From assembly GCA_025055765.1 (NCBI GenBank), contig JANWWS010000013.1:186001-250000 (forward strand): 64,000 bases of DNA. Reading direction: 5' to 3'. The DNA comes from Leptospiraceae bacterium (GTDB lineage: Bacteria; Spirochaetota; Leptospiria; Turneriellales; Turneriellaceae). This document shows, piece by piece, positions 1 to 64,000 of the stretch (its first letter is position 1; each line of letters begins with the position of its first letter). The notes beneath the pieces were generated by a model. The model saw only the letters and a list, made by a program, of their open reading frames with translations, was not told the origin of the DNA and ran no database searches. Position numbers and translations under genes: made by a program.

Positions 1-2
1 AA

Positions 3-467
3 GAGGACCGTGCCTATGGCGTAGTGGTTGAAGTAAACAACACCTTTGGAGAACAAAAAGCCTATCTTTTAAAGATCAAAAATGATTTTGCACAGGGAGA
101 AGAGACAAAATGGTTTTATGTCTCTCCCTTTATACGCCATGACAGTCGATTTTGTTTTTCTTTGCATTTACCTAATGAGACCTTGAGACTGCGCATTGAT
201 ACCCGTGATGACCAAGGTATAGAATTAAAAGCTGCTGTATGGGGAAAAAAAATACCAATAACTTGGGCCAACATTTTTTATGTATTTTGCCGCTACCCGC
301 TTTACACCCTTTTTGTTATTGGGCGCATCCATTATCATGCACTTCTCTTATATTTAAAGCGAATTCCTTTTTACCGCAAGAAAGAAACCGATATAGCCAT
401 TTTAAAAGCTAAAGGAGGATATAATGAAACACCCAGTAACAACAGCATCGTACACGGACAAAGTTAA
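3..467 (+). CDS. DUF1365 family protein, 3' part
   Basis: The reading frame is open from the window edge, so the gene begins upstream; the first GTG in frame (24) is an internal codon. The fragment carries the Glu-Val-Asn-Asn-Thr-Phe-Gly-Glu motif of DUF1365 proteins and a hydrophobic stretch followed by Arg/Lys near its end. DUF1365 genes commonly sit directly before a cyclopropane-fatty-acid synthase type methyltransferase, as here, and are presumed to act in membrane lipid modification; the biochemical role is unknown. The last 44 bases overlap the next gene, whose AAAGGAGGA ribosome site lies inside this frame, so the two are translationally linked. Family assignment is by motif and neighbour. 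Confidence 0.8.
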   Translation, partial: EDRAYGVVVEVNNTFGEQKAYLLKIKNDFAQGEETKWFYVSPFIRHDSRFCFSLHLPNETLRLRIDTRDDQGIELKAAVWGKKIPITWANIFYVFCRYPLYTLFVIGRIHYHALLLYLKRIPFYRKKETDIAILKAKGGYNETPSNNSIVHGQS

Positions 468-1707
468 AACCAAAGCAAAGGGACTTCCGTTTTATGAACG
501 AATTTTTTACAAGGCACTTGCCTCAGCCAAAAAAGGTCAGCTTAGAGTTATAAAAGAAAACGGCGAATGCTTCATCTTAGGCGAGGGTCTGCTAAGGGCC
601 GAGATTTGGATAAAAGACAAAGCTTTTTTTAAAAAAGCCGTGCTTTTTGGTGATGTTGGTTTTGGTGAAGCCTATGTAGATGGTATGTGGGATTCACCAG
701 ATGTACTTGCTGTACTAAAATGGTTTGCCGAAAATGCGGCAACGACCCCTACATTCGCCCAAAGTGCGGCGCACTCGCTCCTCGTAAACTCTCTTGGCTT
801 TCTAAACTACCTTCAACACCTAAGGCGTCCTAATTCCATAAGAAAAGCTCGTGAGAACATCCAACATCATTACGATTTATCCAATGAACTTTATCAACTC
901 ATGCTTGACAAGTCCATGGCGTATTCCTGCGCCCTTTTTCTTTCAGAAAAAGACTCCTTAGAAAAAGCCCAAAAGAGAAAATACGAAATTATTTGTCAAA
1001 AACTCAATTTGCAAAAAGGACATCATATCCTAGAAATTGGCAGTGGCTGGGGAGGTTTTGCTCTCTATGCTGCTAAAAACTACGGAGTAAAGGTCACCAC
1101 CATAACCATATCCAAAGAGCAATTCCGTTATGTAGCGGATCTCATAAAAAAAGAAAATATTGAACATCTCATAGAGGTTCGCTTTGAAGATTACCGAAAA
1201 ACCAAAGGAAAGTTTGATAGAATTGTTTCTATTGAAATGATGGAGGCACTTGGCTATCGATACTACGACATCTTTTTTTCGCAAATCAACAACCTCTTAA
1301 AACCAGAGGGCTTGGTCTTATTGCAATGTATAACCTACCCCGATGCTAGCTTCCACAAATACCGCAGGCGTAGTGATTGGATTCAAAAATACATCTTTCC
1401 AGGTTCCCTCCTCCTCTCCCTTCATGAAATGAGAAGATCTCTATTGCGCACAAGTGATTTAGAAATTTACGATATAGAAAGTATGGGACAAAGTTATGTA
1501 AAAACCCTCAAGGCCTGGCAAGACAATTTTAATAGAAAACGAAACAAAGTTCTCTCCCTGGGTTTTGACGAGCGCTTTCTGCGTATGTGGAATTATTACC
1601 TGTGGTATTGTCAGGCTGGCTTTGAATCCCGTTACATTAATGTAATACAAATTCTGCTATCACGACCTCAAAATCCGGCATTAAAGGACTTCCATGCACT
1701 GGGTTAA
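424..1707 (+). CDS. Cyclopropane-fatty-acyl-phospholipid synthase family SAM methyltransferase
   Basis: 427 residues, the usual family length. The SAM-binding loop LEIGSGWGG is at about 203-211, preceded by the family motif HHYDLSNELY near 148 and an FGEAYVDGMW motif near 79-88 typical of the N-terminal domain. The family transfers a methyl group from SAM to the double bond of an unsaturated phospholipid acyl chain at the inner membrane, giving cyclopropane or methyl-branched chains. The start has a strong AAAGGAGGA site. It overlaps the DUF1365 gene by 44 bases and the following gene by 14 bases, so it belongs to a four-gene lipid operon. The exact product (cyclopropane or branched) cannot be told from sequence. 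Confidence 0.92.
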   Translation: MKHPVTTASYTDKVKTKAKGLPFYERIFYKALASAKKGQLRVIKENGECFILGEGLLRAEIWIKDKAFFKKAVLFGDVGFGEAYVDGMWDSPDVLAVLKWFAENAATTPTFAQSAAHSLLVNSLGFLNYLQHLRRPNSIRKARENIQHHYDLSNELYQLMLDKSMAYSCALFLSEKDSLEKAQKRKYEIICQKLNLQKGHHILEIGSGWGGFALYAAKNYGVKVTTITISKEQFRYVADLIKKENIEHLIEVRFEDYRKTKGKFDRIVSIEMMEALGYRYYDIFFSQINNLLKPEGLVLLQCITYPDASFHKYRRRSDWIQKYIFPGSLLLSLHEMRRSLLRTSDLEIYDIESMGQSYVKTLKAWQDNFNRKRNKVLSLGFDERFLRMWNYYLWYCQAGFESRYINVIQILLSRPQNPALKDFHALG

Positions 1708-2419
1708 GCATACTCTTTTTTGGGCAGCTGCGTTTTTCGTGGAAGAAATGAGAGCCTTCTCCAGTAGCTATAGAGCTCAGGCCAAAGATTTAAAAAGTGG
1801 AAGGGTGATCTACTACGAGAACCATGAGGAAATCTGGCAGGAAGGACGCCACCTTCATTCCGAGGTTACCTACACCACACCTGAGGGAAAAACCATTGCA
1901 AGAAAAAAGATCATCTTTGAAAAAAGCAAGACGGCCCCTGACTTCGTCACCGAAGACCTCCGTACAGGTTATTTAGAAGGAGCGCAATACCTCGGTCCTC
2001 AAAGAATAAGGCTTTTTACACGTGAATCAGCCCACTCTCCCTTAAAGGAGAAAGTACTTACCTTTGACGATACAGTGGTGGTGGATGGGGGTTTTGATTA
2101 CTTCATTCGCCAAAACTGGGAAAAACTCATGGCCGGAGAAAAACTGCATTTTCTTTTTACAGTACCAGCAAGACTCACCGCCTTTCGTTTTCGAATTTAT
2201 AAGATCGCCGAAGAAAGATTTCTAGACAGAGACTGCGTGCGCTTTGCCTTAGAATTCGATAATTTATTTCTCCGTTTTTTCTTAGATGGTTTTTCCCTAT
2301 TCTATGACAAAGCAACAAGGCGACTTGTCATTTTTCGCGGTTTAACCAATATCCCTTCACCATCGGGCACCAATTACATAGCTGAGATACTCTTCCCACC
2401 TCTGCCACGAAAAGAATAA
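1694..2419 (+). CDS. Uncharacterised exported protein of the lipid operon
   Basis: 241 residues. A hydrophobic N-terminus (residues 4-16, ending before Glu) could be a poor signal anchor. The remainder is rich in alternating beta-strand-like segments with many aromatic residues and a DUF3108-like feel, but I do not recognise the family. It starts inside the methyltransferase gene (14-base overlap) and its stop overlaps the next start (TAATG), so it is translated as part of the operon. A role in moving or processing the modified lipid is only an inference from position. Confidence 0.7.
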   Translation: MHWVKHTLFWAAAFFVEEMRAFSSSYRAQAKDLKSGRVIYYENHEEIWQEGRHLHSEVTYTTPEGKTIARKKIIFEKSKTAPDFVTEDLRTGYLEGAQYLGPQRIRLFTRESAHSPLKEKVLTFDDTVVVDGGFDYFIRQNWEKLMAGEKLHFLFTVPARLTAFRFRIYKIAEERFLDRDCVRFALEFDNLFLRFFLDGFSLFYDKATRRLVIFRGLTNIPSPSGTNYIAEILFPPLPRKE

Positions 2420-3132
2420 TGACCCGAAATATATCTTTATCTTTGCTCTTTGTGTTCTCCTGCTCTTCTCTTCCAAGTGGAGAAAAAGGACCAAAAGCAG
2501 AGGAATTAGCACAAAAAATGCTTAGCTCCCACGGTGAAGAGAACTGGCAAAAAAATACCGCTGCTGTCTCCTTTCAATTTACCGGGGGGGATCGTATCCT
2601 TTGGGATAAAAAGCGCCAATTGGTCGAAGTGAGCTGGTCGTCCTGGTGGAAAAATTACCGCGTTCAATATAGTCGCATAACAGGCAAAAAAGTAGTATTC
2701 GTCAATAACAAGCTTGACTTAGATCCAGACAATAAAATTTTAGAGACAGCTGATAGCAAATTTGTAAACCATGTATTTTGGTTAAATCCTCTTTTTCATA
2801 TCTATTCACCTGGCACAGAGCGCTATTTTGTTGCACCAAATATGCTTCTTGTAAAATTTACCTCGGGGGGAAAAACCCCAGGAGATAGCTATCTCTTTTA
2901 TCCGCGAAGTGACTTTTTACTTGAAAAAATGAAAATGTGGGTAAAAATTTTGCCTTTTAAAGGAGCTGCGGCATATTTTGAAGAATACACCATAACCGAA
3001 ACTGGTGTAAAAATAGCGACCTCTCATCCCATCCTTTTCTTTAACGTGCGCTTGCGGGAACTTAAAATGTACGAGACCTTCCCTCCCCCCGGGGAGGAAG
3101 ATCCTTTTCTTCTCTTGGAAAAAGCACCCTAG
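2419..3132 (+). CDS. Putative lipoprotein of the lipid operon
   Basis: 237 residues. The N-terminus is short and hydrophobic, ending Phe-Val-Phe-Ser-Cys-Ser-Ser, a relaxed spirochaetal lipobox with Cys15 as the likely lipidated residue. The body is Trp- and Tyr-rich with predicted strands and no motif I know. The start codon overlaps the previous stop by one base (TAATG). The 3' end overlaps the convergent chemoreceptor gene by 4 bases. It probably works with the preceding exported protein at the envelope; the function is unknown. Confidence 0.7.
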
Positions 3133-5417
3133 AATCGCTGAAATTCTTCATAGCGAACTTCTGGTAGGGGCCCTACCTTCTTTGTTTTTTTCTCTTCAGC
3201 TTTTTGTTCGCTCCGCTTTGAATCATTCAAATCTTTGGTTTTAAAAAAGGATATCATTTGCAACAATGCTTCTGCTTGAGAATTCATCTCTTCTGCTGTA
3301 GCCGCCAATTCTTCAGCAGCAGACGCCGTCTGCTGAGCTACTTGATCGAGTTGACGCATCGCCGAATTAATCTGGTTTACCCCCTGGCTTTGTTGACTAG
3401 AAGCATAGGCGATTTCTTGCACTAGATCTGCGGTTTTTCTTATATTCGGCACCATAATCTCAAGCAAACCACCCGCTCTTTCGGCCACGTGAACACTTGT
3501 TGAGGCTAAATCCCGAATTTCTTCTGCTGCATGTTGGCTGCGCTCCGCTAGTTTTCGCACCTCACTTGCTACTACAGCAAAACCTTTACCATGTTCTCCT
3601 GCCCTTGCTGCCTCTATGGCTGCATTTAACGCCAAAAGGTTTGTTTGATAGGCAATTTCCTCGATTATAGTTATTTTTTCGGCTATCTTTTTCATTGCCT
3701 CTACGGTCTCCCTAACTGCCCTACCTCCTTCCTGGGCCTCGTTTGCTGATTTTACAGCAATTTGTTCGGTTGTCTGCGCATTTTGTGCATTCTGGGCAAT
3801 ACTTGCTGACATTTGTTCTAGTGACGAACTAGTCTCCTCTACACTTGCCGCTTGCTCTGTAGCATTTTGGCTTAAAGCTTGGGCCGTCATATTGAGCTGT
3901 TCGGCTGCTTTAACTAGGGCATCGGCGTTTTTGCGCACATCATCTATAACGAAAGACAATTTTTCAACTGTGTTATTAGTATTTTCCTTAAGCTCGCCAA
4001 AGACCCCAGCATAGTCCTTCTCCATTTTTTCGGATAAATCTCCCCGAGCCATGGCTGAGATAACCCGCCCCACATCAGTAAGGCCCTCATCGGCTCTTTC
4101 CAAGAGCTGATTCATATATCGGGTTAGATTTAAAAAAAAGCCGCTTTTCCCTTCTTCCGAGAGTCTCACTTTAAAGTTTCCATTAGCAGCTTCGGCTACC
4201 ACTTTCTCAATTTCTCTTTCAACTATTAGCTCTTCCGTGCGGTCCACCCATTCCACCACACTGCCAAGCCACTCTCCCGTGTCACTACGGACTGCATTGG
4301 CAGTTAACTGAAAGGTGCGCCCACCTAACGTAATGGTAGTTTTATGGGGTCGGCTTAACTCCTTTAGAAGTTTTCTTTGATGCTCGGGATTTTTATGGTA
4401 AAGGTCAATCTCCGAACCAAGGAGTTTTTCTAAACTAAACTGAGGTAGGGACTTCTTAACATCCTCAAGGGTTTGCTCAAACATACGAATAATAGTCTTG
4501 TTAGCAAAGCGAATGCGAAAGTTTTCATCAGCCACAAGCAGGTTTGTGGAAGCATTGTCAATGGCCACCTTAAGTGTCGTGATTTCGTTATTTTGCCGAC
4601 GAGCATCTTCAAGCTCAAAACCCATTCTAATTTGCAAGGCTTTAATAGCCATGGCTAGTTGGGATAGCTCGTCTTTTCCCTTGATGACAATTTTATCGTC
4701 AAAATTACTCTCGGATAAATTGCGGCATATAGTAGCAAACTTTTTGATACGATTACGGATGTGCCATGTATTGTATAAGAAGGAGATTGCTCCCGCTACC
4801 AAAAGAGCTAATGAGAAGCCTATGAAAACTTGTGATGGTAGGAGATTTGAGATATTTAAGGAAAGGTCATTTTGGGTAGAAAAAAGCCACAAACCCAAAA
4901 GGGCCATGAAAAAACTAAGAACAAGGCGATATGTATAGCCAATGTTGAGAAAAAAACGAACAACTTGGTGAAATCTGCTCTCCACATTGCCATAGACAAT
5001 TTTCACTTTTCCTTGTCGCACCTTTTCATATAGCATTTCCGCAAAGTCTTTTTCTTTGGGACTAATCCTGCGCCGTACGGACATGTATCCAATTTTCTGA
5101 CCATTTTCGAAAACCGGCGTAACATTGGCCTCTACCCAATAATGATCTCCATTTTTGGCTCGATTTTTCACATAACCTGTCCACGGCCGATCTTCTTTGA
5201 GGGTGCGCCATAAATCCGCAAAAATTTCTGGGGGCACATCGGGATGTCGCACAATATTATGGGGCTGGCCTAATAATTCAGCTTCGCTAAATCCCGAAAC
5301 CTTAATAAAAGGCTTATTGGCATAGGTTATGACCCCCTTCAAATTCGTCTTTGACACCAAAAGCTCCCCTTCGGGAACTTCAACCTCACGGTTCGTTACG
5401 GGTTGATTCAGGCGCAT
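3129..5417 (-). CDS. Methyl-accepting chemotaxis protein with PAS sensor domains
   Basis: 762 residues. Order: cytoplasmic PAS domain at about 15-125 of the Aer type (NIVRHPDVP and [16 protein letters not shown] motifs), two membrane helices at about 162-180 and 195-215, a HAMP-like linker, a second PAS at about 285-395, another HAMP-like region, then the signalling hairpin with the invariant [22 protein letters not shown] core near 585-610. The Aer-like layout, with the sensor inside the cell, suggests redox or energy taxis rather than binding of an external ligand. It is the last gene of the che operon; its start overlaps cheW by 32 bases. No C-terminal CheR-docking pentapeptide is seen. 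Confidence 0.93.
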
Positions 5418-5910
5418 AGACTGCCTCCTTTATCTTTTTATTATGTACGTAATTATGTATTTGCAACCGGATTTCCTCAATGGGAAAGCACACTTCGGGC
5501 GATAAAAGCAAGGTAAAGCGCTCTCGGTCCTTGGCAACACCAATTAGGTATTTGGCATGGAGCTTTCCTGCAATCTCAGGAGGTTTTTCTATACTTTCAT
5601 AGGAGATATCGCATACATCAAAGACCTCCTCGGCAATTATGGCAAGGGTATGGATTTCCTGATTTTGGGTTAGATCTATCACAAGATAATGGCAACTCTG
5701 TCTATATAAAGAAACCCCCAGGCCCAGCAAAGCCCACAGGTCAAAGACGGGCACAATTTTTCCACGCAAGTTCATTACCCCAACCAAAAATGGTGGGGTC
5801 AAAGGCACAGGTGTAAGAGGCCGGTACTCGAGAATTTCTCTCACATATTGGCTTGCCATCCCCAGTCTTTCCCCTTGTAAACCAAAGATCACGTAGTTTT
5901 GTTTTTTCAC
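5386..5910 (-). CDS. cheW: Chemotaxis coupling protein CheW
   Basis: 174 residues, a single CheW domain with the conserved [17 protein letters not shown] segment near 42-58. CheW bridges chemoreceptors to the kinase CheA in the polar array. The start lies within the end of cheA (4-base overlap) and its end overlaps the receptor gene by 32 bases, so cheA-cheW-mcp are tightly coupled. The C-terminal extension of about 20 residues is charged and lies in the overlap with the receptor. Confidence 0.93.
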
Positions 5911-7835
5911 AGCCTCGCTCCGAGCTGGTGTAAGTCACGGCGCACACTGGCCATTTCTATGATTTTCGGTATATCCAAAATAAAGGCTATTTCCCCCTCC
6001 CCCAATATGGTGGCCCCACCCAGGCCTGCTAATCCCTCAAAAATACGGCCTAGTGGCTTAATTACCGCCTGTATCTCACCTAAGAGTTTATCGACCACAA
6101 GTCCCAACTTTTTTCGTCCGTAATGAACAACCACTACCGATTCCCTTAAAGTTTCACCCCCATTATTAAAATAAGAACGCAAGTGCAGGTAGGGCAAAAC
6201 CTCACCCCTAAGATTTAAAAAACCACCTCCACCATTAAATTCTTTCCTAAATTCAAAGCATTCCTGCACCATATCTAAGGGAATTACATAATAGCTTTGC
6301 GCTACCTGGACTAAAAAGCCATCGATAATTGCCAAGGTTAGAGGAAGTCGAATGCGCACCACCGTCCCCTCCCCCTTCTCCGATTCTATTTCCACACTTC
6401 CCCTCAAAGCTTCTATATTGGAGCGCACCACATCCATACCCACACCGCGGCCTGAAACCGAACTCACCTCCTCTCTTGTGGAAAAACCAGGCTCAAAAAG
6501 AAACTGGTATATTTCTTGTGGCAAATAGCTTCTGTGTGGATCGGCCAGCTTCAACTCAATAGCCCTTTGCAAAACTTTTTCTTGATCAATGCCTCTGCCA
6601 TCATCGCGCACCTCTATAACTACGCTGCCCGTCTCATGGTAGGCAATGAGAGAAATAGTGCCGACGTCCTCTTTTCCCTTTTGTTTCCTTTCTTCCGGGG
6701 TTTCAATACCATGATCAGCGGCATTTCTTACCAAGTGCATAAGAGGATCAACTAGGTTTTCAATTAAACTTTTATCTAATTCCGTCTGGCTACCCTCCAG
6801 ATGCAGTCTGATTTTTTTACCTAGTTCATGGCTTAAATCACGCACCACTCTCTCATAGCGCCGAAAGGTCTCGCCAATGGGTACCATGCGGATATCCATA
6901 ACGTTATCCCGCAACATCTCTATTAACCTTGCAAGATGAGCTACTTCCTCTTGCAAGGCATGGCTGTCGCAAGCTAAACTTCGCTTGCGCACCGAAGCAG
7001 CAGAGATGACAAGCTCACCCGTTAAGTTTACCAGCTCATCAATTTTGTGTGCTTCCAGTCTTAGGTACTTTTTTTCCTTAAGGAAGGAACCCGTTAGCTT
7101 AGAGGCCATGGGACCTTCGTTTATTTCGGGCAGGAGTTCCTCGCCAGTTTCACGAAGTCTTATATTATTGGCTTTTTTTACTTCAAGCTCGGCCTCAGAG
7201 ACCATGAATTCAAAAACGGAAAGAATTTCTTCTTGAGACGCCGCTGAGACAAAATTTAACTGAAAATTAAGATAAAACTCTTCAGGGGAGAATTCTTCCC
7301 AAGAAGGCAAATTTGTGTCATCGATTTTTAGCTTCGTGATCTGCCCAAGTTTTTTAAGATAGCGAACAAAGGAATAAGGATCAAGGCCATGGCTCAGTAT
7401 TTGCCGCGATGGGCGAATCACAATGGACCACTCGTTTTCTTCTTTTGAAACTTGGAAGGCTTTCTCGAGGCGTTTAAGAATGCTTTCTCCCTTTTCACGC
7501 ATTTCGACCGTTGGATTTTCCATTTCCTCTTTACGCAAAAGCTCGCCGATATAGTCTACTGCCTCAAAGAGAAGAGCTATGGTTTCCTTTGCAAGGTTTT
7601 TCTCGCCATCGCGCAAAGAACTCAAAAAATCTTCCAGTTCGTGGGTAAATCTTGCCAAAAATTCATAGCCAAACATCCCCGCTGAACCTTTTATGGTATG
7701 GAAAACCCTAAAAAGAGAATTTAGACTTTCGCGATCTTGGGGATTTTTTTCCAGGGCCAGCAAGCTTTCCTCCGCTATGCCATGTAGCTCTTGGGTTTCT
7801 TGCAAGAAGGTTTCTTTTAACGCTACTAAGTTCAT
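5907..7835 (-). CDS. cheA: Chemotaxis histidine kinase CheA
   Basis: 642 residues. The N-terminal Hpt (P1) domain has the phosphorylated His46 in FHTIKGSAGMFG. A middle region follows, then the dimerisation helices (KIDELVNLTGELV), the P4 ATPase with N-box NAADHGIE, DDGRGID and GRGVGMDVV motifs, and a C-terminal CheW-like P5 domain. It autophosphorylates and passes phosphate to CheY. The cluster has cheY, a STAS gene, cheW and a receptor, but no cheR, cheB, cheC or cheD, so adaptation enzymes must be elsewhere or absent for this array. Confidence 0.95.
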   Translation of the reverse strand: MNLVALKETFLQETQELHGIAEESLLALEKNPQDRESLNSLFRVFHTIKGSAGMFGYEFLARFTHELEDFLSSLRDGEKNLAKETIALLFEAVDYIGELLRKEEMENPTVEMREKGESILKRLEKAFQVSKEENEWSIVIRPSRQILSHGLDPYSFVRYLKKLGQITKLKIDDTNLPSWEEFSPEEFYLNFQLNFVSAASQEEILSVFEFMVSEAELEVKKANNIRLRETGEELLPEINEGPMASKLTGSFLKEKKYLRLEAHKIDELVNLTGELVISAASVRKRSLACDSHALQEEVAHLARLIEMLRDNVMDIRMVPIGETFRRYERVVRDLSHELGKKIRLHLEGSQTELDKSLIENLVDPLMHLVRNAADHGIETPEERKQKGKEDVGTISLIAYHETGSVVIEVRDDGRGIDQEKVLQRAIELKLADPHRSYLPQEIYQFLFEPGFSTREEVSSVSGRGVGMDVVRSNIEALRGSVEIESEKGEGTVVRIRLPLTLAIIDGFLVQVAQSYYVIPLDMVQECFEFRKEFNGGGGFLNLRGEVLPYLHLRSYFNNGGETLRESVVVVHYGRKKLGLVVDKLLGEIQAVIKPLGRIFEGLAGLGGATILGEGEIAFILDIPKIIEMASVRRDLHQLGARL

Positions 7836-7836
7836 T

Positions 7837-8196
7837 TTATCTTTGGATACTATAGGTTAGATCAAGCTTTGCTCTCAATTCTTTTGGAATTTTTATCTTA
7901 TCCGCAAAAAAAGCCAAAACCCCATAAAGATCAAAATACCGAAGCACCGCCTCGCTGTGATTTACATATTTAAGCTTTTTATTTTTCTTTTTCGCATATA
8001 TCTTTAGAGCATAGAGCAACTGAAATCCACAACTATCCAATTCCCCAACCCCCGAAAGATCCAGCACGAGCATCTCATTACTTGATAAATATTCGTTGAA
8101 AATTTCCTTTACCTCTTTAACTTCGCGAATAGTAAGCTCGCCTGTAAGCTTAAGAAGCACTTTCCCATTCTTTTGGGCAAGCTTCTCGATAAGCAT
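7837..8196 (-). CDS. STAS-domain protein (anti-sigma-factor antagonist type)
   Basis: 119 residues with the STAS signature DLSGVGELDSCG near 65-76; the Ser of Asp-Ser-Cys-Gly is where SpoIIAA-like antagonists are phosphorylated. It lies one base before cheA and 20 bases after cheY. STAS proteins normally work in partner switching with a serine kinase and phosphatase, but none is adjacent. Spirochaete che operons can contain such a gene; its role in taxis is not established here. The first methionine is followed by a Lys-rich domain of normal length. Confidence 0.88.
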   Translation of the reverse strand: MLIEKLAQKNGKVLLKLTGELTIREVKEVKEIFNEYLSSNEMLVLDLSGVGELDSCGFQLLYALKIYAKKKNKKLKYVNHSEAVLRYFDLYGVLAFFADKIKIPKELRAKLDLTYSIQR

Positions 8197-8216
8197 AAGT
8201 TATTGTCGTCCAAAAT

Positions 8217-8594
8217 CTAATCTCCAATAAGCTTTTGAACGCAAGACAAAAGTTTATCCGGTAGAAAGGGTTTCGTAAGCCATGCCTTAGCACCAGCCAT
8301 TTGTCCCTCGAGTTTTTTGTCTTCCTCGACGACTGTGGTGAGCATCATTATCGGTACATGGCGAAACTCGCCGTAATGGGGATCATGCTTTATGGTCTTG
8401 ATGAACTCAATCCCATCCATCCCGGGCATGTTAAGGTCTGAAATAATGAGGTGTATCTTGCCCAAAGATAAAAGCTTATTTAAAGCTGAGGTAGCGCTGT
8501 CAGCTTCTATCACCTCATAGCCTGCACTTTCGAGGGTGAGTTTCACCACTTGCCGTATAGAGACAGAGTCATCCACAATAAGTATGCGCTTCAT
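8217..8594 (-). CDS. cheY: CheY-type response regulator
   Basis: 125 residues, a stand-alone receiver domain. The acidic pair is Asp8/Asp9, the phosphoacceptor Asp53 in LIISDLNMPGMDG, the switch Thr86/Thr87 and the conserved Lys108-Pro109. It is the first gene of the che block, directly before STAS, cheA, cheW and the receptor. Phosphorylated CheY would bind the flagellar switch. There is a 44-base gap, AT-rich with TATAGC/ATAAAT sequences, between it and the glycosyltransferase gene, so it may have its own promoter. Confidence 0.93.
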   Translation of the reverse strand: MKRILIVDDSVSIRQVVKLTLESAGYEVIEADSATSALNKLLSLGKIHLIISDLNMPGMDGIEFIKTIKHDPHYGEFRHVPIMMLTTVVEEDKKLEGQMAGAKAWLTKPFLPDKLLSCVQKLIGD

Positions 8595-8638
8595 AGTCTT
8601 AGAAAGTAATTTATGCTATACTAACAATTTTATTAATT

Positions 8639-9358
8639 TTATTTACATGCGCTAGTTTTTTTGGTCTTTATGGCCATGGTAAAAATTACCTTTAATATGG
8701 TATAGCCAGCGAGAAAAATCCCCCGTAGGGTTCCCGAAATTTTTGACTTACCAATACGGCGTCGGTAAGAAACGGGCACCTCAAGGATGCGCAAGCCCTG
8801 TTGCGCGGCTTTTATTTGCATCTCGACAGTCCAGCCAAAATTTCTGTCTTGCATACGTAGTTTACGCAAGGCTTCGTAGCGAATCGCACGAAAAGGTCCC
8901 AGGTCGCTATAGCGTACCCTCCAAAAAAAATAAATTAGGCGGGTTGCCACAAAATTACCAAATCGCTGCACGATGTTCAGCGCAAAACGCTCTTGCCTCC
9001 CCTTCGTTCTTGAACCAAGGACAAAATCAGCTTTATCTTCGAGTATGGGCTCAAGTAAAAGCCCCATCTCCCGCGGGTCATCCGCATAATCGCCATCCAA
9101 AAAAACAACAATATCTGTACTTGGGTCAAGTAGCGAAAGACCTTTAAGGCAAGCTGCCCCATAGCCACGTTCTTTCTCTTTTACCACCTGAGCCCCGTGG
9201 GTTTGGGCCACCTCGGCAGTTCTATCGGTAGAACCATTGTCTACAACAATGATCTGCCAATGCAAGTGAGAAAATTGCTTTGTGGGGATATCCTCAATAA
9301 CCTTACCAATGGCCAGCTCTTCGTTTAACGCAGGGATGATAACGGCAACCTTAGCCAT
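8639..9358 (-). CDS. Family 2 glycosyltransferase (dolichol-phosphate mannose synthase-like)
   Basis: 239 residues, one GT2 domain starting VIIPALNEE, with VVDNGSTDRTAE at about 40-51 and VVFLDGDYADDPREM near 84-98, the nucleotide-sugar and metal binding site. The family transfers a sugar from a nucleotide donor to polyprenyl phosphate on the cytoplasmic face. There is no multi-membrane-helix domain, so it is the short soluble type with at most a terminal hydrophobic helix. It overlaps recR by one base, and the acceptor is not known. Confidence 0.88.
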   Translation of the reverse strand: MAKVAVIIPALNEELAIGKVIEDIPTKQFSHLHWQIIVVDNGSTDRTAEVAQTHGAQVVKEKERGYGAACLKGLSLLDPSTDIVVFLDGDYADDPREMGLLLEPILEDKADFVLGSRTKGRQERFALNIVQRFGNFVATRLIYFFWRVRYSDLGPFRAIRYEALRKLRMQDRNFGWTVEMQIKAAQQGLRILEVPVSYRRRIGKSKISGTLRGIFLAGYTILKVIFTMAIKTKKTSACK

Positions 9359-9957
9359 TAACCATTAAGTGCCACACGATTACGCAGAGCTTGCGTAAGT
9401 GTGTCTCGATCTGCGTACTCGAGCTGGCTACCTAAAGCAAGCCCACTGGCAAGACGGGTTATTTTGAGATTCGGCCTATTTTCTAACATATGGCCAATGT
9501 AGTTTGCGGTGGCTAGCCCCTCCACCGAGGGATTTGTGGCCACAATTATTTCTCTTATGGGTAGAGCCTCAACTCTTTTCTTTAGCTCAGCCAAGCGCAA
9601 ATGCTCCGGGTAAACTCCATCTAGTGGAGAGAGCACCCCCATGAGGACATGATAGAGCCCCCGGTACTCCTGGGTGTGTTCGATTAAGTAGATGTCGGAC
9701 GGCTGCTCGACCACACACATTTGGCTTGCATCTCTACTTGGTGCGCAAAAAACACACGCCTCATTCTTGCTTTTGAGCGAACCGCAATCACAACAATATT
9801 CGATATTTAGACGAAGACGCTCAAGAGCTGAGATTAACTCCTCTATGGTGTTTTTGTTATCTCTTAATAGGTAAAATACAATTCTCTGAGCTGATCTCAT
9901 TCCCAAACCAGGTAGGTTTGCAAGAAGGCTAGCCAATTTTTGCACTTCTTCCGGCAT
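9358..9957 (-). CDS. recR: Recombination protein RecR
   Basis: 199 residues, the normal length. It has the N-terminal helix-hairpin-helix LPGLGMRSAQR at 15-25, a CxxC-x9-CxxC zinc finger (Cys55, 58, 68, 71) and the Toprim domain starting MCVVEQPSDI. RecR loads RecA at gaps with RecF and RecO. The gene usually follows dnaX and a YbaB gene, which are not here; instead it heads a minus-strand unit with the glycosyltransferase (1-base overlap). Confidence 0.96.
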   Translation of the reverse strand: MPEEVQKLASLLANLPGLGMRSAQRIVFYLLRDNKNTIEELISALERLRLNIEYCCDCGSLKSKNEACVFCAPSRDASQMCVVEQPSDIYLIEHTQEYRGLYHVLMGVLSPLDGVYPEHLRLAELKKRVEALPIREIIVATNPSVEGLATANYIGHMLENRPNLKITRLASGLALGSQLEYADRDTLTQALRNRVALNG

Positions 9958-10204
9958 GTTTTATAGGTAAATTTCCCTCCTCTTCACCGGGAGTTAGGAA
10001 TCCTTCCAAGTTAACTGGCCATCCCCTCCACACCTAGGTGCTCATGTAGTTGGCCATCCTCGTGGCCCCCCTCGTAAAACGCCAGGGTGAAGGGAAAGAG
10101 GATGAGAATTACGTCAAGAAATTTTGTATTTTTTGTTGACAAAAAGCCACGCTTTTGACAACTTTTTCTAGAATCTGTCTAAATTACCTAGAAAAGGAGT
10201 TTCT
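9958..10204. other. Intergenic region with peroxidase promoter
   Basis: Divergent gap of 247 bases. Near recR there is an imperfect direct repeat of TGGCCATCC (around 10018 and 10062) and a short CACCTAGGTG palindrome. The right third carries the promoter and CTAG elements described separately. I see no small gene or structured RNA. Confidence 0.5.
10155..10195 (+). promoter_or_regulatory. Putative promoter with paired TTTTCTAG elements for the di-haem peroxidase gene
   Basis: A -35 box TTGACA lies at 10155-10160 with a -10-like TCTAAA/CTAAAT at 10178-10184 (17-18 base spacer). TTTTCTAG (10164-10171) lies between the boxes and its inverse CTAGAAAA (10188-10195) follows, just before the GGAG ribosome site. 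The same octamer occurs twice at the diiron gene promoter near 13 kb. The inverted pair suggests an operator for a dimeric repressor; the regulator is unknown. Confidence 0.5.
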
Positions 10205-11182
10205 ATGAAAAAGTTGATTTTAGCTTTATTACCTCTTATGCTCGCTTCCTGGTTCTGTGGTACGGATAAAAAGGCCAAGGAATTACAAGCCAAAGCTTTG
10301 TCTGTTTTTGGTCGGCTCCCCGACAAAATGCCTGGCTCCGAAAATGATACCCCAGAGCGCATTGAGCTTGGAAAAAAACTCTATTTTGACACAAGGCTTT
10401 CCATAAACGACAGTCAGTCATGCAACAGCTGCCACCAACTAGAAGGAAAAAAGGCTGGAGTAGACAACAACCCCACTTCTGCGGGGGCCAAAGGCACCTT
10501 AGGAGAGCGTAATTCCCCCACTGTCTTGAATGCGGGTTTCCACATAGCCCAGTTTTGGGATGGCCGTGCCAAGGATCTTGTGGAACAGGCAAAGGCTCCT
10601 ATTTTAAACCCTGTGGAGATGGCCATGCCTAGCGAAAAAGCTGTTGTGGATAAGCTATCAAAAATTCCTGAGTACCCACCACTTTTTGCTAAAGCCTTCC
10701 CTGGCGAAAAAAATCCGCTAACCTACCATAATATTGCGGAGGCCATTGCATCTTTTGAGCGTACTCTTATCACAAAAGACCGCTTTGATGACTTTTTGGG
10801 AGGAGATCTCAAAGCCCTAAACAAAGAAGAACTGGAGGGGCTAGAACTCTTTCTAAATACGGGCTGCACCCAGTGCCACAATGGGATGCTTCTAGGTGGT
10901 AACAGCTATCGCAAAGTGGGTCAGGTTAATCCCTATGAAAACACCAAAGATCTAGGCCGTTACAATGTTACCAAAAATGAAGCTGACAAATACTTTTTTA
11001 AAGTCCCCTCTTTGCGCAATGTGGCACTAACAGCTCCTTACTTTCATGATGGACAAGTAAAGACCCTGGAAGAGGCGGTTAAGAAAATGGCCTTCTTGCA
11101 GTTAGGTGTACAACTTGAAGAGGAAAAAGTAAAAAAGATTGTGGCCTTCTTAAAAACACTAAGCGATAAAAGCCGTCTTTAA
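10205..11182 (+). CDS. Di-haem cytochrome c peroxidase (BCCP/MauG family)
   Basis: 325 residues. Two c-type haem motifs, C73-N-S-C-H77 and C221-T-Q-C-H225, are typical of bacterial di-haem peroxidases that reduce hydrogen peroxide in the periplasm with electrons from a cytochrome c or small redox protein. The N-terminus is a signal peptide; a Cys18 (Trp-Phe-Cys) could be a weak lipidation site. A clear AAAAGGAG ribosome site precedes the ATG. The promoter shares an unusual element with the diiron gene at 13060, which suggests joint control, perhaps by peroxide or iron status. A terminator follows inside the convergent gene. Confidence 0.93.
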   Translation: MKKLILALLPLMLASWFCGTDKKAKELQAKALSVFGRLPDKMPGSENDTPERIELGKKLYFDTRLSINDSQSCNSCHQLEGKKAGVDNNPTSAGAKGTLGERNSPTVLNAGFHIAQFWDGRAKDLVEQAKAPILNPVEMAMPSEKAVVDKLSKIPEYPPLFAKAFPGEKNPLTYHNIAEAIASFERTLITKDRFDDFLGGDLKALNKEELEGLELFLNTGCTQCHNGMLLGGNSYRKVGQVNPYENTKDLGRYNVTKNEADKYFFKVPSLRNVALTAPYFHDGQVKTLEEAVKKMAFLQLGVQLEEEKVKKIVAFLKTLSDKSRL

Positions 11183-11733
11183 TTTTCAGGGGAGGATTTC
11201 TCCCCTGAAAAAAACTTCTCGATCTGCAGAAGGATATCCTCAATTTCTGCCATTTTACCCAAGCCTTCATCACCACAGACAGCCATCCCACTTTGGGGCT
11301 CCAAAATACGATAACCATATTCCCGTAAAATAGTCAGGTTGCGCTGGGTAGCTTTATGGCTATACATATACGGATTCATAGCGGGGGCGAGCCAGCGCTC
11401 GCCAGGGAAAGATAGTAAGGTAGCTGTGACGATGTCATCTGCTCTTCCTTGAGCAGCCCGGGCAATGAGATCCGCCGTGGCAGGAGCAATGAGGTATAAG
11501 GAAATATCCCGCCTAAGTTCAATATGGGGCATACCACTTTCGCTGTCTTTTTCTGTGTAGACCCTTTGCCCAGAAAGAGCTTCAAAGAGCACCGGGTGAA
11601 TCCATTTTTCTGCCGTACGGGTCATCAAGACCCGCACAAGGTATCCCCTTTTGGTGAGCTCTCTAACCAGCTCGCAACTGCGGTATATGGCAATGGAGGC
11701 AGAAACACCTAGCAAGATAGACCCCTTTTTCAT
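11179..11733 (-). CDS. coaC: Flavoprotein, phosphopantothenoylcysteine decarboxylase (CoaC-type)
   Basis: 184 residues, matching the CoaC half of CoaBC. It has the N-terminal Gly-Val-Ser-Ala-Ser-Ile-Ala FMN-binding segment, the PAMN-x-x-M motif near 117-122 and the CGDEGLGKMAE substrate-recognition clamp with the reductant Cys. The reaction decarboxylates 4'-phospho-N-pantothenoylcysteine on the way to coenzyme A. The CoaB synthetase half is not fused or adjacent, so it must be encoded elsewhere. It overlaps the upstream PLC-like gene by 4 bases (ATGA) and the peroxidase stop by 4 bases. Confidence 0.85.
   Translation of the reverse strand: MKKGSILLGVSASIAIYRSCELVRELTKRGYLVRVLMTRTAEKWIHPVLFEALSGQRVYTEKDSESGMPHIELRRDISLYLIAPATADLIARAAQGRADDIVTATLLSFPGERWLAPAMNPYMYSHKATQRNLTILREYGYRILEPQSGMAVCGDEGLGKMAEIEDILLQIEKFFSGEKSSPEN
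11183..11211 (+). terminator. Rho-independent terminator of the peroxidase gene
   Basis: Twelve-base perfect stem (TTTTCAGGGGAG pairing with CTCCCCTGAAAA) and 5-base loop directly after the TAA. It lies wholly inside the 3' coding end of the convergent CoaC-like gene. The A/T-rich arms make it potentially active in both directions. Confidence 0.75.
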
Positions 11734-12872
11734 ATAGCCAAGAGCTCAAAATTGCCATTTAGAGGTAACGGATCAAAATATCGCATGGAACTATTGGAAA
11801 TCCCTACCCTTCCATTGTTTAAAGAAGGACCCGAGAGAATCCTCTTAACACGATTTGCTTTTTCACCGCGCCAATGCCAGTAGAGGGCTCTGACATAACG
11901 GCAAGAACGGGCAAGTACCCTTTTTGACAGGCTTTTTACCACAAGGGAACGACGCTGGTTACTTACAGGATCGCGGTAGTAGCAAAGCTTGGTTATATCA
12001 AGGGCATTAGGCCAGTATTTCAGATAATCCGTATAGCGAGAACAGGGATAATAAAGCGCCGTGTACTCACCCCAGGCATCTCTCTGATGCCGGTTTACCC
12101 AAAAGCAGAGTCGGGCGACAACCGAATTTTGAAAAAATTGGTTGAAAATATATTGCTTGCGAAAAGACCGGCGCACCACTGCTGAGAGAGGATCTTTTTT
12201 GAGAGAGTGGCGGTAGGGATGAAAAAACTTGGTCTCTTGGGGTTCGTTTTTATCCCCATAGGCTAGGCGTAGAGCTAGGGTATAAAAAAACACAACTAAA
12301 CGAAAAGACTTGGAAGATAACCTGACTTTCCTCGGAAAAGCATAGTCTCTAAGACTTAAACCCTCTTGTTCTAAAAGCCATAAATCCAAGAGAGACTCGA
12401 GAACCCGATGGCGAGTTTCGCTTTCTTTCTTTAGCTTTCTATTGGAGTCGTAATAATTACCCGCAAAATAATATACGGGGGGGTGTAGCAGGGTATCTAG
12501 AGCAACATGGGTGAGATAGCCCATGGCAAAGGCAAGTAACATATCCTTTTGCCTTTGCGTTAAGATATGCCCAAGCTGGCTTTCTAATTCACCTTTTCTA
12601 AGAATCTCCGCCATTGCATAGACGCAGGCCATGGTATGCTGACCCTCCGTGCCATGAAGAGCATCCCCCCACTTGGAGCCACGTAATCCCCCCTTTTTTT
12701 CCCAGACTAGCGGTATGTCATAAAAGAAAATATCAGGACTTGCCGCGCCCAAAAGAAAAGCTTCCTTGTTACTTTGCAATAAGTTGGCGATATCTTGCCC
12801 TTTGTCGCCACAAGACCCAAAGTAGGCCAAGGTTTTCTCGGCGAGCAACATATGGGTTACTTCCTTGGGCAT
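11730..12872 (-). CDS. Zinc-dependent phospholipase C-like protein
   Basis: 380 residues. The N-terminal half has the pattern of the zinc-dependent PLC/S1-P1 nuclease-like fold: THMLLAEK, LLGAASPDIFFYD, DALHGTEGQHT and MGYLTHVALDTLLHP, giving spaced His and Asp ligands. There is no signal peptide. Many bacteria carry this cytoplasmic version without a known substrate, so hydrolysis of phospholipid is inferred from fold only. No Shine-Dalgarno is visible; TTGTCG at 12908 and TAGACT at 12884-12879 could be -35 and -10 boxes that place the start codon at or next to the transcription start. Confidence 0.72.
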   Translation of the reverse strand: MPKEVTHMLLAEKTLAYFGSCGDKGQDIANLLQSNKEAFLLGAASPDIFFYDIPLVWEKKGGLRGSKWGDALHGTEGQHTMACVYAMAEILRKGELESQLGHILTQRQKDMLLAFAMGYLTHVALDTLLHPPVYYFAGNYYDSNRKLKKESETRHRVLESLLDLWLLEQEGLSLRDYAFPRKVRLSSKSFRLVVFFYTLALRLAYGDKNEPQETKFFHPYRHSLKKDPLSAVVRRSFRKQYIFNQFFQNSVVARLCFWVNRHQRDAWGEYTALYYPCSRYTDYLKYWPNALDITKLCYYRDPVSNQRRSLVVKSLSKRVLARSCRYVRALYWHWRGEKANRVKRILSGPSLNNGRVGISNSSMRYFDPLPLNGNFELLAI

Positions 12873-12982
12873 ATCTGTAGTCTACGAAAAGTAAAGCTAG
12901 TTCGACAAAATTTATCTCTCACTTTTTTGGCACCCCAATTTTATCCTTGCACCCCCTTGGGCATAAAAAATTAATTTTTTTG

Positions 12983-13011
12983 TTGACAAATCCGACATTT
13001 TCTAGTACTAA
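12983..13011 (+). promoter_or_regulatory. Putative sigma-70 promoter of the diiron protein gene
   Basis: TTGACA (12983-12988), 17 bases, TACTAA (13006-13011). A TTTTCTAG octamer (12998-13005) lies between the boxes, exactly as in the peroxidase promoter. Confidence 0.6.
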
Positions 13012-13043
13012 ACTATTTTAGTAAAAATAGTTTTCTAGGAAAA
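13011..13043 (+). promoter_or_regulatory. Inverted repeat and second TTTTCTAG element in the diiron gene leader
   Basis: AACTATTTT (13011-13019) and AAAATAGTT (13024-13032) form a perfect 9-base inverted repeat around the expected transcription start. It is followed by TTTTCTAGGAAAA (13031-13043), a near-palindrome next to the AGGAGGAGG ribosome site. Likely operators; the regulator is unknown. Confidence 0.5.
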
Positions 13044-13059
13044 CTAGGAGGAGGTATGT

Positions 13060-14199
13060 ATGAATCTAGCAGATGAGGCCATTGGCACTTTTGAGAGATT
13101 GGGAGATCTCGCAGAGATGATAGGGCGCAACCCCAAGGTGGCTCTTGAACTTGCCCCTTCAGCCCTGCGTGGTTATATCTTGAAAGAGGGAGAGAAAAAC
13201 ACCTTTTCTTTGAATTCCCCCCACAAAACGCTTTACGATTGGACTTATGCCAACGAGGGAAATCCAGCTTTTCGGGAACTTTACCATAGGGCTTACAAGG
13301 GGCAATGGAGTGCACAGGATCTGCCCTGGGAGACTTCGGTAGATCCGGAAGACCTAAAGGAACGCTACATCCTACCCGAAAAGCTAAGCCCAATCTACAA
13401 CACACCACTCATGAGCAAGGATCCCAAAGATAACGCTCGGCTTATGCACGATGTCCTTGGTTTTTTGCTCTCGCAATTCCTTCACGGGGAACAGGGCGCG
13501 CTTTACGCGGCAGCCTTTACCGTAGAGGCTACTCCCTGGTTTGGCGCAAAACTCTATGGGGCAACACAAGTTATGGATGAGGGACGACATGTAGAAGTCT
13601 TTAGTAAATACATTCGGGAAAAGTTGCAAAGGCTTTATCCCGTTAACGACAACCTCTTTGTCGTTTTGCATGCCCTCCACCAAAGTCCCGACTGGGACAT
13701 TAAATTCCTCGGTATGCAAATTATGATTGAAGGTCTTGCTCTAGGAGCCTTTGGGCTTTTTTACAAGTTTACCAAGGAACCTCTCCTGAAAGAGCTTTTA
13801 AGACTTGTTATTTCGGATGAAGCACGTCATGTGCACTATGGCGTCGAGGCATTACGGGATTACTATACAAAAGAAGTAAGCGAAACTTTGCGACGAGAAC
13901 GGGAAGATTGGGCCTATGAAATCGCCGTGATGCTGCGCAATCGCTTCCTTTTTTATGAAATTCGTGATAAATATTTTGCTGGCCGCATTAGCCGCAAAGG
14001 ATGGGAAAAAATGATTTTAGAGTCGGAAATTATGCGAGAGTTCCGCAGAGTGCTTTTTAGCCGACTCATCCCCAACCTAAAGGCAATTGGACTTTTGACA
14101 GATCGCATTAGACCAAAGTATGAACAACTTGGCGTCATTGAATTTGAACATATGAAAAGTGCCGACCGCTTAAGCTTAGCCGAACTTTTAGCTGCTTAA
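13060..14199 (+). CDS. Ferritin-like diiron-carboxylate protein
   Basis: 379 residues. The four-helix diiron pattern is clear: Glu144 (HGEQ), Glu174-x-x-His177 (DEGRH), Glu224 (MIEG) and Glu254-x-x-His257 (DEARH), as in acyl-ACP desaturases, R2 proteins and AurF-like N-oxygenases. Such proteins activate oxygen or peroxide for oxidation of an organic substrate, or act as oxidases; the substrate here is not known. The gene stands alone with its own promoter and terminator. A strong GGAGGAGG site precedes ATG 13060. Sharing of the CTAG element with the peroxidase promoter points to an oxidant- or iron-linked regulon. Confidence 0.82.
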   Translation: MNLADEAIGTFERLGDLAEMIGRNPKVALELAPSALRGYILKEGEKNTFSLNSPHKTLYDWTYANEGNPAFRELYHRAYKGQWSAQDLPWETSVDPEDLKERYILPEKLSPIYNTPLMSKDPKDNARLMHDVLGFLLSQFLHGEQGALYAAAFTVEATPWFGAKLYGATQVMDEGRHVEVFSKYIREKLQRLYPVNDNLFVVLHALHQSPDWDIKFLGMQIMIEGLALGAFGLFYKFTKEPLLKELLRLVISDEARHVHYGVEALRDYYTKEVSETLRREREDWAYEIAVMLRNRFLFYEIRDKYFAGRISRKGWEKMILESEIMREFRRVLFSRLIPNLKAIGLLTDRIRPKYEQLGVIEFEHMKSADRLSLAELLAA

Positions 14200-14219
14200 A
14201 AGGGGACATCTGTCCCCTT
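14200..14219 (+). terminator. Rho-independent terminator after the diiron gene
   Basis: AAGGGGACA pairs with TGTCCCCTT immediately after the stop codon, followed by CTTTTCTTT. Confidence 0.7.
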
Positions 14220-14266
14220 CTTTTCTTTGCATTGACGGCCTATCTTAGACCTATGGCCTGCCTATT

Positions 14267-15361
14267 ATGTACGAGAATCGGATACACAACTTTAGCGCTG
14301 GTCCTGCTGTTTTACCCCTGCCTGTCTTAAAAAAAGCCCGCGAGGAGTTCTTAAGCTTAAATGGCATAGGAATGTCTGTCCTTGAGATTTCCCACCGCTC
14401 TCGTGAATTTGAAGAAATTTTACACAAAGCAGAACAAAATCTCCGCCAGCTGCTTTCGGTAAACAATGATTATGCCATCTTATTCTTGCAGGGTGGGGCC
14501 TCCTTACAATTTTCCATGGTACCCATGAACCTTCATATACCAGGAAAATCGGTAGACCTGCTACAAACAGGTATGTGGACCCAAAAGGCCCAGAAAGAAA
14601 TAGAAAAAATCTGCCCCGTGCGACTTGCAGCCTCCACAGAAAAAGAAAATTTCCTGAGACTTCCAACAAAAGATGAAATTAGCTTAAGTAAAGATGCCGC
14701 CTTTGTGTACATGTGTTCAAATAATACTATTTTTGGTACCCAATGGAAGTGGTTTCCGGAGACGGGAGAAATCCCCCTTGTAGCCGATATGTCCTCGGAT
14801 ATTTTAAGTCGCAAAATTGATGTTCAAAAATTTGGCCTTATTTTTGCCGGAGCCCAGAAAAATTTAGGCCCGGCTGGAGTAACCGTTGTCATTATCCGAA
14901 AAGATCTCGCTGAGCGGGCCGATAGGAATCTTCCCACTATGCTGCAATACCGTACCCACATAAAAGAAAACTCCCTGTACAACACCCCCCCCACGTTTGG
15001 CATCTACATGATTGCCCTAGTCACCGAGTGGGTACAAAACTTGGGAGGACTTGAAGCCATAGAAAAGCGCAACGAGGAAAAAGCAGCTATTTTATACCGA
15101 GAAATTGATCAAAATCCACTTTTTTATGCCCCTGTAAAAAAAGAAGACCGCTCTCTCATGAATGTGGTTTTTCGCATTAAAGATAATAACGAAGAACTGG
15201 AAAAGAAATTTGTACAAGAAGCAGAAAAAGCAGGTCTCTCAGGCCTCAAGGGACACCGCAGTGTAGGTGGCTTAAGAGCATCGATATATAATGCGTGTGA
15301 AAAGTCCTCTGTCGAGGCCCTCGTAAATTTTATGCAAGACTTTAGTCGCCGCTACGGCTAG
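14267..15361 (+). CDS. serC: Phosphoserine aminotransferase
   Basis: 364 residues, the full SerC length. It starts with the family sequence NFSAGPAVLPLPVL, has EISHRSREFEEI near 43-54 and the PLP lysine Lys198 in GAQKNLGPAG. The enzyme converts 3-phosphohydroxypyruvate and glutamate to phosphoserine (serine synthesis; also acts in the PLP route). No Shine-Dalgarno precedes the ATG; TTGACG lies 35 bases upstream (14232), one of the leaderless candidates. Its 3' end overlaps the convergent kinase gene by 20 bases. Confidence 0.95.
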   Translation: MYENRIHNFSAGPAVLPLPVLKKAREEFLSLNGIGMSVLEISHRSREFEEILHKAEQNLRQLLSVNNDYAILFLQGGASLQFSMVPMNLHIPGKSVDLLQTGMWTQKAQKEIEKICPVRLAASTEKENFLRLPTKDEISLSKDAAFVYMCSNNTIFGTQWKWFPETGEIPLVADMSSDILSRKIDVQKFGLIFAGAQKNLGPAGVTVVIIRKDLAERADRNLPTMLQYRTHIKENSLYNTPPTFGIYMIALVTEWVQNLGGLEAIEKRNEEKAAILYREIDQNPLFYAPVKKEDRSLMNVVFRIKDNNEELEKKFVQEAEKAGLSGLKGHRSVGGLRASIYNACEKSSVEALVNFMQDFSRRYG

Positions 15362-16565
15362 AATGCTCGAAAGGGAAAAGCACCTCTGTCATAACTCTGG
15401 TGGTGGGACCCCCAGCCTCAAGAGAGTGCGTTGTCATATTTCTCACCTGAATTTGGCCATTATGGCGCTTAATTAAACGCTCTATCATGGTAAGCCCCAG
15501 CCCGAGCCCTGCCGTGAGCTCATACTCAGCAAAAGGATGATCCTGGACCTCTTGCAACTTAAAAAGGGCTTCAAACACTCTCTGCTGATATTCAGGCGGT
15601 ATACCCAAGACACCCCCAAACTCATGCGCCATATTTAATATGTAAAAACCATACTCCCTTTTACGGATAACCGGTATATAGATGACCGTGTCATTCGCAA
15701 AAGAAAACTTAAGGGCATTGATAAGAGCCTCTTGGTAAACCACGCGCAACACTTCCCTATCAGCTCTCACCTTTTGTCTGGGCAGCTCCATTTCACGAGT
15801 GATGATTAACTTAATACCTGCAAGAGAAGCTTTTTCAGCTACCGATGTTGCAAAGCTTTCCCATAAATCAAATACTTCCCTAAGCTCTATTTCATACACC
15901 TCTGGTGTACGATCTAAAATGCGCAAAAAATAATTCATAGCGTTAAAGGAACGGCTAGCTGCTCGTGAGGAATTTACAAATCCCAGGAAAACCTCTGGAG
16001 CAACCAAAAAACCATTCGCCAATTTTTCAGCTGATTTTTCCATGATTTCCGCCGCAGAAAGCACAGCTCCAAAACCACCGTGCTGCGCTAAATTGTCTCT
16101 TAGGCGTCTCACAATTTCTCGTACATCATCTAACTGTTGCAGACGAGTGATCGACTCCACCACCTGAAGGTGAGATTTTTTTTCTTCTTTTGGCAAATTG
16201 AGGATGGCTTGTTCTAATGCATGTTCTTGAAGCTTTTGGAGTGTTTCCTCAAGCTGTATTTCAATTTCATCAGCAAAAAGGACTTTATAAGCTCCCCCTT
16301 CGTAAGCAGAGCGAATCGCATGAATTCCCGATTTTTCAAGAACCATGATCCAGCGCCCAGGACAAATTCGAAGCAGCTCACGCGCTATCTGCTGGTCCAA
16401 GTCACTTTTGGTACCAAAAAAAAGAACAACATCCTGCAGCAAAAGGGAAGATAACGCCTTTGTGGCCAACTCAGGATCAACCACCACTATCTCAGAAAAA
16501 GGAATTTTCTTGTTGTAAAAATAGACCGGTATTTTCTTGCGCAAAAGAAATAGCCGTTGCTCCAT
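15342..16565 (-). CDS. Sensor histidine kinase-like protein with divergent N-terminal domain
   Basis: 407 residues, soluble. Residues 1-115 resemble a degenerate receiver or nucleotide-sensor fold without the acidic pocket. The middle helices (about 140-240) take the place of a DHp domain; no canonical His-Glu/Asp H-box is seen, the nearest His being His162 in AQHGGFG. The C-terminal HATPase has the N-box EALINALKFS and the GLGLGLTMIERLI G-box. It has an AGGGAAA ribosome site. It may phosphorylate a distant partner or act as an ATP-driven switch. No response regulator is adjacent. Confidence 0.78.
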   Translation of the reverse strand: MEQRLFLLRKKIPVYFYNKKIPFSEIVVVDPELATKALSSLLLQDVVLFFGTKSDLDQQIARELLRICPGRWIMVLEKSGIHAIRSAYEGGAYKVLFADEIEIQLEETLQKLQEHALEQAILNLPKEEKKSHLQVVESITRLQQLDDVREIVRRLRDNLAQHGGFGAVLSAAEIMEKSAEKLANGFLVAPEVFLGFVNSSRAASRSFNAMNYFLRILDRTPEVYEIELREVFDLWESFATSVAEKASLAGIKLIITREMELPRQKVRADREVLRVVYQEALINALKFSFANDTVIYIPVIRKREYGFYILNMAHEFGGVLGIPPEYQQRVFEALFKLQEVQDHPFAEYELTAGLGLGLTMIERLIKRHNGQIQVRNMTTHSLEAGGPTTRVMTEVLFPFEHSSRSGD

Positions 16566-16859
16566 TACTTGTTTCCCTTTACCCCATATAGAAAAAACTT
16601 TGTAAACCGCATTTTTTTAAAAAATACTTCAGGAATTTTGCCATATTACGAAAATAACCATAAGGGGAAAAAGAAAATTTTGCGACATGGGTAAAACAAA
16701 GAGCTAATTTCCCATAAGTTTAGATAACTTAATATAGTTTTTTCTAATATCAAATAGCTTGTTTCAGCAACACCCGACTAAAGCTCCGACAAGCTAAGCA
16801 AAGAGTGAGTCTGAAACAAGAGGTTTCAGGCCGCTTAAAAAGATTCAGGGAGGAATCTC
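16566..16859 (+). promoter_or_regulatory. flaB1 leader region with long-range inverted repeat
   Basis: 294 bases without a gene. CTTGTTTCAG (16758-16767) and CTGAAACAAG (16811-16820) form a perfect 10-base inverted repeat enclosing 43 bases, which contain a smaller AGCT/AGCT hairpin. A weak TATAGT lies near 16734. I see no convincing sigma-28 promoter. The last hairpin before the ATG is listed separately. Confidence 0.5.
16841..16858 (+). promoter_or_regulatory. Hairpin presenting the flaB1 Shine-Dalgarno (putative CsrA site)
   Basis: AGATTC and GAATCT form a perfect 6-base stem with AGGGAG in the loop; AGGGA fits the ANGGA core bound by CsrA. The ATG follows at 16860. CsrA is known to repress flagellin translation in Borrelia and other bacteria, so a translational switch is plausible. 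Confidence 0.6.
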
Positions 16860-17705
16860 ATGATCATAAATCACAATTTAAGCGCGATTAACTCACACCG
16901 GGTCCTGAAATTTCAGGACTGGGAAGTGGCCAAAAGTATGGAAAAACTCTCAAGCGGCATGCGCATCAACCGGGCTGGGGATGACGCATCAGGACTTGCT
17001 GTCTCAGAAAAAATGCGCACCCAAATTCGTGGCCTTCGTCAGGCCGAGCGCAACTCGGAAGATGGCATGAGTATGATCCAGACCACGGAGGGCTATCTCA
17101 ACGAGCTAGCCGCAATGCTGCAGAGAATCAGAGTATTGGCGGTGCAGTCATCGAACGGCATCTACACACCTGAGGATCGGCAGCTTATTCAAGTCGAGGT
17201 CTCTCAACTCATTGATGAAATCGACCGTATTGCATCCCAAGCAGAGTTTAACACAATGAAGCTCTTGCAAGGGGATTTCGCACGCACCTCACGTACTGCC
17301 TCTATGTGGTTCCACATTGGAGCAAATATGCACCAGAGGGAAAGGGTCTTTATTGCAACCATGACATCCATGGCACTGAACTTGCGTGACCCCATCGGCA
17401 ACATTATTAGCCTATCAACCCCAGGTAAAGCCAACTCTGTAATAGGCATTGTTGACCAGGCTCTCTACCTGCTCAACAAACAAAGAGCCAATTTAGGCGC
17501 CTACTACAACCGGCTGGAACATGCCTCGAAAGGTCTCATGAATGCCTACGAAAACATCCAGGCTTCCGAATCACGCATACGTGATGCCGATATGGCCGAA
17601 GAAATGACGAACTATACACGCAATCAAATCTTACTGCAAAGCGGCACCGCAATGTTGGCACAGGCTAACCTCAAGCCACAAAGCGTGTTGCAGCTCATAA
17701 GATAA
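16860..17705 (+). CDS. flaB1: Periplasmic flagellin core protein FlaB
   Basis: 281 residues. The N-terminal D0/D1 region ([14 protein letters not shown], then [21 protein letters not shown]) and C-terminal D0/D1 ([15 protein letters not shown], ending [17 protein letters not shown]) are those of flagellins, and the short middle part has the Ser-Met-Trp-Phe-His motif characteristic of spirochaete FlaB. It polymerises as the core of the periplasmic flagellar filament. The GGGAGGA ribosome site is in a hairpin loop, 5 bases before the ATG. A second flaB follows after a strong hairpin. The sequences are close, so they are paralogues from duplication. Confidence 0.97.
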
Positions 17706-17711
17706 AAAAAC

Positions 17712-17741
17712 ATAATCCCCTGTCATAGGACAGGGGATTAT
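17712..17741 (+). terminator. Intercistronic hairpin after flaB1
   Basis: A perfect 13-base stem (ATAATCCCCTGTC with GACAGGGGATTAT) and a 4-base loop. The T-run that would make it a plus-strand terminator is missing; instead an A-run precedes it. It may stabilise the flaB1 mRNA end, or terminate partially, setting the ratio of the two flagellins. Confidence 0.6.
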
Positions 17742-17787
17742 ACTATTGAAAACATAAAGGTAAGGCAGCTGGACCCATAGACCTCCA

Positions 17788-17829
17788 CGGCAGCTGCGTG
17801 AGGAGCTCAGGCTTCCTGCGCAGCTGCCG
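17788..17829 (+). promoter_or_regulatory. GC-rich leader hairpin before flaB2
   Basis: CGGCAGCTGCG (17788-17798) pairs perfectly with CGCAGCTGCCG (17819-17829); the inner AGGA/TCCT (17801-17804, 17814-17817) extends the stem and leaves a 9-base loop. A further GGCAGCTGG copy is at 17764. This is far more GC-rich than the surrounding gap. Confidence 0.6.
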
Positions 17830-17852
17830 GCTTGCCTGGTAGCTGACTTCAG

Positions 17853-17866
17853 GACAAAGGAGTGTC
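17853..17866 (+). promoter_or_regulatory. Small hairpin presenting the flaB2 Shine-Dalgarno (putative CsrA site)
   Basis: GACA (17853-17856) pairs with TGTC (17863-17866) and the loop is AAGGAG, the ribosome site, containing AAGGA (ANGGA). The ATG is at 17868, the same 5-base spacing as in flaB1. The stem is short (4 base pairs). Confidence 0.45.
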
Positions 17867-17867
17867 T

Positions 17868-18716
17868 ATGATCATCAACAATAATATAAGTGCGATTCAT
17901 GCCCATAGGTCGCTCAAAGCAACGGAATGGGAAACCGAACGCACCATGGCCCGGCTTTCTTCAGGGGAGAGGATCGTTCGGGCTAGCGATGACGCCTCAG
18001 GATTAGCCGTATCGGAAAAAATGCGCACACAAATCCGCGGCCTGCGCCAAGCGGAGCGCAATACCGAAGACGGCATGAGCCTGGTCCAAACAGCCGATGG
18101 GTTTTTAAGCCAGATGGCAGACATCCTGCAGCGCATCCGCGTACTTGCCGTACAGTCTGCCAATGGGATATACTCACCGGAAGACCGACAACTAATTCAG
18201 GTAGAGGTATCCCAACTTATCGATGAGGTAGACCGCATAGCCTCGCAAGCAGAGTTTAACCGCTTTCGCTTGCTTTTGGGCGATTTTGCACGAGGCAGCA
18301 AAGTGGCCTCTATGTGGTTCCATATGGGACCCAATATGCACCAAAGAGAGAGAGTGTATATCGCCACAATGACGGCCCTCGCCCTCGCCCTACGCCGCGG
18401 AGCGGATATAGCTACCTTATCAACGCCTACAAAGGCTAATGATGCCATCGGTATTATCGACCAGGCCCTAGAGCGACTTATGAAACAGAGGGCTGACCTT
18501 GGCGCATATTCCAATCGCTTGGAAACAGCCGCTAAGGGTCTCCTCGTTGCTTACGAAAATGTCCAAGCCGCCGAAAGTCGCATCAGAGATGCCGACATGG
18601 CCGAGGAACTGGTCAGGTTTACCACCCAGCAAATTCTCTTACAGAGTGGGACGGCGATGCTGGCCCAGGCAAACCTGAAAAACCAGACCGTGCTGCGCCT
18701 CCTTGGCCTACCTTAA
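17868..18716 (+). CDS. flaB2: Periplasmic flagellin core protein FlaB, second copy
   Basis: 282 residues from the ATG at 17868; a GTG two codons earlier (17862) is inside the ribosome site and is rejected as start because [14 protein letters not shown] matches the flagellin N-terminus. It has the same conserved terminal domains as FlaB1 and the Ser-Met-Trp-Phe-His motif. It differs from FlaB1 mainly in the middle segment ([10 protein letters not shown]) and the last residues (LRLLGLP). Spirochaetes often carry several FlaB isoforms that mix in one filament. A terminator follows at once. Confidence 0.97.
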
Positions 18717-18720
18717 TAAC

Positions 18721-18751
18721 ACCCCACCCCCCTTATGGTGGGGTTTTTTTT
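18721..18751 (+). terminator. Rho-independent terminator of the flaB operon
   Basis: ACCCCACC pairs with GGTGGGGT around an 8-base loop, followed by an eight-T run. It overlaps the 3' end of the convergent ElyC-like gene. Confidence 0.85.
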
Positions 18752-19488
18752 ATCCATTGAAAAAAAAGCCCTAAATACTCATGAAGCGCAAGAGAGGATA
18801 GATAAAGATACTTGGCTCTCGGCAAATAATCCACCCAGATATGGAATTCCACATCACGGCTGTGGTAGTGAGAGGGGTAGCCAATAACCTCACCACGAAA
18901 ATGCGAAAATTCCCCTAAGGCCCGTGGCAAATGAAAAGCAGAACTAATGAGAAAAATCCGCCTAATATTTCGCAAAAGCAAAATTTTTTCAATTTCCGCT
19001 ATATTCTCCTCTGTGGTCCGGGATATCTTGTCCGTCCATATATCCACCCTTCTTACCCCAAGTTGCACGAGCATTTCTTCAAGGACTTCAGCTTCAGACC
19101 GCTCATTCGCATACACAGAACCACCACTTAAAATAATGGGTCTTGGCCTTTGACGATAAAGCCACAGAGCCGCCAAAAGGCGGTAGAGACTTTCACTCTC
19201 GGCAATGCCCAAACCAAAAGGACTGGGACTATAGCTAAGCACCCCTCCTCCTAACACAACCAATGCCTCAGCTTTATCCTCTTTGGGAAATACCACCTGA
19301 TCTTCCAATGGACGTAGCAAGAGATCCGTAACCGGCCTTATACTTAATCCATAGATTAGGGAAATCATGAGAACTATAGCCCATTTTCGCTTAAAACCCT
19401 TCAGGCAAAAAATAAGAATCAAAAGGGATAGAAAAATCCCAGGAGGCAAAAGAAATGAGCTTAGGATCTTCTTTAGGAAAAATAGCAT
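18733..19488 (-). CDS. ElyC/SanA/YdcF family (DUF218) membrane protein
   Basis: 251 residues. Two N-terminal membrane helices (about 8-28 and 35-52) precede a DUF218 domain with VVLGGGV near 78-84, ILSGGSVYANERSEAEVL near 118-135, TTEENI and the SSAFHLPRA motif near 181-189. Family members such as ElyC act in envelope homeostasis (peptidoglycan or lipid-carrier supply), but the reaction is unknown. Placed alone between the flagellin operon and a gap; no operon partner. Confidence 0.87.
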   Translation of the reverse strand: MLFFLKKILSSFLLPPGIFLSLLILIFCLKGFKRKWAIVLMISLIYGLSIRPVTDLLLRPLEDQVVFPKEDKAEALVVLGGGVLSYSPSPFGLGIAESESLYRLLAALWLYRQRPRPIILSGGSVYANERSEAEVLEEMLVQLGVRRVDIWTDKISRTTEENIAEIEKILLLRNIRRIFLISSAFHLPRALGEFSHFRGEVIGYPSHYHSRDVEFHIWVDYLPRAKYLYLSSLALHEYLGLFFQWIKKTPP

Positions 19489-19576
19489 GGAAAAACCAAA
19501 CCCACAATTTGAAGAATTTCCACAATACTTTTGTCAGCTATTATAGCCACCTCCTAGGATAACGGAGCAAGCAACC

Positions 19577-19699
19577 ATGAAAGCGCTAGTGTGGAAATCC
19601 TTGCCTAGATTGTTGTGGTCACACCTCATATTGTCTTTGGAGCCCATCATCAATTGCTTTACAAACCTAATGCATTTGCTCAGGCGTAACTACATATAG
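19577..19699 (+). CDS. Possible 40-residue leader peptide
   Basis: ATG 19577 follows a GGAG site by 9 bases; the peptide starts MKALVWKSLPRLL and its TAG (19697-19699) overlaps the AGGAG ribosome site of the next gene. The arrangement suggests coupling, but there is no independent evidence of expression and chance is possible. Confidence 0.25.
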   Translation: MKALVWKSLPRLLWSHLILSLEPIINCFTNLMHLLRRNYI

Positions 19700-19709
19700 G
19701 AGAAATACC

Positions 19710-20147
19710 ATGAGTATCCAAGAAAAAAATTTCTTTCAAGAAGTCCTCGATAGCGCCACTGCCTTTGTGGAAGCTCAAAAAGGCCAGTGGGAGCATGCCG
19801 AATGGACAAAGCTGGTCGATGAACTTCAAAAAAAGGGCATTGCGCTCACCGAGGAAGGAAAAAACACCTTTGGCGCTTTGCTTGAAGGTCTCAAGGGGGT
19901 CTATCGAGAAGTTCAACAAACCCGGAAAGTGGCAGAGGTACTTGACACGCTAAAGAAAGAGGTGATAAACTTTGTACAAGCAAACCGCCACGGCTGGGAT
20001 CATGTGGCTTGGGAGCAATTCCTTGCATCACTCAAACGAGGAGGGATGGAATTGACCGATGCTATCCAAGCCTATATCGGCCGCATCCTAGAAGCCACTC
20101 GGGACATGCTCTCGGCAGGCTCCAAAACCTTCGGGGACCCAAATTAG
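19710..20147 (+). CDS. Small helical protein with an internal duplication
   Basis: 145 residues, soluble, strongly helical, no signal. Two units of about 50 residues repeat: Phe-Val-Glu-Ala-Gln...Trp-Glu-His-Ala-Glu-Trp...Leu...Lys-Lys-Gly-Ile-Ala-Leu-Thr (about 18-60) and Phe-Val-Gln-Ala-Asn...Trp-Asp-His-Val-Ala-Trp...Leu...Arg-Gly-Gly-Met-Glu-Leu-Thr (about 90-130). The ribosome site AGGAG is good. It could be a phasin-like or stress helical protein, but I do not recognise the family. Followed by a 97-base gap to a convergent gene. Confidence 0.75.
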   Translation: MSIQEKNFFQEVLDSATAFVEAQKGQWEHAEWTKLVDELQKKGIALTEEGKNTFGALLEGLKGVYREVQQTRKVAEVLDTLKKEVINFVQANRHGWDHVAWEQFLASLKRGGMELTDAIQAYIGRILEATRDMLSAGSKTFGDPN

Positions 20148-20244
20148 GCGTCGTATCCCGCTGGTATGGAAATCCCCACGCCTTCTACAGGAAAGGGCGC
20201 AATTGGGCCTAAAGTTTGGAAACTATCGGCTGCACCATAGCTTT

Positions 20245-20463
20245 CTATTGCAATAAATCGGCAGGATAGGAGATGTAATTATTTTTACCTACAGATATTA
20301 TGAACCACTTCGTGATACAGTGAGTTTCAAGACTAAAAGCCAGCTGCTGTGCGTTTTGAAAGCTAACGTGATGCTTTAAACCAGCTAGCCCGATCTGCTC
20401 TCTCATGGCAAAAAACAGGCTGGCTTCGAAGTTGATCTCAGTCTCCCCCAATGGCAAACTCAT
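20245..20463 (-). CDS. Small protein coupled to the ribbon-helix-helix gene
   Basis: 72 residues from ATG 20463, which overlaps the stop of the upstream gene (ATGA, 4 bases), a sign of translational coupling. The peptide starts MSLPLGETEINFEASL and has no known motif, signal or membrane segment. A longer form from 20484 would overlap more. It may be a partner of the upstream DNA-binding protein. Confidence 0.5.
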   Translation of the reverse strand: MSLPLGETEINFEASLFFAMREQIGLAGLKHHVSFQNAQQLAFSLETHCITKWFIISVGKNNYISYPADLLQ

Positions 20464-21020
20464 TTTTTTGGGCGGCGCTGCCAATAATAGCGAAGATACA
20501 TCGGTAATTCTCCGGGGGGCTTGCGGTGGTAATCCTCTGGTGCAAAAAGCTCCTTACTGTGGAAATCCATGATGGGTATCCCCACGGCCGTCGAATAGTA
20601 ACACTTGTGCCTCACCACAAACTTCGTACCATACCAAAATAGCCTCCAATGGGGAATCCTCCCTGAAAGAAAACTATCCAAATAACGCACCAACGCAATA
20701 CGTAAAACCATGCTCGTCGTTAGCCCAAAGCGATACTTGAGCTCACAAAAAAACCTTTCATCATCCCCATGAAGCACCACATTGAGCCGGCATAGCTCAT
20801 GCGAAGGAACAGGGTTTTTCTGGTTCTTCTCCCTGAGCTTTTGGGCCAGATCCCGCATCTTGTCAAGGTGAACAACTTTCTTACGGGCCAGTTTAAAGGC
20901 ACAAAAGCGCACGATGGCCGACATGCTTGTGTTGGATCTAGCTGCCGCCACGCGCAGTTTTGCCATAAGAGCCGGATTTAGGCGCAGATCCCAAAGACCT
21001 TTCCCTTTTTTCACAATCAT
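20460..21020 (-). CDS. Putative ribbon-helix-helix DNA-binding protein with two copies of the fold
   Basis: About 186 residues from ATG 21020 (a TTG at 21068 would add 16 residues, but the fold begins just after Met 21020 and a GCGGGA lies before it). Residues near 10-45 (strand DLRLNP, then ALMAKLRVAAARSNTSMSAIV) look like an MetJ/Arc-type strand-helix-helix; a second copy near 75-115 (strand RLNVVLHG, then FFCELKYRFGLTTSMVL) repeats the pattern. The C-terminal 70 residues are aromatic and basic. A transcription regulator role is inferred. It is coupled to a small gene downstream. Confidence 0.6.
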   Translation of the reverse strand: MIVKKGKGLWDLRLNPALMAKLRVAAARSNTSMSAIVRFCAFKLARKKVVHLDKMRDLAQKLREKNQKNPVPSHELCRLNVVLHGDDERFFCELKYRFGLTTSMVLRIALVRYLDSFLSGRIPHWRLFWYGTKFVVRHKCYYSTAVGIPIMDFHSKELFAPEDYHRKPPGELPMYLRYYWQRRPKK

Positions 21021-21315
21021 ATATCCCGCTGCAATATATATAACCCGAAGTTTGCTAAAAAATTGCAAGATTTTGATAAAATTTTACTTCAAATATACTT
21101 TTTTCAAATACGAGCCCGACTAACTCTAACACCCATAAGCATTGTTCTAGGATTTCCCTACCCTACCTTGTCTGGTCTATCACAGTCTGAAAAAAGCTTG
21201 CCCTTGAAAATCAACTTCGTAGTGCAGTAAGCTAGTAAGAGCCTGCCTCCCTAGCTCTAGCTATTGTGGGGGTATTATGGATTTCCTCTAAACCAGAAGT
21301 GGGCATTAAAAATTT

Positions 21316-22275
21316 TTGATGCGAGGTTTTATGGTGAAGAGATTCCGTGGTTTTTATCTGCTTGCCGATGAAGAGGGCATCTCCCAAACTATTCAAACTA
21401 TGCTGACCCCTTTAGGGGAAAGTCGCATTTTTGAGGACCTCCAAAGTCTCTGGGATGCGGTCCGCCAGGAACCTGCCGACCTTGTTTTCCTACCTTTGCG
21501 CCGAGAGGGATGGAGAGAACTTCTTCTTTATGTACGGCGATTGCGATCTCTACCGCACTCTCACTTATTTGGCGTTGTTTTATATTGTAGTTTTTACGAT
21601 CGCGAAATTTTTAGAGCAGCCTATCGCTCTGGTATTGAGGATATATTCCCTTGGCCTATTGATGAGGCTTGGTTTTTAGCTAAGATAGAGAACAGCCTTT
21701 ATCTCCTGAAGAAAAGAGTACATACAAATGCCCTAACGGGGCTACCTGGCATCCAAGTGATCGAAGAGCAGTATTATTTGAGGTTGGCTCTAGGGCATGC
21801 TTTCTCGGTTGCCTATTTAGACCTTGACCATTTCAAGCCCTTTAATGACGAAAAAGGCGTAAAGGCTGGTGATCGAGCTATCCAATACCTGTCTTTGATT
21901 TTTCACGAACTTAGGCTTCAGTATTCAAGAGACGAGGTCTTTGTGGGCCATCTAGGTGGAGATGATTTTTTCATCCTTGGCCGCAAGAGGGAGGTGCGAG
22001 AGGTTATTGATAGTGTTTATCGGCATTTTCCCAAATTCCTCCCCCAGTTGTTCTCGTCTTATGAGCTGGCACGTGGTTATTATCGAGGGGTCAATCGGGA
22101 GGGTGTACAACAAGAATTTCCCCTTTTAAGTTTATCCACGGCTATATTGAATATTGCACCGAAAGTATCTTTATCTTTTGAGAAGATAAGTGAAATGGCT
22201 GCACTTGTTAAGAAAAAAGCCAAGGCTTTTAGCGGCATGAGCGTAGTGGAGTTCTTTGTGGATCGATCAGAGTAG
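21316..22275 (+). CDS. GGDEF-domain protein with degenerate receiver
   Basis: 319 residues (a second Met at 21331 has a closer GAGG site). Residues 10-120 have a receiver-like pattern but the phosphoacceptor position lies in LVFLPLRREG, without Asp. Residues about 140-260 are a GGDEF domain: AYLDLDHFKPFND near 172-184, then GGDDF at 214-218 in place of GGDEF. There is no RxxD inhibitory site five residues upstream. GGDDF can occur in active diguanylate cyclases, so activity is open. The 3' end overlaps priA by 9 bases. Confidence 0.85.
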   Translation: MMRGFMVKRFRGFYLLADEEGISQTIQTMLTPLGESRIFEDLQSLWDAVRQEPADLVFLPLRREGWRELLLYVRRLRSLPHSHLFGVVLYCSFYDREIFRAAYRSGIEDIFPWPIDEAWFLAKIENSLYLLKKRVHTNALTGLPGIQVIEEQYYLRLALGHAFSVAYLDLDHFKPFNDEKGVKAGDRAIQYLSLIFHELRLQYSRDEVFVGHLGGDDFFILGRKREVREVIDSVYRHFPKFLPQLFSSYELARGYYRGVNREGVQQEFPLLSLSTAILNIAPKVSLSFEKISEMAALVKKKAKAFSGMSVVEFFVDRSE

Positions 22276-24291
22276 TTCCATTGGATCTCTGTCGATTTCC
22301 ATTTGTATATTTTTATAGCGGCGCAGGGGACCCTTTTGCATGAGCTCCAATATTTTTGTTGTTCCACTTTGCAGTTCTGCTGAAGAGGGAGCCTTTAAGA
22401 TTAAATGGTAGCGAAAAAAATCTTTGATCTTCGCAAATGGTGCTGCAACTGGCCCCAGGATTTCCATACCATTTCGATCTTTTTCCTCTTCAAATAGAGA
22501 TCTCATATAAAAATGGTTTTTGCTCAAATATAGAACCTCCTCGCATAGGCTCTTTAAATTCTCCTCTTCTCTCGACAAAAATAGTAGCCTAACTAAACGT
22601 CGAAAGGGGGGATAACCATATTCCTTCCGGAATACCAATTCCTGTTCATAGAATTGCCTATACTTTTTATGCGTCGCACAAAAAATTGCGGGATGATCCG
22701 GAAGCATGGTTTGTATTACTACCTCTCCTTTTTCGTGTCGCCCAGAGCGACCTGCGGCCTGCACCAGTAACTGAAAGGTGCGCTCACTGGAGCGGAAATC
22801 GGGGAGGGAAAGTATGGTATCGGCGTTGAGGATCCCCACGAGAGTTAGCTCTGGCAGATCGAATCCTTTAGCGATCATTTGTGTACCTACAATAATTTGT
22901 ATTTTTTGTTCCCGGATGTCTCGTAGAATGCTTTCAAGGTAATCGCGGCTGTGAATGCTGTCTTGATCTACGCGAATATACGGGATGTTTGGGAAATGGA
23001 TGTCCAAAATATCTTCTATTTTCTGAGTCCCACTTCCTATTAGAAGCAGGGGGCTTCGGCATTGGGTACAGGATCCGTTATATGCTTTCTCAAACCCACA
23101 GAAATGGCATTTGAGTATATCTTGGCGGTGGTAGGTCAACGATACCGAGCAGTGAGGGCACTTCTCGGTAGTTTCGCACTTTTTACACAGAGCATAGTTA
23201 CTGTAGCCGCGGCGGTTTAGGATGAGCATAACCTGTCTTTTTCGGTAGAGGTGGTATTCCATTTTTTCCTTTAAGAAGGGGGAGATAGGTCCCATGTCCT
23301 TGTGGTAATATGGTACATGGATGTGAGCTTCCGTGGCACCCGTAGCTCTCTTTGTGAGCTGGTGCATGGCAAATATTCTTTTTTGAGCAAAATAGTAGGA
23401 CTCTAGGGAAGGTGTTGCTGAGCCCAAGAGTAAAAGCTTTGGCAGGTGGAATTTTTCTTCAAGCTCAAGCTGCCAATAGGCTATATGGCGGGCGTTATAC
23501 TTTGGTTGGCGATGCTCTTTGTAGGCGGAGTCATGTTCTTCATCTACAATAACGAGGGAGAGAAGTTTAACTGGGGCAAAGATGGCGCTACGCGTTCCTA
23601 CCACGAGTTTTTTCTTACCCTCTAGGATTTTTTTGTAATTTTGCAGTCTCTGCGAGATACTAAGCTTGGAGTGTAAAAAGGTTATCTCATTAGGAAAAAG
23701 CGGTTCCAACTGGTGGAAAATATGGTAAGAGACGGTTATTTCCGGCAGTAGTAAAATGGCACCTAGGCCCTCCTCTAGGTATTTGCGGATGAGTTCTACA
23801 TAAAGTCTTGTTTTTCCAGATCCTGTGACACCATACAGAAGGTGGGTTTCCACCTTCGTGCTCGGGGGTCGGGAAAAAATATCCTTTATGATGCTTTCTT
23901 GTTCTTGGTTTAGCTCCTGTAGTGGAGAATTAGTTTCTCTTAGGGTGGGAATCTGGGGGTTTTCTATATCTCTTTGCCCTGTGGGCAGCATCGTAAATAA
24001 AGCTTGGGGTAGGCTACAAAAATAATAGTTGGCCATTTTTTGGGCTAATTCGATTTGCTTTGGACTAAGTATTCGTTCCTTGTCAATTAGGCGCAGGATA
24101 GGTTTTACATGAAAATCTCTCTTTTTATCCGTTATCTCTTGGCGTAAGGATACAATGAGACCTACTTTTCTCTCTCCCTCCACATCCACTATGACTCGAC
24201 TGTAGGGCTGAGCCTTGGCTTGAAGTTTCTCGGGGACAGAGTACCACAACGGCGTGGGAACAAAATCTCCCACATATACATGGGCAAACAC
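22267..24291 (-). CDS. priA: Primosomal replication-restart helicase PriA
   Basis: 674 residues. It has the helicase Walker A GVTGSGKTRLY near 156, the DEEHD Walker B, the GSATPSLES motif III, a paired zinc module of CxxC motifs (CKKCETTEKCPHC, CHFCG, CTQC) near 365-405 and the QAAGRSGRHEKGE motif. PriA reloads the replisome at stalled forks. Start is GTG 24291; no ribosome site is seen, and TTGTCA 33 bases upstream, shared with the divergent Nudix gene, could be the -35 box of a leaderless message. Confidence 0.95.
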   Translation of the reverse strand: MFAHVYVGDFVPTPLWYSVPEKLQAKAQPYSRVIVDVEGERKVGLIVSLRQEITDKKRDFHVKPILRLIDKERILSPKQIELAQKMANYYFCSLPQALFTMLPTGQRDIENPQIPTLRETNSPLQELNQEQESIIKDIFSRPPSTKVETHLLYGVTGSGKTRLYVELIRKYLEEGLGAILLLPEITVSYHIFHQLEPLFPNEITFLHSKLSISQRLQNYKKILEGKKKLVVGTRSAIFAPVKLLSLVIVDEEHDSAYKEHRQPKYNARHIAYWQLELEEKFHLPKLLLLGSATPSLESYYFAQKRIFAMHQLTKRATGATEAHIHVPYYHKDMGPISPFLKEKMEYHLYRKRQVMLILNRRGYSNYALCKKCETTEKCPHCSVSLTYHRQDILKCHFCGFEKAYNGSCTQCRSPLLLIGSGTQKIEDILDIHFPNIPYIRVDQDSIHSRDYLESILRDIREQKIQIIVGTQMIAKGFDLPELTLVGILNADTILSLPDFRSSERTFQLLVQAAGRSGRHEKGEVVIQTMLPDHPAIFCATHKKYRQFYEQELVFRKEYGYPPFRRLVRLLFLSREEENLKSLCEEVLYLSKNHFYMRSLFEEEKDRNGMEILGPVAAPFAKIKDFFRYHLILKAPSSAELQSGTTKILELMQKGPLRRYKNIQMEIDRDPMELL

Positions 24292-24317
24292 AGCAATTTT
24301 TTAATTACTCTTTTCGT

Positions 24318-24324
24318 TTGACAA
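24318..24324. promoter_or_regulatory. Overlapping divergent -35 boxes for priA and Nudix genes
   Basis: TTGACA (plus, 24318-24323) lies 35 bases before the Nudix GTG, and its complement read as TTGTCA (minus, 24324-24319) lies 33 bases before the priA GTG. Neither gene has a well placed Shine-Dalgarno. The -10 boxes are weak. Confidence 0.35.
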
Positions 24325-24352
24325 CTAAAAGAAGGAAACCTAGGCAAGACCT

Positions 24353-24811
24353 GTGTACCCTCGCATTGCTGTGGACATTATAGTAGAACAAAACGGGAAG
24401 ATTTTGCTTGTTAAGCGTAAATTTCCCCCATATGGTTGGGCCCTGCCGGGGGGTTTTGTGGAGTGGGGTGAATGTGTAGAGCAGGCTGCCCTTCGGGAGC
24501 TTCAGGAAGAAACAGGGCTGGAGGGACGATTGCTAGATATTTTGTATGTTTACTCCCACCCCAAAAGGGATAGTCGAGCCCATGTAATTAGTGTGGTATT
24601 TGTGGCGCAAGCTTGCGGGAGGGTAATGGCCCAAGACGATGCCGGAAGGGCTGACTTTTTTCCTTTCGATAGGTTACCATCCCCACTGTGTTTTGACCAT
24701 GAGGAAATTATTCAGGACTATGTGCGTCTCAGGTGTAAGAAGGAAAGGGTGGATCCGCAAGTAAAGTTGAGTCTTTATGGACAAAATATTCCTTCGCACA
24801 GAGCTCCCTGA
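24353..24811 (+). CDS. Nudix hydrolase
   Basis: 152 residues with a full Nudix box from Gly34 to Leu56 (G-x5-E-x7-R48-E49-x2-E52-E53-x-G-L). The context resembles ADP-ribose or nucleotide pyrophosphatases, with the ALPGGFVEWGE start of the box, but the substrate is not predictable. The GTG start is the only one in frame after an upstream TAG; the nearest AAGGAA is about 14 bases away, too far. It overlaps engB by 35 bases. Confidence 0.9.
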   Translation: MYPRIAVDIIVEQNGKILLVKRKFPPYGWALPGGFVEWGECVEQAALRELQEETGLEGRLLDILYVYSHPKRDSRAHVISVVFVAQACGRVMAQDDAGRADFFPFDRLPSPLCFDHEEIIQDYVRLRCKKERVDPQVKLSLYGQNIPSHRAP

Positions 24812-25370
24812 GGCTATTTTTCTGGGTGGTTTTCGTGATCCGTCAAAATGTCCAAGAGATAAAAGGCAGGTTTGCTTTTTAGGCCGCTCTAATAGTGGTA
24901 AAAGCACTCTTTTGGCCGCCTTAATAAGAAATCCTTCTATTGTAAAGGTCTCTGGGCGTCCTGGCAGTACGAAGACTATCAACTTTTACTCTTATGGAAA
25001 TCTTTATTTAGTGGATCTACCTGGTTATGGCTACACATCCGGAGGTAAAAAAGAAGCACAATTGTTTCAAGAACTCGTCTCCATCTACATAACAGAAAAC
25101 CACAATCTGGCCTCGGGTTTTTTGTTATTGGATTGTGTCCGGCAACCAAAGGAAGAAGAATACTGGCTTTCCAAAATATTTTTAGCACAGCATCGACCTC
25201 TTGTGCTTTTACTTAACAAGATCGACAAACTAACCCAAAAAGAAAGGCACAATCTAGAGCAAAAAGCGCAAAAGTGGCAAGAGAGCTTTCATCTTGTTTG
25301 GCTCATTTCTGCCAAAAAAGGGGTTGGGCTTGAAAAAATTTTAAATTTTATCTACTCTTTTGGGGTATAA
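24777..25370 (+). CDS. engB: Ribosome-biogenesis GTPase EngB (YsxC/YihA)
   Basis: 197 residues. G1 is GRSNSGKS (36-43), the G2 Thr is in GSTKTINFY, G3 is DLPGYG and G4 is NKIDK. EngB helps assemble the large ribosomal subunit. The start lies within the Nudix gene and the 3' end overlaps the convergent ABC gene by 30 bases. Confidence 0.94.
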   Translation: MDKIFLRTELPEAIFLGGFRDPSKCPRDKRQVCFLGRSNSGKSTLLAALIRNPSIVKVSGRPGSTKTINFYSYGNLYLVDLPGYGYTSGGKKEAQLFQELVSIYITENHNLASGFLLLDCVRQPKEEEYWLSKIFLAQHRPLVLLLNKIDKLTQKERHNLEQKAQKWQESFHLVWLISAKKGVGLEKILNFIYSFGV

Positions 25371-26723
25371 TTTCCCCCTGCGGAGTACATAGTGTTTATC
25401 GCAAAAAGGAGCTATCAGTTTTTCGTATTCGTGCGAAATGAGAAAAATAGTACGACCTTTCTGCTTTTCTTTTCGCAAGAGAAACAGGATTTTCTGTACC
25501 ATCTTATCGTCAAGAGATACAAAGGGCTCGTCTAGAATAAGAAAGCTTCCAGGATGTACAAGAGCACGAGCAAGACATACCCGTCTCTGCATTCCCCCGC
25601 TCAGCAGAGCTGCTTTAGTATGTCCATCAAGCTGGAGCTCTTTTAGCACTCGATTAACGTTATTTCTTTGTGTGGAATTTAAGTAGAAACTAACATTATC
25701 AAAAACACTGTGCGCAGGAAAAATTATGTTACTTTGGAACAAGAAAGCTATGTCGGGGGGATCTGTTCTCACATAGCCACCTTGGGGTTTCAATATACCT
25801 GCCAATAGCTTGGCGAGAGTGCTTTTTCCCACCCCTGAGTCGCCTTGCAATAATATCCATTCCCCCTTTTTTAGCTCGAGGGACAGCTTATGTAAAACCC
25901 ATTTTTCAGCGTAACAAAAACTTATTTTTTCTGCTTTCAATTGGCTCAAGTTGAGTTTTTTCTGGGGGATTCTATTAAATTCGGGCATTTTTTGCGAAAA
26001 AGAGTAGAAGAAGGAGCGCAAAAGTGCCGCTACACTAAGCGATGCCAAAAGAAATAAAATGGCATAACTTAAAAAAGCAGCTAGGTCTACGTGCAAAAAA
26101 GCGCTTTGGAGGCGACGACCTAGTCCCTCGTGAGCCCCGAACCACTCCGCAATGACAGCAGCCTTAAAACTAAGGGGAAAGCCTACGGATATGCAGTTTT
26201 CGATCTGGGGCAGCCAGTCTAATTTTAGTCGTAAAGAAAGCCTTCCCCGAAATTGGGGGGCATAGTGTTTCCAAAATTCCCGTCTCTCCTCTCGTAGGGC
26301 TCGCTCTGCGGTATGGAATTCCATAAACACCACAGGCAAAGCCACGATGGCGACCGAGAGCACCACCGTGATATCTCCCCTTCCCACAAAAAGGACAAGG
26401 GGGATAATCCAGAATATAACGGGTGAGGCGTGAAGCAAGAGCAAGGATGGCTTCAAAAGGTCTTCTAGGGGGCGCTGTGAGCTAAGAAGTGCGGAGAAAG
26501 AGATCCCGGTCCCCAAGGCTAAGAGAAACGCAACAAAGACACGAGCCGTGGTTACAAAGACATCCGCCCATATGGATGAAAAAAGTATCTTATGAAATTT
26601 ACGGATAAAAGTCAGCAAGTCTGGATTTAGGGGGTTTGGGTAAAAGAAAAGAATTAGAAAAACAAATATAAACGGGATAAGCCAGCCAATACAACGGCTT
26701 GGGTCTAGTTTTTTTTGGGTCAC
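25341..26723 (-). CDS. ABC importer with permease and ATPase in one chain
   Basis: 460 residues. Residues 1-255 are a SsuC/TauC-type permease with about six membrane helices and the GFPLSFKAAVIAEWFG loop that docks the ATPase. Residues about 265-460 are an ATPase with Walker A GDSGVGKS (about 291-298), signature LSGGMQRR and Walker B LILDEPF. The two halves are usually separate proteins. The GTG start follows directly on the stop of the lipoprotein gene. Substrate unknown; the family moves taurine, sulfonates, nitrate or thiamine precursors. Confidence 0.87.
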   Translation of the reverse strand: MTQKKLDPSRCIGWLIPFIFVFLILFFYPNPLNPDLLTFIRKFHKILFSSIWADVFVTTARVFVAFLLALGTGISFSALLSSQRPLEDLLKPSLLLLHASPVIFWIIPLVLFVGRGDITVVLSVAIVALPVVFMEFHTAERALREERREFWKHYAPQFRGRLSLRLKLDWLPQIENCISVGFPLSFKAAVIAEWFGAHEGLGRRLQSAFLHVDLAAFLSYAILFLLASLSVAALLRSFFYSFSQKMPEFNRIPQKKLNLSQLKAEKISFCYAEKWVLHKLSLELKKGEWILLQGDSGVGKSTLAKLLAGILKPQGGYVRTDPPDIAFLFQSNIIFPAHSVFDNVSFYLNSTQRNNVNRVLKELQLDGHTKAALLSGGMQRRVCLARALVHPGSFLILDEPFVSLDDKMVQKILFLLRKEKQKGRTIFLISHEYEKLIAPFCDKHYVLRRGKLYPKRVDKI

Positions 26724-27632
26724 CTAGGGAAGAAAAAAAGAATCTCCAATCTTTATTTTTGCCCCTTCAAGAAACGCTCTTGTTTTTTTCCATTCATCTT
26801 CTTTGCTTAAAATAGCAAATCTCGTAAAACGCAACGCTTCTTTTGCGATTTGAGGAGAGGTATTATCTTGTGCTACTTGCAGTGCCTCTTCCTTTTTTTC
26901 ATGGATCATGCGGATATTTTCTTGGATTTTTGCTTCAAGCTCTTTTAGGAGCCGTTGTTTGTAGTCATTTATAGTAGGGCTAACAAATAAAGATACCATA
27001 GGCGAGGGAGCAAGCTCACCTACCAAGAACTCTTCCCACTGAGCTAGTTCACCCAGGCGAGGAAGTTTCTTTTCCAGTACAAGTTGGCTCGCTAAGGGCT
27101 CCGGTAAGACAGCACCATCCAATTTGTCAGCCAAGAGAAGAGAAACTGCTTGCACATGAGGGTGGTATTCTCTTTGAAGCTTTAATTGCGCTTTTTCCTC
27201 TATACGCTTAAGCTGCAGGTCATTGGGACTTTTTTCAAAAGGCAGGGAAATTTTTTTCCCTTTGAGAAAGTTCCATGGCTCCTTTGTCGGGATCTTTGCG
27301 TTCTGGTACTTTGGGGCTAAAACCACGCTTGCCGTACCCCAAACGAGAGTACGAAAGAGCCGTACCCCCTTGTCGGCCTGCATGGCACCTAAGCTTGTCC
27401 CAGTAAATAAGAGATCAAGCTCACCTCGTAAGAGACTCGCAACGGCCAAGGCATGGTCTTCAAAAGCCTCCCCCTTGAGGGAAAATCCATCATGCTTTTG
27501 AACCACAAGCATCTTAAGTGGCAAAGAGGCCAGTGTGTTGGGATATTGCAGAGTAAGGGTTTTTTCCTCAGTGGTTTTCTTACAACTAACAAAAAAGAAC
27601 AGTAAGATAAGAAGAAATTTCTTAGTTACCAA
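26724..27632 (-). CDS. ABC importer substrate-binding lipoprotein (NMT1/SsuA-like)
   Basis: 302 residues from TTG 27632, which follows a GCAGGAG site by 6 bases; the longer frame up to 27695 runs into the decayed upstream gene. The N-terminus is basic, then hydrophobic, ending Phe-Phe-Val-Ser-Cys-Lys-Lys, a spirochaetal lipobox. The body has the SLPLKMLVVQ start and LFTGTSLGAMQA segment of NMT1-type binding proteins. It lies directly before the fused permease-ATPase. The start overlaps the pseudogene end by 11 bases. Confidence 0.83.
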   Translation of the reverse strand: MVTKKFLLILLFFFVSCKKTTEEKTLTLQYPNTLASLPLKMLVVQKHDGFSLKGEAFEDHALAVASLLRGELDLLFTGTSLGAMQADKGVRLFRTLVWGTASVVLAPKYQNAKIPTKEPWNFLKGKKISLPFEKSPNDLQLKRIEEKAQLKLQREYHPHVQAVSLLLADKLDGAVLPEPLASQLVLEKKLPRLGELAQWEEFLVGELAPSPMVSLFVSPTINDYKQRLLKELEAKIQENIRMIHEKKEEALQVAQDNTSPQIAKEALRFTRFAILSKEDEWKKTRAFLEGAKIKIGDSFFLP

Positions 27633-28099
27633 AATCGACTCCTGCGGCGAGGCGGATTTCATGCCATGGATTATCTCCAAATACAAATAAAGCAATCGTA
27701 TAGACCAAAAGGATTCGGCGTATTAGCAAAATGCTCTCTGTGAAGTGCCAGACAAAGTTGGCAGAAGCCACTGGGAGCCATTGTCTCCTTCAATACTTAG
27801 GCCCCACTGCCTCGAAGCCAAGGTTTTCACCCATGCGTAGACCTAGGAGCCCTTCTAAATCCCACAAAGGAGTAAGCCCACTTCCCCAAAAGCGGGTAGC
27901 ACTAATCCCACAATTGGCTTTCAAATAAAAGTTTTGCGAAAAATGCAGCCCTGGATTTAGCTTAGAAATGAAAAGAAACTTGTTTCGTTCTGCCTTATAA
28001 AAATGTCGGTCCTATAGAAAAGGTAGCTAATTTTATATCTTGGGCATAAACAGAGAGCTTAAAGACACTCAACGCTAGGAAATAGCCAATCCGTTTCAC
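27622..28099 (-). pseudogene. Decayed small outer-membrane barrel protein gene
   Basis: Reading from GTG 28099, the frame encodes a signal peptide (MKRIGYFLAL... ending VYAQ) and a short barrel strand, then hits a stop because of a T5 run at 27999-28003. Removing one T joins it to a long frame with strand-like segments (HFSQNFYLKAN, WGSGLTPLWDLEGLLGLRMG) up to an in-frame TGA at 27790-27792, after which the same frame continues for 56 codons to a barrel-like end (HEIRLAAGVDFGN) and TAA at 27622-27624. So one frameshift and one nonsense codon break a protein of about 159 residues. It was probably the outer-membrane partner of the ABC importer behind it. Confidence 0.7.
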
Positions 28100-28139
28100 A
28101 ATGAACACTTGCTTTTTGAACCATAGCTCGTCAATATTT

Positions 28140-30728
28140 TTAGTTAACCTTTTTTGTGATTTCTAAATCAAGGACTCCCTTGTCTGCTACAAAGACACTC
28201 CCCTCATGGTAATCACCCTCTAAGACTTTTATGGCCAGCGGATTTAAAAGCTTTTCTTGTATCACTCGCTTTAGCGGCCTTGCTCCAAAAATAGGATCAT
28301 ACCCTTCTTCAATAAGGTACTCCATAGCAGCCTCGGTGAGCTCAAGTTTAATACCTTTGGCCTTTAGGCGTTCCATCACACGGGCTAGCTGGATTTTAAC
28401 AATGCCGCGCAGATGCTCTTTACTAATGGGATGGAAAAAGATGACACCATCGAGGCGATTTAAAAATTCAGGGCGAAATAAGCGGCGCAATTCCTGCCAC
28501 ACAGCCTGCTCTTTTTCTTCCTCTGTCAAGGACGTGTCAGCCAGGTATTTTGAACCCACATTTGATGTCATGATAATAATTGTGTTTTTAAAATCAACCA
28601 GCCTGCCTTTACTGTCGGTTAGCCTACCGTCGTCTAAGATTTGTAAGAAAATGTTGAACACATCTGGGTGGGCTTTCTCTACCTCGTCAAAGAGAATCAC
28701 ACTATAGGGTCGACGGCGTACCCTCTCGGTAAGCTGTCCTCCTTCTTCGTAGCCAACATAACCAGGAGGGGCTCCAATAAGTCGGGCTACCGAATGTTTC
28801 TCCATATACTCGGTCATATCGATGCGCACCATAGCTTTTTCATCATCAAAAAGGAATTCCGCCAGTGCTTTCGCTGTTTCGGTTTTACCAACACCGGTAG
28901 GCCCCAAGAACAAAAAGGAGCCGATGGGTCGATTTTCTTCGCCTAGGCCTGCACGGTTACGTCGAATAGCCTCGGCTACGGCCCGGATGGCCTCATCTTG
29001 GCCAACTACCCTTTCATGTAACGCATCTTCTATATGCAAGAGCCGCTCTTTTTCACTTTGCAACATTTTCGAAACGGGGATACCTGTCCAACGGGAGACA
29101 ATTTCGGCGATGTCTTCGTCTGTTACCTCTTCTTTAAGCAAACGCATTCCCTGCTGCCTTTCTTTTAGTTCCTTTTCTAGCTTTTGCAATTTTTTTTGAA
29201 GTTCTGGTATTTTGCCATAGCGGATTTCAGCGACTTTACCTAAATCTCCCTTCCTCTCCCATTCTGCTTCCTCTACACGAAGTTTTTCAATTTCTTCTTT
29301 TACTTTGGTTATACTTTCAATGGCTCTTTTCTCTTCCTCAAGTTTGAGTTTTAATGCTTGGAACTGCTCACGCAGGTTGGCTATCTCCTGGCGTACCGCT
29401 TCCAATCTCTCCTGGGATGCCCGGTCATTTTCTCGTTTTAGGGCCTGCTCTTCAATTTCAAGAGAACGCAGTCGGCGGTATAGTTCATCCATTTCAGCAG
29501 GCAAAGATCCGAGTTCAATGCGTAGCTTTGAGCAAGCTTCATCCACAAGGTCAATAGCTTTGTCGGGCAAGAAGCGGTCAGTGATATAGCGGTTTGACAA
29601 GGTCACGGCCGCAATAATAGCTTGGTCGGTGATGCGGATACCGTGATGTACTTCATATTTGTCTCGTAACCCACGCAAGATGGTTATTGTGTCTTCCACC
29701 GTGGGTTCCTTGACATACACGGGCTGAAATCGCCGCTCTAAAGCTGCGTCCTTTTCAATATGCTTTTGGTATTCCTTAAGTGTGGTAGCACCAATAAGGC
29801 GGATTTCTCCCCGGGCCAAAGCCGGCTTTAACAAATTCGCCGCATCCATAGCGCCTTCGCTTGCCCCTGCTCCAACCACGGTATGGATTTCATCAATGAA
29901 TAGTATAATTTTTTCCTCAGAGGCAATAACTTCATTTAAAACAGCTTTGAGTCTTTCTTCAAATTCTCCTCTGTATTTAGCACCTGCAATGAGGGCACCC
30001 ATGTCTAGAGCAACAATCACCTTATCTTTAATAGCTTGAGGCACATCACCCGCCACAATACGTCCTGCCAGACCTTCTACGATGGCGGTTTTTCCAACAC
30101 CTGGCTCCCCAATAAGCAAAGGATTGTTCTTGTTGCGCCGTGATAATATCTGTATCGTACGACGTATTTCCTCATCCCGGCCAATCACAGGATCGAGTTT
30201 TCCCGCGCGAGCCAGTTCATTTAAATTGCGTCCATATTTATTTAAAGCATCAAATGTCCCCTCGGGATTATCGCTGTCCACTTTCTGGCTGCCTCTCAAC
30301 TGTTTCAACACGGCATCAGCTTTGGGGCGATCGAGACCTAGTTTCTTGAGTTCGTTTTTTAAGCGAAAGTTCCCGTTTAGATAAGCCAATAAAAAGTGCT
30401 CTAAAGAGAGATAGCTATCCCCAAGACCCGTCATTTCCTGTGCTGCCAGCTGCAAAAACTTGCGTCCATCCGAGGAGAGCTGCTCGCCGTAATTGACATC
30501 CCCCTCTACGCTGGGGAGGGTATTTAAGTATTGGGCAAATACCTGCATAACGGGCTCAGCCGAGCCCATTAAGCGGCTAACCATCTGGTGGGGCAAACCT
30601 TCCCTGTCTTGGAGGATTGCCAGCATCAGGTGTTCCGGATTCAACTCCACATGCCTACGGCTCTCGGCAAGATTTCGGGCCCTCTCAAAGGCCTCCCTTG
30701 TCTTCACGGTCAAACGCTCATAGTTCAT
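28140..30728 (-). CDS. clpB: Chaperone ClpB (Hsp100 disaggregase)
   Basis: 862 residues. An N-terminal Clp_N domain, AAA+ module 1 with Walker A GEPGVGKT (about 205-212), a coiled-coil middle domain (about 410-525), and AAA+ module 2 with GPTGVGKT (about 606-613). The middle domain separates ClpB from ClpA/ClpC. It extracts proteins from aggregates with DnaK. A GGAGAG ribosome site precedes the ATG, and a CIRCE-like operator lies 36-62 bases upstream, pointing to HrcA control. Confidence 0.97.
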
Positions 30729-30763
30729 TGGTACTCTCCACTAGCAATCAATAGTCCTTACTG

Positions 30764-30790
30764 TTAGCAATCACATGCTCACAGTGCTAG
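30764..30790 (-). promoter_or_regulatory. CIRCE-like HrcA operator upstream of clpB
   Basis: On the minus strand CTAGCACTG - 9 bases - GATTGCTAA matches the CIRCE consensus TTAGCACTC-N9-GAGTGCTAA at 7 of 9 and 8 of 9 positions with the exact spacing. A second TGATTGCTA copy (30742-30750) lies between it and the gene. A TATACT just upstream could be the -10 box. Confidence 0.65.
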
Positions 30791-30823
30791 TATATAAAAA
30801 AACGGGCCAGAGTCCCACTTTTT

Positions 30824-31153
30824 CTAAAATTCCCAAGGATCGCGGCGTCGCAACAGTTCGCCGTAGAGAATTAGCTTTTCTGCTTCTGTATAGCCTTCGA
30901 AGAGAGTGTATGTTTTTTCCGGGATTTTCTCAGATGGAGAGGCTTGGGTTTGAACCAGGCCTTGGGGCACTTCTTCTTTCATCTCACGAGAACCAGGAGC
31001 TGCTGGGTCTTTGGGCTTAGTCGGCTTTTTGGGGCGAGGTTCTTCTGGCCAGACAATGTCTTCTGGCAGTCTATTCTTGTCACGCAACAATAGCTGCAAC
31101 AAATAGACCACAACAGCGATGATAAGAAAAATAATCTCTAGAAGTCCACCCAC
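30824..31153 (-). CDS. Small membrane protein downstream of floA
   Basis: 109 residues. One membrane helix at about 4-23, then a Lys/Pro/Glu-rich cytoplasmic tail and a C-terminal Glu-Ala-Glu-Lys-Leu-Ile-Leu-Tyr-Gly-Glu helix ending RRRDPWEF. Not a known family. It starts 5 bases after floA, so it is probably co-transcribed and could be a partner of the flotillin-like protein, in place of the usual NfeD partner. Confidence 0.65.
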   Translation of the reverse strand: MGGLLEIIFLIIAVVVYLLQLLLRDKNRLPEDIVWPEEPRPKKPTKPKDPAAPGSREMKEEVPQGLVQTQASPSEKIPEKTYTLFEGYTEAEKLILYGELLRRRDPWEF

Positions 31154-31158
31154 GGGCT

Positions 31159-32130
31159 CTACTTCTCCTTTTTACGACTGCTCTCCGAGATGGCACTGCG
31201 CATTTGCGTATCTGATTCTATATTCTTAATACGAAGGTAGTCCATGATGCCCAAATTCCCGTTCTCGAAGGCTTTTGCGATGGCCATGGGAATCATAGCT
31301 TCTGCCTCCTTTAACTTGGCTTCCATCTCAACTACCTTCGCACGATTTTCCTGTTCCTGCGCCACCGCCATGGCCCGCCTTTCTTCGGCCTTAGCCTGCG
31401 CCACACGCATATCGGCCTCCGCCTGATCGGCTTGCAATTTGGCCCCAATGTTTTCCCCTACATCCACATCGGCAATATCAATAGAAAGAATTTCAAATGC
31501 CGTTCCTGCATCAAGTCCTTTGGCCAAAACTGCTTTGGATATGAGATCGGGGTTTTCGAGTACAATCTTGTGGTCTTTTGCAGATCCAATACTACTGACA
31601 ATGCCTTCCCCCACACGGGCTATAATGGTCTCCTCGGTTGCTCCCCCCACAAGTCTATCCAAATTCGCTCTTACCGTAACCCGGGTTACAGCTTTAAGTT
31701 GTATGCCGTCTTTCGCTACAGCTGCTACCACAGGGGTAGTAATTACTTTGGGTAGTACCGACATCTTCACAGCCTCCAGCACATCTCGGCCAGCAAGATC
31801 AATGGCCGCTGCTCTTTCAAAGGTAAGTTTAATGCGAGCCTTATCGGCAGCAATGAGGGCATTTACTACCTTTCCCACATTCCCTCCCGCCAAGTAATGG
31901 CTTTCCAGCTGATCTCGTTTTACATCAAGACCCGCTTTTGTCGCAGCAATAAGAGGTTCAATTATTTCCCGGGGAGGCACCTTTCGCAGCCGCATACCCA
32001 CGAGAGCAATAAGACCCATGCGCACCCCACTTGCTAAGGCACTCACCCATAATCCCACTGGCACAAAGTAGAACAAAAGGAAGATTCCCAATCCCAAGAG
32101 AAGCAATATCAGAGTTTGTGGTAAGATCAT
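31159..32130 (-). CDS. floA: Flotillin-like protein FloA
   Basis: 323 residues, typical of FloA/YqfA. An N-terminal membrane hairpin (about 5-50) is followed by the PHB domain and an Ala/Glu-rich coiled coil (about 225-290, Gln-Ala-Glu-Ala-Asp repeats). FloA organises membrane microdomains. There is a TTGTCA 33 bases before the ATG and an AAGGG that is too close, so a leaderless message is possible. Confidence 0.92.
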
Positions 32131-32192
32131 ACCCTTACTTCGTAGCGGAACTTAAAGTGACAAGCCTTTCTACTTTAATTCGCTTGCAAAAA

Positions 32193-32206
32193 TGAACGAT
32201 TGTTCA
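32193..32206. promoter_or_regulatory. Perfect palindrome, TetR-type operator candidate
   Basis: TGAAC-GATT-GTTCA, flanked by A-rich and T-rich sequence (AAAAATGAAC and GTTCAATTTT), resembles operators of TetR-family fatty acid regulators. It lies 42 bases before the SDR start and next to its -35-like box, and about 65 bases from floA. Confidence 0.5.
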
Positions 32207-32247
32207 ATTTTTCTTTACAAAGAGAATTTTTTTTGCAAAATGGCTCT

Positions 32248-33063
32248 ATGAAAAAGTGGGAAGGGAAGGTTGTTGTCATAACCGGAGCAGGTTCTGGTAT
32301 TGGCAGAGCTCTTGCCATAGCGCTCGCTCAAAGAAGGGCCCTCATCTCCATTAGTGATATAAAACTGCATGACCTTGAAAAAACCGCCGACATGTGTCGC
32401 GCCTACAGTCGTGTGCAGGCACTCCTCGTGGATGTTTCGAAAAAAGATGAAATGAAACAATATCCCGAGAAAGTCTTGTCGGAGTTTGGGCAGATCAATG
32501 TCATCATCAACAATGCCGGAGTTGCTCTTTCTGGTCGAGTGGAGGAAACCTCCGTAGAGGACTATGAGTGGCTTATGGGCATCAATTGGTGGGGGGTGCT
32601 TTATGGAACCAAGTACTTTCTTCCTTTTTTGCGCCAAGCAGGCGAGGGACATATTGTCAATATATCAAGTTTGTTTGGATTAATAGCTGTGCCCACCCAG
32701 TCAGCTTATAATGCAGCGAAATTCGCGGTACGTGGTTTTACAGAAAGTCTTGCCCAAGAGCTAGCTGGGAGCTCTATAGGTGTAACGGGAGTTTACCCTG
32801 GTGGGATTAAAACTAGCATTGCCCATAACGCCCGCTTTATCTCAGGACCCAAAGGTGAAAAAAACCACGCCGAAGTGGCGGAACGCTTTTTAAAAATGGC
32901 CCAGACTTCGGCCGAAGAGGCAGCCGAACAGATTATCCGAGCCATTGAAGAGAAAAAGCCGAGACTTCTTATTGGCTATGATGCTCTCATTTTAGATTCG
33001 CTCGGCCGTTTTTTTCCAGAGCAATATCCTTTTTTTCTAAAAATGGTATTGCAGAATTTCTAA
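32248..33063 (+). CDS. Short-chain dehydrogenase/reductase
   Basis: 271 residues from ATG 32248; the in-frame start at 32200 would run through the operator palindrome. The Rossmann motif TGAGSGIG lies near 13-20, NNAG near 87-90, the catalytic Ser in NISSLFG, and Tyr-x3-Lys in SAYNAAK near 152-158. It is a classical NAD(P)-dependent SDR of unknown substrate, most like lipid or polyketide oxidoreductases. No ribosome site; TTTACA lies 34 bases before the start. The 3' end overlaps the convergent radical SAM gene by 77 bases. Confidence 0.88.
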   Translation: MKKWEGKVVVITGAGSGIGRALAIALAQRRALISISDIKLHDLEKTADMCRAYSRVQALLVDVSKKDEMKQYPEKVLSEFGQINVIINNAGVALSGRVEETSVEDYEWLMGINWWGVLYGTKYFLPFLRQAGEGHIVNISSLFGLIAVPTQSAYNAAKFAVRGFTESLAQELAGSSIGVTGVYPGGIKTSIAHNARFISGPKGEKNHAEVAERFLKMAQTSAEEAAEQIIRAIEEKKPRLLIGYDALILDSLGRFFPEQYPFFLKMVLQNF

Positions 33064-34687
33064 TTTCCCGAAGGTCCAAGTAAAGGTAGCTGCCATCTCT
33101 TGTGCGGATATATTTTGTCTTTTCTAAAATATTGCGCAAGAGCTCTGCGCAGTAATTCTTTAAGGCAATAAAGCCCTTATCCGTATAGGCAAGTAGCTCC
33201 CCATGAGCTAAAAAGTGCTGCAAAAGCATAAGTCCCAAACTAGCTTTACCAGAAGGAGGATTTACTATCACATGGGAGAGTTTTGCCATGTGAGTTAGGT
33301 TTAAGCCTTTTAGAAAATTTAAAATACGATTTGCCAGAAAAAGTGTATAGAGCTCACGGCGATTCACATAGGGGGTTTCAACAGCCATGGCGGAACCACG
33401 AGCATAAATAGGGTCTATGCCATGGTAAGCAGGCATCTCGTGCGCCAAGGGTGAGTTTGGTGTAAGATAAAATAAGGAAGGTCCCAAGAGCACAGGGAGC
33501 CTGGCATGGAACACCAGAGTCTGCACCATAGACTCGAGGCTCTCAAAAGGCAGGCCTAGAATTTGATATGAGATAATTTTAAAACCTAACTTCCAGGCTT
33601 GTTCTACCACTTGCAAGTATTTGGCCACCGTATGCGGCCTTTTGGTTGTGCGAAGCACCGTTTGATTTGAGCTCACTAAACTTAGATTTAAGTGCGTAAA
33701 ACGAGCCTCTTTCATTAACCCCAGCATTTCGTCATCCAGACTAAGGTAGGAGATACCATTCATGGCCACAAAAGAAACATCTCGATTTGAAAAGCTGTCT
33801 TTTAGCTTGTAGCACAATTCTTTAAATTCCTTCTTGTAAAAAGTAAGATTATCATCTTCAAAATCTATGATTTTGTATCCCTGCTCTACGAGGGCCTTAA
33901 TTTCAGCAAAAACATCGCTTGTCTTGCGACGTCGATAAGTCATCCCAAAGGTAGTATGAACCGAACAAAAGGAACAGCGATGGGGACAGCTGCGGGAAGT
34001 AATGACAAACGCTAATTTTTTTCCTGAAAGTGTGTAGTTGTGCGCTCTAAGATCACTAAAATCAGGGGGTGGTATGATATCTAAGGGGTAGTTTTCTTCT
34101 TGTCGCGTAAAATAAATCCGCCCATCTCTTTTGTAGCCTAGGTTAGGTACTTCCTCGATGGCTTTGCCATAAAAAAAATAGCGCAGAAATTCCACAAAGG
34201 GTTTTTCGCCCTCCCCCACTATAACATAGTCAATTTCCTCAAAACGAAGCATGAACTCCGGCATAGCACTTACATGGGAGCCCCCTAGTAAAATGGGCAC
34301 CTTGGTTTTCTGGCGGATAGCCCTAGCCGTCGCTATAACTTCGCGATAATAAGGGGAGAAAAGAGAAGAGATCCCTACGAGATCCGGTTTTTCCCTATGG
34401 ACATATTCCGCAATTGTCTCAAAATCCGCACCAAAATGATAATAATGAAAGAAACCAGCAAAGGGACTCTTGTCAGGAAGCTGCCAATAATGGCGCAGGT
34501 ATGAGAATTCCTTAGGTAGAGAAATCGTTTTCTTGGGATAGCCTTGGTGAAAATCACAGACCTTAACTTCGATTTCGGGCAAGAACTTTCGCGCTATGGC
34601 CTTAAGGTAAGCAAGACCCAGAGGCTGGAGCCGAATGTCTGTGTCGTAAAAATCCTGTACAGGTGGCTGAATCAAGAGTACCTTCAT
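32987..34687 (-). CDS. B12-binding radical SAM protein
   Basis: 566 residues. Residues 1-150 form a cobalamin-binding domain (VLLIQPP start, IARAI and GGSHVSAMPEFML), followed by a radical SAM core with Cys234-x3-Cys238-x2-Cys241 (CPHRCSFC). The type resembles BchE/HpnJ/HpnP-like enzymes that methylate or cyclise lipids or pigments. The substrate is unknown. It follows sppA by 4 bases and may be in the same unit. Confidence 0.87.
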   Translation of the reverse strand: MKVLLIQPPVQDFYDTDIRLQPLGLAYLKAIARKFLPEIEVKVCDFHQGYPKKTISLPKEFSYLRHYWQLPDKSPFAGFFHYYHFGADFETIAEYVHREKPDLVGISSLFSPYYREVIATARAIRQKTKVPILLGGSHVSAMPEFMLRFEEIDYVIVGEGEKPFVEFLRYFFYGKAIEEVPNLGYKRDGRIYFTRQEENYPLDIIPPPDFSDLRAHNYTLSGKKLAFVITSRSCPHRCSFCSVHTTFGMTYRRRKTSDVFAEIKALVEQGYKIIDFEDDNLTFYKKEFKELCYKLKDSFSNRDVSFVAMNGISYLSLDDEMLGLMKEARFTHLNLSLVSSNQTVLRTTKRPHTVAKYLQVVEQAWKLGFKIISYQILGLPFESLESMVQTLVFHARLPVLLGPSLFYLTPNSPLAHEMPAYHGIDPIYARGSAMAVETPYVNRRELYTLFLANRILNFLKGLNLTHMAKLSHVIVNPPSGKASLGLMLLQHFLAHGELLAYTDKGFIALKNYCAELLRNILEKTKYIRTRDGSYLYLDLREIRNSAIPFLEKKDIALEKNGRANLK

Positions 34688-34691
34688 TTTA

Positions 34692-36482
34692 CTAGAGCAG
34701 GTCTATATTTAAGTACCAAAAAAGGGTCTGCCTCATGTAAGTGATGATTTGAAGGGTATTGCCCCACGGTAGGGGGAAAAGACTCCTCATATCTAACTGC
34801 GGTCTTAGTTTTGGCAAAATTTCGAGGTGAACCTGCTCCCCTGCTTTTATATTGAGCTCTTTTTTTATGTCATGCAGGATATCAAAAAGACCTTTCGTTT
34901 CATCCACAAGCTCGTGTTTCTTGCCCGCACTGCCCGAGAAAAGCCGACCTTCGGCCAAATGACGCACCTTTTCAATAGCCAATCCTCGGCCCCTCGAAAC
35001 ACGGTCCAGAAAAAGCTCATAGAGGAATTCCATATGCTCCCGAAGACTCTTTTTTTGTTCAAGGCTAAAATCACGCAAGAAAGAATAAAACCCGCCCTCG
35101 CGTTCGTGGGGTATCTCATGGCGGGCAACCCCTAATTTTTTGGCCATGGGAGCTAAGTTGAATTTTCCAGCGATAACCCCAATGGAACCAATAAGGCTTA
35201 AGGGACTTGCGTAAATCTTACCTCCAAAGGCACTTATGTAGTACCCCCCCGAGGCAGCTACATCCGAAAGGGAGACATAGAGAGCTTTTTCTTTTCTTCC
35301 CTTTTTCGGTGTGCTTTTTGGCCCGCCTAATTGGGTAGGTAATCTTTGGTAGGGATCTTGCGCAGAAAACCCATCTTCTTTGAGGGAGTAGAGGCTCTGC
35401 CAAAGTATATCACTAGCCAGGGCAGAGCCCCCTGGGGAATGGCAGCGGAAAATAAGAGCATCGAGATTCATGGCGGAAAGCTCCTTAAATAAGCCTTGAT
35501 AATCCTGGAGTGAGATAGCAAAGGGATGGCTCTCCTGGCTCTCTAAAATAGGTCCTTCGGCCACCACCAGAGCTACTTTTTTCGGCCTATACCATAGAAA
35601 TAATTTTCGCTGCTTTTTCTCGATTAGGGATAAAGCCTCTCTTAACGATATGAGCCTTTTTGAATGAGGAAAGAGGATTTCTGGCAATTCCTTTTCATAC
35701 AAGGCCGCATCCACAAGCTTAAGCTCGAGAGCTTTTTGGCTTGTCAAAAGACTTGTTTTTTTAAAGAAACTCTTTTCTAGGGAAGGATTTCTTTGCTTGA
35801 GAGCATTTTCAAAATGAATTTGGATTTCCCCCACGATTTCTCGCCATTGGGCCTCGTTATAGGAAGAAGGACCATCACGTTCGAAAATCTCTGCCGCCGC
35901 CTTATAACGCCCTATTTGTAAGAATTGAGCTTTCACACCAATTTTTTCCAAAAATGTCTTAAGATAAAGCTGCTCAACCGTAACAGGAAAGCATTCCAAA
36001 TGAGTAGCGGGACTCATCACTACCTTGTCACAAGCTGAGGCAATATAATATGAGATCTTATCTCCCTTCTCTAGATATGCCCAGCAAGGCAAGAGTTCAT
36101 TAAATTTGGCCAGAATTTGACGAAGCTCATAAGCTCTTCCCCAGCCAATTTGGGGGGATTTTACTACAAATAAGATCCCGCCAAGGTGCTTTCTGCCTTC
36201 TTTGGTACTTAAATACTGCCAAATTTGATAGAGGTAAAGCACGATTTCATAAAAACGCAACTGCCTAGGACGCAAATACTGCAGAATACCCCCCAGGGGA
36301 GGTGCCTCTGATAGATTTCCTGATATTTCTATTACTAAATAATCTAGTTTTTTTAGAGAGCGCAGCTTAGCATAAAGGTAAGGCAAAATGCGAAGGGGCA
36401 GGGAAATTAGCTGCACCAAAAAATGGAAGAGAAAAGCCATGCCATAACACTTCAACAAAAGACGCCTAGTCAACGAAATCAT
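34692..36482 (-). CDS. Signal peptide peptidase SppA-like serine protease
   Basis: 596 residues from ATG 36482; the frame is open to 36602 but that start would overlap the divergent gene. One N-terminal membrane helix (about 12-35), then two ClpP-like peptidase repeats. The second carries the nucleophile Ser in VAASGGYY, with IGSIGV after it, and the conserved Lys general base expected in the first repeat. It cleaves leftover signal peptides in the membrane. Length fits the long (E. coli type) SppA. Confidence 0.85.
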   Translation of the reverse strand: MISLTRRLLLKCYGMAFLFHFLVQLISLPLRILPYLYAKLRSLKKLDYLVIEISGNLSEAPPLGGILQYLRPRQLRFYEIVLYLYQIWQYLSTKEGRKHLGGILFVVKSPQIGWGRAYELRQILAKFNELLPCWAYLEKGDKISYYIASACDKVVMSPATHLECFPVTVEQLYLKTFLEKIGVKAQFLQIGRYKAAAEIFERDGPSSYNEAQWREIVGEIQIHFENALKQRNPSLEKSFFKKTSLLTSQKALELKLVDAALYEKELPEILFPHSKRLISLREALSLIEKKQRKLFLWYRPKKVALVVAEGPILESQESHPFAISLQDYQGLFKELSAMNLDALIFRCHSPGGSALASDILWQSLYSLKEDGFSAQDPYQRLPTQLGGPKSTPKKGRKEKALYVSLSDVAASGGYYISAFGGKIYASPLSLIGSIGVIAGKFNLAPMAKKLGVARHEIPHEREGGFYSFLRDFSLEQKKSLREHMEFLYELFLDRVSRGRGLAIEKVRHLAEGRLFSGSAGKKHELVDETKGLFDILHDIKKELNIKAGEQVHLEILPKLRPQLDMRSLFPLPWGNTLQIITYMRQTLFWYLNIDLL

Positions 36483-36486
36483 CGTC

Positions 36487-36519
36487 TTGACAGGGTGAAG
36501 GAGAATATCATGAACACCT
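36487..36519 (+). promoter_or_regulatory. Start region of the surA-like gene: TTGACA box and out-of-frame ATG
   Basis: TTGACA at 36487-36492 lies 33 bases before ATG 36520. A strong AAGGAG (36499-36504) precedes another ATG at 36510, which is out of frame and gives a 23-residue signal-like peptide. Removing one T from the following T5 run would join that start to the main frame. Confidence 0.4.
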
Positions 36520-37455
36520 ATGCTCTTTTGCTTTTTCGTTCTCTTGAGCACACCCCTGGCTGCCTGGGAGATCCTTAACGAAGTAGTCGCGGTGGTGGGC
36601 AATGAGCCAATAACCTATATTGATTTACAAAATGAAATGAAGAATTTCAAGGCAAGAAAATTTACAAAAAAAGAAGACCAAAGAAATCTAGAAAGCCAGG
36701 TTCTTGATCTTCTAATTGGCCGGCAAATTGTGGAATTGGTAGCCCAAGAAGAATCCATTACGGTTTCGCCGGAAAGAGTTGAACAAATGCTACAAAAAGA
36801 AATGGAGATAAGACAAGTCTCAAGTAAAGAAGAACTGCGCAAGCTAATAGAAAAAGAAACGGGGTTAAGTTTTGAAGATTACAAGAAAGAATTAGCACGG
36901 CAAATAAAAACACAGCAGGTTATTCAGTTGCGGGTAACCGTGCCTAATCCCACGAGTAATCAAATTGAAGAATGGTACCGCTTAAATAAAAACAAACTGG
37001 GCAAAAAATACATCTTTCGCATGGTGGCCATGCCCTTTCGACGGGATAACGAATTGCAAGTAAGTAAGCTCATGAGCCAAGCCCATAGTGAAGTCCGTAA
37101 GAAAAAAAATAGCTTTGCTCAGGTAGCAGCTAAATATTCCCAGCATCCCAGCAAAAACCGAGGTGGATTAATGGGACCCTATCGGCTAGATGAAATTGCC
37201 CGCATGGATACCGTGTTAGCTGCCGCTGTTAATAACACACCAGTAGGCCAACTCTCCCAAGTTTTTGTGGGAAATGGTTATTATTACTTCATTCAGGTAG
37301 AGGCGACAAAAGATATTTCCTTAGACGAAATTTATGAACAAGTGCGCTCTCTTCTTTATAGCCAAAACGAACAGCTAGCTTTTCTTGATTGGGTGCAAAA
37401 AGAACGCAAAAGAGTAGCTGTCACAATTTACCTAAAGCAATACCAGGAACCCTAA
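36520..37455 (+). CDS. SurA-like peptidyl-prolyl isomerase (parvulin) chaperone
   Basis: 311 residues. Signal sequence (hydrophobic 1-12, cleavage after LAA), a SurA N-domain with NEPITYIDLQNEMK near 28, and one parvulin domain (about 165-270: YIFRMVAMPF, FAQVAAKYSQHPSKNRGGLMG). It assists folding of outer-membrane proteins in the periplasm. The signal lacks an N-terminal basic residue, unlike the alternative frame at 36510. It overlaps the next gene by one base (TAATG). Confidence 0.88.
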   Translation: MLFCFFVLLSTPLAAWEILNEVVAVVGNEPITYIDLQNEMKNFKARKFTKKEDQRNLESQVLDLLIGRQIVELVAQEESITVSPERVEQMLQKEMEIRQVSSKEELRKLIEKETGLSFEDYKKELARQIKTQQVIQLRVTVPNPTSNQIEEWYRLNKNKLGKKYIFRMVAMPFRRDNELQVSKLMSQAHSEVRKKKNSFAQVAAKYSQHPSKNRGGLMGPYRLDEIARMDTVLAAAVNNTPVGQLSQVFVGNGYYYFIQVEATKDISLDEIYEQVRSLLYSQNEQLAFLDWVQKERKRVAVTIYLKQYQEP

Positions 37456-39020
37456 TGCCCTTATTCGAAGAGGCGAAGACAAATCCTAGCCTCCTCATTC
37501 GCTTAAACGCGAATTATCTAAATCTCTGGGACGCTATTTTGGCTGGCCAAAACCGTTTTATTTCCAAGGACGAGGCTATTTCTTTAATAGAGGCCTTTGC
37601 CCAAAGAATAGAGAGCTGTGAGCAAATCTTTTGCTCGGTAGAAAAAGAAACAAGAGTGCTTGCCAAATTACAGGAATTTCTGCCCCAGATTCAAATTCTT
37701 CCCTGGCAAGGGGAGCAAAAACACATAGAATTTCTTTTGCAAAAAACAGAGCATCTTGCTCTTGCCCGTGGGATCTACCCACTTCTCGATATCCCCTCTT
37801 CCCAAACTCTATATCTCATGCACGAAGAATACCTGGCTGATTTTAGCTACATTGAGGATATGCCAGAGGGAAGTTATTTGTACTTTTTTTCCCAGCTCTT
37901 GCTTGAGTCGCCCGCATACCAAGAATTAAAGGATAGCTTTCCCGAAAATGCATCTTTAAGTGACTACATTCGTAGCCATTTAAATGAATTTCATGTGGAA
38001 ATCCATTGGGAAGAACCGGATCTGCGTCTTTTGCGTCTTGATCTCACCTGTAGTACAATACGATCTCTTGTAAAAGTAAAAAAACTTTTACCTCATGTGG
38101 CTCCGAGAGAACCTCTTATGCCTCAGCTCGAGCATCATTTTGAGAAAACCCCATCTCTGCTCTTTTTTTGGCCAAGCTATCTTGAAATAGAAATTTACTC
38201 CGGCTGCAGCTATGCCTGCCTTTTCTGTCCCCGCCAATACACAAAACAAGAAACAAAAATTATGTCTCTTGACATTCTAGAAAAAATTCTTTCTTTTTGC
38301 CAAAAAGGACCACAGGACACGACGATTTGCGTGGGGGGTATGGGCGAACCTCTTGAACACCCTGATTCACCCCTCTTTCTGCAAAAAATCCTAGAAGCAG
38401 AAGGAGTACGAGAACTTATTCTTGAGACAAACGGCCTACATCTAGACCGTATATACCACCTTCTAGAACATCCCAAAATTGCCAAGTTCAAGGTAATTGT
38501 AAATCTCTCAAGTCTAAAGAATTACCAAAAACTACATGGCGTAAATCTAGAAATACAGGAAAATGCTCTCTCGAAACTAAAAAACTGGAACCAAAAAATT
38601 AAAGAGAAGAACCTTGAGCCCTTTAAAATTACCTACATGCAAGTTTTAAAAATAACAGATAACGAAGACGAAGTTGATGAACTCTATGCTTTTTGCCAGG
38701 AAGAGGGCATGCAATTTTTACTACAAAAATACAACCGCTACATAGAGCTTATGCCCGAACGCCGGGTGAGTGATATGACTCCTCTAGAGCGCTTCTTTTG
38801 CTGGCATCTGAGACGTGACATGTACATCCGTGCTGATGGCACAGTGAGCTTTTGTAAACAGGATATCACAAACCAAAATCCCCGTGGAAATATAAAAGAG
38901 GAAGAAATAGAAAGTATTTGGCAAAGACAGCTTAAAGACTTTGAAGATAACTACCAAAAAAGATTAGCTCTAACACCTAATTGCGCCCGCTGCGACGAGT
39001 ATTTCACTTTTAATGCATGA
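37455..39020 (+). CDS. Spiro-SPASM radical SAM protein
   Basis: 521 residues from ATG 37455, which overlaps the surA stop. The N-terminal 230 residues form a domain without known motif; the radical SAM core has Cys251-x3-Cys255-x2-Cys258 (CSYACLFC). A C-terminal SPASM-like region binds an extra cluster (CWHLRRD, FCKQD, NCARC). This architecture matches the spirochaete-restricted spiro-SPASM family, whose substrate is unknown. It is followed by SpsF-like and SpsG-like genes, so a modification of a sugar or glycan is plausible. Confidence 0.85.
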   Translation: MPLFEEAKTNPSLLIRLNANYLNLWDAILAGQNRFISKDEAISLIEAFAQRIESCEQIFCSVEKETRVLAKLQEFLPQIQILPWQGEQKHIEFLLQKTEHLALARGIYPLLDIPSSQTLYLMHEEYLADFSYIEDMPEGSYLYFFSQLLLESPAYQELKDSFPENASLSDYIRSHLNEFHVEIHWEEPDLRLLRLDLTCSTIRSLVKVKKLLPHVAPREPLMPQLEHHFEKTPSLLFFWPSYLEIEIYSGCSYACLFCPRQYTKQETKIMSLDILEKILSFCQKGPQDTTICVGGMGEPLEHPDSPLFLQKILEAEGVRELILETNGLHLDRIYHLLEHPKIAKFKVIVNLSSLKNYQKLHGVNLEIQENALSKLKNWNQKIKEKNLEPFKITYMQVLKITDNEDEVDELYAFCQEEGMQFLLQKYNRYIELMPERRVSDMTPLERFFCWHLRRDMYIRADGTVSFCKQDITNQNPRGNIKEEEIESIWQRQLKDFEDNYQKRLALTPNCARCDEYFTFNA

Positions 39021-39781
39021 AAATCCGTGCTCTTGTACAAGCCCGAACAAGTTCAAAAAGACTTCCCCTAAAGGTATTGTTGCCCATTGGTGAATACTTG
39101 CTTTTGGAACATATTTTTCTTAGACTTGCCCAAATAAAGAAAAACAACTTGGAAGTAGCCCTAGCCATCCCCCAAGGCGATGAAAAACTAATTAGGTTTT
39201 CCCAAGAAAAAGGGCTTACTTATTATGAGGGGGATGAATTCGATGTTTTAGCTCGCTTTCTTCATGCAAGTTCTGACTTAGATGACCATGATTTTGTCGT
39301 GCGTCTAACGGGGGATAATCCCTTTCTGGATTATGGTAGCTTAGCCGAAATCTTAGAGACTCTAGAGACAATCCATGCCGATTACATATATCCTAGGGGG
39401 CTCCCCTTAGGTATGGGCTTTGAAATTATTCGCGTAGCCGCGCTACGCGCGCAAAAATTCTATGAGCTCGAAGACCACCACAAAGAGCATGTCACGACTT
39501 TTATTAAGGAAAAAAGACATCTTTTTGAAATAGTTCCTTTAGGTTTTGGTCCTCTCTACCATCCCGAAATAGACCAAATTGAAGAAATCCCTCTTCGGCT
39601 CACAGTAGACGAAGAGAAAGACTTAGAAATGGCGCGAAAGCTCTATACGCACTTTGCAGCCCTCAAAAACCCCCTTTTTCGCGCCCAGGAAGTCGTGGAG
39701 CTCTACCGGCGCTATCCCCATTTTTTTTCTGTGAACCGAGATGTTCGGCAGAAATCCCCCCGGGAAGCCGAGAGAAGCTGA
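39017..39781 (+). CDS. SpsF-like cytidylyltransferase family protein
   Basis: 254 residues. It starts IRALVQARTSSKRLPLKVLLPIG, the N-terminal nucleotide-binding loop of SpsF/KdsB-type cytidylyltransferases, and has the VVRLTGDNPFLDY motif near 94-106. Such enzymes activate acidic or amino sugars with CMP; the sugar is unknown. It overlaps the spiro-SPASM gene by 4 bases and the next gene by 41 bases. A strong 8-base palindromic hairpin lies inside the coding frame near 39431-39449. Confidence 0.85.
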   Translation: MKIRALVQARTSSKRLPLKVLLPIGEYLLLEHIFLRLAQIKKNNLEVALAIPQGDEKLIRFSQEKGLTYYEGDEFDVLARFLHASSDLDDHDFVVRLTGDNPFLDYGSLAEILETLETIHADYIYPRGLPLGMGFEIIRVAALRAQKFYELEDHHKEHVTTFIKEKRHLFEIVPLGFGPLYHPEIDQIEEIPLRLTVDEEKDLEMARKLYTHFAALKNPLFRAQEVVELYRRYPHFFSVNRDVRQKSPREAERS

Positions 39782-40553
39782 GGTGGTGGCCCTTGTTGGT
39801 CCTCCCCACAAATATGGCTACGGCCACTTGCGCCGCATGGAACTTCTGAAAAAAGGCCTTGCTGAGCAGGGCATAGAACTCTCTATTATCATCGATGACG
39901 ATTATTGGCTCGCTATCCCTCGCTGCCGTGTCTTAATTCTCGATCGCCGGGACACTCCCTTCCCCCCTTCCGGAAGAGAAAACGCTTTCTTCCGGCTTGC
40001 CATAGACAATGAAGGTGAGGGCCAAAGACAAGCCCATCTATCCTTAAAATTACTGCCCCATGATAACATGAACCATAGAGAATTTTTGCAAAGCCTATCA
40101 TTTGTTATATTGCCACAGAGTATTTCTCAAAGAAAAAACCGCTGCCAGAGCTCTCAAGTTCACCTTTTCAATAAAAATTACCCCTACCCAGCTGAGCTAA
40201 CCCTATACGCCGGCAGAAAAAGAATCCATGAGAATCTCTTCCGCCACCAACTCATGAAAGCCAAAACTTTTTCATGCTACTACGGGCAGAGTTTTTTTGA
40301 GGCCCTTTATCTCGGCAAGGAAATCTATCTCTATTCCTTGACCCCAAGGCACGGCCAACTTGCTCGCTTTTTTTTAGAGAAATGGACAGCTCTTAGACAC
40401 CCCCAACTTTATTTTGACGGACAAGGGCTTAAAAGACTTTGCACCCTTGTTAAACAAGTAGTACACGACGGATGGCCTTCTCCCACAACTCCCATTCCCG
40501 CCGGCGGACATCTTCACTCATCTGGCTTTCATATACCCTTTCAGGAGGATTAA
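39741..40553 (+). CDS. SpsG/PseG-like glycosyl-group transferase
   Basis: 270 residues (a GTG at 39783, just after the SpsF stop, may be the real start because the family begins near VVALVGPPHKYGYGHLRR). The GYGHLRR loop matches the GxGHxxR nucleotide-sugar binding loop of PseG/SpsG. Mid-part SFFEALYLGKEIYLY matches the second nucleotide-binding site. Together with SpsF it looks like sialic/pseudaminic-type sugar handling. The last 104 bases overlap the convergent glpK gene. Confidence 0.75.
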   Translation: MFGRNPPGKPREAEVVALVGPPHKYGYGHLRRMELLKKGLAEQGIELSIIIDDDYWLAIPRCRVLILDRRDTPFPPSGRENAFFRLAIDNEGEGQRQAHLSLKLLPHDNMNHREFLQSLSFVILPQSISQRKNRCQSSQVHLFNKNYPYPAELTLYAGRKRIHENLFRHQLMKAKTFSCYYGQSFFEALYLGKEIYLYSLTPRHGQLARFFLEKWTALRHPQLYFDGQGLKRLCTLVKQVVHDGWPSPTTPIPAGGHLHSSGFHIPFQED

Positions 40554-41940
40554 GGGGATATAGCTCCTCAGGAGATGACCAGAAACGAGCGGCTAAGCCA
40601 GCCAAATAGGCGGCTCCTAGAACCGTGGTCTCGGCATTCTTGGGACGAACCACCTTCTTGTCTATGATACCCGCCTGATATTGCATCAGGAAGTTGTTAG
40701 CGGTTGCGCCGCCATCGACTTTAAGCTCCCTTATGTCTAGCCCGCTATCTTTTTCCATAGCGCGAATCACATCACCGGTTTGCAAAGCAATAGACTTAAG
40801 GGCAGCTCGGGTAATCTGCTCTGGCGTCGTATCACGGGTAAGGCCAAAAATAGCCCCACGGGCTTTTTGCTCCCAATAGGGAGCACCCAAACCTGCAAAA
40901 GCAGGCACAAAAACTACTTCATCTTCGACCTCAACAGATAAAGCCATTTTTTCAGATTCCTCACTTCTCTCAAAAAAGCGCAGCTTATCTCTAAGCCACT
41001 GCATAACAGCCCCAGCAATAAATACAGAGCCCTCTAGTGCATAAACAGGCTTTCCCCAGCCATCGCAAGCCAGGGTAGTTATAAGCCCATGCTGACTCAT
41101 CAAGGGTTTATCTCCTAGATTCATTACCAAGAAGCAGCCCGTACCATAGGTATTTTTAAGTTCCCCTGCTTTGTGGCAGAGCTGGCCATAGAGGGCTGCC
41201 TGCTGGTCCCCTACGAGGGAATATATAGGTAAGCCATCCGGCAGATGAGGGACCTTTTCCGTATAGCCAAATAGAGAGGATGATTCCTGCACCTGGGGCA
41301 GCATGGAACCCGGTATGTCTAGAATCCTAAGCAAATCCTCATCCCATTTTTTTTCGTGAATGTTAAAAATCAAGGTACGGGAGGCATTGGTAAAATCGCT
41401 CTTATGGGATTTCCCATTGGTAAGACGATAAAGAAGGTAGCTATCTATAGTACCAAACAAAACCTCGCCTCGGCGAGCTTTTTCTCTGGCATGCGATACC
41501 TGGTCTAAAATATACTTAATCTTGGTTCCTGAAAAATAAGCATCAAGCACAAGCCCTGTTTTTTCTTTGAATTGAGGTTCAAGCCCCCGCTGCTTTAGCT
41601 CTTCACAAAGAGGGGCTGTTCGACGACATTGCCATACTATGGCCGGATGGATAGGCACCCCTGTGGATTTTTCCCACACCACAGTGGTCTCTCGTTGGTT
41701 GGTGATGCCGATACCTACGGCATCCCCTGGCTTTGCCCCTGACTTTTCCAAGGCAAGCCCAATGAGCTTTACCACGCCATGGTAGATTTCCATGGCGTCG
41801 TGTTCCACCCAACCTGGGCGAGGGAAATACTGGGTGAACTCCTCATAGTGGTAGCCCAAAATCTCTCCCCTCTGGTTTATAAGGAAAACGCGAGAGCCGG
41901 TGGTTCCCTGATCTATCGTGATAATGTATGGCTGGCCCAT
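40450..41940 (-). CDS. glpK: Glycerol kinase
   Basis: 496 residues, normal length. It begins with the FGGY kinase loop DQGTTGSRVFL, has GITNQRETTVVW near 78-89, WQCRR, YGTGCFLVMN and GLGAPYW, and the GGATANNFLMQ signature near 410-420. It phosphorylates glycerol to glycerol 3-phosphate, a step to lipids or respiration. It is a lone gene; the 3' end overlaps the SpsG-like gene by 104 bases. No ribosome site is evident before the ATG. Confidence 0.95.
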   Translation of the reverse strand: MGQPYIITIDQGTTGSRVFLINQRGEILGYHYEEFTQYFPRPGWVEHDAMEIYHGVVKLIGLALEKSGAKPGDAVGIGITNQRETTVVWEKSTGVPIHPAIVWQCRRTAPLCEELKQRGLEPQFKEKTGLVLDAYFSGTKIKYILDQVSHAREKARRGEVLFGTIDSYLLYRLTNGKSHKSDFTNASRTLIFNIHEKKWDEDLLRILDIPGSMLPQVQESSSLFGYTEKVPHLPDGLPIYSLVGDQQAALYGQLCHKAGELKNTYGTGCFLVMNLGDKPLMSQHGLITTLACDGWGKPVYALEGSVFIAGAVMQWLRDKLRFFERSEESEKMALSVEVEDEVVFVPAFAGLGAPYWEQKARGAIFGLTRDTTPEQITRAALKSIALQTGDVIRAMEKDSGLDIRELKVDGGATANNFLMQYQAGIIDKKVVRPKNAETTVLGAAYLAGLAARFWSSPEELYPLNPPERVYESQMSEDVRRREWELWEKAIRRVLLV

Positions 41941-42033
41941 AGGTCTTTTTAAACCCTACGCGTGGCTAGTCAGCCAAAATTCCAAAACCCTTGCCGTACA
42001 GGATTTCCATACCAGATCCTCTGCAAAAATTTG

Positions 42034-42062
42034 TTGACGATTTGTCCAATATATTGGATAAT
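42034..42062 (+). promoter_or_regulatory. Promoter with operator palindrome before the ABC-OsmC operon
   Basis: TTGACG (42034-42039), 17 bases, GATAAT (42057-42062). The perfect 14-base palindrome TCCAATATATTGGA (42045-42058) lies between and over the boxes, so a bound dimer would block polymerase. The start codon at 42068 is 6 bases after the -10 box, so the message is probably leaderless. The regulator is unknown; an Rrf2- or MarR-type protein would fit the size. Confidence 0.65.
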
Positions 42063-42067
42063 AAAGT

Positions 42068-42835
42068 ATGGGCTTTGAGCCATTTCTTGAGGTACGGGAC
42101 CTCACCTACACCGTCTCGGGGCAGACCTTGCTTGCCGATGTAAGCTTCACGGTAGGGAAAGGTGAGTTTGTAAGCATTGTGGGTCCAAGTGGAGCGGGTA
42201 AATCCACCTTGCTCAAGCTCATAGCAGGGCTTTTGCCAGCCAAGAAAGGCCAAATTTTGGTGGAGGGGAAACGTGTTTCTGGTCCTCAATCAAGGCATAA
42301 CCTGATGTTCCAAAAGCCAACCCTTCTGCCCTGGCTTAATGTAAAGCAAAATGTGGCTTTTGCTCTTTTATTTAGTGATGAAGTGGGTACAGAAGACAAG
42401 GAAAAACTGGTACGGGAAGCTCTTCGAGTTGTAGGGCTTTTACACAAAGAAAAGGCCTCCGTAAGTGACCTATCCGGTGGAGAGATGCAACGGGTAGCCC
42501 TTGCCAGATCCCTTGTCCTTAAACCCAAGCTACTACTACTTGATGAGCCCTTTTCTGCCCTCGATATTTTTAGCAAGGAGATGCTGCAACATGACCTACT
42601 TGAAATTGTACGGATGAGAAACATCACTACCATCCTCGTCTCACACTTTCTCGACGAGGCGGTTAAGATGTCGGATCGCATTTTGCTCTTAGATCCCCAT
42701 GCAAAGAAAATTAGCCGTGAGCTTGTGATCTGCGAACCACGCGATGGGCGAAGTGATGCCGTGGTAGAAAAATACTTAAGGCAATTAGAAAGCAAATTCC
42801 GAGAACTGGCCTATTTTTACAACGAATCTATTTAG
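42068..42835 (+). CDS. ABC importer ATPase (SsuB/TauB type)
   Basis: 255 residues. Walker A GPSGAGKST near 39-47, a Q-loop in LMFQKPTLLPWL, the signature LSGGEMQR near 139-146, Walker B LLLLDEPF and the H-loop in VSHFLDEA. It is the first gene of a six-gene operon of importer, OsmC, flavin oxidoreductase-like and porin genes. It powers import of the substrate bound by the Tat-exported protein encoded next. Confidence 0.92.
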   Translation: MGFEPFLEVRDLTYTVSGQTLLADVSFTVGKGEFVSIVGPSGAGKSTLLKLIAGLLPAKKGQILVEGKRVSGPQSRHNLMFQKPTLLPWLNVKQNVAFALLFSDEVGTEDKEKLVREALRVVGLLHKEKASVSDLSGGEMQRVALARSLVLKPKLLLLDEPFSALDIFSKEMLQHDLLEIVRMRNITTILVSHFLDEAVKMSDRILLLDPHAKKISRELVICEPRDGRSDAVVEKYLRQLESKFRELAYFYNESI

Positions 42836-42847
42836 AAAGGAGGGTAT

Positions 42848-44047
42848 ATGATCATGGACAATAACATGTCGCGCCGCGATTTTCTCAAAACTGCCTCGCT
42901 AGGCACTCTTGCTTTGGCAAGTACACCTATGCTGAATTTTTTCTGCGGTTCGAAAAAGGAAGCTAGCGTGCGTATTGGCTATTTGCCTATTACGGATGCG
43001 ACGGCTCTACTTGTGGCCTATGACCTAGGCTTTTTTGAGGAAGAGGGTTTGCGCACCCAAAAGCCGGAGCTCATTCGGGGTTGGGCCCCTCTTGTGGAAG
43101 CCTTTACGGCAGGCAAGTTTAACGTTGTGCATTTACTAAAACCACTTGCTATTTGGCTGCGTTATCAAAACCGTTTTCCTGCAAAAGTAGTAGCCTGGGC
43201 CCATACTAATGGTTCCGCCATAGTGGTGAGCAAGAAAAGCAAAGTAAGGGAATTTGCAGATCTTGGGGGCAAGAGAATTGCCGTTCCCTTTTGGTATTCT
43301 ATGCACAACGTTGTTTTGCAAAAAAGCTTGAGGGCCGCAGGACTTACGCCAGTAATAAAGGCCGAAGGAGAACCCGTGGGGCCGCGGGAAGTAAACCTAC
43401 AGGTACTTCAACCCCCTGAGATGCCCCCCGCCCTTTCTGCTGGAAAAATTGATGGTTACACAGTTGCTGAACCCTTCAATGCCTTGGGTGAACTCAAAGC
43501 GGACGGCAAAATCCTGCGTTTTACAGGTGATATTTGGAAAAACCATCCTTGCTGCGTGGTAACTATGAATGAAAGAGTTATTGAAAGCAACCTAGAATTT
43601 ACACAAAAGGTTGTCAATGCTCTGGTGCGTGCCCAGGTCTACACCTCGCAAAACAAAGAGAAAGTAGCCGTGCTTCTCTCCAAGGATGGCAAAGGATATT
43701 TACCAGTGGGCCAAGAGGTGGTCCTGCGCGCCATGACGGAGTATGACGAGAAAAACTATACCTCTCCCCGAGCTATAAGAAACAAAAAAGAATTTCAAAA
43801 CTCGCGTATTAACTTTCAGCCGTGGCCTTACCCATCAGCTACCAAGTTATTAGTGGAAGACTTAAAGAAGACTTTGGTGGCTGGTGACAATTCTTTTCTG
43901 CAAAATCTAGATCCCAACTTTGTTGCGGAGGATCTTGTGGACTATCGTTTTGTACGCCAAGCGGTAGAAAAATACCCCGAATGGAAAAAGGATCCTAGTG
44001 TCGAAACGAAAGATCCTTTTGTCAGGGAAGAGATTTTTAAATTATGA
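42848..44047 (+). CDS. Substrate-binding protein of the importer, Tat-exported
   Basis: 399 residues. The N-terminus has a twin-arginine signal Ser-Arg-Arg-Asp-Phe-Leu-Lys-Thr at 8-15, then a hydrophobic run and Phe-Phe-Cys-Gly, possibly a lipobox. The body is NMT1/NrtA/SsuA-like (RIGYLPITDATALLVAYDLGFF near 42-63). It has a strong AAAGGAGG site. Tat export implies that it folds, maybe with a cofactor, before export. It precedes the permease gene (ATGA overlap). Confidence 0.88.
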   Translation: MIMDNNMSRRDFLKTASLGTLALASTPMLNFFCGSKKEASVRIGYLPITDATALLVAYDLGFFEEEGLRTQKPELIRGWAPLVEAFTAGKFNVVHLLKPLAIWLRYQNRFPAKVVAWAHTNGSAIVVSKKSKVREFADLGGKRIAVPFWYSMHNVVLQKSLRAAGLTPVIKAEGEPVGPREVNLQVLQPPEMPPALSAGKIDGYTVAEPFNALGELKADGKILRFTGDIWKNHPCCVVTMNERVIESNLEFTQKVVNALVRAQVYTSQNKEKVAVLLSKDGKGYLPVGQEVVLRAMTEYDEKNYTSPRAIRNKKEFQNSRINFQPWPYPSATKLLVEDLKKTLVAGDNSFLQNLDPNFVAEDLVDYRFVRQAVEKYPEWKKDPSVETKDPFVREEIFKL

Positions 44048-44892
44048 AGATTTGGGTTTTAAAAACCTTAGGTATTGTGGGGGTCCTTTTTGTGTGGTGG
44101 CTCTTTTCGCTTTTTTTACAATCAAAGAGCGAATATGTGGCTTTTCATGGTCTTGGGCCAGTACAAAGCCTAGAAAGCTTGTGGACTCTCTTTTACAAAG
44201 GAGAAATTTGGCCCCCCTTAAAAGCAAGCTTGCGTAGGGTTTTTCTGGGGCTTCTCCTTGCTTTTCTTATAGGTATCCCCACAGGACTTGTTTTTGGCTA
44301 CCTAAAAAGCTTTCGTCATATGGCCGATATTCCTTTTCAGTTTTTGCGGATGGTGAGTCCCCTCTCATGGATGCCCCTTGCGATTCTTTTTTTTCCTGGT
44401 TGGGAAAGCGCCATTGTCTTTTTAGTCACCATGGCAACTCTTTGGCCTTTACTTTTTGCTACCGCCAGCGGGGTAACCAAAATTAACCCTGACTGGATCC
44501 TTTTGGGTAAAAATTTAGGTGCCAGCGAACTCCAAATGTTACGTTATATTATCTTGCCAGCCGTTTTACCTGATATCTTAAGTGGCCTGCGCCTAGCGGT
44601 AGGAATAGCGTGGGTAGTTATTGTGCCTGCCGAGTACCTGGGTGTCACAAGTGGGCTTGGCTATGCGATAAATGATGCCCGTGACACCATTCACTACAGT
44701 AAACTGGTAGCCTGGGTTATGGTCGTGGGGCTTGTTGGTTTTAGTTTAGACCGTTTCGTTGGCTACCTTTTAGGTAGATTTAGCTGGCATGAGCTTGAAA
44801 AACGTGAAAGAATTAAACCATGGGAAAAACTTTTTCTTAAGTGGGAGAAAAAATGGGGTAAATACGAAACTCAGGGAGATTTTCAAATTTAA
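44044..44892 (+). CDS. ABC importer permease (SsuC/TauC type)
   Basis: 282 residues. About six membrane helices in the BPD_transp_1 fold, with the ATPase-docking motif in GKNLGASELQMLRYIILP near 159-176. Overlaps the binding protein gene by 4 bases. With its two partners it forms a complete importer for an unknown, probably sulfonate- or nitrate-like solute. Confidence 0.92.
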   Translation: MKIWVLKTLGIVGVLFVWWLFSLFLQSKSEYVAFHGLGPVQSLESLWTLFYKGEIWPPLKASLRRVFLGLLLAFLIGIPTGLVFGYLKSFRHMADIPFQFLRMVSPLSWMPLAILFFPGWESAIVFLVTMATLWPLLFATASGVTKINPDWILLGKNLGASELQMLRYIILPAVLPDILSGLRLAVGIAWVVIVPAEYLGVTSGLGYAINDARDTIHYSKLVAWVMVVGLVGFSLDRFVGYLLGRFSWHELEKRERIKPWEKLFLKWEKKWGKYETQGDFQI

Positions 44893-44922
44893 TTTTATAA
44901 TATAATAAAAAAGGAGGTAGAG

Positions 44923-45441
44923 ATGAAAACACCTATTGAACCAATTGACCGAGAAGGGCTTTTAAAACTCAGTGAAAAAGGTAAGGCAGATCCCAAAGCC
45001 GTGAGGACACTTAAGTGCCGTACTGTTTTGGAGCGAAAATTTCGCCATAAAAATTACATCCGCAATTTAGAGGCACACATTATTGATGAGCCACCCCAGC
45101 TTTTGGGTGATGACACGGCACCCAACCCATCTGAGGCCGTTTTAGCCGCCCTAGGCAGTTGTATTTCGGTGGGGATCCATGCCAATCTTGTACTCCATAA
45201 TATCACTTTGTATAAGTTGGAACTCGAACTTGAGGCTGATATTAACATCACAGCTGTGTGGGGCACAGGGGACCTCAGCGAGGACAAGCTCGTGGGTTTT
45301 AGTGAAGTGAGGGTAAAGGTTTTTCTGGATGCAGATGCCCCAAGGGAAAAACTCGAGGCCATCGTGGCCCATGCTGACCGATGGTCACCTGTGGCCAACA
45401 CTTTACGTAACCCCGTACCAGTGAAAGTTTCTCTAGCTTAA
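44923..45441 (+). CDS. OsmC-family protein
   Basis: 172 residues. It has the OsmC Cys in LAALGSCISVG near 79-88 and the Asn-Pro-Ser-Glu-Ala motif before it, but the second catalytic Cys is missing: the usual Cys-Pro-Val is Ser-Pro-Val (RWSPVAN, near 151-156). A classical peroxidase needs both, so this protein may bind or detoxify a sulfur or thiol compound in another way. A strong AAAAAGGAGG site precedes it. OsmC-like genes are often found in sulfur-acquisition clusters. Confidence 0.85.
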   Translation: MKTPIEPIDREGLLKLSEKGKADPKAVRTLKCRTVLERKFRHKNYIRNLEAHIIDEPPQLLGDDTAPNPSEAVLAALGSCISVGIHANLVLHNITLYKLELELEADINITAVWGTGDLSEDKLVGFSEVRVKVFLDADAPREKLEAIVAHADRWSPVANTLRNPVPVKVSLA

Positions 45442-45448
45442 TGAAAAT

Positions 45449-46519
45449 ATGGTAGTGGAAAAGAGTGCCTTACAAATACTCGCAGGGCGGGTGAAAGAAA
45501 TTGATGCAGGCCATTACCCTAAGGACCTGGTCCAAAAATTGTGCCAAGAAGGCTATGTGAAGGAAGCCCTTGGGGAGGATATGTATGCTGGTCTTCTTGA
45601 GCTAGAAAAAATCTCTCGTCTATGTGGCGCTACAGGCTTTATGATGTGGTGCCAGAGCGTTTGCAGCTGGTATTTAGTCAATACACAAAACACATACTTA
45701 AGACAAAATTACCTACCCCGCTTACTCGAGGGGGAGATACTTGGAGGAACGGCTCTTTCGAACCCTATGAAATATTATGCTGGTTTTGAGTCCCTAAAAC
45801 TCATCCTAAAAGATGAGGGGGATTACGTTGTGGTTGAGGGAAAACTTCCCTGGGTTTCTAACCTTTCCGAGGGACATGTCTTTGGATTTATTGCCGGTAA
45901 TTCCTACGTGCGCAAGATGTATCTTGCCACAGTCGGACAGCAAAATGTCAAGATAGTACGTACACCTGTGTTTGCCGTGATGGAAGGTACCGGAACCTTT
46001 GCCATTTCCATGAATAATTCACGTTTTACAAATAACGAGCTTTTGGCCGATGATGCGGACCATTTTGTACGTCAAATCCGCAATGGCTTTGTACTCTTGC
46101 AAAACCCCATTGGCTTGGGAATTTTGGCTGGGCTTTTGGACCTCATGGAGCGTTGTCTTAAAGAAAATCCCTCCAGTGAGGACTATCTTAAAGATAGCCG
46201 GGAGAACTATGTGGCAGCCTATGAAAAGTTGAGGCAAAAGATGAAGGAATTATGCGCCTACTGCCGCGACGAGGACGAGGAAAGTTTTGCGGAGGTGCTC
46301 TCTTTGCGACTGGAGCTTGCGGAAACTGTATTAAATGCTGCCATGCACACCCTGCTTTTAACGGGGGCAAGAGGGCTTTTTCTACAAGGCGAACTGCAGA
46401 GGCGTATCCGGGAGGCCCAGTTCTTTGCCGTACTGTCTCCCTCCATTCGCCATCTGCGCAAAGAATTAACCCGCCTGGGCCGTCTGAGTCCCAAAAACAC
46501 CCACCAAATACGATGTTAG
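45449..46519 (+). CDS. Acyl-CoA dehydrogenase-fold flavin oxidoreductase (SfnB/DszC-like)
   Basis: 356 residues with the acyl-CoA dehydrogenase fold (helical N-domain, then GGTALSNP and WVSNLSEGHVFGF in the middle beta domain, helical C-domain). There is no CoA-ligase or thioester gene nearby. Members of this fold in importer clusters often are FMNH2-dependent monooxygenases that release sulfur from organosulfur compounds; a flavin reductase is not in the window. Begins 7 bases after the OsmC gene with no clear ribosome site. A 7-base hairpin overlaps its stop. Confidence 0.78.
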   Translation: MVVEKSALQILAGRVKEIDAGHYPKDLVQKLCQEGYVKEALGEDMYAGLLELEKISRLCGATGFMMWCQSVCSWYLVNTQNTYLRQNYLPRLLEGEILGGTALSNPMKYYAGFESLKLILKDEGDYVVVEGKLPWVSNLSEGHVFGFIAGNSYVRKMYLATVGQQNVKIVRTPVFAVMEGTGTFAISMNNSRFTNNELLADDADHFVRQIRNGFVLLQNPIGLGILAGLLDLMERCLKENPSSEDYLKDSRENYVAAYEKLRQKMKELCAYCRDEDEESFAEVLSLRLELAETVLNAAMHTLLLTGARGLFLQGELQRRIREAQFFAVLSPSIRHLRKELTRLGRLSPKNTHQIRC

Positions 46520-46533
46520 CCGCCAAGGCTAAC
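46515..46533 (+). promoter_or_regulatory. Hairpin between the oxidoreductase and porin genes
   Basis: GTTAGCC and GGCTAAC form a perfect 7-base stem with a 5-base loop that spans the stop codon of the upstream gene. No T-run follows; it may be a processing or stability element. Confidence 0.4.
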
Positions 46534-46576
46534 ACCGCTCTTCTTAATTAAAACCAAAAACTACACTTTAAGGAGG

Positions 46577-47962
46577 ATGAAAATGAACAAAACAATTACA
46601 TTAATTTTTTCTATGTTTTTGGCATTGGCTCTCGAGCTTTACGCTCAAGCAAGCCCAGATGCACAAACACAGGCCCTCACGGGCAACTGGGAATACGCTC
46701 TTTCGGTGCGCGTAAGACCAGAAATGCGACTTTATGAGGGCTTTCAACGAGAGATCAGTAATGAATTTGTGGGCCAAAGAACCTGGATAAGCATTGGGCA
46801 TCGCTTCTCGGACCGATCGCGCATCTTTGCTACCTTGCAGGATTCGCGCATCTGGGGTGGTAATTCAAACGGGCTCTCAGCCATCGACACCGGCACTGAC
46901 TTCGTGGTCACCGACAAACAGGGGATAGATCGTAAAATCCAGGAATCAGCAACGGATATTCGAGAGGCCTTTTTTTATATTGAGGATTTTCTCTTCCCCA
47001 GTTTAAGCCTAAAACTAGGCCGGCAAAAAATTATCTTAGGTGACCAGCGCCTAGTCGGCCATCTTGATTGGTTAAACACAGGACGAAGCTTTGATGCTTT
47101 TCTCTTGCGCCAGGCAGGTGGCATACATGAGATTCAACTATTTGGTTCCATCGTGAGAGAGGGCAATCCTTCTGAGCCAAACCAAATACTGCGCAACAAC
47201 CGTTCGGCCTTTGATAACCGACAAAAAGATACGTATTTTGGTGGGATCTATGAAACTTTGAATTTCCAAATACTCCTTGTGGATATCTATGGCTTTAGCA
47301 GAGTAGATTATGAAACAAATGAACTCCACACCTTTGGACTTCGCCTCACAAACCGCACACAAAAAAACAAATTACCCGAAGGGCAAAATTTTGACTGGTC
47401 CATAGAGTCAGCCTACCAAACAGGGCTTAGGGGAGAGCGTAGGATAGCCGCCTATGCCTTCGGACTCATTGCTGGCTATCGCTTTCAATTGGGTCTACCC
47501 GTAAGGTTTGGCATTTCTTTAGACCATGCCAGCGGTGACCGAGATCCCACCGACAATAAACACGAAACCTTTGATAACCTCTACCATACCAATCATATCT
47601 TTTACGGCAACGCGGATCAAATTAGTTGGCAGAATATGAGCGGTGCCTCTGCCGACGTGACTTTTTGGCCGATAAAAGGCATGTGGCTTAAGATCGCCTA
47701 CTGGTACTTTCAGAGAGCTTCTGGCCGAGACGCCTTTTATGCCATCCATGGTGGACCTACCCCTTACGCCAACGGTTCCGAAAAGCTCCCCTTGTTCCAT
47801 GAACTTGACATTTACTTAAATTACCAGGCTCGAGAGTACTTAAATTTTGAAATAGGATACTCTTACCTATATCGCACGGGTGCTTTGCGCGATCCTAATT
47901 TAGTAAAACCTACCGATGCAGACATGCAGTTTTTCTACCTTATGAGCACCTTTAGTATTTGA
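46577..47962 (+). CDS. Outer-membrane porin, alginate-export (AlgE) family type
   Basis: 461 residues. Signal peptide (basic MKMNK, hydrophobic, cleavage near LYAQA at about 22-24), then a barrel with the conserved RVRPEMRLYEGF, FYIEDFLFPSLSLKLGRQKIILGDQRLVGHLDW and GRSFDAFLL segments of the alginate_exp family. These barrels carry many small acidic or aromatic solutes, not just alginate. The AAGGAGG site is strong. As the last operon gene it probably lets the importer substrate cross the outer membrane. Confidence 0.87.
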   Translation: MKMNKTITLIFSMFLALALELYAQASPDAQTQALTGNWEYALSVRVRPEMRLYEGFQREISNEFVGQRTWISIGHRFSDRSRIFATLQDSRIWGGNSNGLSAIDTGTDFVVTDKQGIDRKIQESATDIREAFFYIEDFLFPSLSLKLGRQKIILGDQRLVGHLDWLNTGRSFDAFLLRQAGGIHEIQLFGSIVREGNPSEPNQILRNNRSAFDNRQKDTYFGGIYETLNFQILLVDIYGFSRVDYETNELHTFGLRLTNRTQKNKLPEGQNFDWSIESAYQTGLRGERRIAAYAFGLIAGYRFQLGLPVRFGISLDHASGDRDPTDNKHETFDNLYHTNHIFYGNADQISWQNMSGASADVTFWPIKGMWLKIAYWYFQRASGRDAFYAIHGGPTPYANGSEKLPLFHELDIYLNYQAREYLNFEIGYSYLYRTGALRDPNLVKPTDADMQFFYLMSTFSI

Positions 47963-47970
47963 TTCAAAGC

Positions 47971-48009
47971 AGCAGCCCCCCAATTTTTATCTGGTGGGGC
48001 TGCTTTTTT
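47971..48009 (+). terminator. Rho-independent terminator of the importer-porin operon
   Basis: AGCAGCCCC (47971-47979) pairs with GGGGCTGCT (47996-48004), followed by a six-T run. Confidence 0.85.
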
Positions 48010-48010
48010 A

Positions 48011-50152
48011 CTAAAGAGCCTGAACTGCTATTGTTTCGTCTTGCGCTTTGCCCTTGTCTCCATTTTTGACGGGGACTTCAAATATAAAACGTGTAAAAAA
48101 CCCCCTCTGCCATTGGATGCGCAACTTGCCATTCATCTTAACCATGAGATGGCGCAGGATATCCATACCCATTCCGCGGCCAGCATTCTTGTCCGTTATC
48201 TCAGCCGTGGAAAATCCGGGCGCAAAAATAAGCTCAATAACTTCCGCATCGCTCATTTGTGCTAATTTTTCTTGCGTTACTAAATTTTGCATTAAGGCTC
48301 TCTCTTTTATTTTTTCAATATTAAAGCTGCGCCCATCATCCTCATAGATGACCACATACTTGTCTTTTTCTTCAAGATAACTTTTGACAGTAATTTTGCC
48401 TATTTCACTTTTTCCTCTCTCACGACGCTCTTGCGGCGACTCAAGACCATGCGCTAGGCTATTGCGCATAAGCTGCGCAAAAATATCCGTCCACTCCTTA
48501 ACATGCTCTATCGGGATAGCATCATCAGAAAAAGCCAAGAGGTCTAAATCAAACGACTTTCCTGTCTCCTGGATAAGCACCTCTCGGTATTTTTCTAGAT
48601 TTCGCCGAATGATGTCGGATGGCTTTGCTTGGCTAAATTGGCGTATTTTCTCAATAAGACTCTTAATCTTGCGCAGCTCCTCTAAAATTTTCACTTGCTT
48701 TATGGATAAAGGCAGAAAATCAAGAGGCTTTATTTCTTCTTTTTTCAACATTTGCCTAATGCTTTCCTCATATTCGTGTGCTAGATCCGCAAGTAGAGAG
48801 AAGCCAAACAAGGCTGAGGTACCCTTAATGGTGTGTATTATACGGTAAAGTTCTGGTAAGACTATCCTGTATTCGCCAGGACTTGCCTGACGCAAGAGGT
48901 CATTTGCCTCTGCTATTTCCTGTGTTACAGACTGCTCAAAGGATAATACCGATAAAGGATCCATTTGGAGAATGCTGTCCACATATTTAGCCTGCTGATC
49001 TGCCCGACGAGCCTCGGCTTCTGCTTTTTTCTTGGCTTTAACTAATGCCGTGATGTCTTCCATGACTAGGAGAAACCCCATGATGCGCTCGTCAACATCA
49101 TAAATACGCTGCATCTTGGCTTTAATGAACTTTTCCTCCATACCCTTTTTAGGGAGAATATGCAAATTGTCTAAGGGGTTTAGCATATCGAGCATATCTT
49201 CACTGTAGGATGGATTTTTCATGAGGTCCATGTAGTTGGCTAGGTCTTTTACATTAGCTTCATCGAGCAACCCCTGAAAAATTTGCACTAAATCACGGCC
49301 CATAAGTTCACTATTTTCTAGTATAGTTGTAGCACTAAGCGAATGCAGGCGAATTTTAAAGTTTTGGTCAAACAAGATGAGGCCTGCAACCATGTTATCC
49401 AGTAATATCTGATTGTCGTGTAGACTTTCCCGCAGTGCTTTTTCTTGCCTTGCAATAATTCGCTTTTCTTCATTTAAGCGAATATTTTTATCAATATAGC
49501 GACCTATAAAATAACCAAAAATAGACAATACGAGAGGAGCTAGGCCAATGACATAATTAGCATAGCTTAGCTCATAGATTCGACGAATTTGGCTAAGCTC
49601 AAAGGGGATGCCATGTTGCCAACAAGTGATAAGATAACCCAGAAATATAAAGAAGAAACCAAAGAGAAAGCTTGCTATCGTAAAGTAGTGCCTAATTGGC
49701 CTCTTTTGCATTTCCTCCTTTTCTTGCAAGACATTGGTTTCTTCGCTAAATTTGGCCTTCCAAATTTTCAATAAAGAAATTAACTCCCGGGTTGTCTGAT
49801 TGAATTTTGACGACGGATTTCTCAAAGCAAGCCTTGCTTCTTTGACTCGGCCTTCATGGCATGCAAGTACGATATCAGCGGTTAGTTCGTGGAATTGGGC
49901 ATGCTTTTGGCGAACTTTCTCGTATAACTCATCTTGATATGGCCGAACTGCCTCAGAGTAAAGCCACCTCCCTAAAACACATAGATTATCTTTTCTAATT
50001 TTATCAGGTTCCAAATCAGCACAGGAATTCTCTATGGCCTTTAAGAGCCGAATTTTCCACTCTCCATGGGCATTTATCGCCGCCTCAATTTGCTCGGCAA
50101 AGGGACTTTCTTCCCTTATTTGAGCCCTTTGTTGAACATGAACCTCACTCAT
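48011..50152 (-). CDS. Membrane CheA-like hybrid kinase with CZB zinc sensor domain
   Basis: 713 residues. An N-terminal CZB domain has all four zinc ligands: His29 (HGEW), Cys58 (CVLGRWLY), His84 and His88. Two membrane helices (about 155-175 and 195-215) follow, then a coiled coil, a PAS domain (about 235-360), an Hpt with His440 in HTIKGTSALFG, and an HATPase (NSLAHGLE, EDDGRS, NAGRGMGMD). There is no P3 dimer domain and no CheW-like P5, so it cannot join a normal chemoreceptor array. The CZB suggests zinc or oxidant (hypochlorite) sensing. CheX and CheY genes follow the same operon. Confidence 0.87.
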   Translation of the reverse strand: MSEVHVQQRAQIREESPFAEQIEAAINAHGEWKIRLLKAIENSCADLEPDKIRKDNLCVLGRWLYSEAVRPYQDELYEKVRQKHAQFHELTADIVLACHEGRVKEARLALRNPSSKFNQTTRELISLLKIWKAKFSEETNVLQEKEEMQKRPIRHYFTIASFLFGFFFIFLGYLITCWQHGIPFELSQIRRIYELSYANYVIGLAPLVLSIFGYFIGRYIDKNIRLNEEKRIIARQEKALRESLHDNQILLDNMVAGLILFDQNFKIRLHSLSATTILENSELMGRDLVQIFQGLLDEANVKDLANYMDLMKNPSYSEDMLDMLNPLDNLHILPKKGMEEKFIKAKMQRIYDVDERIMGFLLVMEDITALVKAKKKAEAEARRADQQAKYVDSILQMDPLSVLSFEQSVTQEIAEANDLLRQASPGEYRIVLPELYRIIHTIKGTSALFGFSLLADLAHEYEESIRQMLKKEEIKPLDFLPLSIKQVKILEELRKIKSLIEKIRQFSQAKPSDIIRRNLEKYREVLIQETGKSFDLDLLAFSDDAIPIEHVKEWTDIFAQLMRNSLAHGLESPQERRERGKSEIGKITVKSYLEEKDKYVVIYEDDGRSFNIEKIKERALMQNLVTQEKLAQMSDAEVIELIFAPGFSTAEITDKNAGRGMGMDILRHLMVKMNGKLRIQWQRGFFTRFIFEVPVKNGDKGKAQDETIAVQAL

Positions 50153-50606
50153 TTTTGCGCATACCTACAACCAAGGCTGCCTTCTTGCCGCGCACCGAAA
50201 TGGGTATGACATAGGCTGGTATCTCTATGGGTAAGGCTAAATAATTAGGTGTGCCATTCATGATTATGGGAACGGATATATGAAAGGCATTCCCAAACAC
50301 CCGACTCACATTGCCTGCTATTGTGTTGGCAAGTTCTCCGGCCATGTCCCGCAAATGTTGCGCCTCTGGGTTTTTTATACCTAAGAAACGCTCAACTATG
50401 TCTAATAAAATACCTTGTTCACAAGTGATGTAAATAGCCCCCCGGTAGCTGCCAGAAAGGCCAATGATACCCGTGTAGTCGTAGAGATGACTCTTATCCT
50501 GCGTGTTTTGCAGATAAGGAGTGCCGATTTCAGGATCCTCACCTAGAACTTCCTTGAAGTAGGCTATCACACCTTGGATAAATACATCTAGCTCTTTTGC
50601 TTCCAT
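50145..50606 (-). CDS. CheX-like chemotaxis phosphatase
   Basis: 153 residues of the CheX/CheC-FliY fold with the catalytic Glu91-x-x-Asn94 pair in MAGELANTIAGN. CheX dephosphorylates CheY-P. It begins 7 bases after the RR gene and its stop region overlaps the kinase start by 8 bases, so kinase, phosphatase and response regulator are one operon. Confidence 0.9.
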   Translation of the reverse strand: MEAKELDVFIQGVIAYFKEVLGEDPEIGTPYLQNTQDKSHLYDYTGIIGLSGSYRGAIYITCEQGILLDIVERFLGIKNPEAQHLRDMAGELANTIAGNVSRVFGNAFHISVPIIMNGTPNYLALPIEIPAYVIPISVRGKKAALVVGMRKNE

Positions 50607-50613
50607 GTTAACC

Positions 50614-50970
50614 TCATTTTAATACTTGTTCTAAAGCCGATTTAAGACTCTCTTCGTTAAACGGCTTGTTTAGAAAACGCTTGGCCCCTAGCTTGAGTGC
50701 CTCAAGAGCCGTGGATTTTTCTGTGATGGCTGTTACCACAAGAACCCGCACATCGGGCTTTATCTTTAAAATTTCCTTTAGCACACCTAAACCATCGAGT
50801 TCTGGCATGGTAATATCTAGAGTAACCACATCAGGCATGGTTTCTCGAAAAAGTTCGATAGCCCGTTTTCCATTATCGGCTTTCCCCACCACCTCAAGCC
50901 CAAGAGGAGCAAGAAATCTCTCAATAGCTTGGCGCATAATGAGAGAGTCATCTACAATGAGAAGTTTCAT
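50614..50970 (-). CDS. CheY-type response regulator
   Basis: 118 residues, stand-alone receiver with Asp7/Asp8, phosphoacceptor Asp52 (TLDITMPELDG), the Thr in VVTAIT and Lys-Pro in FLNKPF. It is the likely partner of the CZB kinase and the CheX-like phosphatase. No ribosome site; TTTACA lies 36 bases before the ATG and GTTAAT about 13 bases before, so the message could be leaderless. Confidence 0.93.
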   Translation of the reverse strand: MKLLIVDDSLIMRQAIERFLAPLGLEVVGKADNGKRAIELFRETMPDVVTLDITMPELDGLGVLKEILKIKPDVRVLVVTAITEKSTALEALKLGAKRFLNKPFNEESLKSALEQVLK

Positions 50971-51109
50971 ATATTACATTAACTCACAGAGAAAATCACT
51001 TGTAAACCGATTTTTCCCTACGATAGGAAAGGGCTAATATCTTCATAGCTACGATGATAGAGCTTTCCAAGTAGCTTGACAAGTTGAGGCTCGGCCAAGC
51101 AATGAGACC

Positions 51110-51466
51110 ATGGGTCGCCAAGTGGCGCTCCTCTTGCTATTTTTTCTAATCCATGCCTTTCTTTTAGATACGCTGAGGCATAATGAGGGCCACGGTCATG
51201 GAACCTGTCTTTGCAAGCTCGGGCAGAATTTCTGTAAACGCCCTGCCGCTCATAAAGAAGATCCTCTTCTTGAGTTAAAAGCTAATGAAAAAACAATAAC
51301 CCTCTGTAATTGCCCCTCGGAAAGCATGTCTTTAGAAAAGGAGTTATGGCTCCACTTAACCAATGAGCAAATCGAGCTAGCCAAAAGCACAGAGCCACTT
51401 CTCTTTCGTATAACCCATTTCTTTTACAAAAATCCTTTCTACGAAGTTTTCCATCCTCCCTCCTAA
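51110..51466 (+). CDS. Small Cys/His-rich protein of the MbnP/MbnH cassette
   Basis: 118 residues. A hydrophobic N-terminus (5-20) may be a signal or anchor. Then His24, His28, His30 and two CxC pairs (Cys33/35 with Cys42, and Cys66/68) suggest a thiolate/imidazole metal site, most easily copper(I) or zinc. The rest is helical. No known family. It heads the cassette, 64 bases before the barrel gene. Start ATG has no ribosome site; TTGACA lies 34 bases upstream. Confidence 0.6.
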   Translation: MGRQVALLLLFFLIHAFLLDTLRHNEGHGHGTCLCKLGQNFCKRPAAHKEDPLLELKANEKTITLCNCPSESMSLEKELWLHLTNEQIELAKSTEPLLFRITHFFYKNPFYEVFHPPS

Positions 51467-51529
51467 AAAGGAAAAATCTTAAACTTATTTTACCAACTTC
51501 AAAAACAAAATTTTATTCAAGGAGGGATA

Positions 51530-52408
51530 ATGAGCTTTTTCATATACCTAGGACTTTTCTTAGTTCTCATGACAAGTAACTCTTTTGCTATTTGCGGTGG
51601 GGAATATTGCCCCGTAAGAGTAAAAAAATCGGAGGAAATCCAGTATGCCCAAACCAATTTTTATGAAGGTTTTGGGGTGGGAACTCAGTACCGAACGGTC
51701 GCTTTCGATATTGGAGGTAAGGGATACTACAATGCGCTGATTTTCCAGCCCATGTATTTCCATCCCCGATTCTCGGCCGGAACGATACTACCCTTAGTGC
51801 AGCTCTATGAACCGGGAGTGAAAAACCCTCATTACGGTATCGCAAACCCCCTTCTTTTAGCTGAGTACTACCCCCTAAACAAAGAAACCATGCTTGCCCT
51901 GGGTACTATGGCAGAACTTCCCTTGGGAAACCATGAAAGAGGCATGGCTGCCGATCACTTTATGCTAATGCCCTACATCACGCTTACACAAGCAGTGTTG
52001 TGCGGATATGCTGGGGCTCAGCTTGCCTATCAAAGAGCCTTACATGGCCATGACCACGGGCATCACCACCACAGGATCCTTTACGTAAACCCTCATGAAG
52101 ATGAAGAAATCTGGTACCGCGTCTATGGGGGCTGGCGCTTTGGTAGCTACACACCGGAGCTCTTGATTTCTGGGCGCTACGCTCTCGAGCAGCACCTAGG
52201 CCAAGATCGCAGCTTCTTAAGCATAGGCACCATCCAACGCTATCGCCTCTCACCAGGTCTTGAGCTTAACATCAACCTAGAATTTCCTGTTTTAAGCCGC
52301 GAGAGAGAATTTTTCCGCGTTGGTGGCGGTGTCTACGCACAATTGGCGGATCTTTTGCCAAGAAAACACACAACCCAAAATAACATACCAGACGGAGGCA
52401 TAAAATGA
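51530..52408 (+). CDS. Outer-membrane barrel protein with His-rich loop
   Basis: 292 residues. Signal peptide (hydrophobic MSFFIYLGLFLVL to Phe-Ala), then a short Cys pair CGGEYC near 22-27 and barrel-like alternating strands to the end. Residues about 169-178 form the loop HGHDHGHHHH, seven His in ten residues, a strong metal-binding sequence followed by acidic NPHEDEE. The AAGGAGG site is good. It overlaps the MbnP gene by 4 bases. It is likely to bind copper or another metal at the cell surface or periplasm. Confidence 0.72.
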   Translation: MSFFIYLGLFLVLMTSNSFAICGGEYCPVRVKKSEEIQYAQTNFYEGFGVGTQYRTVAFDIGGKGYYNALIFQPMYFHPRFSAGTILPLVQLYEPGVKNPHYGIANPLLLAEYYPLNKETMLALGTMAELPLGNHERGMAADHFMLMPYITLTQAVLCGYAGAQLAYQRALHGHDHGHHHHRILYVNPHEDEEIWYRVYGGWRFGSYTPELLISGRYALEQHLGQDRSFLSIGTIQRYRLSPGLELNINLEFPVLSREREFFRVGGGVYAQLADLLPRKHTTQNNIPDGGIK

Positions 52409-53367
52409 AAAAAATATCACTTTTCCTTATAAATCTAATCTACATCTATTCCTGTGCCCAACTCCACGATGAAGAAAAACCAAAACTTGAGATAGAAATT
52501 CCCTTTGCGGCTAAAGTGGGCTCTGAGAATTTCTCCTGTTCGCGCGAGTATAGCGGCATCGGTGCAAAACCTGGGGGTGGCTCCACCATTAAACCCCATG
52601 ACTTTCGTTTCTATGTACACGACTTTGAGTTTGTGACTAACCTTGGGGAAATAATCCATGTAAAATTGCGCCAAGATGGCAGTTGGCAATACGAGAATGT
52701 GGCCTTGCTCGACTTTGAAGACAATTCTGGGCACTGCGCCAATGTCAGCGGAAATACCGCAGCCACCAACCATGTCATACATGGCACTTACGAAAAACCA
52801 GCTGGATCTATCGAAAAAATACGCTTTGTCGTAGGTGTCCCAGAACACTTAAATCATAAAGACCGGGCAGTAGCTCCACCACCACTGAATCTTGCAAGTT
52901 TGCACTGGGACTGGACCACGGGCTACAAACATGCTCGTATTGACTTTGTCTCAGATGATTTTAAGAATAGCAACAACGAGGAATTTTCGGGACAGTCAGC
53001 CAACTCTACAGGAAAATTTAACATCCACCTAGGAGCCACTGGCTGCACAGGGGTTGGATCACAAGGCACAGCCCAATGTAGCGTGAAAAACCGACCTGTG
53101 ATTGAGCTCACCTTTCGCCTAGGTCAAACCATTGTGGCTGACCTAAAAGAGCTTCTAGCCACAACTGATCTTTCCGTAAAAGACAAAAATGGACCGAAAG
53201 GGTGCATGTCCAGCCAGACAGACCCTGAATGCAAGGAGGTGTTCCTTAACTTCGGCTTGGATTTCCATTTTGACCCACAATCCACAGTACCCACGGAGAG
53301 AAGACGGAATCTCAGCTCAAACACCGTCTATCCCACATCGGGACAAAAGTTCTTCCGGGTGGAGTAA
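52405..53367 (+). CDS. MbnP-family metal-binding lipoprotein
   Basis: 320 residues. A lipobox Tyr-Ser-Cys17 follows a hydrophobic signal. The four family cysteines are visible as Cys45, Cys111, Cys214 and Cys225, with further Cys267/276. Conserved features include RFYVHDFEFV, the GHCAN loop, IRFVVGVPEHLNH near 139-151, and LHWDWTTGYKH near 166-176 with Trp168 and Trp170. MbnP binds copper after MbnH oxidises a Trp to kynurenine. A GGAGG site precedes it. The paired mbnH is next, after a hairpin. No methanobactin biosynthesis genes lie in the window. Confidence 0.85.
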   Translation: MKKISLFLINLIYIYSCAQLHDEEKPKLEIEIPFAAKVGSENFSCSREYSGIGAKPGGGSTIKPHDFRFYVHDFEFVTNLGEIIHVKLRQDGSWQYENVALLDFEDNSGHCANVSGNTAATNHVIHGTYEKPAGSIEKIRFVVGVPEHLNHKDRAVAPPPLNLASLHWDWTTGYKHARIDFVSDDFKNSNNEEFSGQSANSTGKFNIHLGATGCTGVGSQGTAQCSVKNRPVIELTFRLGQTIVADLKELLATTDLSVKDKNGPKGCMSSQTDPECKEVFLNFGLDFHFDPQSTVPTERRRNLSSNTVYPTSGQKFFRVE

Positions 53368-53397
53368 ATGGAAAACTATACGTAAACGCTTAGTTCT

Positions 53398-53426
53398 CTC
53401 CGTCTCTGGCTCCCCCAGAGACGGGG
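53398..53426 (+). promoter_or_regulatory. Strong hairpin between mbnP-like and mbnH-like genes
   Basis: CCGTCTCTGG and CCAGAGACGG form a perfect 10-base stem (12 with flanking pairs) and a 5-base loop. The following GCTTTC is a poor T-run, so it may be a leaky terminator or a stability element giving more MbnP than MbnH. Confidence 0.6.
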
Positions 53427-53444
53427 CTTTCTTGGAGAAAGGGT

Positions 53445-54725
53445 ATGGATTTCCATAGCAAAAATTTGACCTACGTCCTGTCTTTTTCCCTGTGCCTAAG
53501 CACCCTATTAGCTTGCTCTTCAGCCCCAACCGAATTATTAACCATCCAAGAAGAATTTGTCTGGGAATTACCACCGGGAGTTCCTCTTCCCCGAGAACTT
53601 GCCGACAACCCCATGTCTGCGGCAAAGATTGAGTTAGGCCGTTATCTTTTTTATGATAAGAGGCTTTCAGGGGATGGCAGATTTTCTTGCGCAAGCTGTC
53701 ATCATCAAAGACGCTCTTTTGCGGATGATCCCCACATCGATGATGGCTCTATGGAAAGCTCACATCTTGGCACGGTCCATGCCATCCTGCGACCTTATGG
53801 CATCACAGGAGAGGAACACCCGCGCAATGCCATGGCTCTGGTAAACCTGGCTTGGCAGAGCACTTATACCTGGGCAAACCCCCTCCTCCGCAAGTTGAGA
53901 ACCCAAGCACTTATACCCCTCTTGGGAGAAAATCCCGTAGAGATGGGGCTCTTAGGCCATGAAAGCCGGCTTTTAGCTGAAATTGAGGTTGATCCCATCT
54001 ACCAAAGGCTTTTCCCAAAGGCCTTCCCTGACCGAAAAAACCCCTTTACTTTAGATGAAATTACCCTAGCCCTTGAGGCATTCCAACGCAGCCTTATTAG
54101 CTACGACGCTCCATTTGATCGCTACCAAAGGGGTGATCACTCTGCTCTGTCTTCCAGTGCTCGCCGTGGCATGGAGCTTTTCTTTAGTGAGGACTTAGAG
54201 TGCTTCCATTGTCATGGAGGGCTTAACTTTACTCTCATGGAGGACCACCGCCAGCTTGCCGAGCCATCAATAGATTTTGCCAATACAGGTCTTTATAATA
54301 TTGGTGGCTTAGGCCTTTATCCCCCGCAAAATCAAGGGCTTTTTGAGTTTACTCAAAAAATTATGGACATGGGCAAGTTTAAAGCACCATCTTTGCGCAA
54401 TGTTGAGCTTACGGCTCCCTACATGCACGACGGCTCCGTAGCAAATCTGGATGAGGTACTTGACCACTACTCTGCTGGTGGGCGCACGATCTCAAGTGGA
54501 CCATTCGCGGGTGTAGGCAGTGCTAATCCTTTTAAGAGTGGTTTTGTAAAGGGCTTTACTCTTACACCGCAAGAGCGGGCGGACATCATAGCTTTCTTGA
54601 AAAGTCTAACGGACTGCCGGTTTATCACAAACCCCAAGTACGCCAATCCTTGGCCTGCGGGTCATAGGAACAAACCTGACCCCCTGGACGAGCTACCGGA
54701 AAGTAGCCATCCCTGCAATCCATGA
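53445..54725 (+). CDS. MbnH-family di-haem enzyme (MauG/BCCP superfamily), lipoprotein
   Basis: 426 residues. Lipobox Leu-Leu-Ala-Cys at about 21-24, two c-type haem motifs Cys82-A-S-Cys85-His86 and Cys253-F-H-Cys256-His257, and the family end ADIIAFLKSLTD. The length and place beside an MbnP gene make it the partner that oxidises MbnP tryptophan with peroxide. It belongs to the same superfamily as the 10205 peroxidase but is longer and not closely alike. ATG 53445 follows a GGAGAAAGGG. The stop overlaps the next gene by 4 bases. Confidence 0.85.
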   Translation: MDFHSKNLTYVLSFSLCLSTLLACSSAPTELLTIQEEFVWELPPGVPLPRELADNPMSAAKIELGRYLFYDKRLSGDGRFSCASCHHQRRSFADDPHIDDGSMESSHLGTVHAILRPYGITGEEHPRNAMALVNLAWQSTYTWANPLLRKLRTQALIPLLGENPVEMGLLGHESRLLAEIEVDPIYQRLFPKAFPDRKNPFTLDEITLALEAFQRSLISYDAPFDRYQRGDHSALSSSARRGMELFFSEDLECFHCHGGLNFTLMEDHRQLAEPSIDFANTGLYNIGGLGLYPPQNQGLFEFTQKIMDMGKFKAPSLRNVELTAPYMHDGSVANLDEVLDHYSAGGRTISSGPFAGVGSANPFKSGFVKGFTLTPQERADIIAFLKSLTDCRFITNPKYANPWPAGHRNKPDPLDELPESSHPCNP

Positions 54726-55771
54726 AGAAAATCTGCCATTCATTTCTCATATGGATCTCCATATTTATCGCTTTTACCACGCCTCTTTTTGCAGAACATG
54801 GACCTCTCTCCACAGCAGGGGGGGTCCCTACCCTTCTCTTACAAGATCTAAAACCAGGGAGGTTACGCGCTGCTAGCAGTATCACCTTTACTCACTACAA
54901 TTCCTTTGCGGAAAATGACCTGCCTCGCTTGTTATCCGAGAATCCACAAAACCATCTTGTGCTTTTAGACCAGGCTCTCTTGTGGCAAAATGAAATAGGC
55001 TGGGCTGTTATGGAAATCCTGAGCCTGCATTTTTGGTTACCATATTATCGTGCCCTGGAGCTAAAAGAGGCCTTTTATGACAGCGGCGGGAACCTCCGCC
55101 TTTTGCGTACTGCCTCCCTATCGGGAGTTGGCGACCCTTCTTTTATGCTGCGTATTCTTATGCCTTCTTGGGATGCTTTACGAATACGAATCCAAACTGG
55201 CCTTAAGCTACCCCTAGGTAAGACAAGCAGCCGAAAAGAAGCAAAGCCTCTTGCCGAATTTCTCTCCGCCAGGGTGTCCCATAGTCCCCACTTACATGTG
55301 GTGCAAGACTCACCTTCAGCCAACCCCCTGGGGGATCTATACCAAAGGGATCCCTCTGTTATGCCAGGATCAGGCAGCCTAGATTTTCTTTTTGGCTATC
55401 TTATAAGTTATACGTTGGCGAGACAAGAGATGTGGGTAGAGGCTCTCTTTTACCGCCGCGGGGTCTATGAAGATTACCAATTGGGCCACCTTCTGCAGAG
55501 CCGAATTATTTACCGCCACCTGCTAACGCCGGAGACACCTTTGTATGCCCAAGTAGGGCTAAGCTATCTTTGGCGGGCAGCTCATCGCTTCCGCGCAGAG
55601 CCTTTTGCCAATAGTGGTGGTGAAACCTGGTTTGTGCTCTGGGGGGTATGTTTTTCCATAACGGGAATTTCTTTGTCATTAGAGCATGAATTGGTAGCTT
55701 TCCAAGAAATCCCCCGTGCCCAGCAGGGACTATTGGGCAAGACATATCTTTCCCTGGCGTATGTGTTTTAA
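54722..55771 (+). CDS. Outer-membrane protein of the MbnP/MbnH cassette
   Basis: 349 residues. Signal peptide (MKKICHSFLIW... ending FAEH), then EHGPLSTAGGVPTL, an N-terminal motif seen in outer-membrane transporter-like proteins, and barrel-like strands to a C-terminal Phe (SLAYVF), the typical barrel end. It overlaps the MbnH stop (ATGA). It could move metal or a metal ligand across the outer membrane; no catalytic motif. Confidence 0.7.
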   Translation: MKKICHSFLIWISIFIAFTTPLFAEHGPLSTAGGVPTLLLQDLKPGRLRAASSITFTHYNSFAENDLPRLLSENPQNHLVLLDQALLWQNEIGWAVMEILSLHFWLPYYRALELKEAFYDSGGNLRLLRTASLSGVGDPSFMLRILMPSWDALRIRIQTGLKLPLGKTSSRKEAKPLAEFLSARVSHSPHLHVVQDSPSANPLGDLYQRDPSVMPGSGSLDFLFGYLISYTLARQEMWVEALFYRRGVYEDYQLGHLLQSRIIYRHLLTPETPLYAQVGLSYLWRAAHRFRAEPFANSGGETWFVLWGVCFSITGISLSLEHELVAFQEIPRAQQGLLGKTYLSLAYVF

Positions 55772-55862
55772 GAAATTTGTATCATAGAAAACAAACATTT
55801 TGTTTACTAAATAAACACTACACACCTTCGGTTATTGGCACAATTTTTGCAGTGCATAAAGT
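55772..55862 (+). promoter_or_regulatory. Upstream control region with inverted repeats
   Basis: AAACAAA-CAT-TTTGTTT (55789-55805) and TGTTTA-CTAAA-TAAACA (55801-55817) are perfect overlapping inverted repeats 20-50 bases before the sigma-54 box. They may bind an enhancer protein, or form the 3' end of the upstream operon. Confidence 0.4.
55836..55851 (+). promoter_or_regulatory. Sigma-54 (RpoN) promoter
   Basis: TGGCACA-ATTT-TTGCA matches the -24/-12 consensus TGGCACG-N4-TTGCW at all but one position. GG is at 55837-55838 and GC at 55849-55850, spaced as required, which places the transcription start near 55862, next to the ATG at 55863. Confidence 0.8.
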
Positions 55863-57671
55863 ATGATTGCCTTAAAGTATGGCAAGCGCAAGGTTATTAA
55901 CTATCGTGGCGCCAGAATCGTGGTCGGCGGGCTAACTGCCCGAAACAAGATAGATATTTTACTATACATTAGTAAGGAACTTGGAATGTCAAACGAGGAA
56001 AGGGCCCTTTATGATCAAGTTTTGCGTCTGGCCCAGGAGATTTTTGAAGCCGATAATTGCACCTTACGTCTTTTTGATGGCAAATATCTCCAACCAGTGG
56101 CCTTCATAAATGAAAATACAGGCAAAAGAAGACCTCTTTTGCCTGGAGAGGGTTTTTCTGGGGCTGTCTTTGCCGAGGGTAAGTCGAAGCTGATACTTGA
56201 TTTAAACCAGCACCCCGAGTATCTGGATCGATTTGAGACAACCCAATGTGTCTTATGCGTGCCCATCATGAGTGACAACGAAAAATTAGGAACCATCTCC
56301 ATAGAAAAAACCATAAGTCACTTTTACCGCAAGGATGATCTTGAAATTTTGGAGGCTATGGCATCCCAAATAGCTTTAGCAGTCACCAAAGTGCGTCTTA
56401 TTAGCCGTTTACAAGAAGAAAAGCGCAAGGTTCAAAAAATCCAAGAGCAACTTGAATGGGATTTGAGGATGGGGCGCAATGTGCAGGAGCAAATCATTAG
56501 CCGCAACATAGCCCCATGGAATTGCCTTTATTTCAGTGCTTTTTACCAGCCTATGGTAGAGGTAAGTGGGGATTTCTTTCAAGTTTGGCGTAGCCGAGAG
56601 CATGTTACTATTTTTCTAGCCGACGTAAGTGGCCATGGTGTGCCTGCGGCTCTTATTACGATGACATTGCACCACCAATTTATGAACTGCATGGACAGGG
56701 GTTTGGGTCTTATGGAAACCCTAGAAGAGATAAACAACCACACCCAGCCTATTTTGCCTGAGGGCATTTATTTTACTGCGCAAATTTTGCGCATCTATGC
56801 TGATTATAGCTTCTCCTATGTGAATGCAGGCCATGTGAAGATTATCCAATACCACCACGAAGATCATAAATTTAGCGAATGGGATTCCAAAGGCATACCA
56901 CTAGGCATCACTGTCTTAAAGCGTGAACAATACGAAGAGCGCTTCGGCTTGCTTAAACCAGGAGATATGCTGCTTTTTTTGACTGATGGTATGAGTGAAC
57001 AGAGAAACAAAAAAGGGGAGGAGGTGGGGCTTGGACGTATTTTGCATTGGCTTCAGGAAGCTTTAAAAGAAAACGAGCCACAATTTGATTGTGAGAAGAT
57101 AAAAAACACTTTCCTAGATAAATGGCGTGCGTTTGTCGGGGATACCCCTCAAGGGGATGATTTAACCTTTCTCCTAGTTGGTTTCTCCCCAAAGCAAAGA
57201 GAAGCTCTCCAAATTTATGATCGGGCAAAAAAAGCTTTTATAAAGGGTCAGCTTGAGCAGGCAGAAAAACTTTCCCAGCGCGCCCATGAAACAGAGCCTA
57301 ACTTTACGCAAAACCTCATCTTGCTCTCCAAAATAGCGATGCTAAAAAAGGAGTATGGTCAGACAGCCCATTTCCTTGAATTATATTTGCGGAATACCGG
57401 CGATAAAAACCCCCAAATACACTATTTATTAGGGCTTGCCTATTTACGAAGTGGCCATATTACCCTAGCCAAAAAGGTTTACAAGAAAATACTTGCCATG
57501 AAACACGATTACTTAAGAGCTTACTTGGCACTTGCCCAATGTTACCTAAAGGAAGGATCCTTCCCTAAAGCCCGGCGTACCTTGGAGAATGCCCTTCTTG
57601 TTTTCCCTCAAGAACCGAAAATACGAAACTTTATGAAAAAGGTGGAAGACTATGCGTCGGCAAAACTATAA
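55863..57671 (+). CDS. GAF-PP2C (SpoIIE-type) phosphatase with TPR repeats
   Basis: 602 residues. A GAF sensor (about 30-185), a coiled-coil linker, a SpoIIE-type PP2C phosphatase (about 210-445; SGDFFQVW, ADVSGHGVPAAL, FLTDGMSEQ, GDDLTFLLV) and TPR repeats (about 450-600). It would dephosphorylate a STAS antagonist, controlling an unknown pathway. An alternative start at ATG 55986 has AAGGA, but the upstream 41 codons (ARNKIDILLYISKEL) look like a genuine GAF lead helix. It is in one operon with amtB (20-base overlap) behind a sigma-54 promoter. Confidence 0.88.
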   Translation: MIALKYGKRKVINYRGARIVVGGLTARNKIDILLYISKELGMSNEERALYDQVLRLAQEIFEADNCTLRLFDGKYLQPVAFINENTGKRRPLLPGEGFSGAVFAEGKSKLILDLNQHPEYLDRFETTQCVLCVPIMSDNEKLGTISIEKTISHFYRKDDLEILEAMASQIALAVTKVRLISRLQEEKRKVQKIQEQLEWDLRMGRNVQEQIISRNIAPWNCLYFSAFYQPMVEVSGDFFQVWRSREHVTIFLADVSGHGVPAALITMTLHHQFMNCMDRGLGLMETLEEINNHTQPILPEGIYFTAQILRIYADYSFSYVNAGHVKIIQYHHEDHKFSEWDSKGIPLGITVLKREQYEERFGLLKPGDMLLFLTDGMSEQRNKKGEEVGLGRILHWLQEALKENEPQFDCEKIKNTFLDKWRAFVGDTPQGDDLTFLLVGFSPKQREALQIYDRAKKAFIKGQLEQAEKLSQRAHETEPNFTQNLILLSKIAMLKKEYGQTAHFLELYLRNTGDKNPQIHYLLGLAYLRSGHITLAKKVYKKILAMKHDYLRAYLALAQCYLKEGSFPKARRTLENALLVFPQEPKIRNFMKKVEDYASAKL

Positions 57672-58992
57672 ACTTATTGTTTTTCTTTGGCCTCTTTCTC
57701 CCCTATTGGCACAAGAACGCAGTGTAGAGAAGCTGGCCTTGGAAGCAGACCTCCTTTGGCTCATCGTGGGCGCTTATCTTGTGTTTGTCATGCAGCCTGG
57801 CTTTGCTTTTGTGGAAGCAGGTTTTACGCGAGCTAAAAATGCGGTAAGCATCCTTATGAAAAACATATCTGATTTTATGGTTGGCTCTTTAGTTTTTTAT
57901 TTAATTGGCTTTTCCCTGATGTTTGGGCCACACCTAGTTAAGGATTTTGGTATTGGCTTTCCTCAAGTGGGTAGTAGCCTCCTGGAAAGCGACGCCAAGC
58001 CTGATGCCTTTAAATATGGCTTTTTTTTCTTTCAGCTGGTCTTTGCCGCCACGGCAGCTACCATTGTCTCCGGAGCCATGGCAGAAAGAACCCGCTTTTA
58101 TGCTTATCTCATCTTTTCTGCTATAAGCACTGGTATCATTTATCCTATCTTTGGCTCGCTAGCATGGTCAAACTTATTTTCCTCGGAAAATGTGGGCTTT
58201 TTAGCCAAGCTAGGCTTTACAGATTTTGCGGGTTCCACCGTGGTCCATTCCGTAGGGGGGTGGATGGGGCTTGCAGGGGCCATGGTTGTGGGCCCTCGCC
58301 ATGGTAAGTATACGCCCCAAGGTGTGCAACCCATTTTAGGCCATAACCTAAGTCTTTCTGTTCTCGGCATGTTCTTGCTTTGGTTTGGCTGGTTTGGGTT
58401 TAATCCAGCAAGTACCGCTACCATTCGGGAGGGCAGCTTTGCCATTGTGGCCGTAACAACCAACATCGCAGCTGCGGCAGGTGGGCTTGCCGCCATGGCT
58501 ATAGCTTGGATTTTATTTCGCAGACCTGACGCGAGTATGGTTATCAATGGAGTCCTAGCGGGTCTTGTGGCTATCACAGCCCCCTGCTACAATGTTAATA
58601 TCGAGGGGGCTATCTTGATTGGCCTCATTGCTGGTGTACTTGTCGTTTTCGGAGTAATCCTTTTTGACACCCTGCGCATCGACGACCCCGTGGGCGCCAT
58701 CTCCGTTCATGGTCTTGCTGGGGCCTGGGGTACCTTGGCGGTTGGCTTATTCGCAGATCCCCGCTTTGGTGATGGTAAGGCTGGGCTTTTTTATGGAGGT
58801 GGCTTCTCCTTATTAGGCGTGCAGGCTTTAGGTGTATTGCTTGCCTTTGTCTGGGCTTTTGGGGTGGCATATGTGGTATTTTTATTGCTTAAGAAAACCA
58901 TTGGGCTTAGAGTAGAGGAACACGAAGAATTGGAAGGTCTTGATGTAAGCGAACATGGCAATGAAGCATACGCAACGGAAACCTACCAATAG
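57652..58992 (+). CDS. amtB: Ammonium transporter
   Basis: 446 residues, normal length. A signal peptide, then eleven membrane helices with the family segments FVEAGFTRAKNA near 45-56, DFAGSTVVHSVGGW near 190-203 and SVHGLAGAWGT. AmtB conducts ammonia across the inner membrane. No PII (glnK) gene follows, so its regulator would be elsewhere. It shares the sigma-54 promoter with the phosphatase, in agreement with RpoN control of ammonium uptake known in Leptospira and many bacteria. The acidic tail ends HEELEGLDVSEHGNEAY. Confidence 0.95.
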   Translation: MRRQNYKLIVFLWPLSPLLAQERSVEKLALEADLLWLIVGAYLVFVMQPGFAFVEAGFTRAKNAVSILMKNISDFMVGSLVFYLIGFSLMFGPHLVKDFGIGFPQVGSSLLESDAKPDAFKYGFFFFQLVFAATAATIVSGAMAERTRFYAYLIFSAISTGIIYPIFGSLAWSNLFSSENVGFLAKLGFTDFAGSTVVHSVGGWMGLAGAMVVGPRHGKYTPQGVQPILGHNLSLSVLGMFLLWFGWFGFNPASTATIREGSFAIVAVTTNIAAAAGGLAAMAIAWILFRRPDASMVINGVLAGLVAITAPCYNVNIEGAILIGLIAGVLVVFGVILFDTLRIDDPVGAISVHGLAGAWGTLAVGLFADPRFGDGKAGLFYGGGFSLLGVQALGVLLAFVWAFGVAYVVFLLLKKTIGLRVEEHEELEGLDVSEHGNEAYATETYQ

Positions 58993-59063
58993 TCATTTAA
59001 GGCAGAGGCAGACTCATAGCGTGCTTGCCCGATTGATTTAGGGGTTTATGCTCCAATATGCGG

Positions 59064-59069
59064 TTGACA
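59064..59069 (+). promoter_or_regulatory. -35-like box of the helicase gene
   Basis: TTGACA lies 36 bases before ATG 59100, with TACAAA at 59082-59087. No Shine-Dalgarno is seen. Confidence 0.35.
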
Positions 59070-59099
59070 TGCCCTTAGGGATACAAAGCTGGGCCATTC

Positions 59100-60602
59100 A
59101 TGGATTTTGCAAGCCTAGCTTTAAACCCCCACCTCTTGCAGAAATTAGAAAATAAGGCTATCAAGACACCAACCCCTATCCAAGAAAAAACTATACCTTT
59201 AGCCCTTGCTAAAAAAGACATCATAGGCTGCGCCAAGACAGGCTCTGGCAAAACGTTGGCTTATCTCTTGCCGATAATCCACCATCTCCTAGGTGATCTC
59301 CCTCAAATCATGGAAAACAAGGACAAGGGCCCCCTAGCCCTCATTCTAGCACCAACTCGCGAGTTGGTATTGCAGATTCAAAAAGAGGTTCTCTATTTAG
59401 TAGAGGGTACACCTCTAAAATGTGCCGCTTTATTTGGAGGTGTTGAACATGAGCCGCAAAAAAGGGAACTCAACAAAAATCCTGAAATAGTGGTGGCAAC
59501 ACCCGGCAGGCTACTGGATTTCCACAACTCTAAAGACATTAGTTTTGATTTTGTAGGTTATTTTGTTCTAGACGAGGCTGACCGCATGTTAGACATGGGA
59601 TTTCTACCAGATGTCAAGCGCATTTTAGATGCTATACCTCGACAAAGACAGATTCAGCTTTTTTCTGCCACCTTAGACTACCAAGCGGTATACTCCATCT
59701 GGTCCTACATGAGAGATCCGGAAGAGGTGCTCATAAACCCTGAGCTCATCGACCATAGCAAGATTGAACAAAAGGTAATTCACCTAGGTAAAGAAGAAAA
59801 ACTTCCTTACTTAATTCAGTATTTAGAAAACACAAATTGGGAACCGGTGATTATCTTTACCAATACCAAAAGTGCTGTACCGCTTCTTGTAAAAAACCTC
59901 AACTACCACAACATAGCCGCCCAGGGTCTCTCTTCGCTCGTCAACCAAAAACGTCGTATCCGTATTTTGGAAGATTTTAAAAACAAAAAATTTAGAGTAC
60001 TTGTGGCAACCGATGTGGCAAGTCGAGGCCTACATATTGAAGACGTGCAGCTCGTGGTAAACTTTGATATCCCCTCCGAGCCGGAGACCTATGTACACCG
60101 CATTGGGCGCACAGCCCGCTCTGGCAAAAGTGGCTTTGCTCTTGCGATTTGCTCCGAACTCGACTATGACCACCTCTCCCGACTCGAAAAATACCTGAGG
60201 TATAAAATACCCGTGTTGCACCCTGAAGAGCGCTATCTCGAAAATTTGAGTTTTGTCAAAATTATCTCCCCTCAGGCCAAGCCTTCCCGTCGCGTTGGCG
60301 AGAAAAAACCTAAGCCTAAAAAAACTCATCGCCAAATACCTAAAAAATATGTGGCGACAAAAAGCATGCCAAGCCACCCAATTGTGGCGCGGCCACTAAA
60401 AAAAGAAAAGACTTTTTGGCAGAGGATTTTTCATGCCCTGCTTTTTTGGAAAAGACAAAAGCTTCCTCCCATGTCAGAGAAGACAAGGGCCCTACTGGAA
60501 AGAGAAGCTCAGCTTGCCCGTCAGAGAAGACCTAATAGACTACGCAAACAAAAACACGAGCGAAGCCATGCCGGAAACCGGCGCCGCAGCAAGAAAGGTT
60601 AG
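59100..60602 (+). CDS. DEAD-box RNA helicase (RhlE-like)
   Basis: 500 residues. Q-motif (TPIQEKTIP near 24-32), motif I AKTGSGKT, Ia PTRELVLQ, Ib ATPGRLLD, II DEAD, III SAT, and C-terminal motifs RGLHIEDVQLVVNFD and HRIGRTARSG. The tail from about 390 is very Lys/Arg-rich and will bind RNA. It unwinds RNA in ribosome assembly or mRNA turnover. Confidence 0.95.
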   Translation: MDFASLALNPHLLQKLENKAIKTPTPIQEKTIPLALAKKDIIGCAKTGSGKTLAYLLPIIHHLLGDLPQIMENKDKGPLALILAPTRELVLQIQKEVLYLVEGTPLKCAALFGGVEHEPQKRELNKNPEIVVATPGRLLDFHNSKDISFDFVGYFVLDEADRMLDMGFLPDVKRILDAIPRQRQIQLFSATLDYQAVYSIWSYMRDPEEVLINPELIDHSKIEQKVIHLGKEEKLPYLIQYLENTNWEPVIIFTNTKSAVPLLVKNLNYHNIAAQGLSSLVNQKRRIRILEDFKNKKFRVLVATDVASRGLHIEDVQLVVNFDIPSEPETYVHRIGRTARSGKSGFALAICSELDYDHLSRLEKYLRYKIPVLHPEERYLENLSFVKIISPQAKPSRRVGEKKPKPKKTHRQIPKKYVATKSMPSHPIVARPLKKEKTFWQRIFHALLFWKRQKLPPMSEKTRALLEREAQLARQRRPNRLRKQKHERSHAGNRRRSKKG

Positions 60603-60616
60603 GTAGTGGTAAAACG

Positions 60617-61060
60617 CTAGGAGAAAGTCATCACAAAGAAAAGGCTAAACTGCAAAAATACAAAAAGACGGTAGGTTTCATAAAAGTAGGGGTGATGGAC
60701 TAAAGCAAAGAACAAATTAAATATTATTACCGATAGATAACACGCCAAAAGATAAATCCCTCCTCGTATGGGCAAGGCAATACCCACCCTAAAAAGACAA
60801 ATTCCGAGAAAAATCCACTTGCCAAGAGCCAAGTAGCGCATAAGATTAAGTCCTCCTTGGCTTAGCCACATGGCTTTCTCGGTTAAGATTTTTATTATGA
60901 CAAAAGTTTCCATAAAATTAAAAAGAAAGATGATCCAAATTATGATCTTGAGAAGCCAGAAAAAGCTCAGCCGGCAGATTAAGCGGTGCACATCCCACAC
61001 AAATAGTTGAGAAAGAGAGTATAAAAAAACATAAAGGCAAAGTCCAGGTAGTTTCCCCAA
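60617..61060 (-). CDS. Multi-pass membrane protein of unknown function
   Basis: 147 residues if started at TTG 61060; the true start is uncertain. About four hydrophobic helices, many Phe and Leu, and no known motif. It converges on the helicase gene. It may be a small envelope protein next to the CapD-like gene. Confidence 0.5.
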   Translation of the reverse strand: MGKLPGLCLYVFLYSLSQLFVWDVHRLICRLSFFWLLKIIIWIIFLFNFMETFVIIKILTEKAMWLSQGGLNLMRYLALGKWIFLGICLFRVGIALPIRGGIYLLACYLSVIIFNLFFALVHHPYFYETYRLFVFLQFSLFFVMTFS

Positions 61061-61143
61061 AGCATTTTCGTGAGAAAGTTTGGGTTTGACAGTTCAAAGA
61101 AAAATAAATGAGCTTTCTCTAAATCGCTAAGCAATTGGGCATA

Positions 61144-61281
61144 TCAAATGGGGGTATAAAATCCTGTCTCTAGGTGCTCTGCTTTTTGGGGTAGGATAGC
61201 CATGATAACCAAGACGAGGCTTATTGCGCCAAAGATCCTAGCCTTTGAGAAAGGGGTAAATCCAAATTTTTTTCTAAACAT
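61144..61281 (-). CDS. Possible 45-residue membrane peptide
   Basis: ATG 61281 overlaps the last 8 bases of the upstream dehydratase gene. It starts MFRKKFGFTPFSK and has a single helix (about 16-30). Such overlap suggests coupled translation, but there is no independent evidence. Confidence 0.35.
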   Translation of the reverse strand: MFRKKFGFTPFSKARIFGAISLVLVIMAILPQKAEHLETGFYTPI

Positions 61282-62989
61282 ACTGGCGAAGAAATTCTTT
61301 GAACCAAGTTAGAGAATGTGTCTCCTTAAGGGCGTTTTGTATTTTCTCGGCCACCACGTATGGATCCAATTCTTTTAAATCAGCCTGAGAGCGAAAGATA
61401 AAGGGTATTTCTGTGTTCACAGAGTTTTTTTGCCAAAACAGTTCTTCTTTTAACTTTTCTCCAGGGCGAATTCCCGTGTACACAATGCGTACCTCCTTAT
61501 GGGGTATTTTCCCCGCCAAAAGAATAAGTCTCTCGGCTAAATCTACAATTCGTACGGGTTTTCCCATATCTAATGCCAAGATATCTTGACCAGAGGAGAC
61601 GGTGAGGGCATGTAAGACTAAATTCACGGCTTCGGGAATGGTCATAAAAAAGCGCTCCATATCCGGGTGGGTAACCGTGACATCCTCTCCCTTACGGATT
61701 TGCTCCCAAAACAGGGGTACCACGGAACCTGAAGATCCTAAGACATTGCCAAAGCGAACCGAAACCGTGCGCAAGCGGCCATCTGATATAAGACGGGTGG
61801 CATTATACGTAAAAAGCTCCGCTAAGCGCTTAGTTATGCCCATCATGCTCTCTGGCTCCACAGCCTTGTCCGTGGAAATATTAACAAATTCAAGCCGATT
61901 CTCCGGGAAAAAACGCAGGTAATTTATAGCGGCCTGCAGGATATTCCAGGTACCTAAAATATTAGTTCGCACAGCTTCTGTATAGTTCAGCTCCATAAGA
62001 GGTACATGTTTATAGGCCGCAGCGTGAAAGATAATCTCCGGTTTTTCTCCTTCAAGTAAAAGATACATGCGGTCTTGATCTCGAATATCGGCTAAGACGG
62101 CTTCCACATTGGGGTATGAAGAAAACTCCCTTTGTAAGTTATAGATGCCATACTCCCATTGATCGAGGAGGGTAAGTCGCGCCGGTTTATATGTTAGAAG
62201 TTGGCGCGCGATTTCACTGCCAATAGAACCAGCAGCTCCCGTAATAAGAATGCGCTTGCCACAAAAAATTTTTTCTAAGGGTTTGGGGTCTAGCCGTATC
62301 TCACTGCGCTTTACAAGATCCTCAATGCGCAACTGGCGGATGTCTGGTAAAATATGTTCTATTTTACGGGGTACTATCTTATATTGCAGCACAAAATTTT
62401 CCAAGCTATCAAGAGTTTGTTGCAGTAGCTCAGCGGAGGGGGGCATGGTAAACCACACCTCCTTAACCTTTTCTTTTTCCACAATATCCCTAAGATTTTT
62501 GCCAGCATAAACTTGGTAAGCACCCAACCGACTACCTATTTTTTGGGGATCATTATCAACAAATGCCGCAATACGGTAGGGATGGGCTACCTCCCGGCTC
62601 TGCATTTCTTGCAGCAGATTATGAGCAACACTCCCCGCTCCATAGATCACTACGGGTATTTCACCTTTCATTTTGGTCAATAGTTCCCGGTTTAAAGCAA
62701 AGTACCAACTCATGCGGTGCAAAAGGGAGGCGAGAGGCAAAAAGCCAAGCCTGAGAAAAAAATCCTCAGGCTTATTAAAAAAGAAATTAACGGCCAAAGC
62801 AGAGATGAGTGGCAGAAAAAGGGCTCTTACGAAAGATAAAAAGTAAAGCCTGCGTATATCCTCCTTTTTCTCTCTCCAAAAAAAAGAAAAAATAGCAAAA
62901 AGCAAAAAAGCCAAGACAAATGCCTGCGTATCTTTAAAGAGCCAATAATAAGCAATGAGGATTACGAGAGCTTCTATAATAAAAAACAC
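61274..62989 (-). CDS. CapD/PglF/WbpM-like polysaccharide biosynthesis NDP-sugar dehydratase
   Basis: 571 residues. Four N-terminal membrane helices, a CoA-binding-like Rossmann domain (VIYGAGSVAHNLL near 115-127), then an SDR-type dehydratase with TGAAGSIGSEIA near 255 and catalytic STDKAVEP, MMGITK (Met in place of the usual Tyr, as in PglF). It likely makes UDP-4-keto-6-deoxy-GlcNAc for surface glycans or for nonulosonic acid precursors, which would link it to the SpsF/SpsG genes. GTG start. Confidence 0.9.
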   Translation of the reverse strand: MFFIIEALVILIAYYWLFKDTQAFVLAFLLFAIFSFFWREKKEDIRRLYFLSFVRALFLPLISALAVNFFFNKPEDFFLRLGFLPLASLLHRMSWYFALNRELLTKMKGEIPVVIYGAGSVAHNLLQEMQSREVAHPYRIAAFVDNDPQKIGSRLGAYQVYAGKNLRDIVEKEKVKEVWFTMPPSAELLQQTLDSLENFVLQYKIVPRKIEHILPDIRQLRIEDLVKRSEIRLDPKPLEKIFCGKRILITGAAGSIGSEIARQLLTYKPARLTLLDQWEYGIYNLQREFSSYPNVEAVLADIRDQDRMYLLLEGEKPEIIFHAAAYKHVPLMELNYTEAVRTNILGTWNILQAAINYLRFFPENRLEFVNISTDKAVEPESMMGITKRLAELFTYNATRLISDGRLRTVSVRFGNVLGSSGSVVPLFWEQIRKGEDVTVTHPDMERFFMTIPEAVNLVLHALTVSSGQDILALDMGKPVRIVDLAERLILLAGKIPHKEVRIVYTGIRPGEKLKEELFWQKNSVNTEIPFIFRSQADLKELDPYVVAEKIQNALKETHSLTWFKEFLRQYV

Positions 62990-63077
62990 ATGCCCCTAGT
63001 GCGAAGCGAAAACACAAAATAAAGCTAAATTCCCTGCTTTTTACTTGCCGCAGCCATGGCTCCTTCTATGTTAACCC

Positions 63078-63800
63078 ATGCTATTGCGCCTTCTTTTGGC
63101 TCTTTCCTTTGCCTTGTTTGTACTTTTCTCATGCAAGAAGACAGCACGAGACATAAGCAGCGGGGCTTTTACCGAGATCAAAATGTTCCTCTTTTACCAA
63201 GAGCAAAACCCTGCGCTGCGTCGTACTGTACTTTCTCGACTTACCCCTCTTTTGGCAAACCGAGAGGGTCTTGAGGTTTTTCGGCCCCTAGAAGGTGTGC
63301 ACTTACTCTTAAGTGGTAGGCCAGTGCACCTCCTGGTCACCCTTGAGGGAGAGTGGGAAGAAACAGAAAATCTCAAAAGAGAGTTAGACAGTGCCGGATT
63401 TCCCTCGGCCTTTGTTTTACAAGCGGCCATACTTGCCCAACCTGCAGGATATACGGGAAGTGGGGGGGATCTCCCCTACACGGTATTAGGTCTTGAGAAA
63501 AGATCTTTTTCTTTTAATAGGCTATACTACGAGCTAAAGGAAAATATCATCGACCAAGAGGAAAAAGAGCTCTACCGTGACATAGCCGATATCTCGGTGG
63601 CAACCTACTTTTGCCTCACAAGAAGTCTTTGCGACAGCATAAGACTTCTTCGTCTCACCCAGCTATCCCTTGCAGGATCCACGATTCTCAACGGGCTCTA
63701 TGAGCGCAGCTTGCAGAAAACACAAGACGTATCTCTTTTCTTTTTGCGCAAGCTACCTACAACAGATATAATCAGAGCTTACGAGTTTAGTTCTAGATAA
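63078..63800 (+). CDS. Putative lipoprotein of unknown function
   Basis: 240 residues. N-terminus basic then hydrophobic, ending Val-Leu-Phe-Ser-Cys-Lys-Lys, a spirochaetal lipobox, so it is probably anchored in a membrane. The body has no motif I know; two helical segments near 150-190 and a Cys pair (about 178 and 184). It overlaps the convergent partial gene by 22 bases. Confidence 0.7.
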   Translation: MLLRLLLALSFALFVLFSCKKTARDISSGAFTEIKMFLFYQEQNPALRRTVLSRLTPLLANREGLEVFRPLEGVHLLLSGRPVHLLVTLEGEWEETENLKRELDSAGFPSAFVLQAAILAQPAGYTGSGGDLPYTVLGLEKRSFSFNRLYYELKENIIDQEEKELYRDIADISVATYFCLTRSLCDSIRLLRLTQLSLAGSTILNGLYERSLQKTQDVSLFFLRKLPTTDIIRAYEFSSR

Positions 63801-64000
63801 AGCTCTATGCGGTTTTTGAGACTGTCGGTTTGGCAAATCGCCTTTAAGCTCTTCTTTGCTTTGTCGATATCAATTTGATCCAGGTGCTGCAATAAGTAAG
63901 GGAGCTGTGCCACATTGATAGAAAAGTCTCTAAAACCCATGGCGACAAGTAGGCTTAACCAGCCTCGGCGAGATAGGAGCTCCCCGCAGTGGATAACCTT
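63779..64000 (-). CDS. C-terminus of a PTS enzyme I-like (PEP-utilising) protein, partial
   Basis: The frame is open to the window edge, with 73 codons visible. It holds the catalytic Cys motif HCGE and MGFRDFSINVAQLPYLL, which match the PEP-binding C-terminal domain of PTS enzyme I (PtsI or PtsP). The rest is outside the window. Confidence 0.75.
   Translation of the reverse strand, partial: KVIHCGELLSRRGWLSLLVAMGFRDFSINVAQLPYLLQHLDQIDIDKAKKSLKAICQTDSLKNRIELYLELNS

Follow-up and report, generated by a model that had tools for sequence, protein, structure and literature searches.

How a signalling phosphatase and an ammonium transporter come to be expressed together, from a promoter that seems to leave the first gene without a leader, is the question raised by this locus. 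In the window (the whole 64-kb stretch of DNA that was analysed), a gene for a phosphatase with GAF, PP2C and TPR domains is followed by amtB, and a -24/-12 box of the sigma-54 type lies directly before the pair. Taken as a whole, the explanation that we favour, with a probability of roughly 0.7, is that of a nitrogen-starvation sigma-54 operon with a leaderless or almost leaderless phosphatase mRNA, to which amtB is coupled internally. Parts of this picture are already known from Leptospira: the EbpA-RpoN system of L. interrogans controls amtB and is needed for low-nitrogen growth and survival in water (PMC12655853), and leaderless mRNAs are abundant in the same species, with transcription starts 0-10 nt from the start codon (PMC5243855).

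A sigma-54 promoter conserved in position

The box consensus TGGCAC-N5-TTGCW was scored at 11 positions on both strands of the 64 kb. The element TGGCACAATTTTTGCA (55836-55851, plus strand) fits at all 11 of them, with the -24 GG and -12 GC elements at the correct spacing, and is the sole exact match in the window, which bears out the near-perfect box claimed by the first-pass annotation. Matches with one mismatch or fewer numbered five, against 2.3 expected; an extra sigma-54 box inside amtB, at 58874, was set aside as probably due to chance.

The search for the same promoter in relatives that had been proposed along with that claim was productive. Orthologs of the phosphatase occur in 28 of 48 genomes of the class, and the 25 that include the start were used for all promoter and N-terminus counts. 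In 19 of these 25 orthologs a box scoring at least 8/11, with intact GG and GC elements, is found no more than 45 nt from the start, compared with 1.5% per sequence in a Markov-sampled control. In 13 orthologs the start codon follows the -12 C by 12-16 nt, and in six of them by exactly 13 nt, leaving a leader of 0-4 nt; in others this distance is 23-29 nt (six orthologs), 59-83 nt (two) or 152-173 nt (three), and one ortholog has no box. On the protein tree, the 12-16 nt class comprises all eight members of the clade with the window's gene and, elsewhere, a three-member group, G029 and G019 (three families). Among the 13 upstream regions with this short spacing, 10 lack a Shine-Dalgarno-like tetramer, whereas 10 of the 12 others have one (Fisher p 0.005, shared ancestry uncorrected). 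The six of 25 orthologs whose box lies 59-173 nt upstream or is missing count against the leaderless-operon explanation. One ortholog (L010, 56% identity), which is sister to the window's phosphatase with full support, belongs to G024, a genome placed in another family (f6); it was possibly acquired by gene transfer.

RpoN, the activator and a putative nitrogen regulon

The absence of an RpoN gene had been named beforehand as refuting sigma-54 control; the window's genome has one. It also encodes one GAFTGA-bearing activator (L065:8846-10957), an EbpA-like enhancer-binding protein with GAF-GAF-AAA+-Fis HTH architecture; of the 48 genomes of the class, 40 encode an ortholog of it. A protein at C3:82865 (L003:904-2466) was rejected as a second complete activator: its AAA+ domain is degenerate and has no GAFTGA. 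It resembles sigma-54 activators, has an HTH and is possibly a repurposed regulator. In G007 (99% complete), rpoN, the activator and the phosphatase are all missing together. Since almost every genome of the class has rpoN, its co-occurrence with the phosphatase says little. Sigma-54 boxes in the window's own genome also precede glnA, amtB-glnK, an ATP-grasp operon and the gene of a secreted 390-aa protein with a signal-peptide-like N-terminus. We infer a regulon in which glnA, amtB-glnK and the ATP-grasp operon would be driven in parallel with the operon described here.

Both perfect inverted repeats noticed upstream by the first-pass annotation are present, one being AAACAAA-CAT-TTTGTTT (55789-55805) and the other TGTTTA-N5-TAAACA (55801-55817). 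Their suggested role in binding the activator finds support for one of the two. TGTTTA-N5-TAAACA is a variant of the AAATAAGC / GCTTATTT motif, which belongs to the genome's other four sigma-54 promoters, and is a candidate activator site (UAS), while AAACAAA-CAT-TTTGTTT shows no such resemblance, was not seen at the genome's other sigma-54 promoters and has an uncertain role. AAATAAGC occurs no more than 100 nt upstream of four of the five own-genome boxes (0 of 2000 shuffles); at the fifth promoter, that of the window, its place is taken by AAATAAAC within a dyad. The upstream region of the ortholog L045 carries GCTTACAAAGTAAGC, and a UAS half-site was found in 11 of 24 ortholog upstream regions against 3.6 expected, a weaker signal than that of the own-genome motif.

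Predicted start of the phosphatase message

With C55850 taken as -12, the -24/-12 rule used for placing +1 (PMC3844500) gives a start at 55862, one base before the ATG at 55863, exactly as had been claimed. The phosphatase mRNA is thus predicted, from a box-to-start spacing that can vary by a few bases, to begin at 55862-55863 (plus strand), i.e. at T55862 by the -12 rule or at A55863 of the ATG itself, and to be leaderless or almost so. A longer protein is excluded, because an in-frame TAA stands a few bases 5' of ATG 55863. The first-pass annotation had left a choice between a leaderless message and translation from 55986. Codons 1-40 (55863-55982, plus strand) form a conserved N-terminal segment, with mean column conservation of 0.80 and 0.83 over 25 orthologs, versus 0.23-0.81 in the remaining 20-residue blocks of the phosphatase, and all 25 orthologs that include the start agree on the residue with which the protein begins. 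Since residues 1-40 are among its best conserved parts, 55986 is not the start; N-terminal conservation thus identifies the annotated ATG 55863 as the true start codon and favours the leaderless alternative.

The other sigma-54 genes provide an internal control. Of the genomes examined, most have a box before the amtB-glnK operon, among them G018 and G022, which are without the phosphatase. The usable ATG of this operon is 23-129 nt downstream of the -12 C and as a rule has an AGGAG Shine-Dalgarno sequence; glnA likewise has a leader with a Shine-Dalgarno sequence, and the idea that sigma-54 genes are generally leaderless here was rejected. The ATP-grasp operon has its box in most relatives and an in-frame start at -12C+13 in G000, the window's own genome (GTG), and in G044, G034, G031 and G005 (ATG). 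Leadered amtB-glnK and close-start ATP-grasp genes therefore indicate that leaderless spacing is gene-specific rather than a general property of sigma-54 promoters. This operon (L093:1501-2967 and orthologs) is of the circularly permuted ATP-grasp kind, with a conserved sigma-54 box.

Three other accounts of how this message arises have to be weighed. That about two boxes with one mismatch or fewer are expected at random per 64 kb gives some ground for regarding TGGCACAATTTTTGCA as a chance match and the operon as sigma-70 driven; yet the match is exact, its position is kept in 19 of 25 orthologs, and rpoN, the EbpA-like activator and a common upstream motif are all present in the genome, so that sigma-54 control is supported and the chance reading is very improbable. 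Just as improbable is a start at ATG 55986, which would give the mRNA an ordinary leader some 120 nt long and has a weak purine-rich AAGGAAC upstream of it; besides the high conservation of codons 1-40, it conflicts with the fact that the same first residue is kept also in orthologs with a Shine-Dalgarno sequence before it. A real sigma-54 promoter might, on the other hand, yield a poorly translated transcript, with the translated mRNA being a leadered one from a second upstream promoter or from read-through. The same-strand gene upstream ends at 55771, 91 bp before the phosphatase start, and a good terminator was not predicted between the two; read-through from it could add leadered transcripts. 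Against such an arrangement, ATG 55863 has no Shine-Dalgarno sequence, and where the box of relatives moves away, one usually appears. We consider it unlikely that the leadered mRNA is the one translated, and retain the leaderless or almost leaderless message as the preferred reading.

The phosphatase and the ammonium transporter

The phosphatase gene (55863-57671, plus strand) encodes 602 aa with Pfam domains GAF (48-174), SpoIIE (246-440) and TPR (528-592). Its PP2C/SpoIIE domain has the metal-binding Asp motifs of RsbU-type PPM enzymes, and the SGDF, DVSGHG, TDG and GDD motifs are intact and kept in orthologs. In fold, the predicted PP2C model matches the SiaA, RssB, RsbU and SpoIIE phosphatases; the AlphaFold model was built from three sequences and is unreliable for residues 1-198, and its N-terminus was left unused. 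Enzymes of the RsbU/SpoIIE type are known to act on phosphorylated STAS antagonists. Neither a STAS antagonist gene nor a HATPase anti-sigma gene was found at the locus, which counts against the favoured explanation; the 19 STAS and 8 HATPase_c_2 matches of the genome, which count in its favour, all lie away from the locus, and the partner-switching step is therefore a putative one. Adjacent STAS and HATPase_c_2 genes (L160 and L175, G000:C49:115056-115811), some 9 kb from rpoN, are a candidate partner-switching pair.

The second gene, amtB (57652-58992, plus strand), encodes the 446-aa Amt1, with a full-length Amt domain (PF00909, 422 bits) and a TIGR00836 score of 438.6 bits against a curated cut-off of 343.3. 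It overlaps the phosphatase gene by 20 nt and is preceded, inside that gene, by a Shine-Dalgarno-like AGGTGG (57640-57645, plus strand); the single operon proposed at the outset is thereby confirmed in its reading frames and domains. Amt1 retains a GlnK-contact-like C-terminus, GLRVEEHEELEGLD..EHGNEAY. As had been noted, this amtB is not followed by glnK; the single PII gene of the genome, at G000:C49:309481, comes after the second amtB. The nearest solved structure to Amt1 is 6eu6, an ammonium transporter that we take to be the domain of Ks-Amt5. An argument from this match that Amt1 is a sensor was discarded, as the glnK-linked Amt2 also matches 6eu6 best and the match is unspecific.

The description of phosphatase and amtB as an uncommon pair does not hold within the class, where their association is usual. 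Among the 22 orthologs with a visible downstream side, 16 have amt1 downstream on the same strand, with overlaps or short gaps; in G031 amt1 lies just upstream. In two relatives, G020 and G045, Amt and SpoIIE are joined in one polypeptide (709 and 712 aa). The phosphatase part of the fusion is 28% identical to that of the window, where Amt is not covalently fused to a signalling domain and the genes are separate. Other spirochaete relatives have Amt fused to guanylate cyclase, MCP or histidine-kinase modules (L144, L142, L149, L139, L140, L136 and L141). A search of the open-access literature returned no paper linking amtB with an RsbU-type phosphatase, nor any on Amt-SpoIIE fusions or ammonium-responsive serine phosphatases.

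Do the two proteins then work together? The Amt-SpoIIE fusions are the best evidence that an Amt and a phosphatase of this type do so. Given these fusions and the frequent pairing, Amt1, which we take for an uptake channel, is possibly also an ammonium-responsive partner of the phosphatase. It is nearly an even bet, however, that the two are merely co-regulated by sigma-54 with no physical or signalling link, Amt1 being a plain ammonium channel and the GAF domain of the phosphatase sensing something else. This would agree with the retention of transporter-family features in Amt1, with the lack of any amt beside the phosphatase in the Turneriella-type genomes G005, G008 and G012, and with G005 in particular, where some 37 kb separate the phosphatase from amt1 and each gene is preceded by a sigma-54 box of its own; the pairing in 16 of 22 visible contexts and the fusions speak against it. 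A more far-reaching proposal is held only tentatively: the phosphatase and Amt1 would form a two-piece ammonium transducer, a split Amt-SpoIIE feeding partner switching, and the leaderless spacing would be kept for translation in starved cells, unlike in amtB-glnK.

Proposed mechanism and relation to known systems

In the sigma-54 explanation that we favour, shortage of nitrogen would cause the EbpA-like enhancer-binding protein to bind upstream sites of the AAATAAGC/GTTTA-N5-TAAAC type and to drive sigma-54 polymerase at 55836-55851, alongside glnA, amtB-glnK and the ATP-grasp operon. The transcript would start at the AUG or one base before it and the phosphatase would be translated from this (almost) leaderless mRNA, while amtB would be translated internally by means of its Shine-Dalgarno sequence and overlap coupling. 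The phosphatase, with its GAF sensor, PP2C domain with intact active site and TPR, probably dephosphorylates a STAS-type antagonist, which would turn nitrogen status into a partner-switching output.

The closest known counterpart is the EbpA-RpoN system of L. interrogans, which likewise combines a two-GAF enhancer-binding protein and RpoN with an ammonium transporter and nitrogen limitation (PMC12655853, PMC5243855). Its regulon consists of amtB and two lipoprotein genes, and was compared here on amtB; unlike there, a PP2C gene precedes amtB, and glnA, amtB-glnK and the ATP-grasp operon are also boxed. With the leaderless mRNAs of that species the likeness lies in a predicted start zero to a few nucleotides from the start codon, but here it is tied to sigma-54, concerns one gene and is class-wide, while the co-regulated operon is leadered. 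Compared with sigma-54 amtB-glnK operons, a nitrogen-regulated Amt is in common; glnK, however, is absent here, and a separate, leadered amtB-glnK exists in the same genome. The RsbU, RssB, SiaA and SpoIIE phosphatases share the PP2C domain, catalytic motifs and fold, yet differ in that the present enzyme has a conserved N-terminal segment and GAF, a C-terminal TPR and Amt linkage, with the partner gene absent at the locus. Finally, Ks-Amt5 of Kuenenia, an Amt-histidine kinase (PMC5764959), also couples an ammonium transporter to a signalling enzyme, whereas here there are two polypeptides and a phosphatase in place of the kinase.

The phosphatase-Amt operon and the conserved leaderless sigma-54 geometry appear to be new. 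They sketch a nitrogen regulon in a spirochaete lineage that has received little study and add a conserved signalling phosphatase to the control of ammonium uptake, and the Amt-SpoIIE fusions point to ammonium-responsive serine phosphatases. Both Amt operons carry the same type of sigma-54 promoter, yet the one is predicted to be leaderless and the other leadered. They amount to a natural paired experiment, and the purpose of leaderless translation is therefore directly testable.

Neighbouring genes

Upstream of the operon, a gene for an MbnP copper-binding protein adjoins one for an MbnH-type di-heme enzyme (52405-54725), and the pair is flanked by two genes for proteins without family matches (51530-52408 and 54722-55771). 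This copper/haem cassette ends 91 bp before the start of the phosphatase gene.
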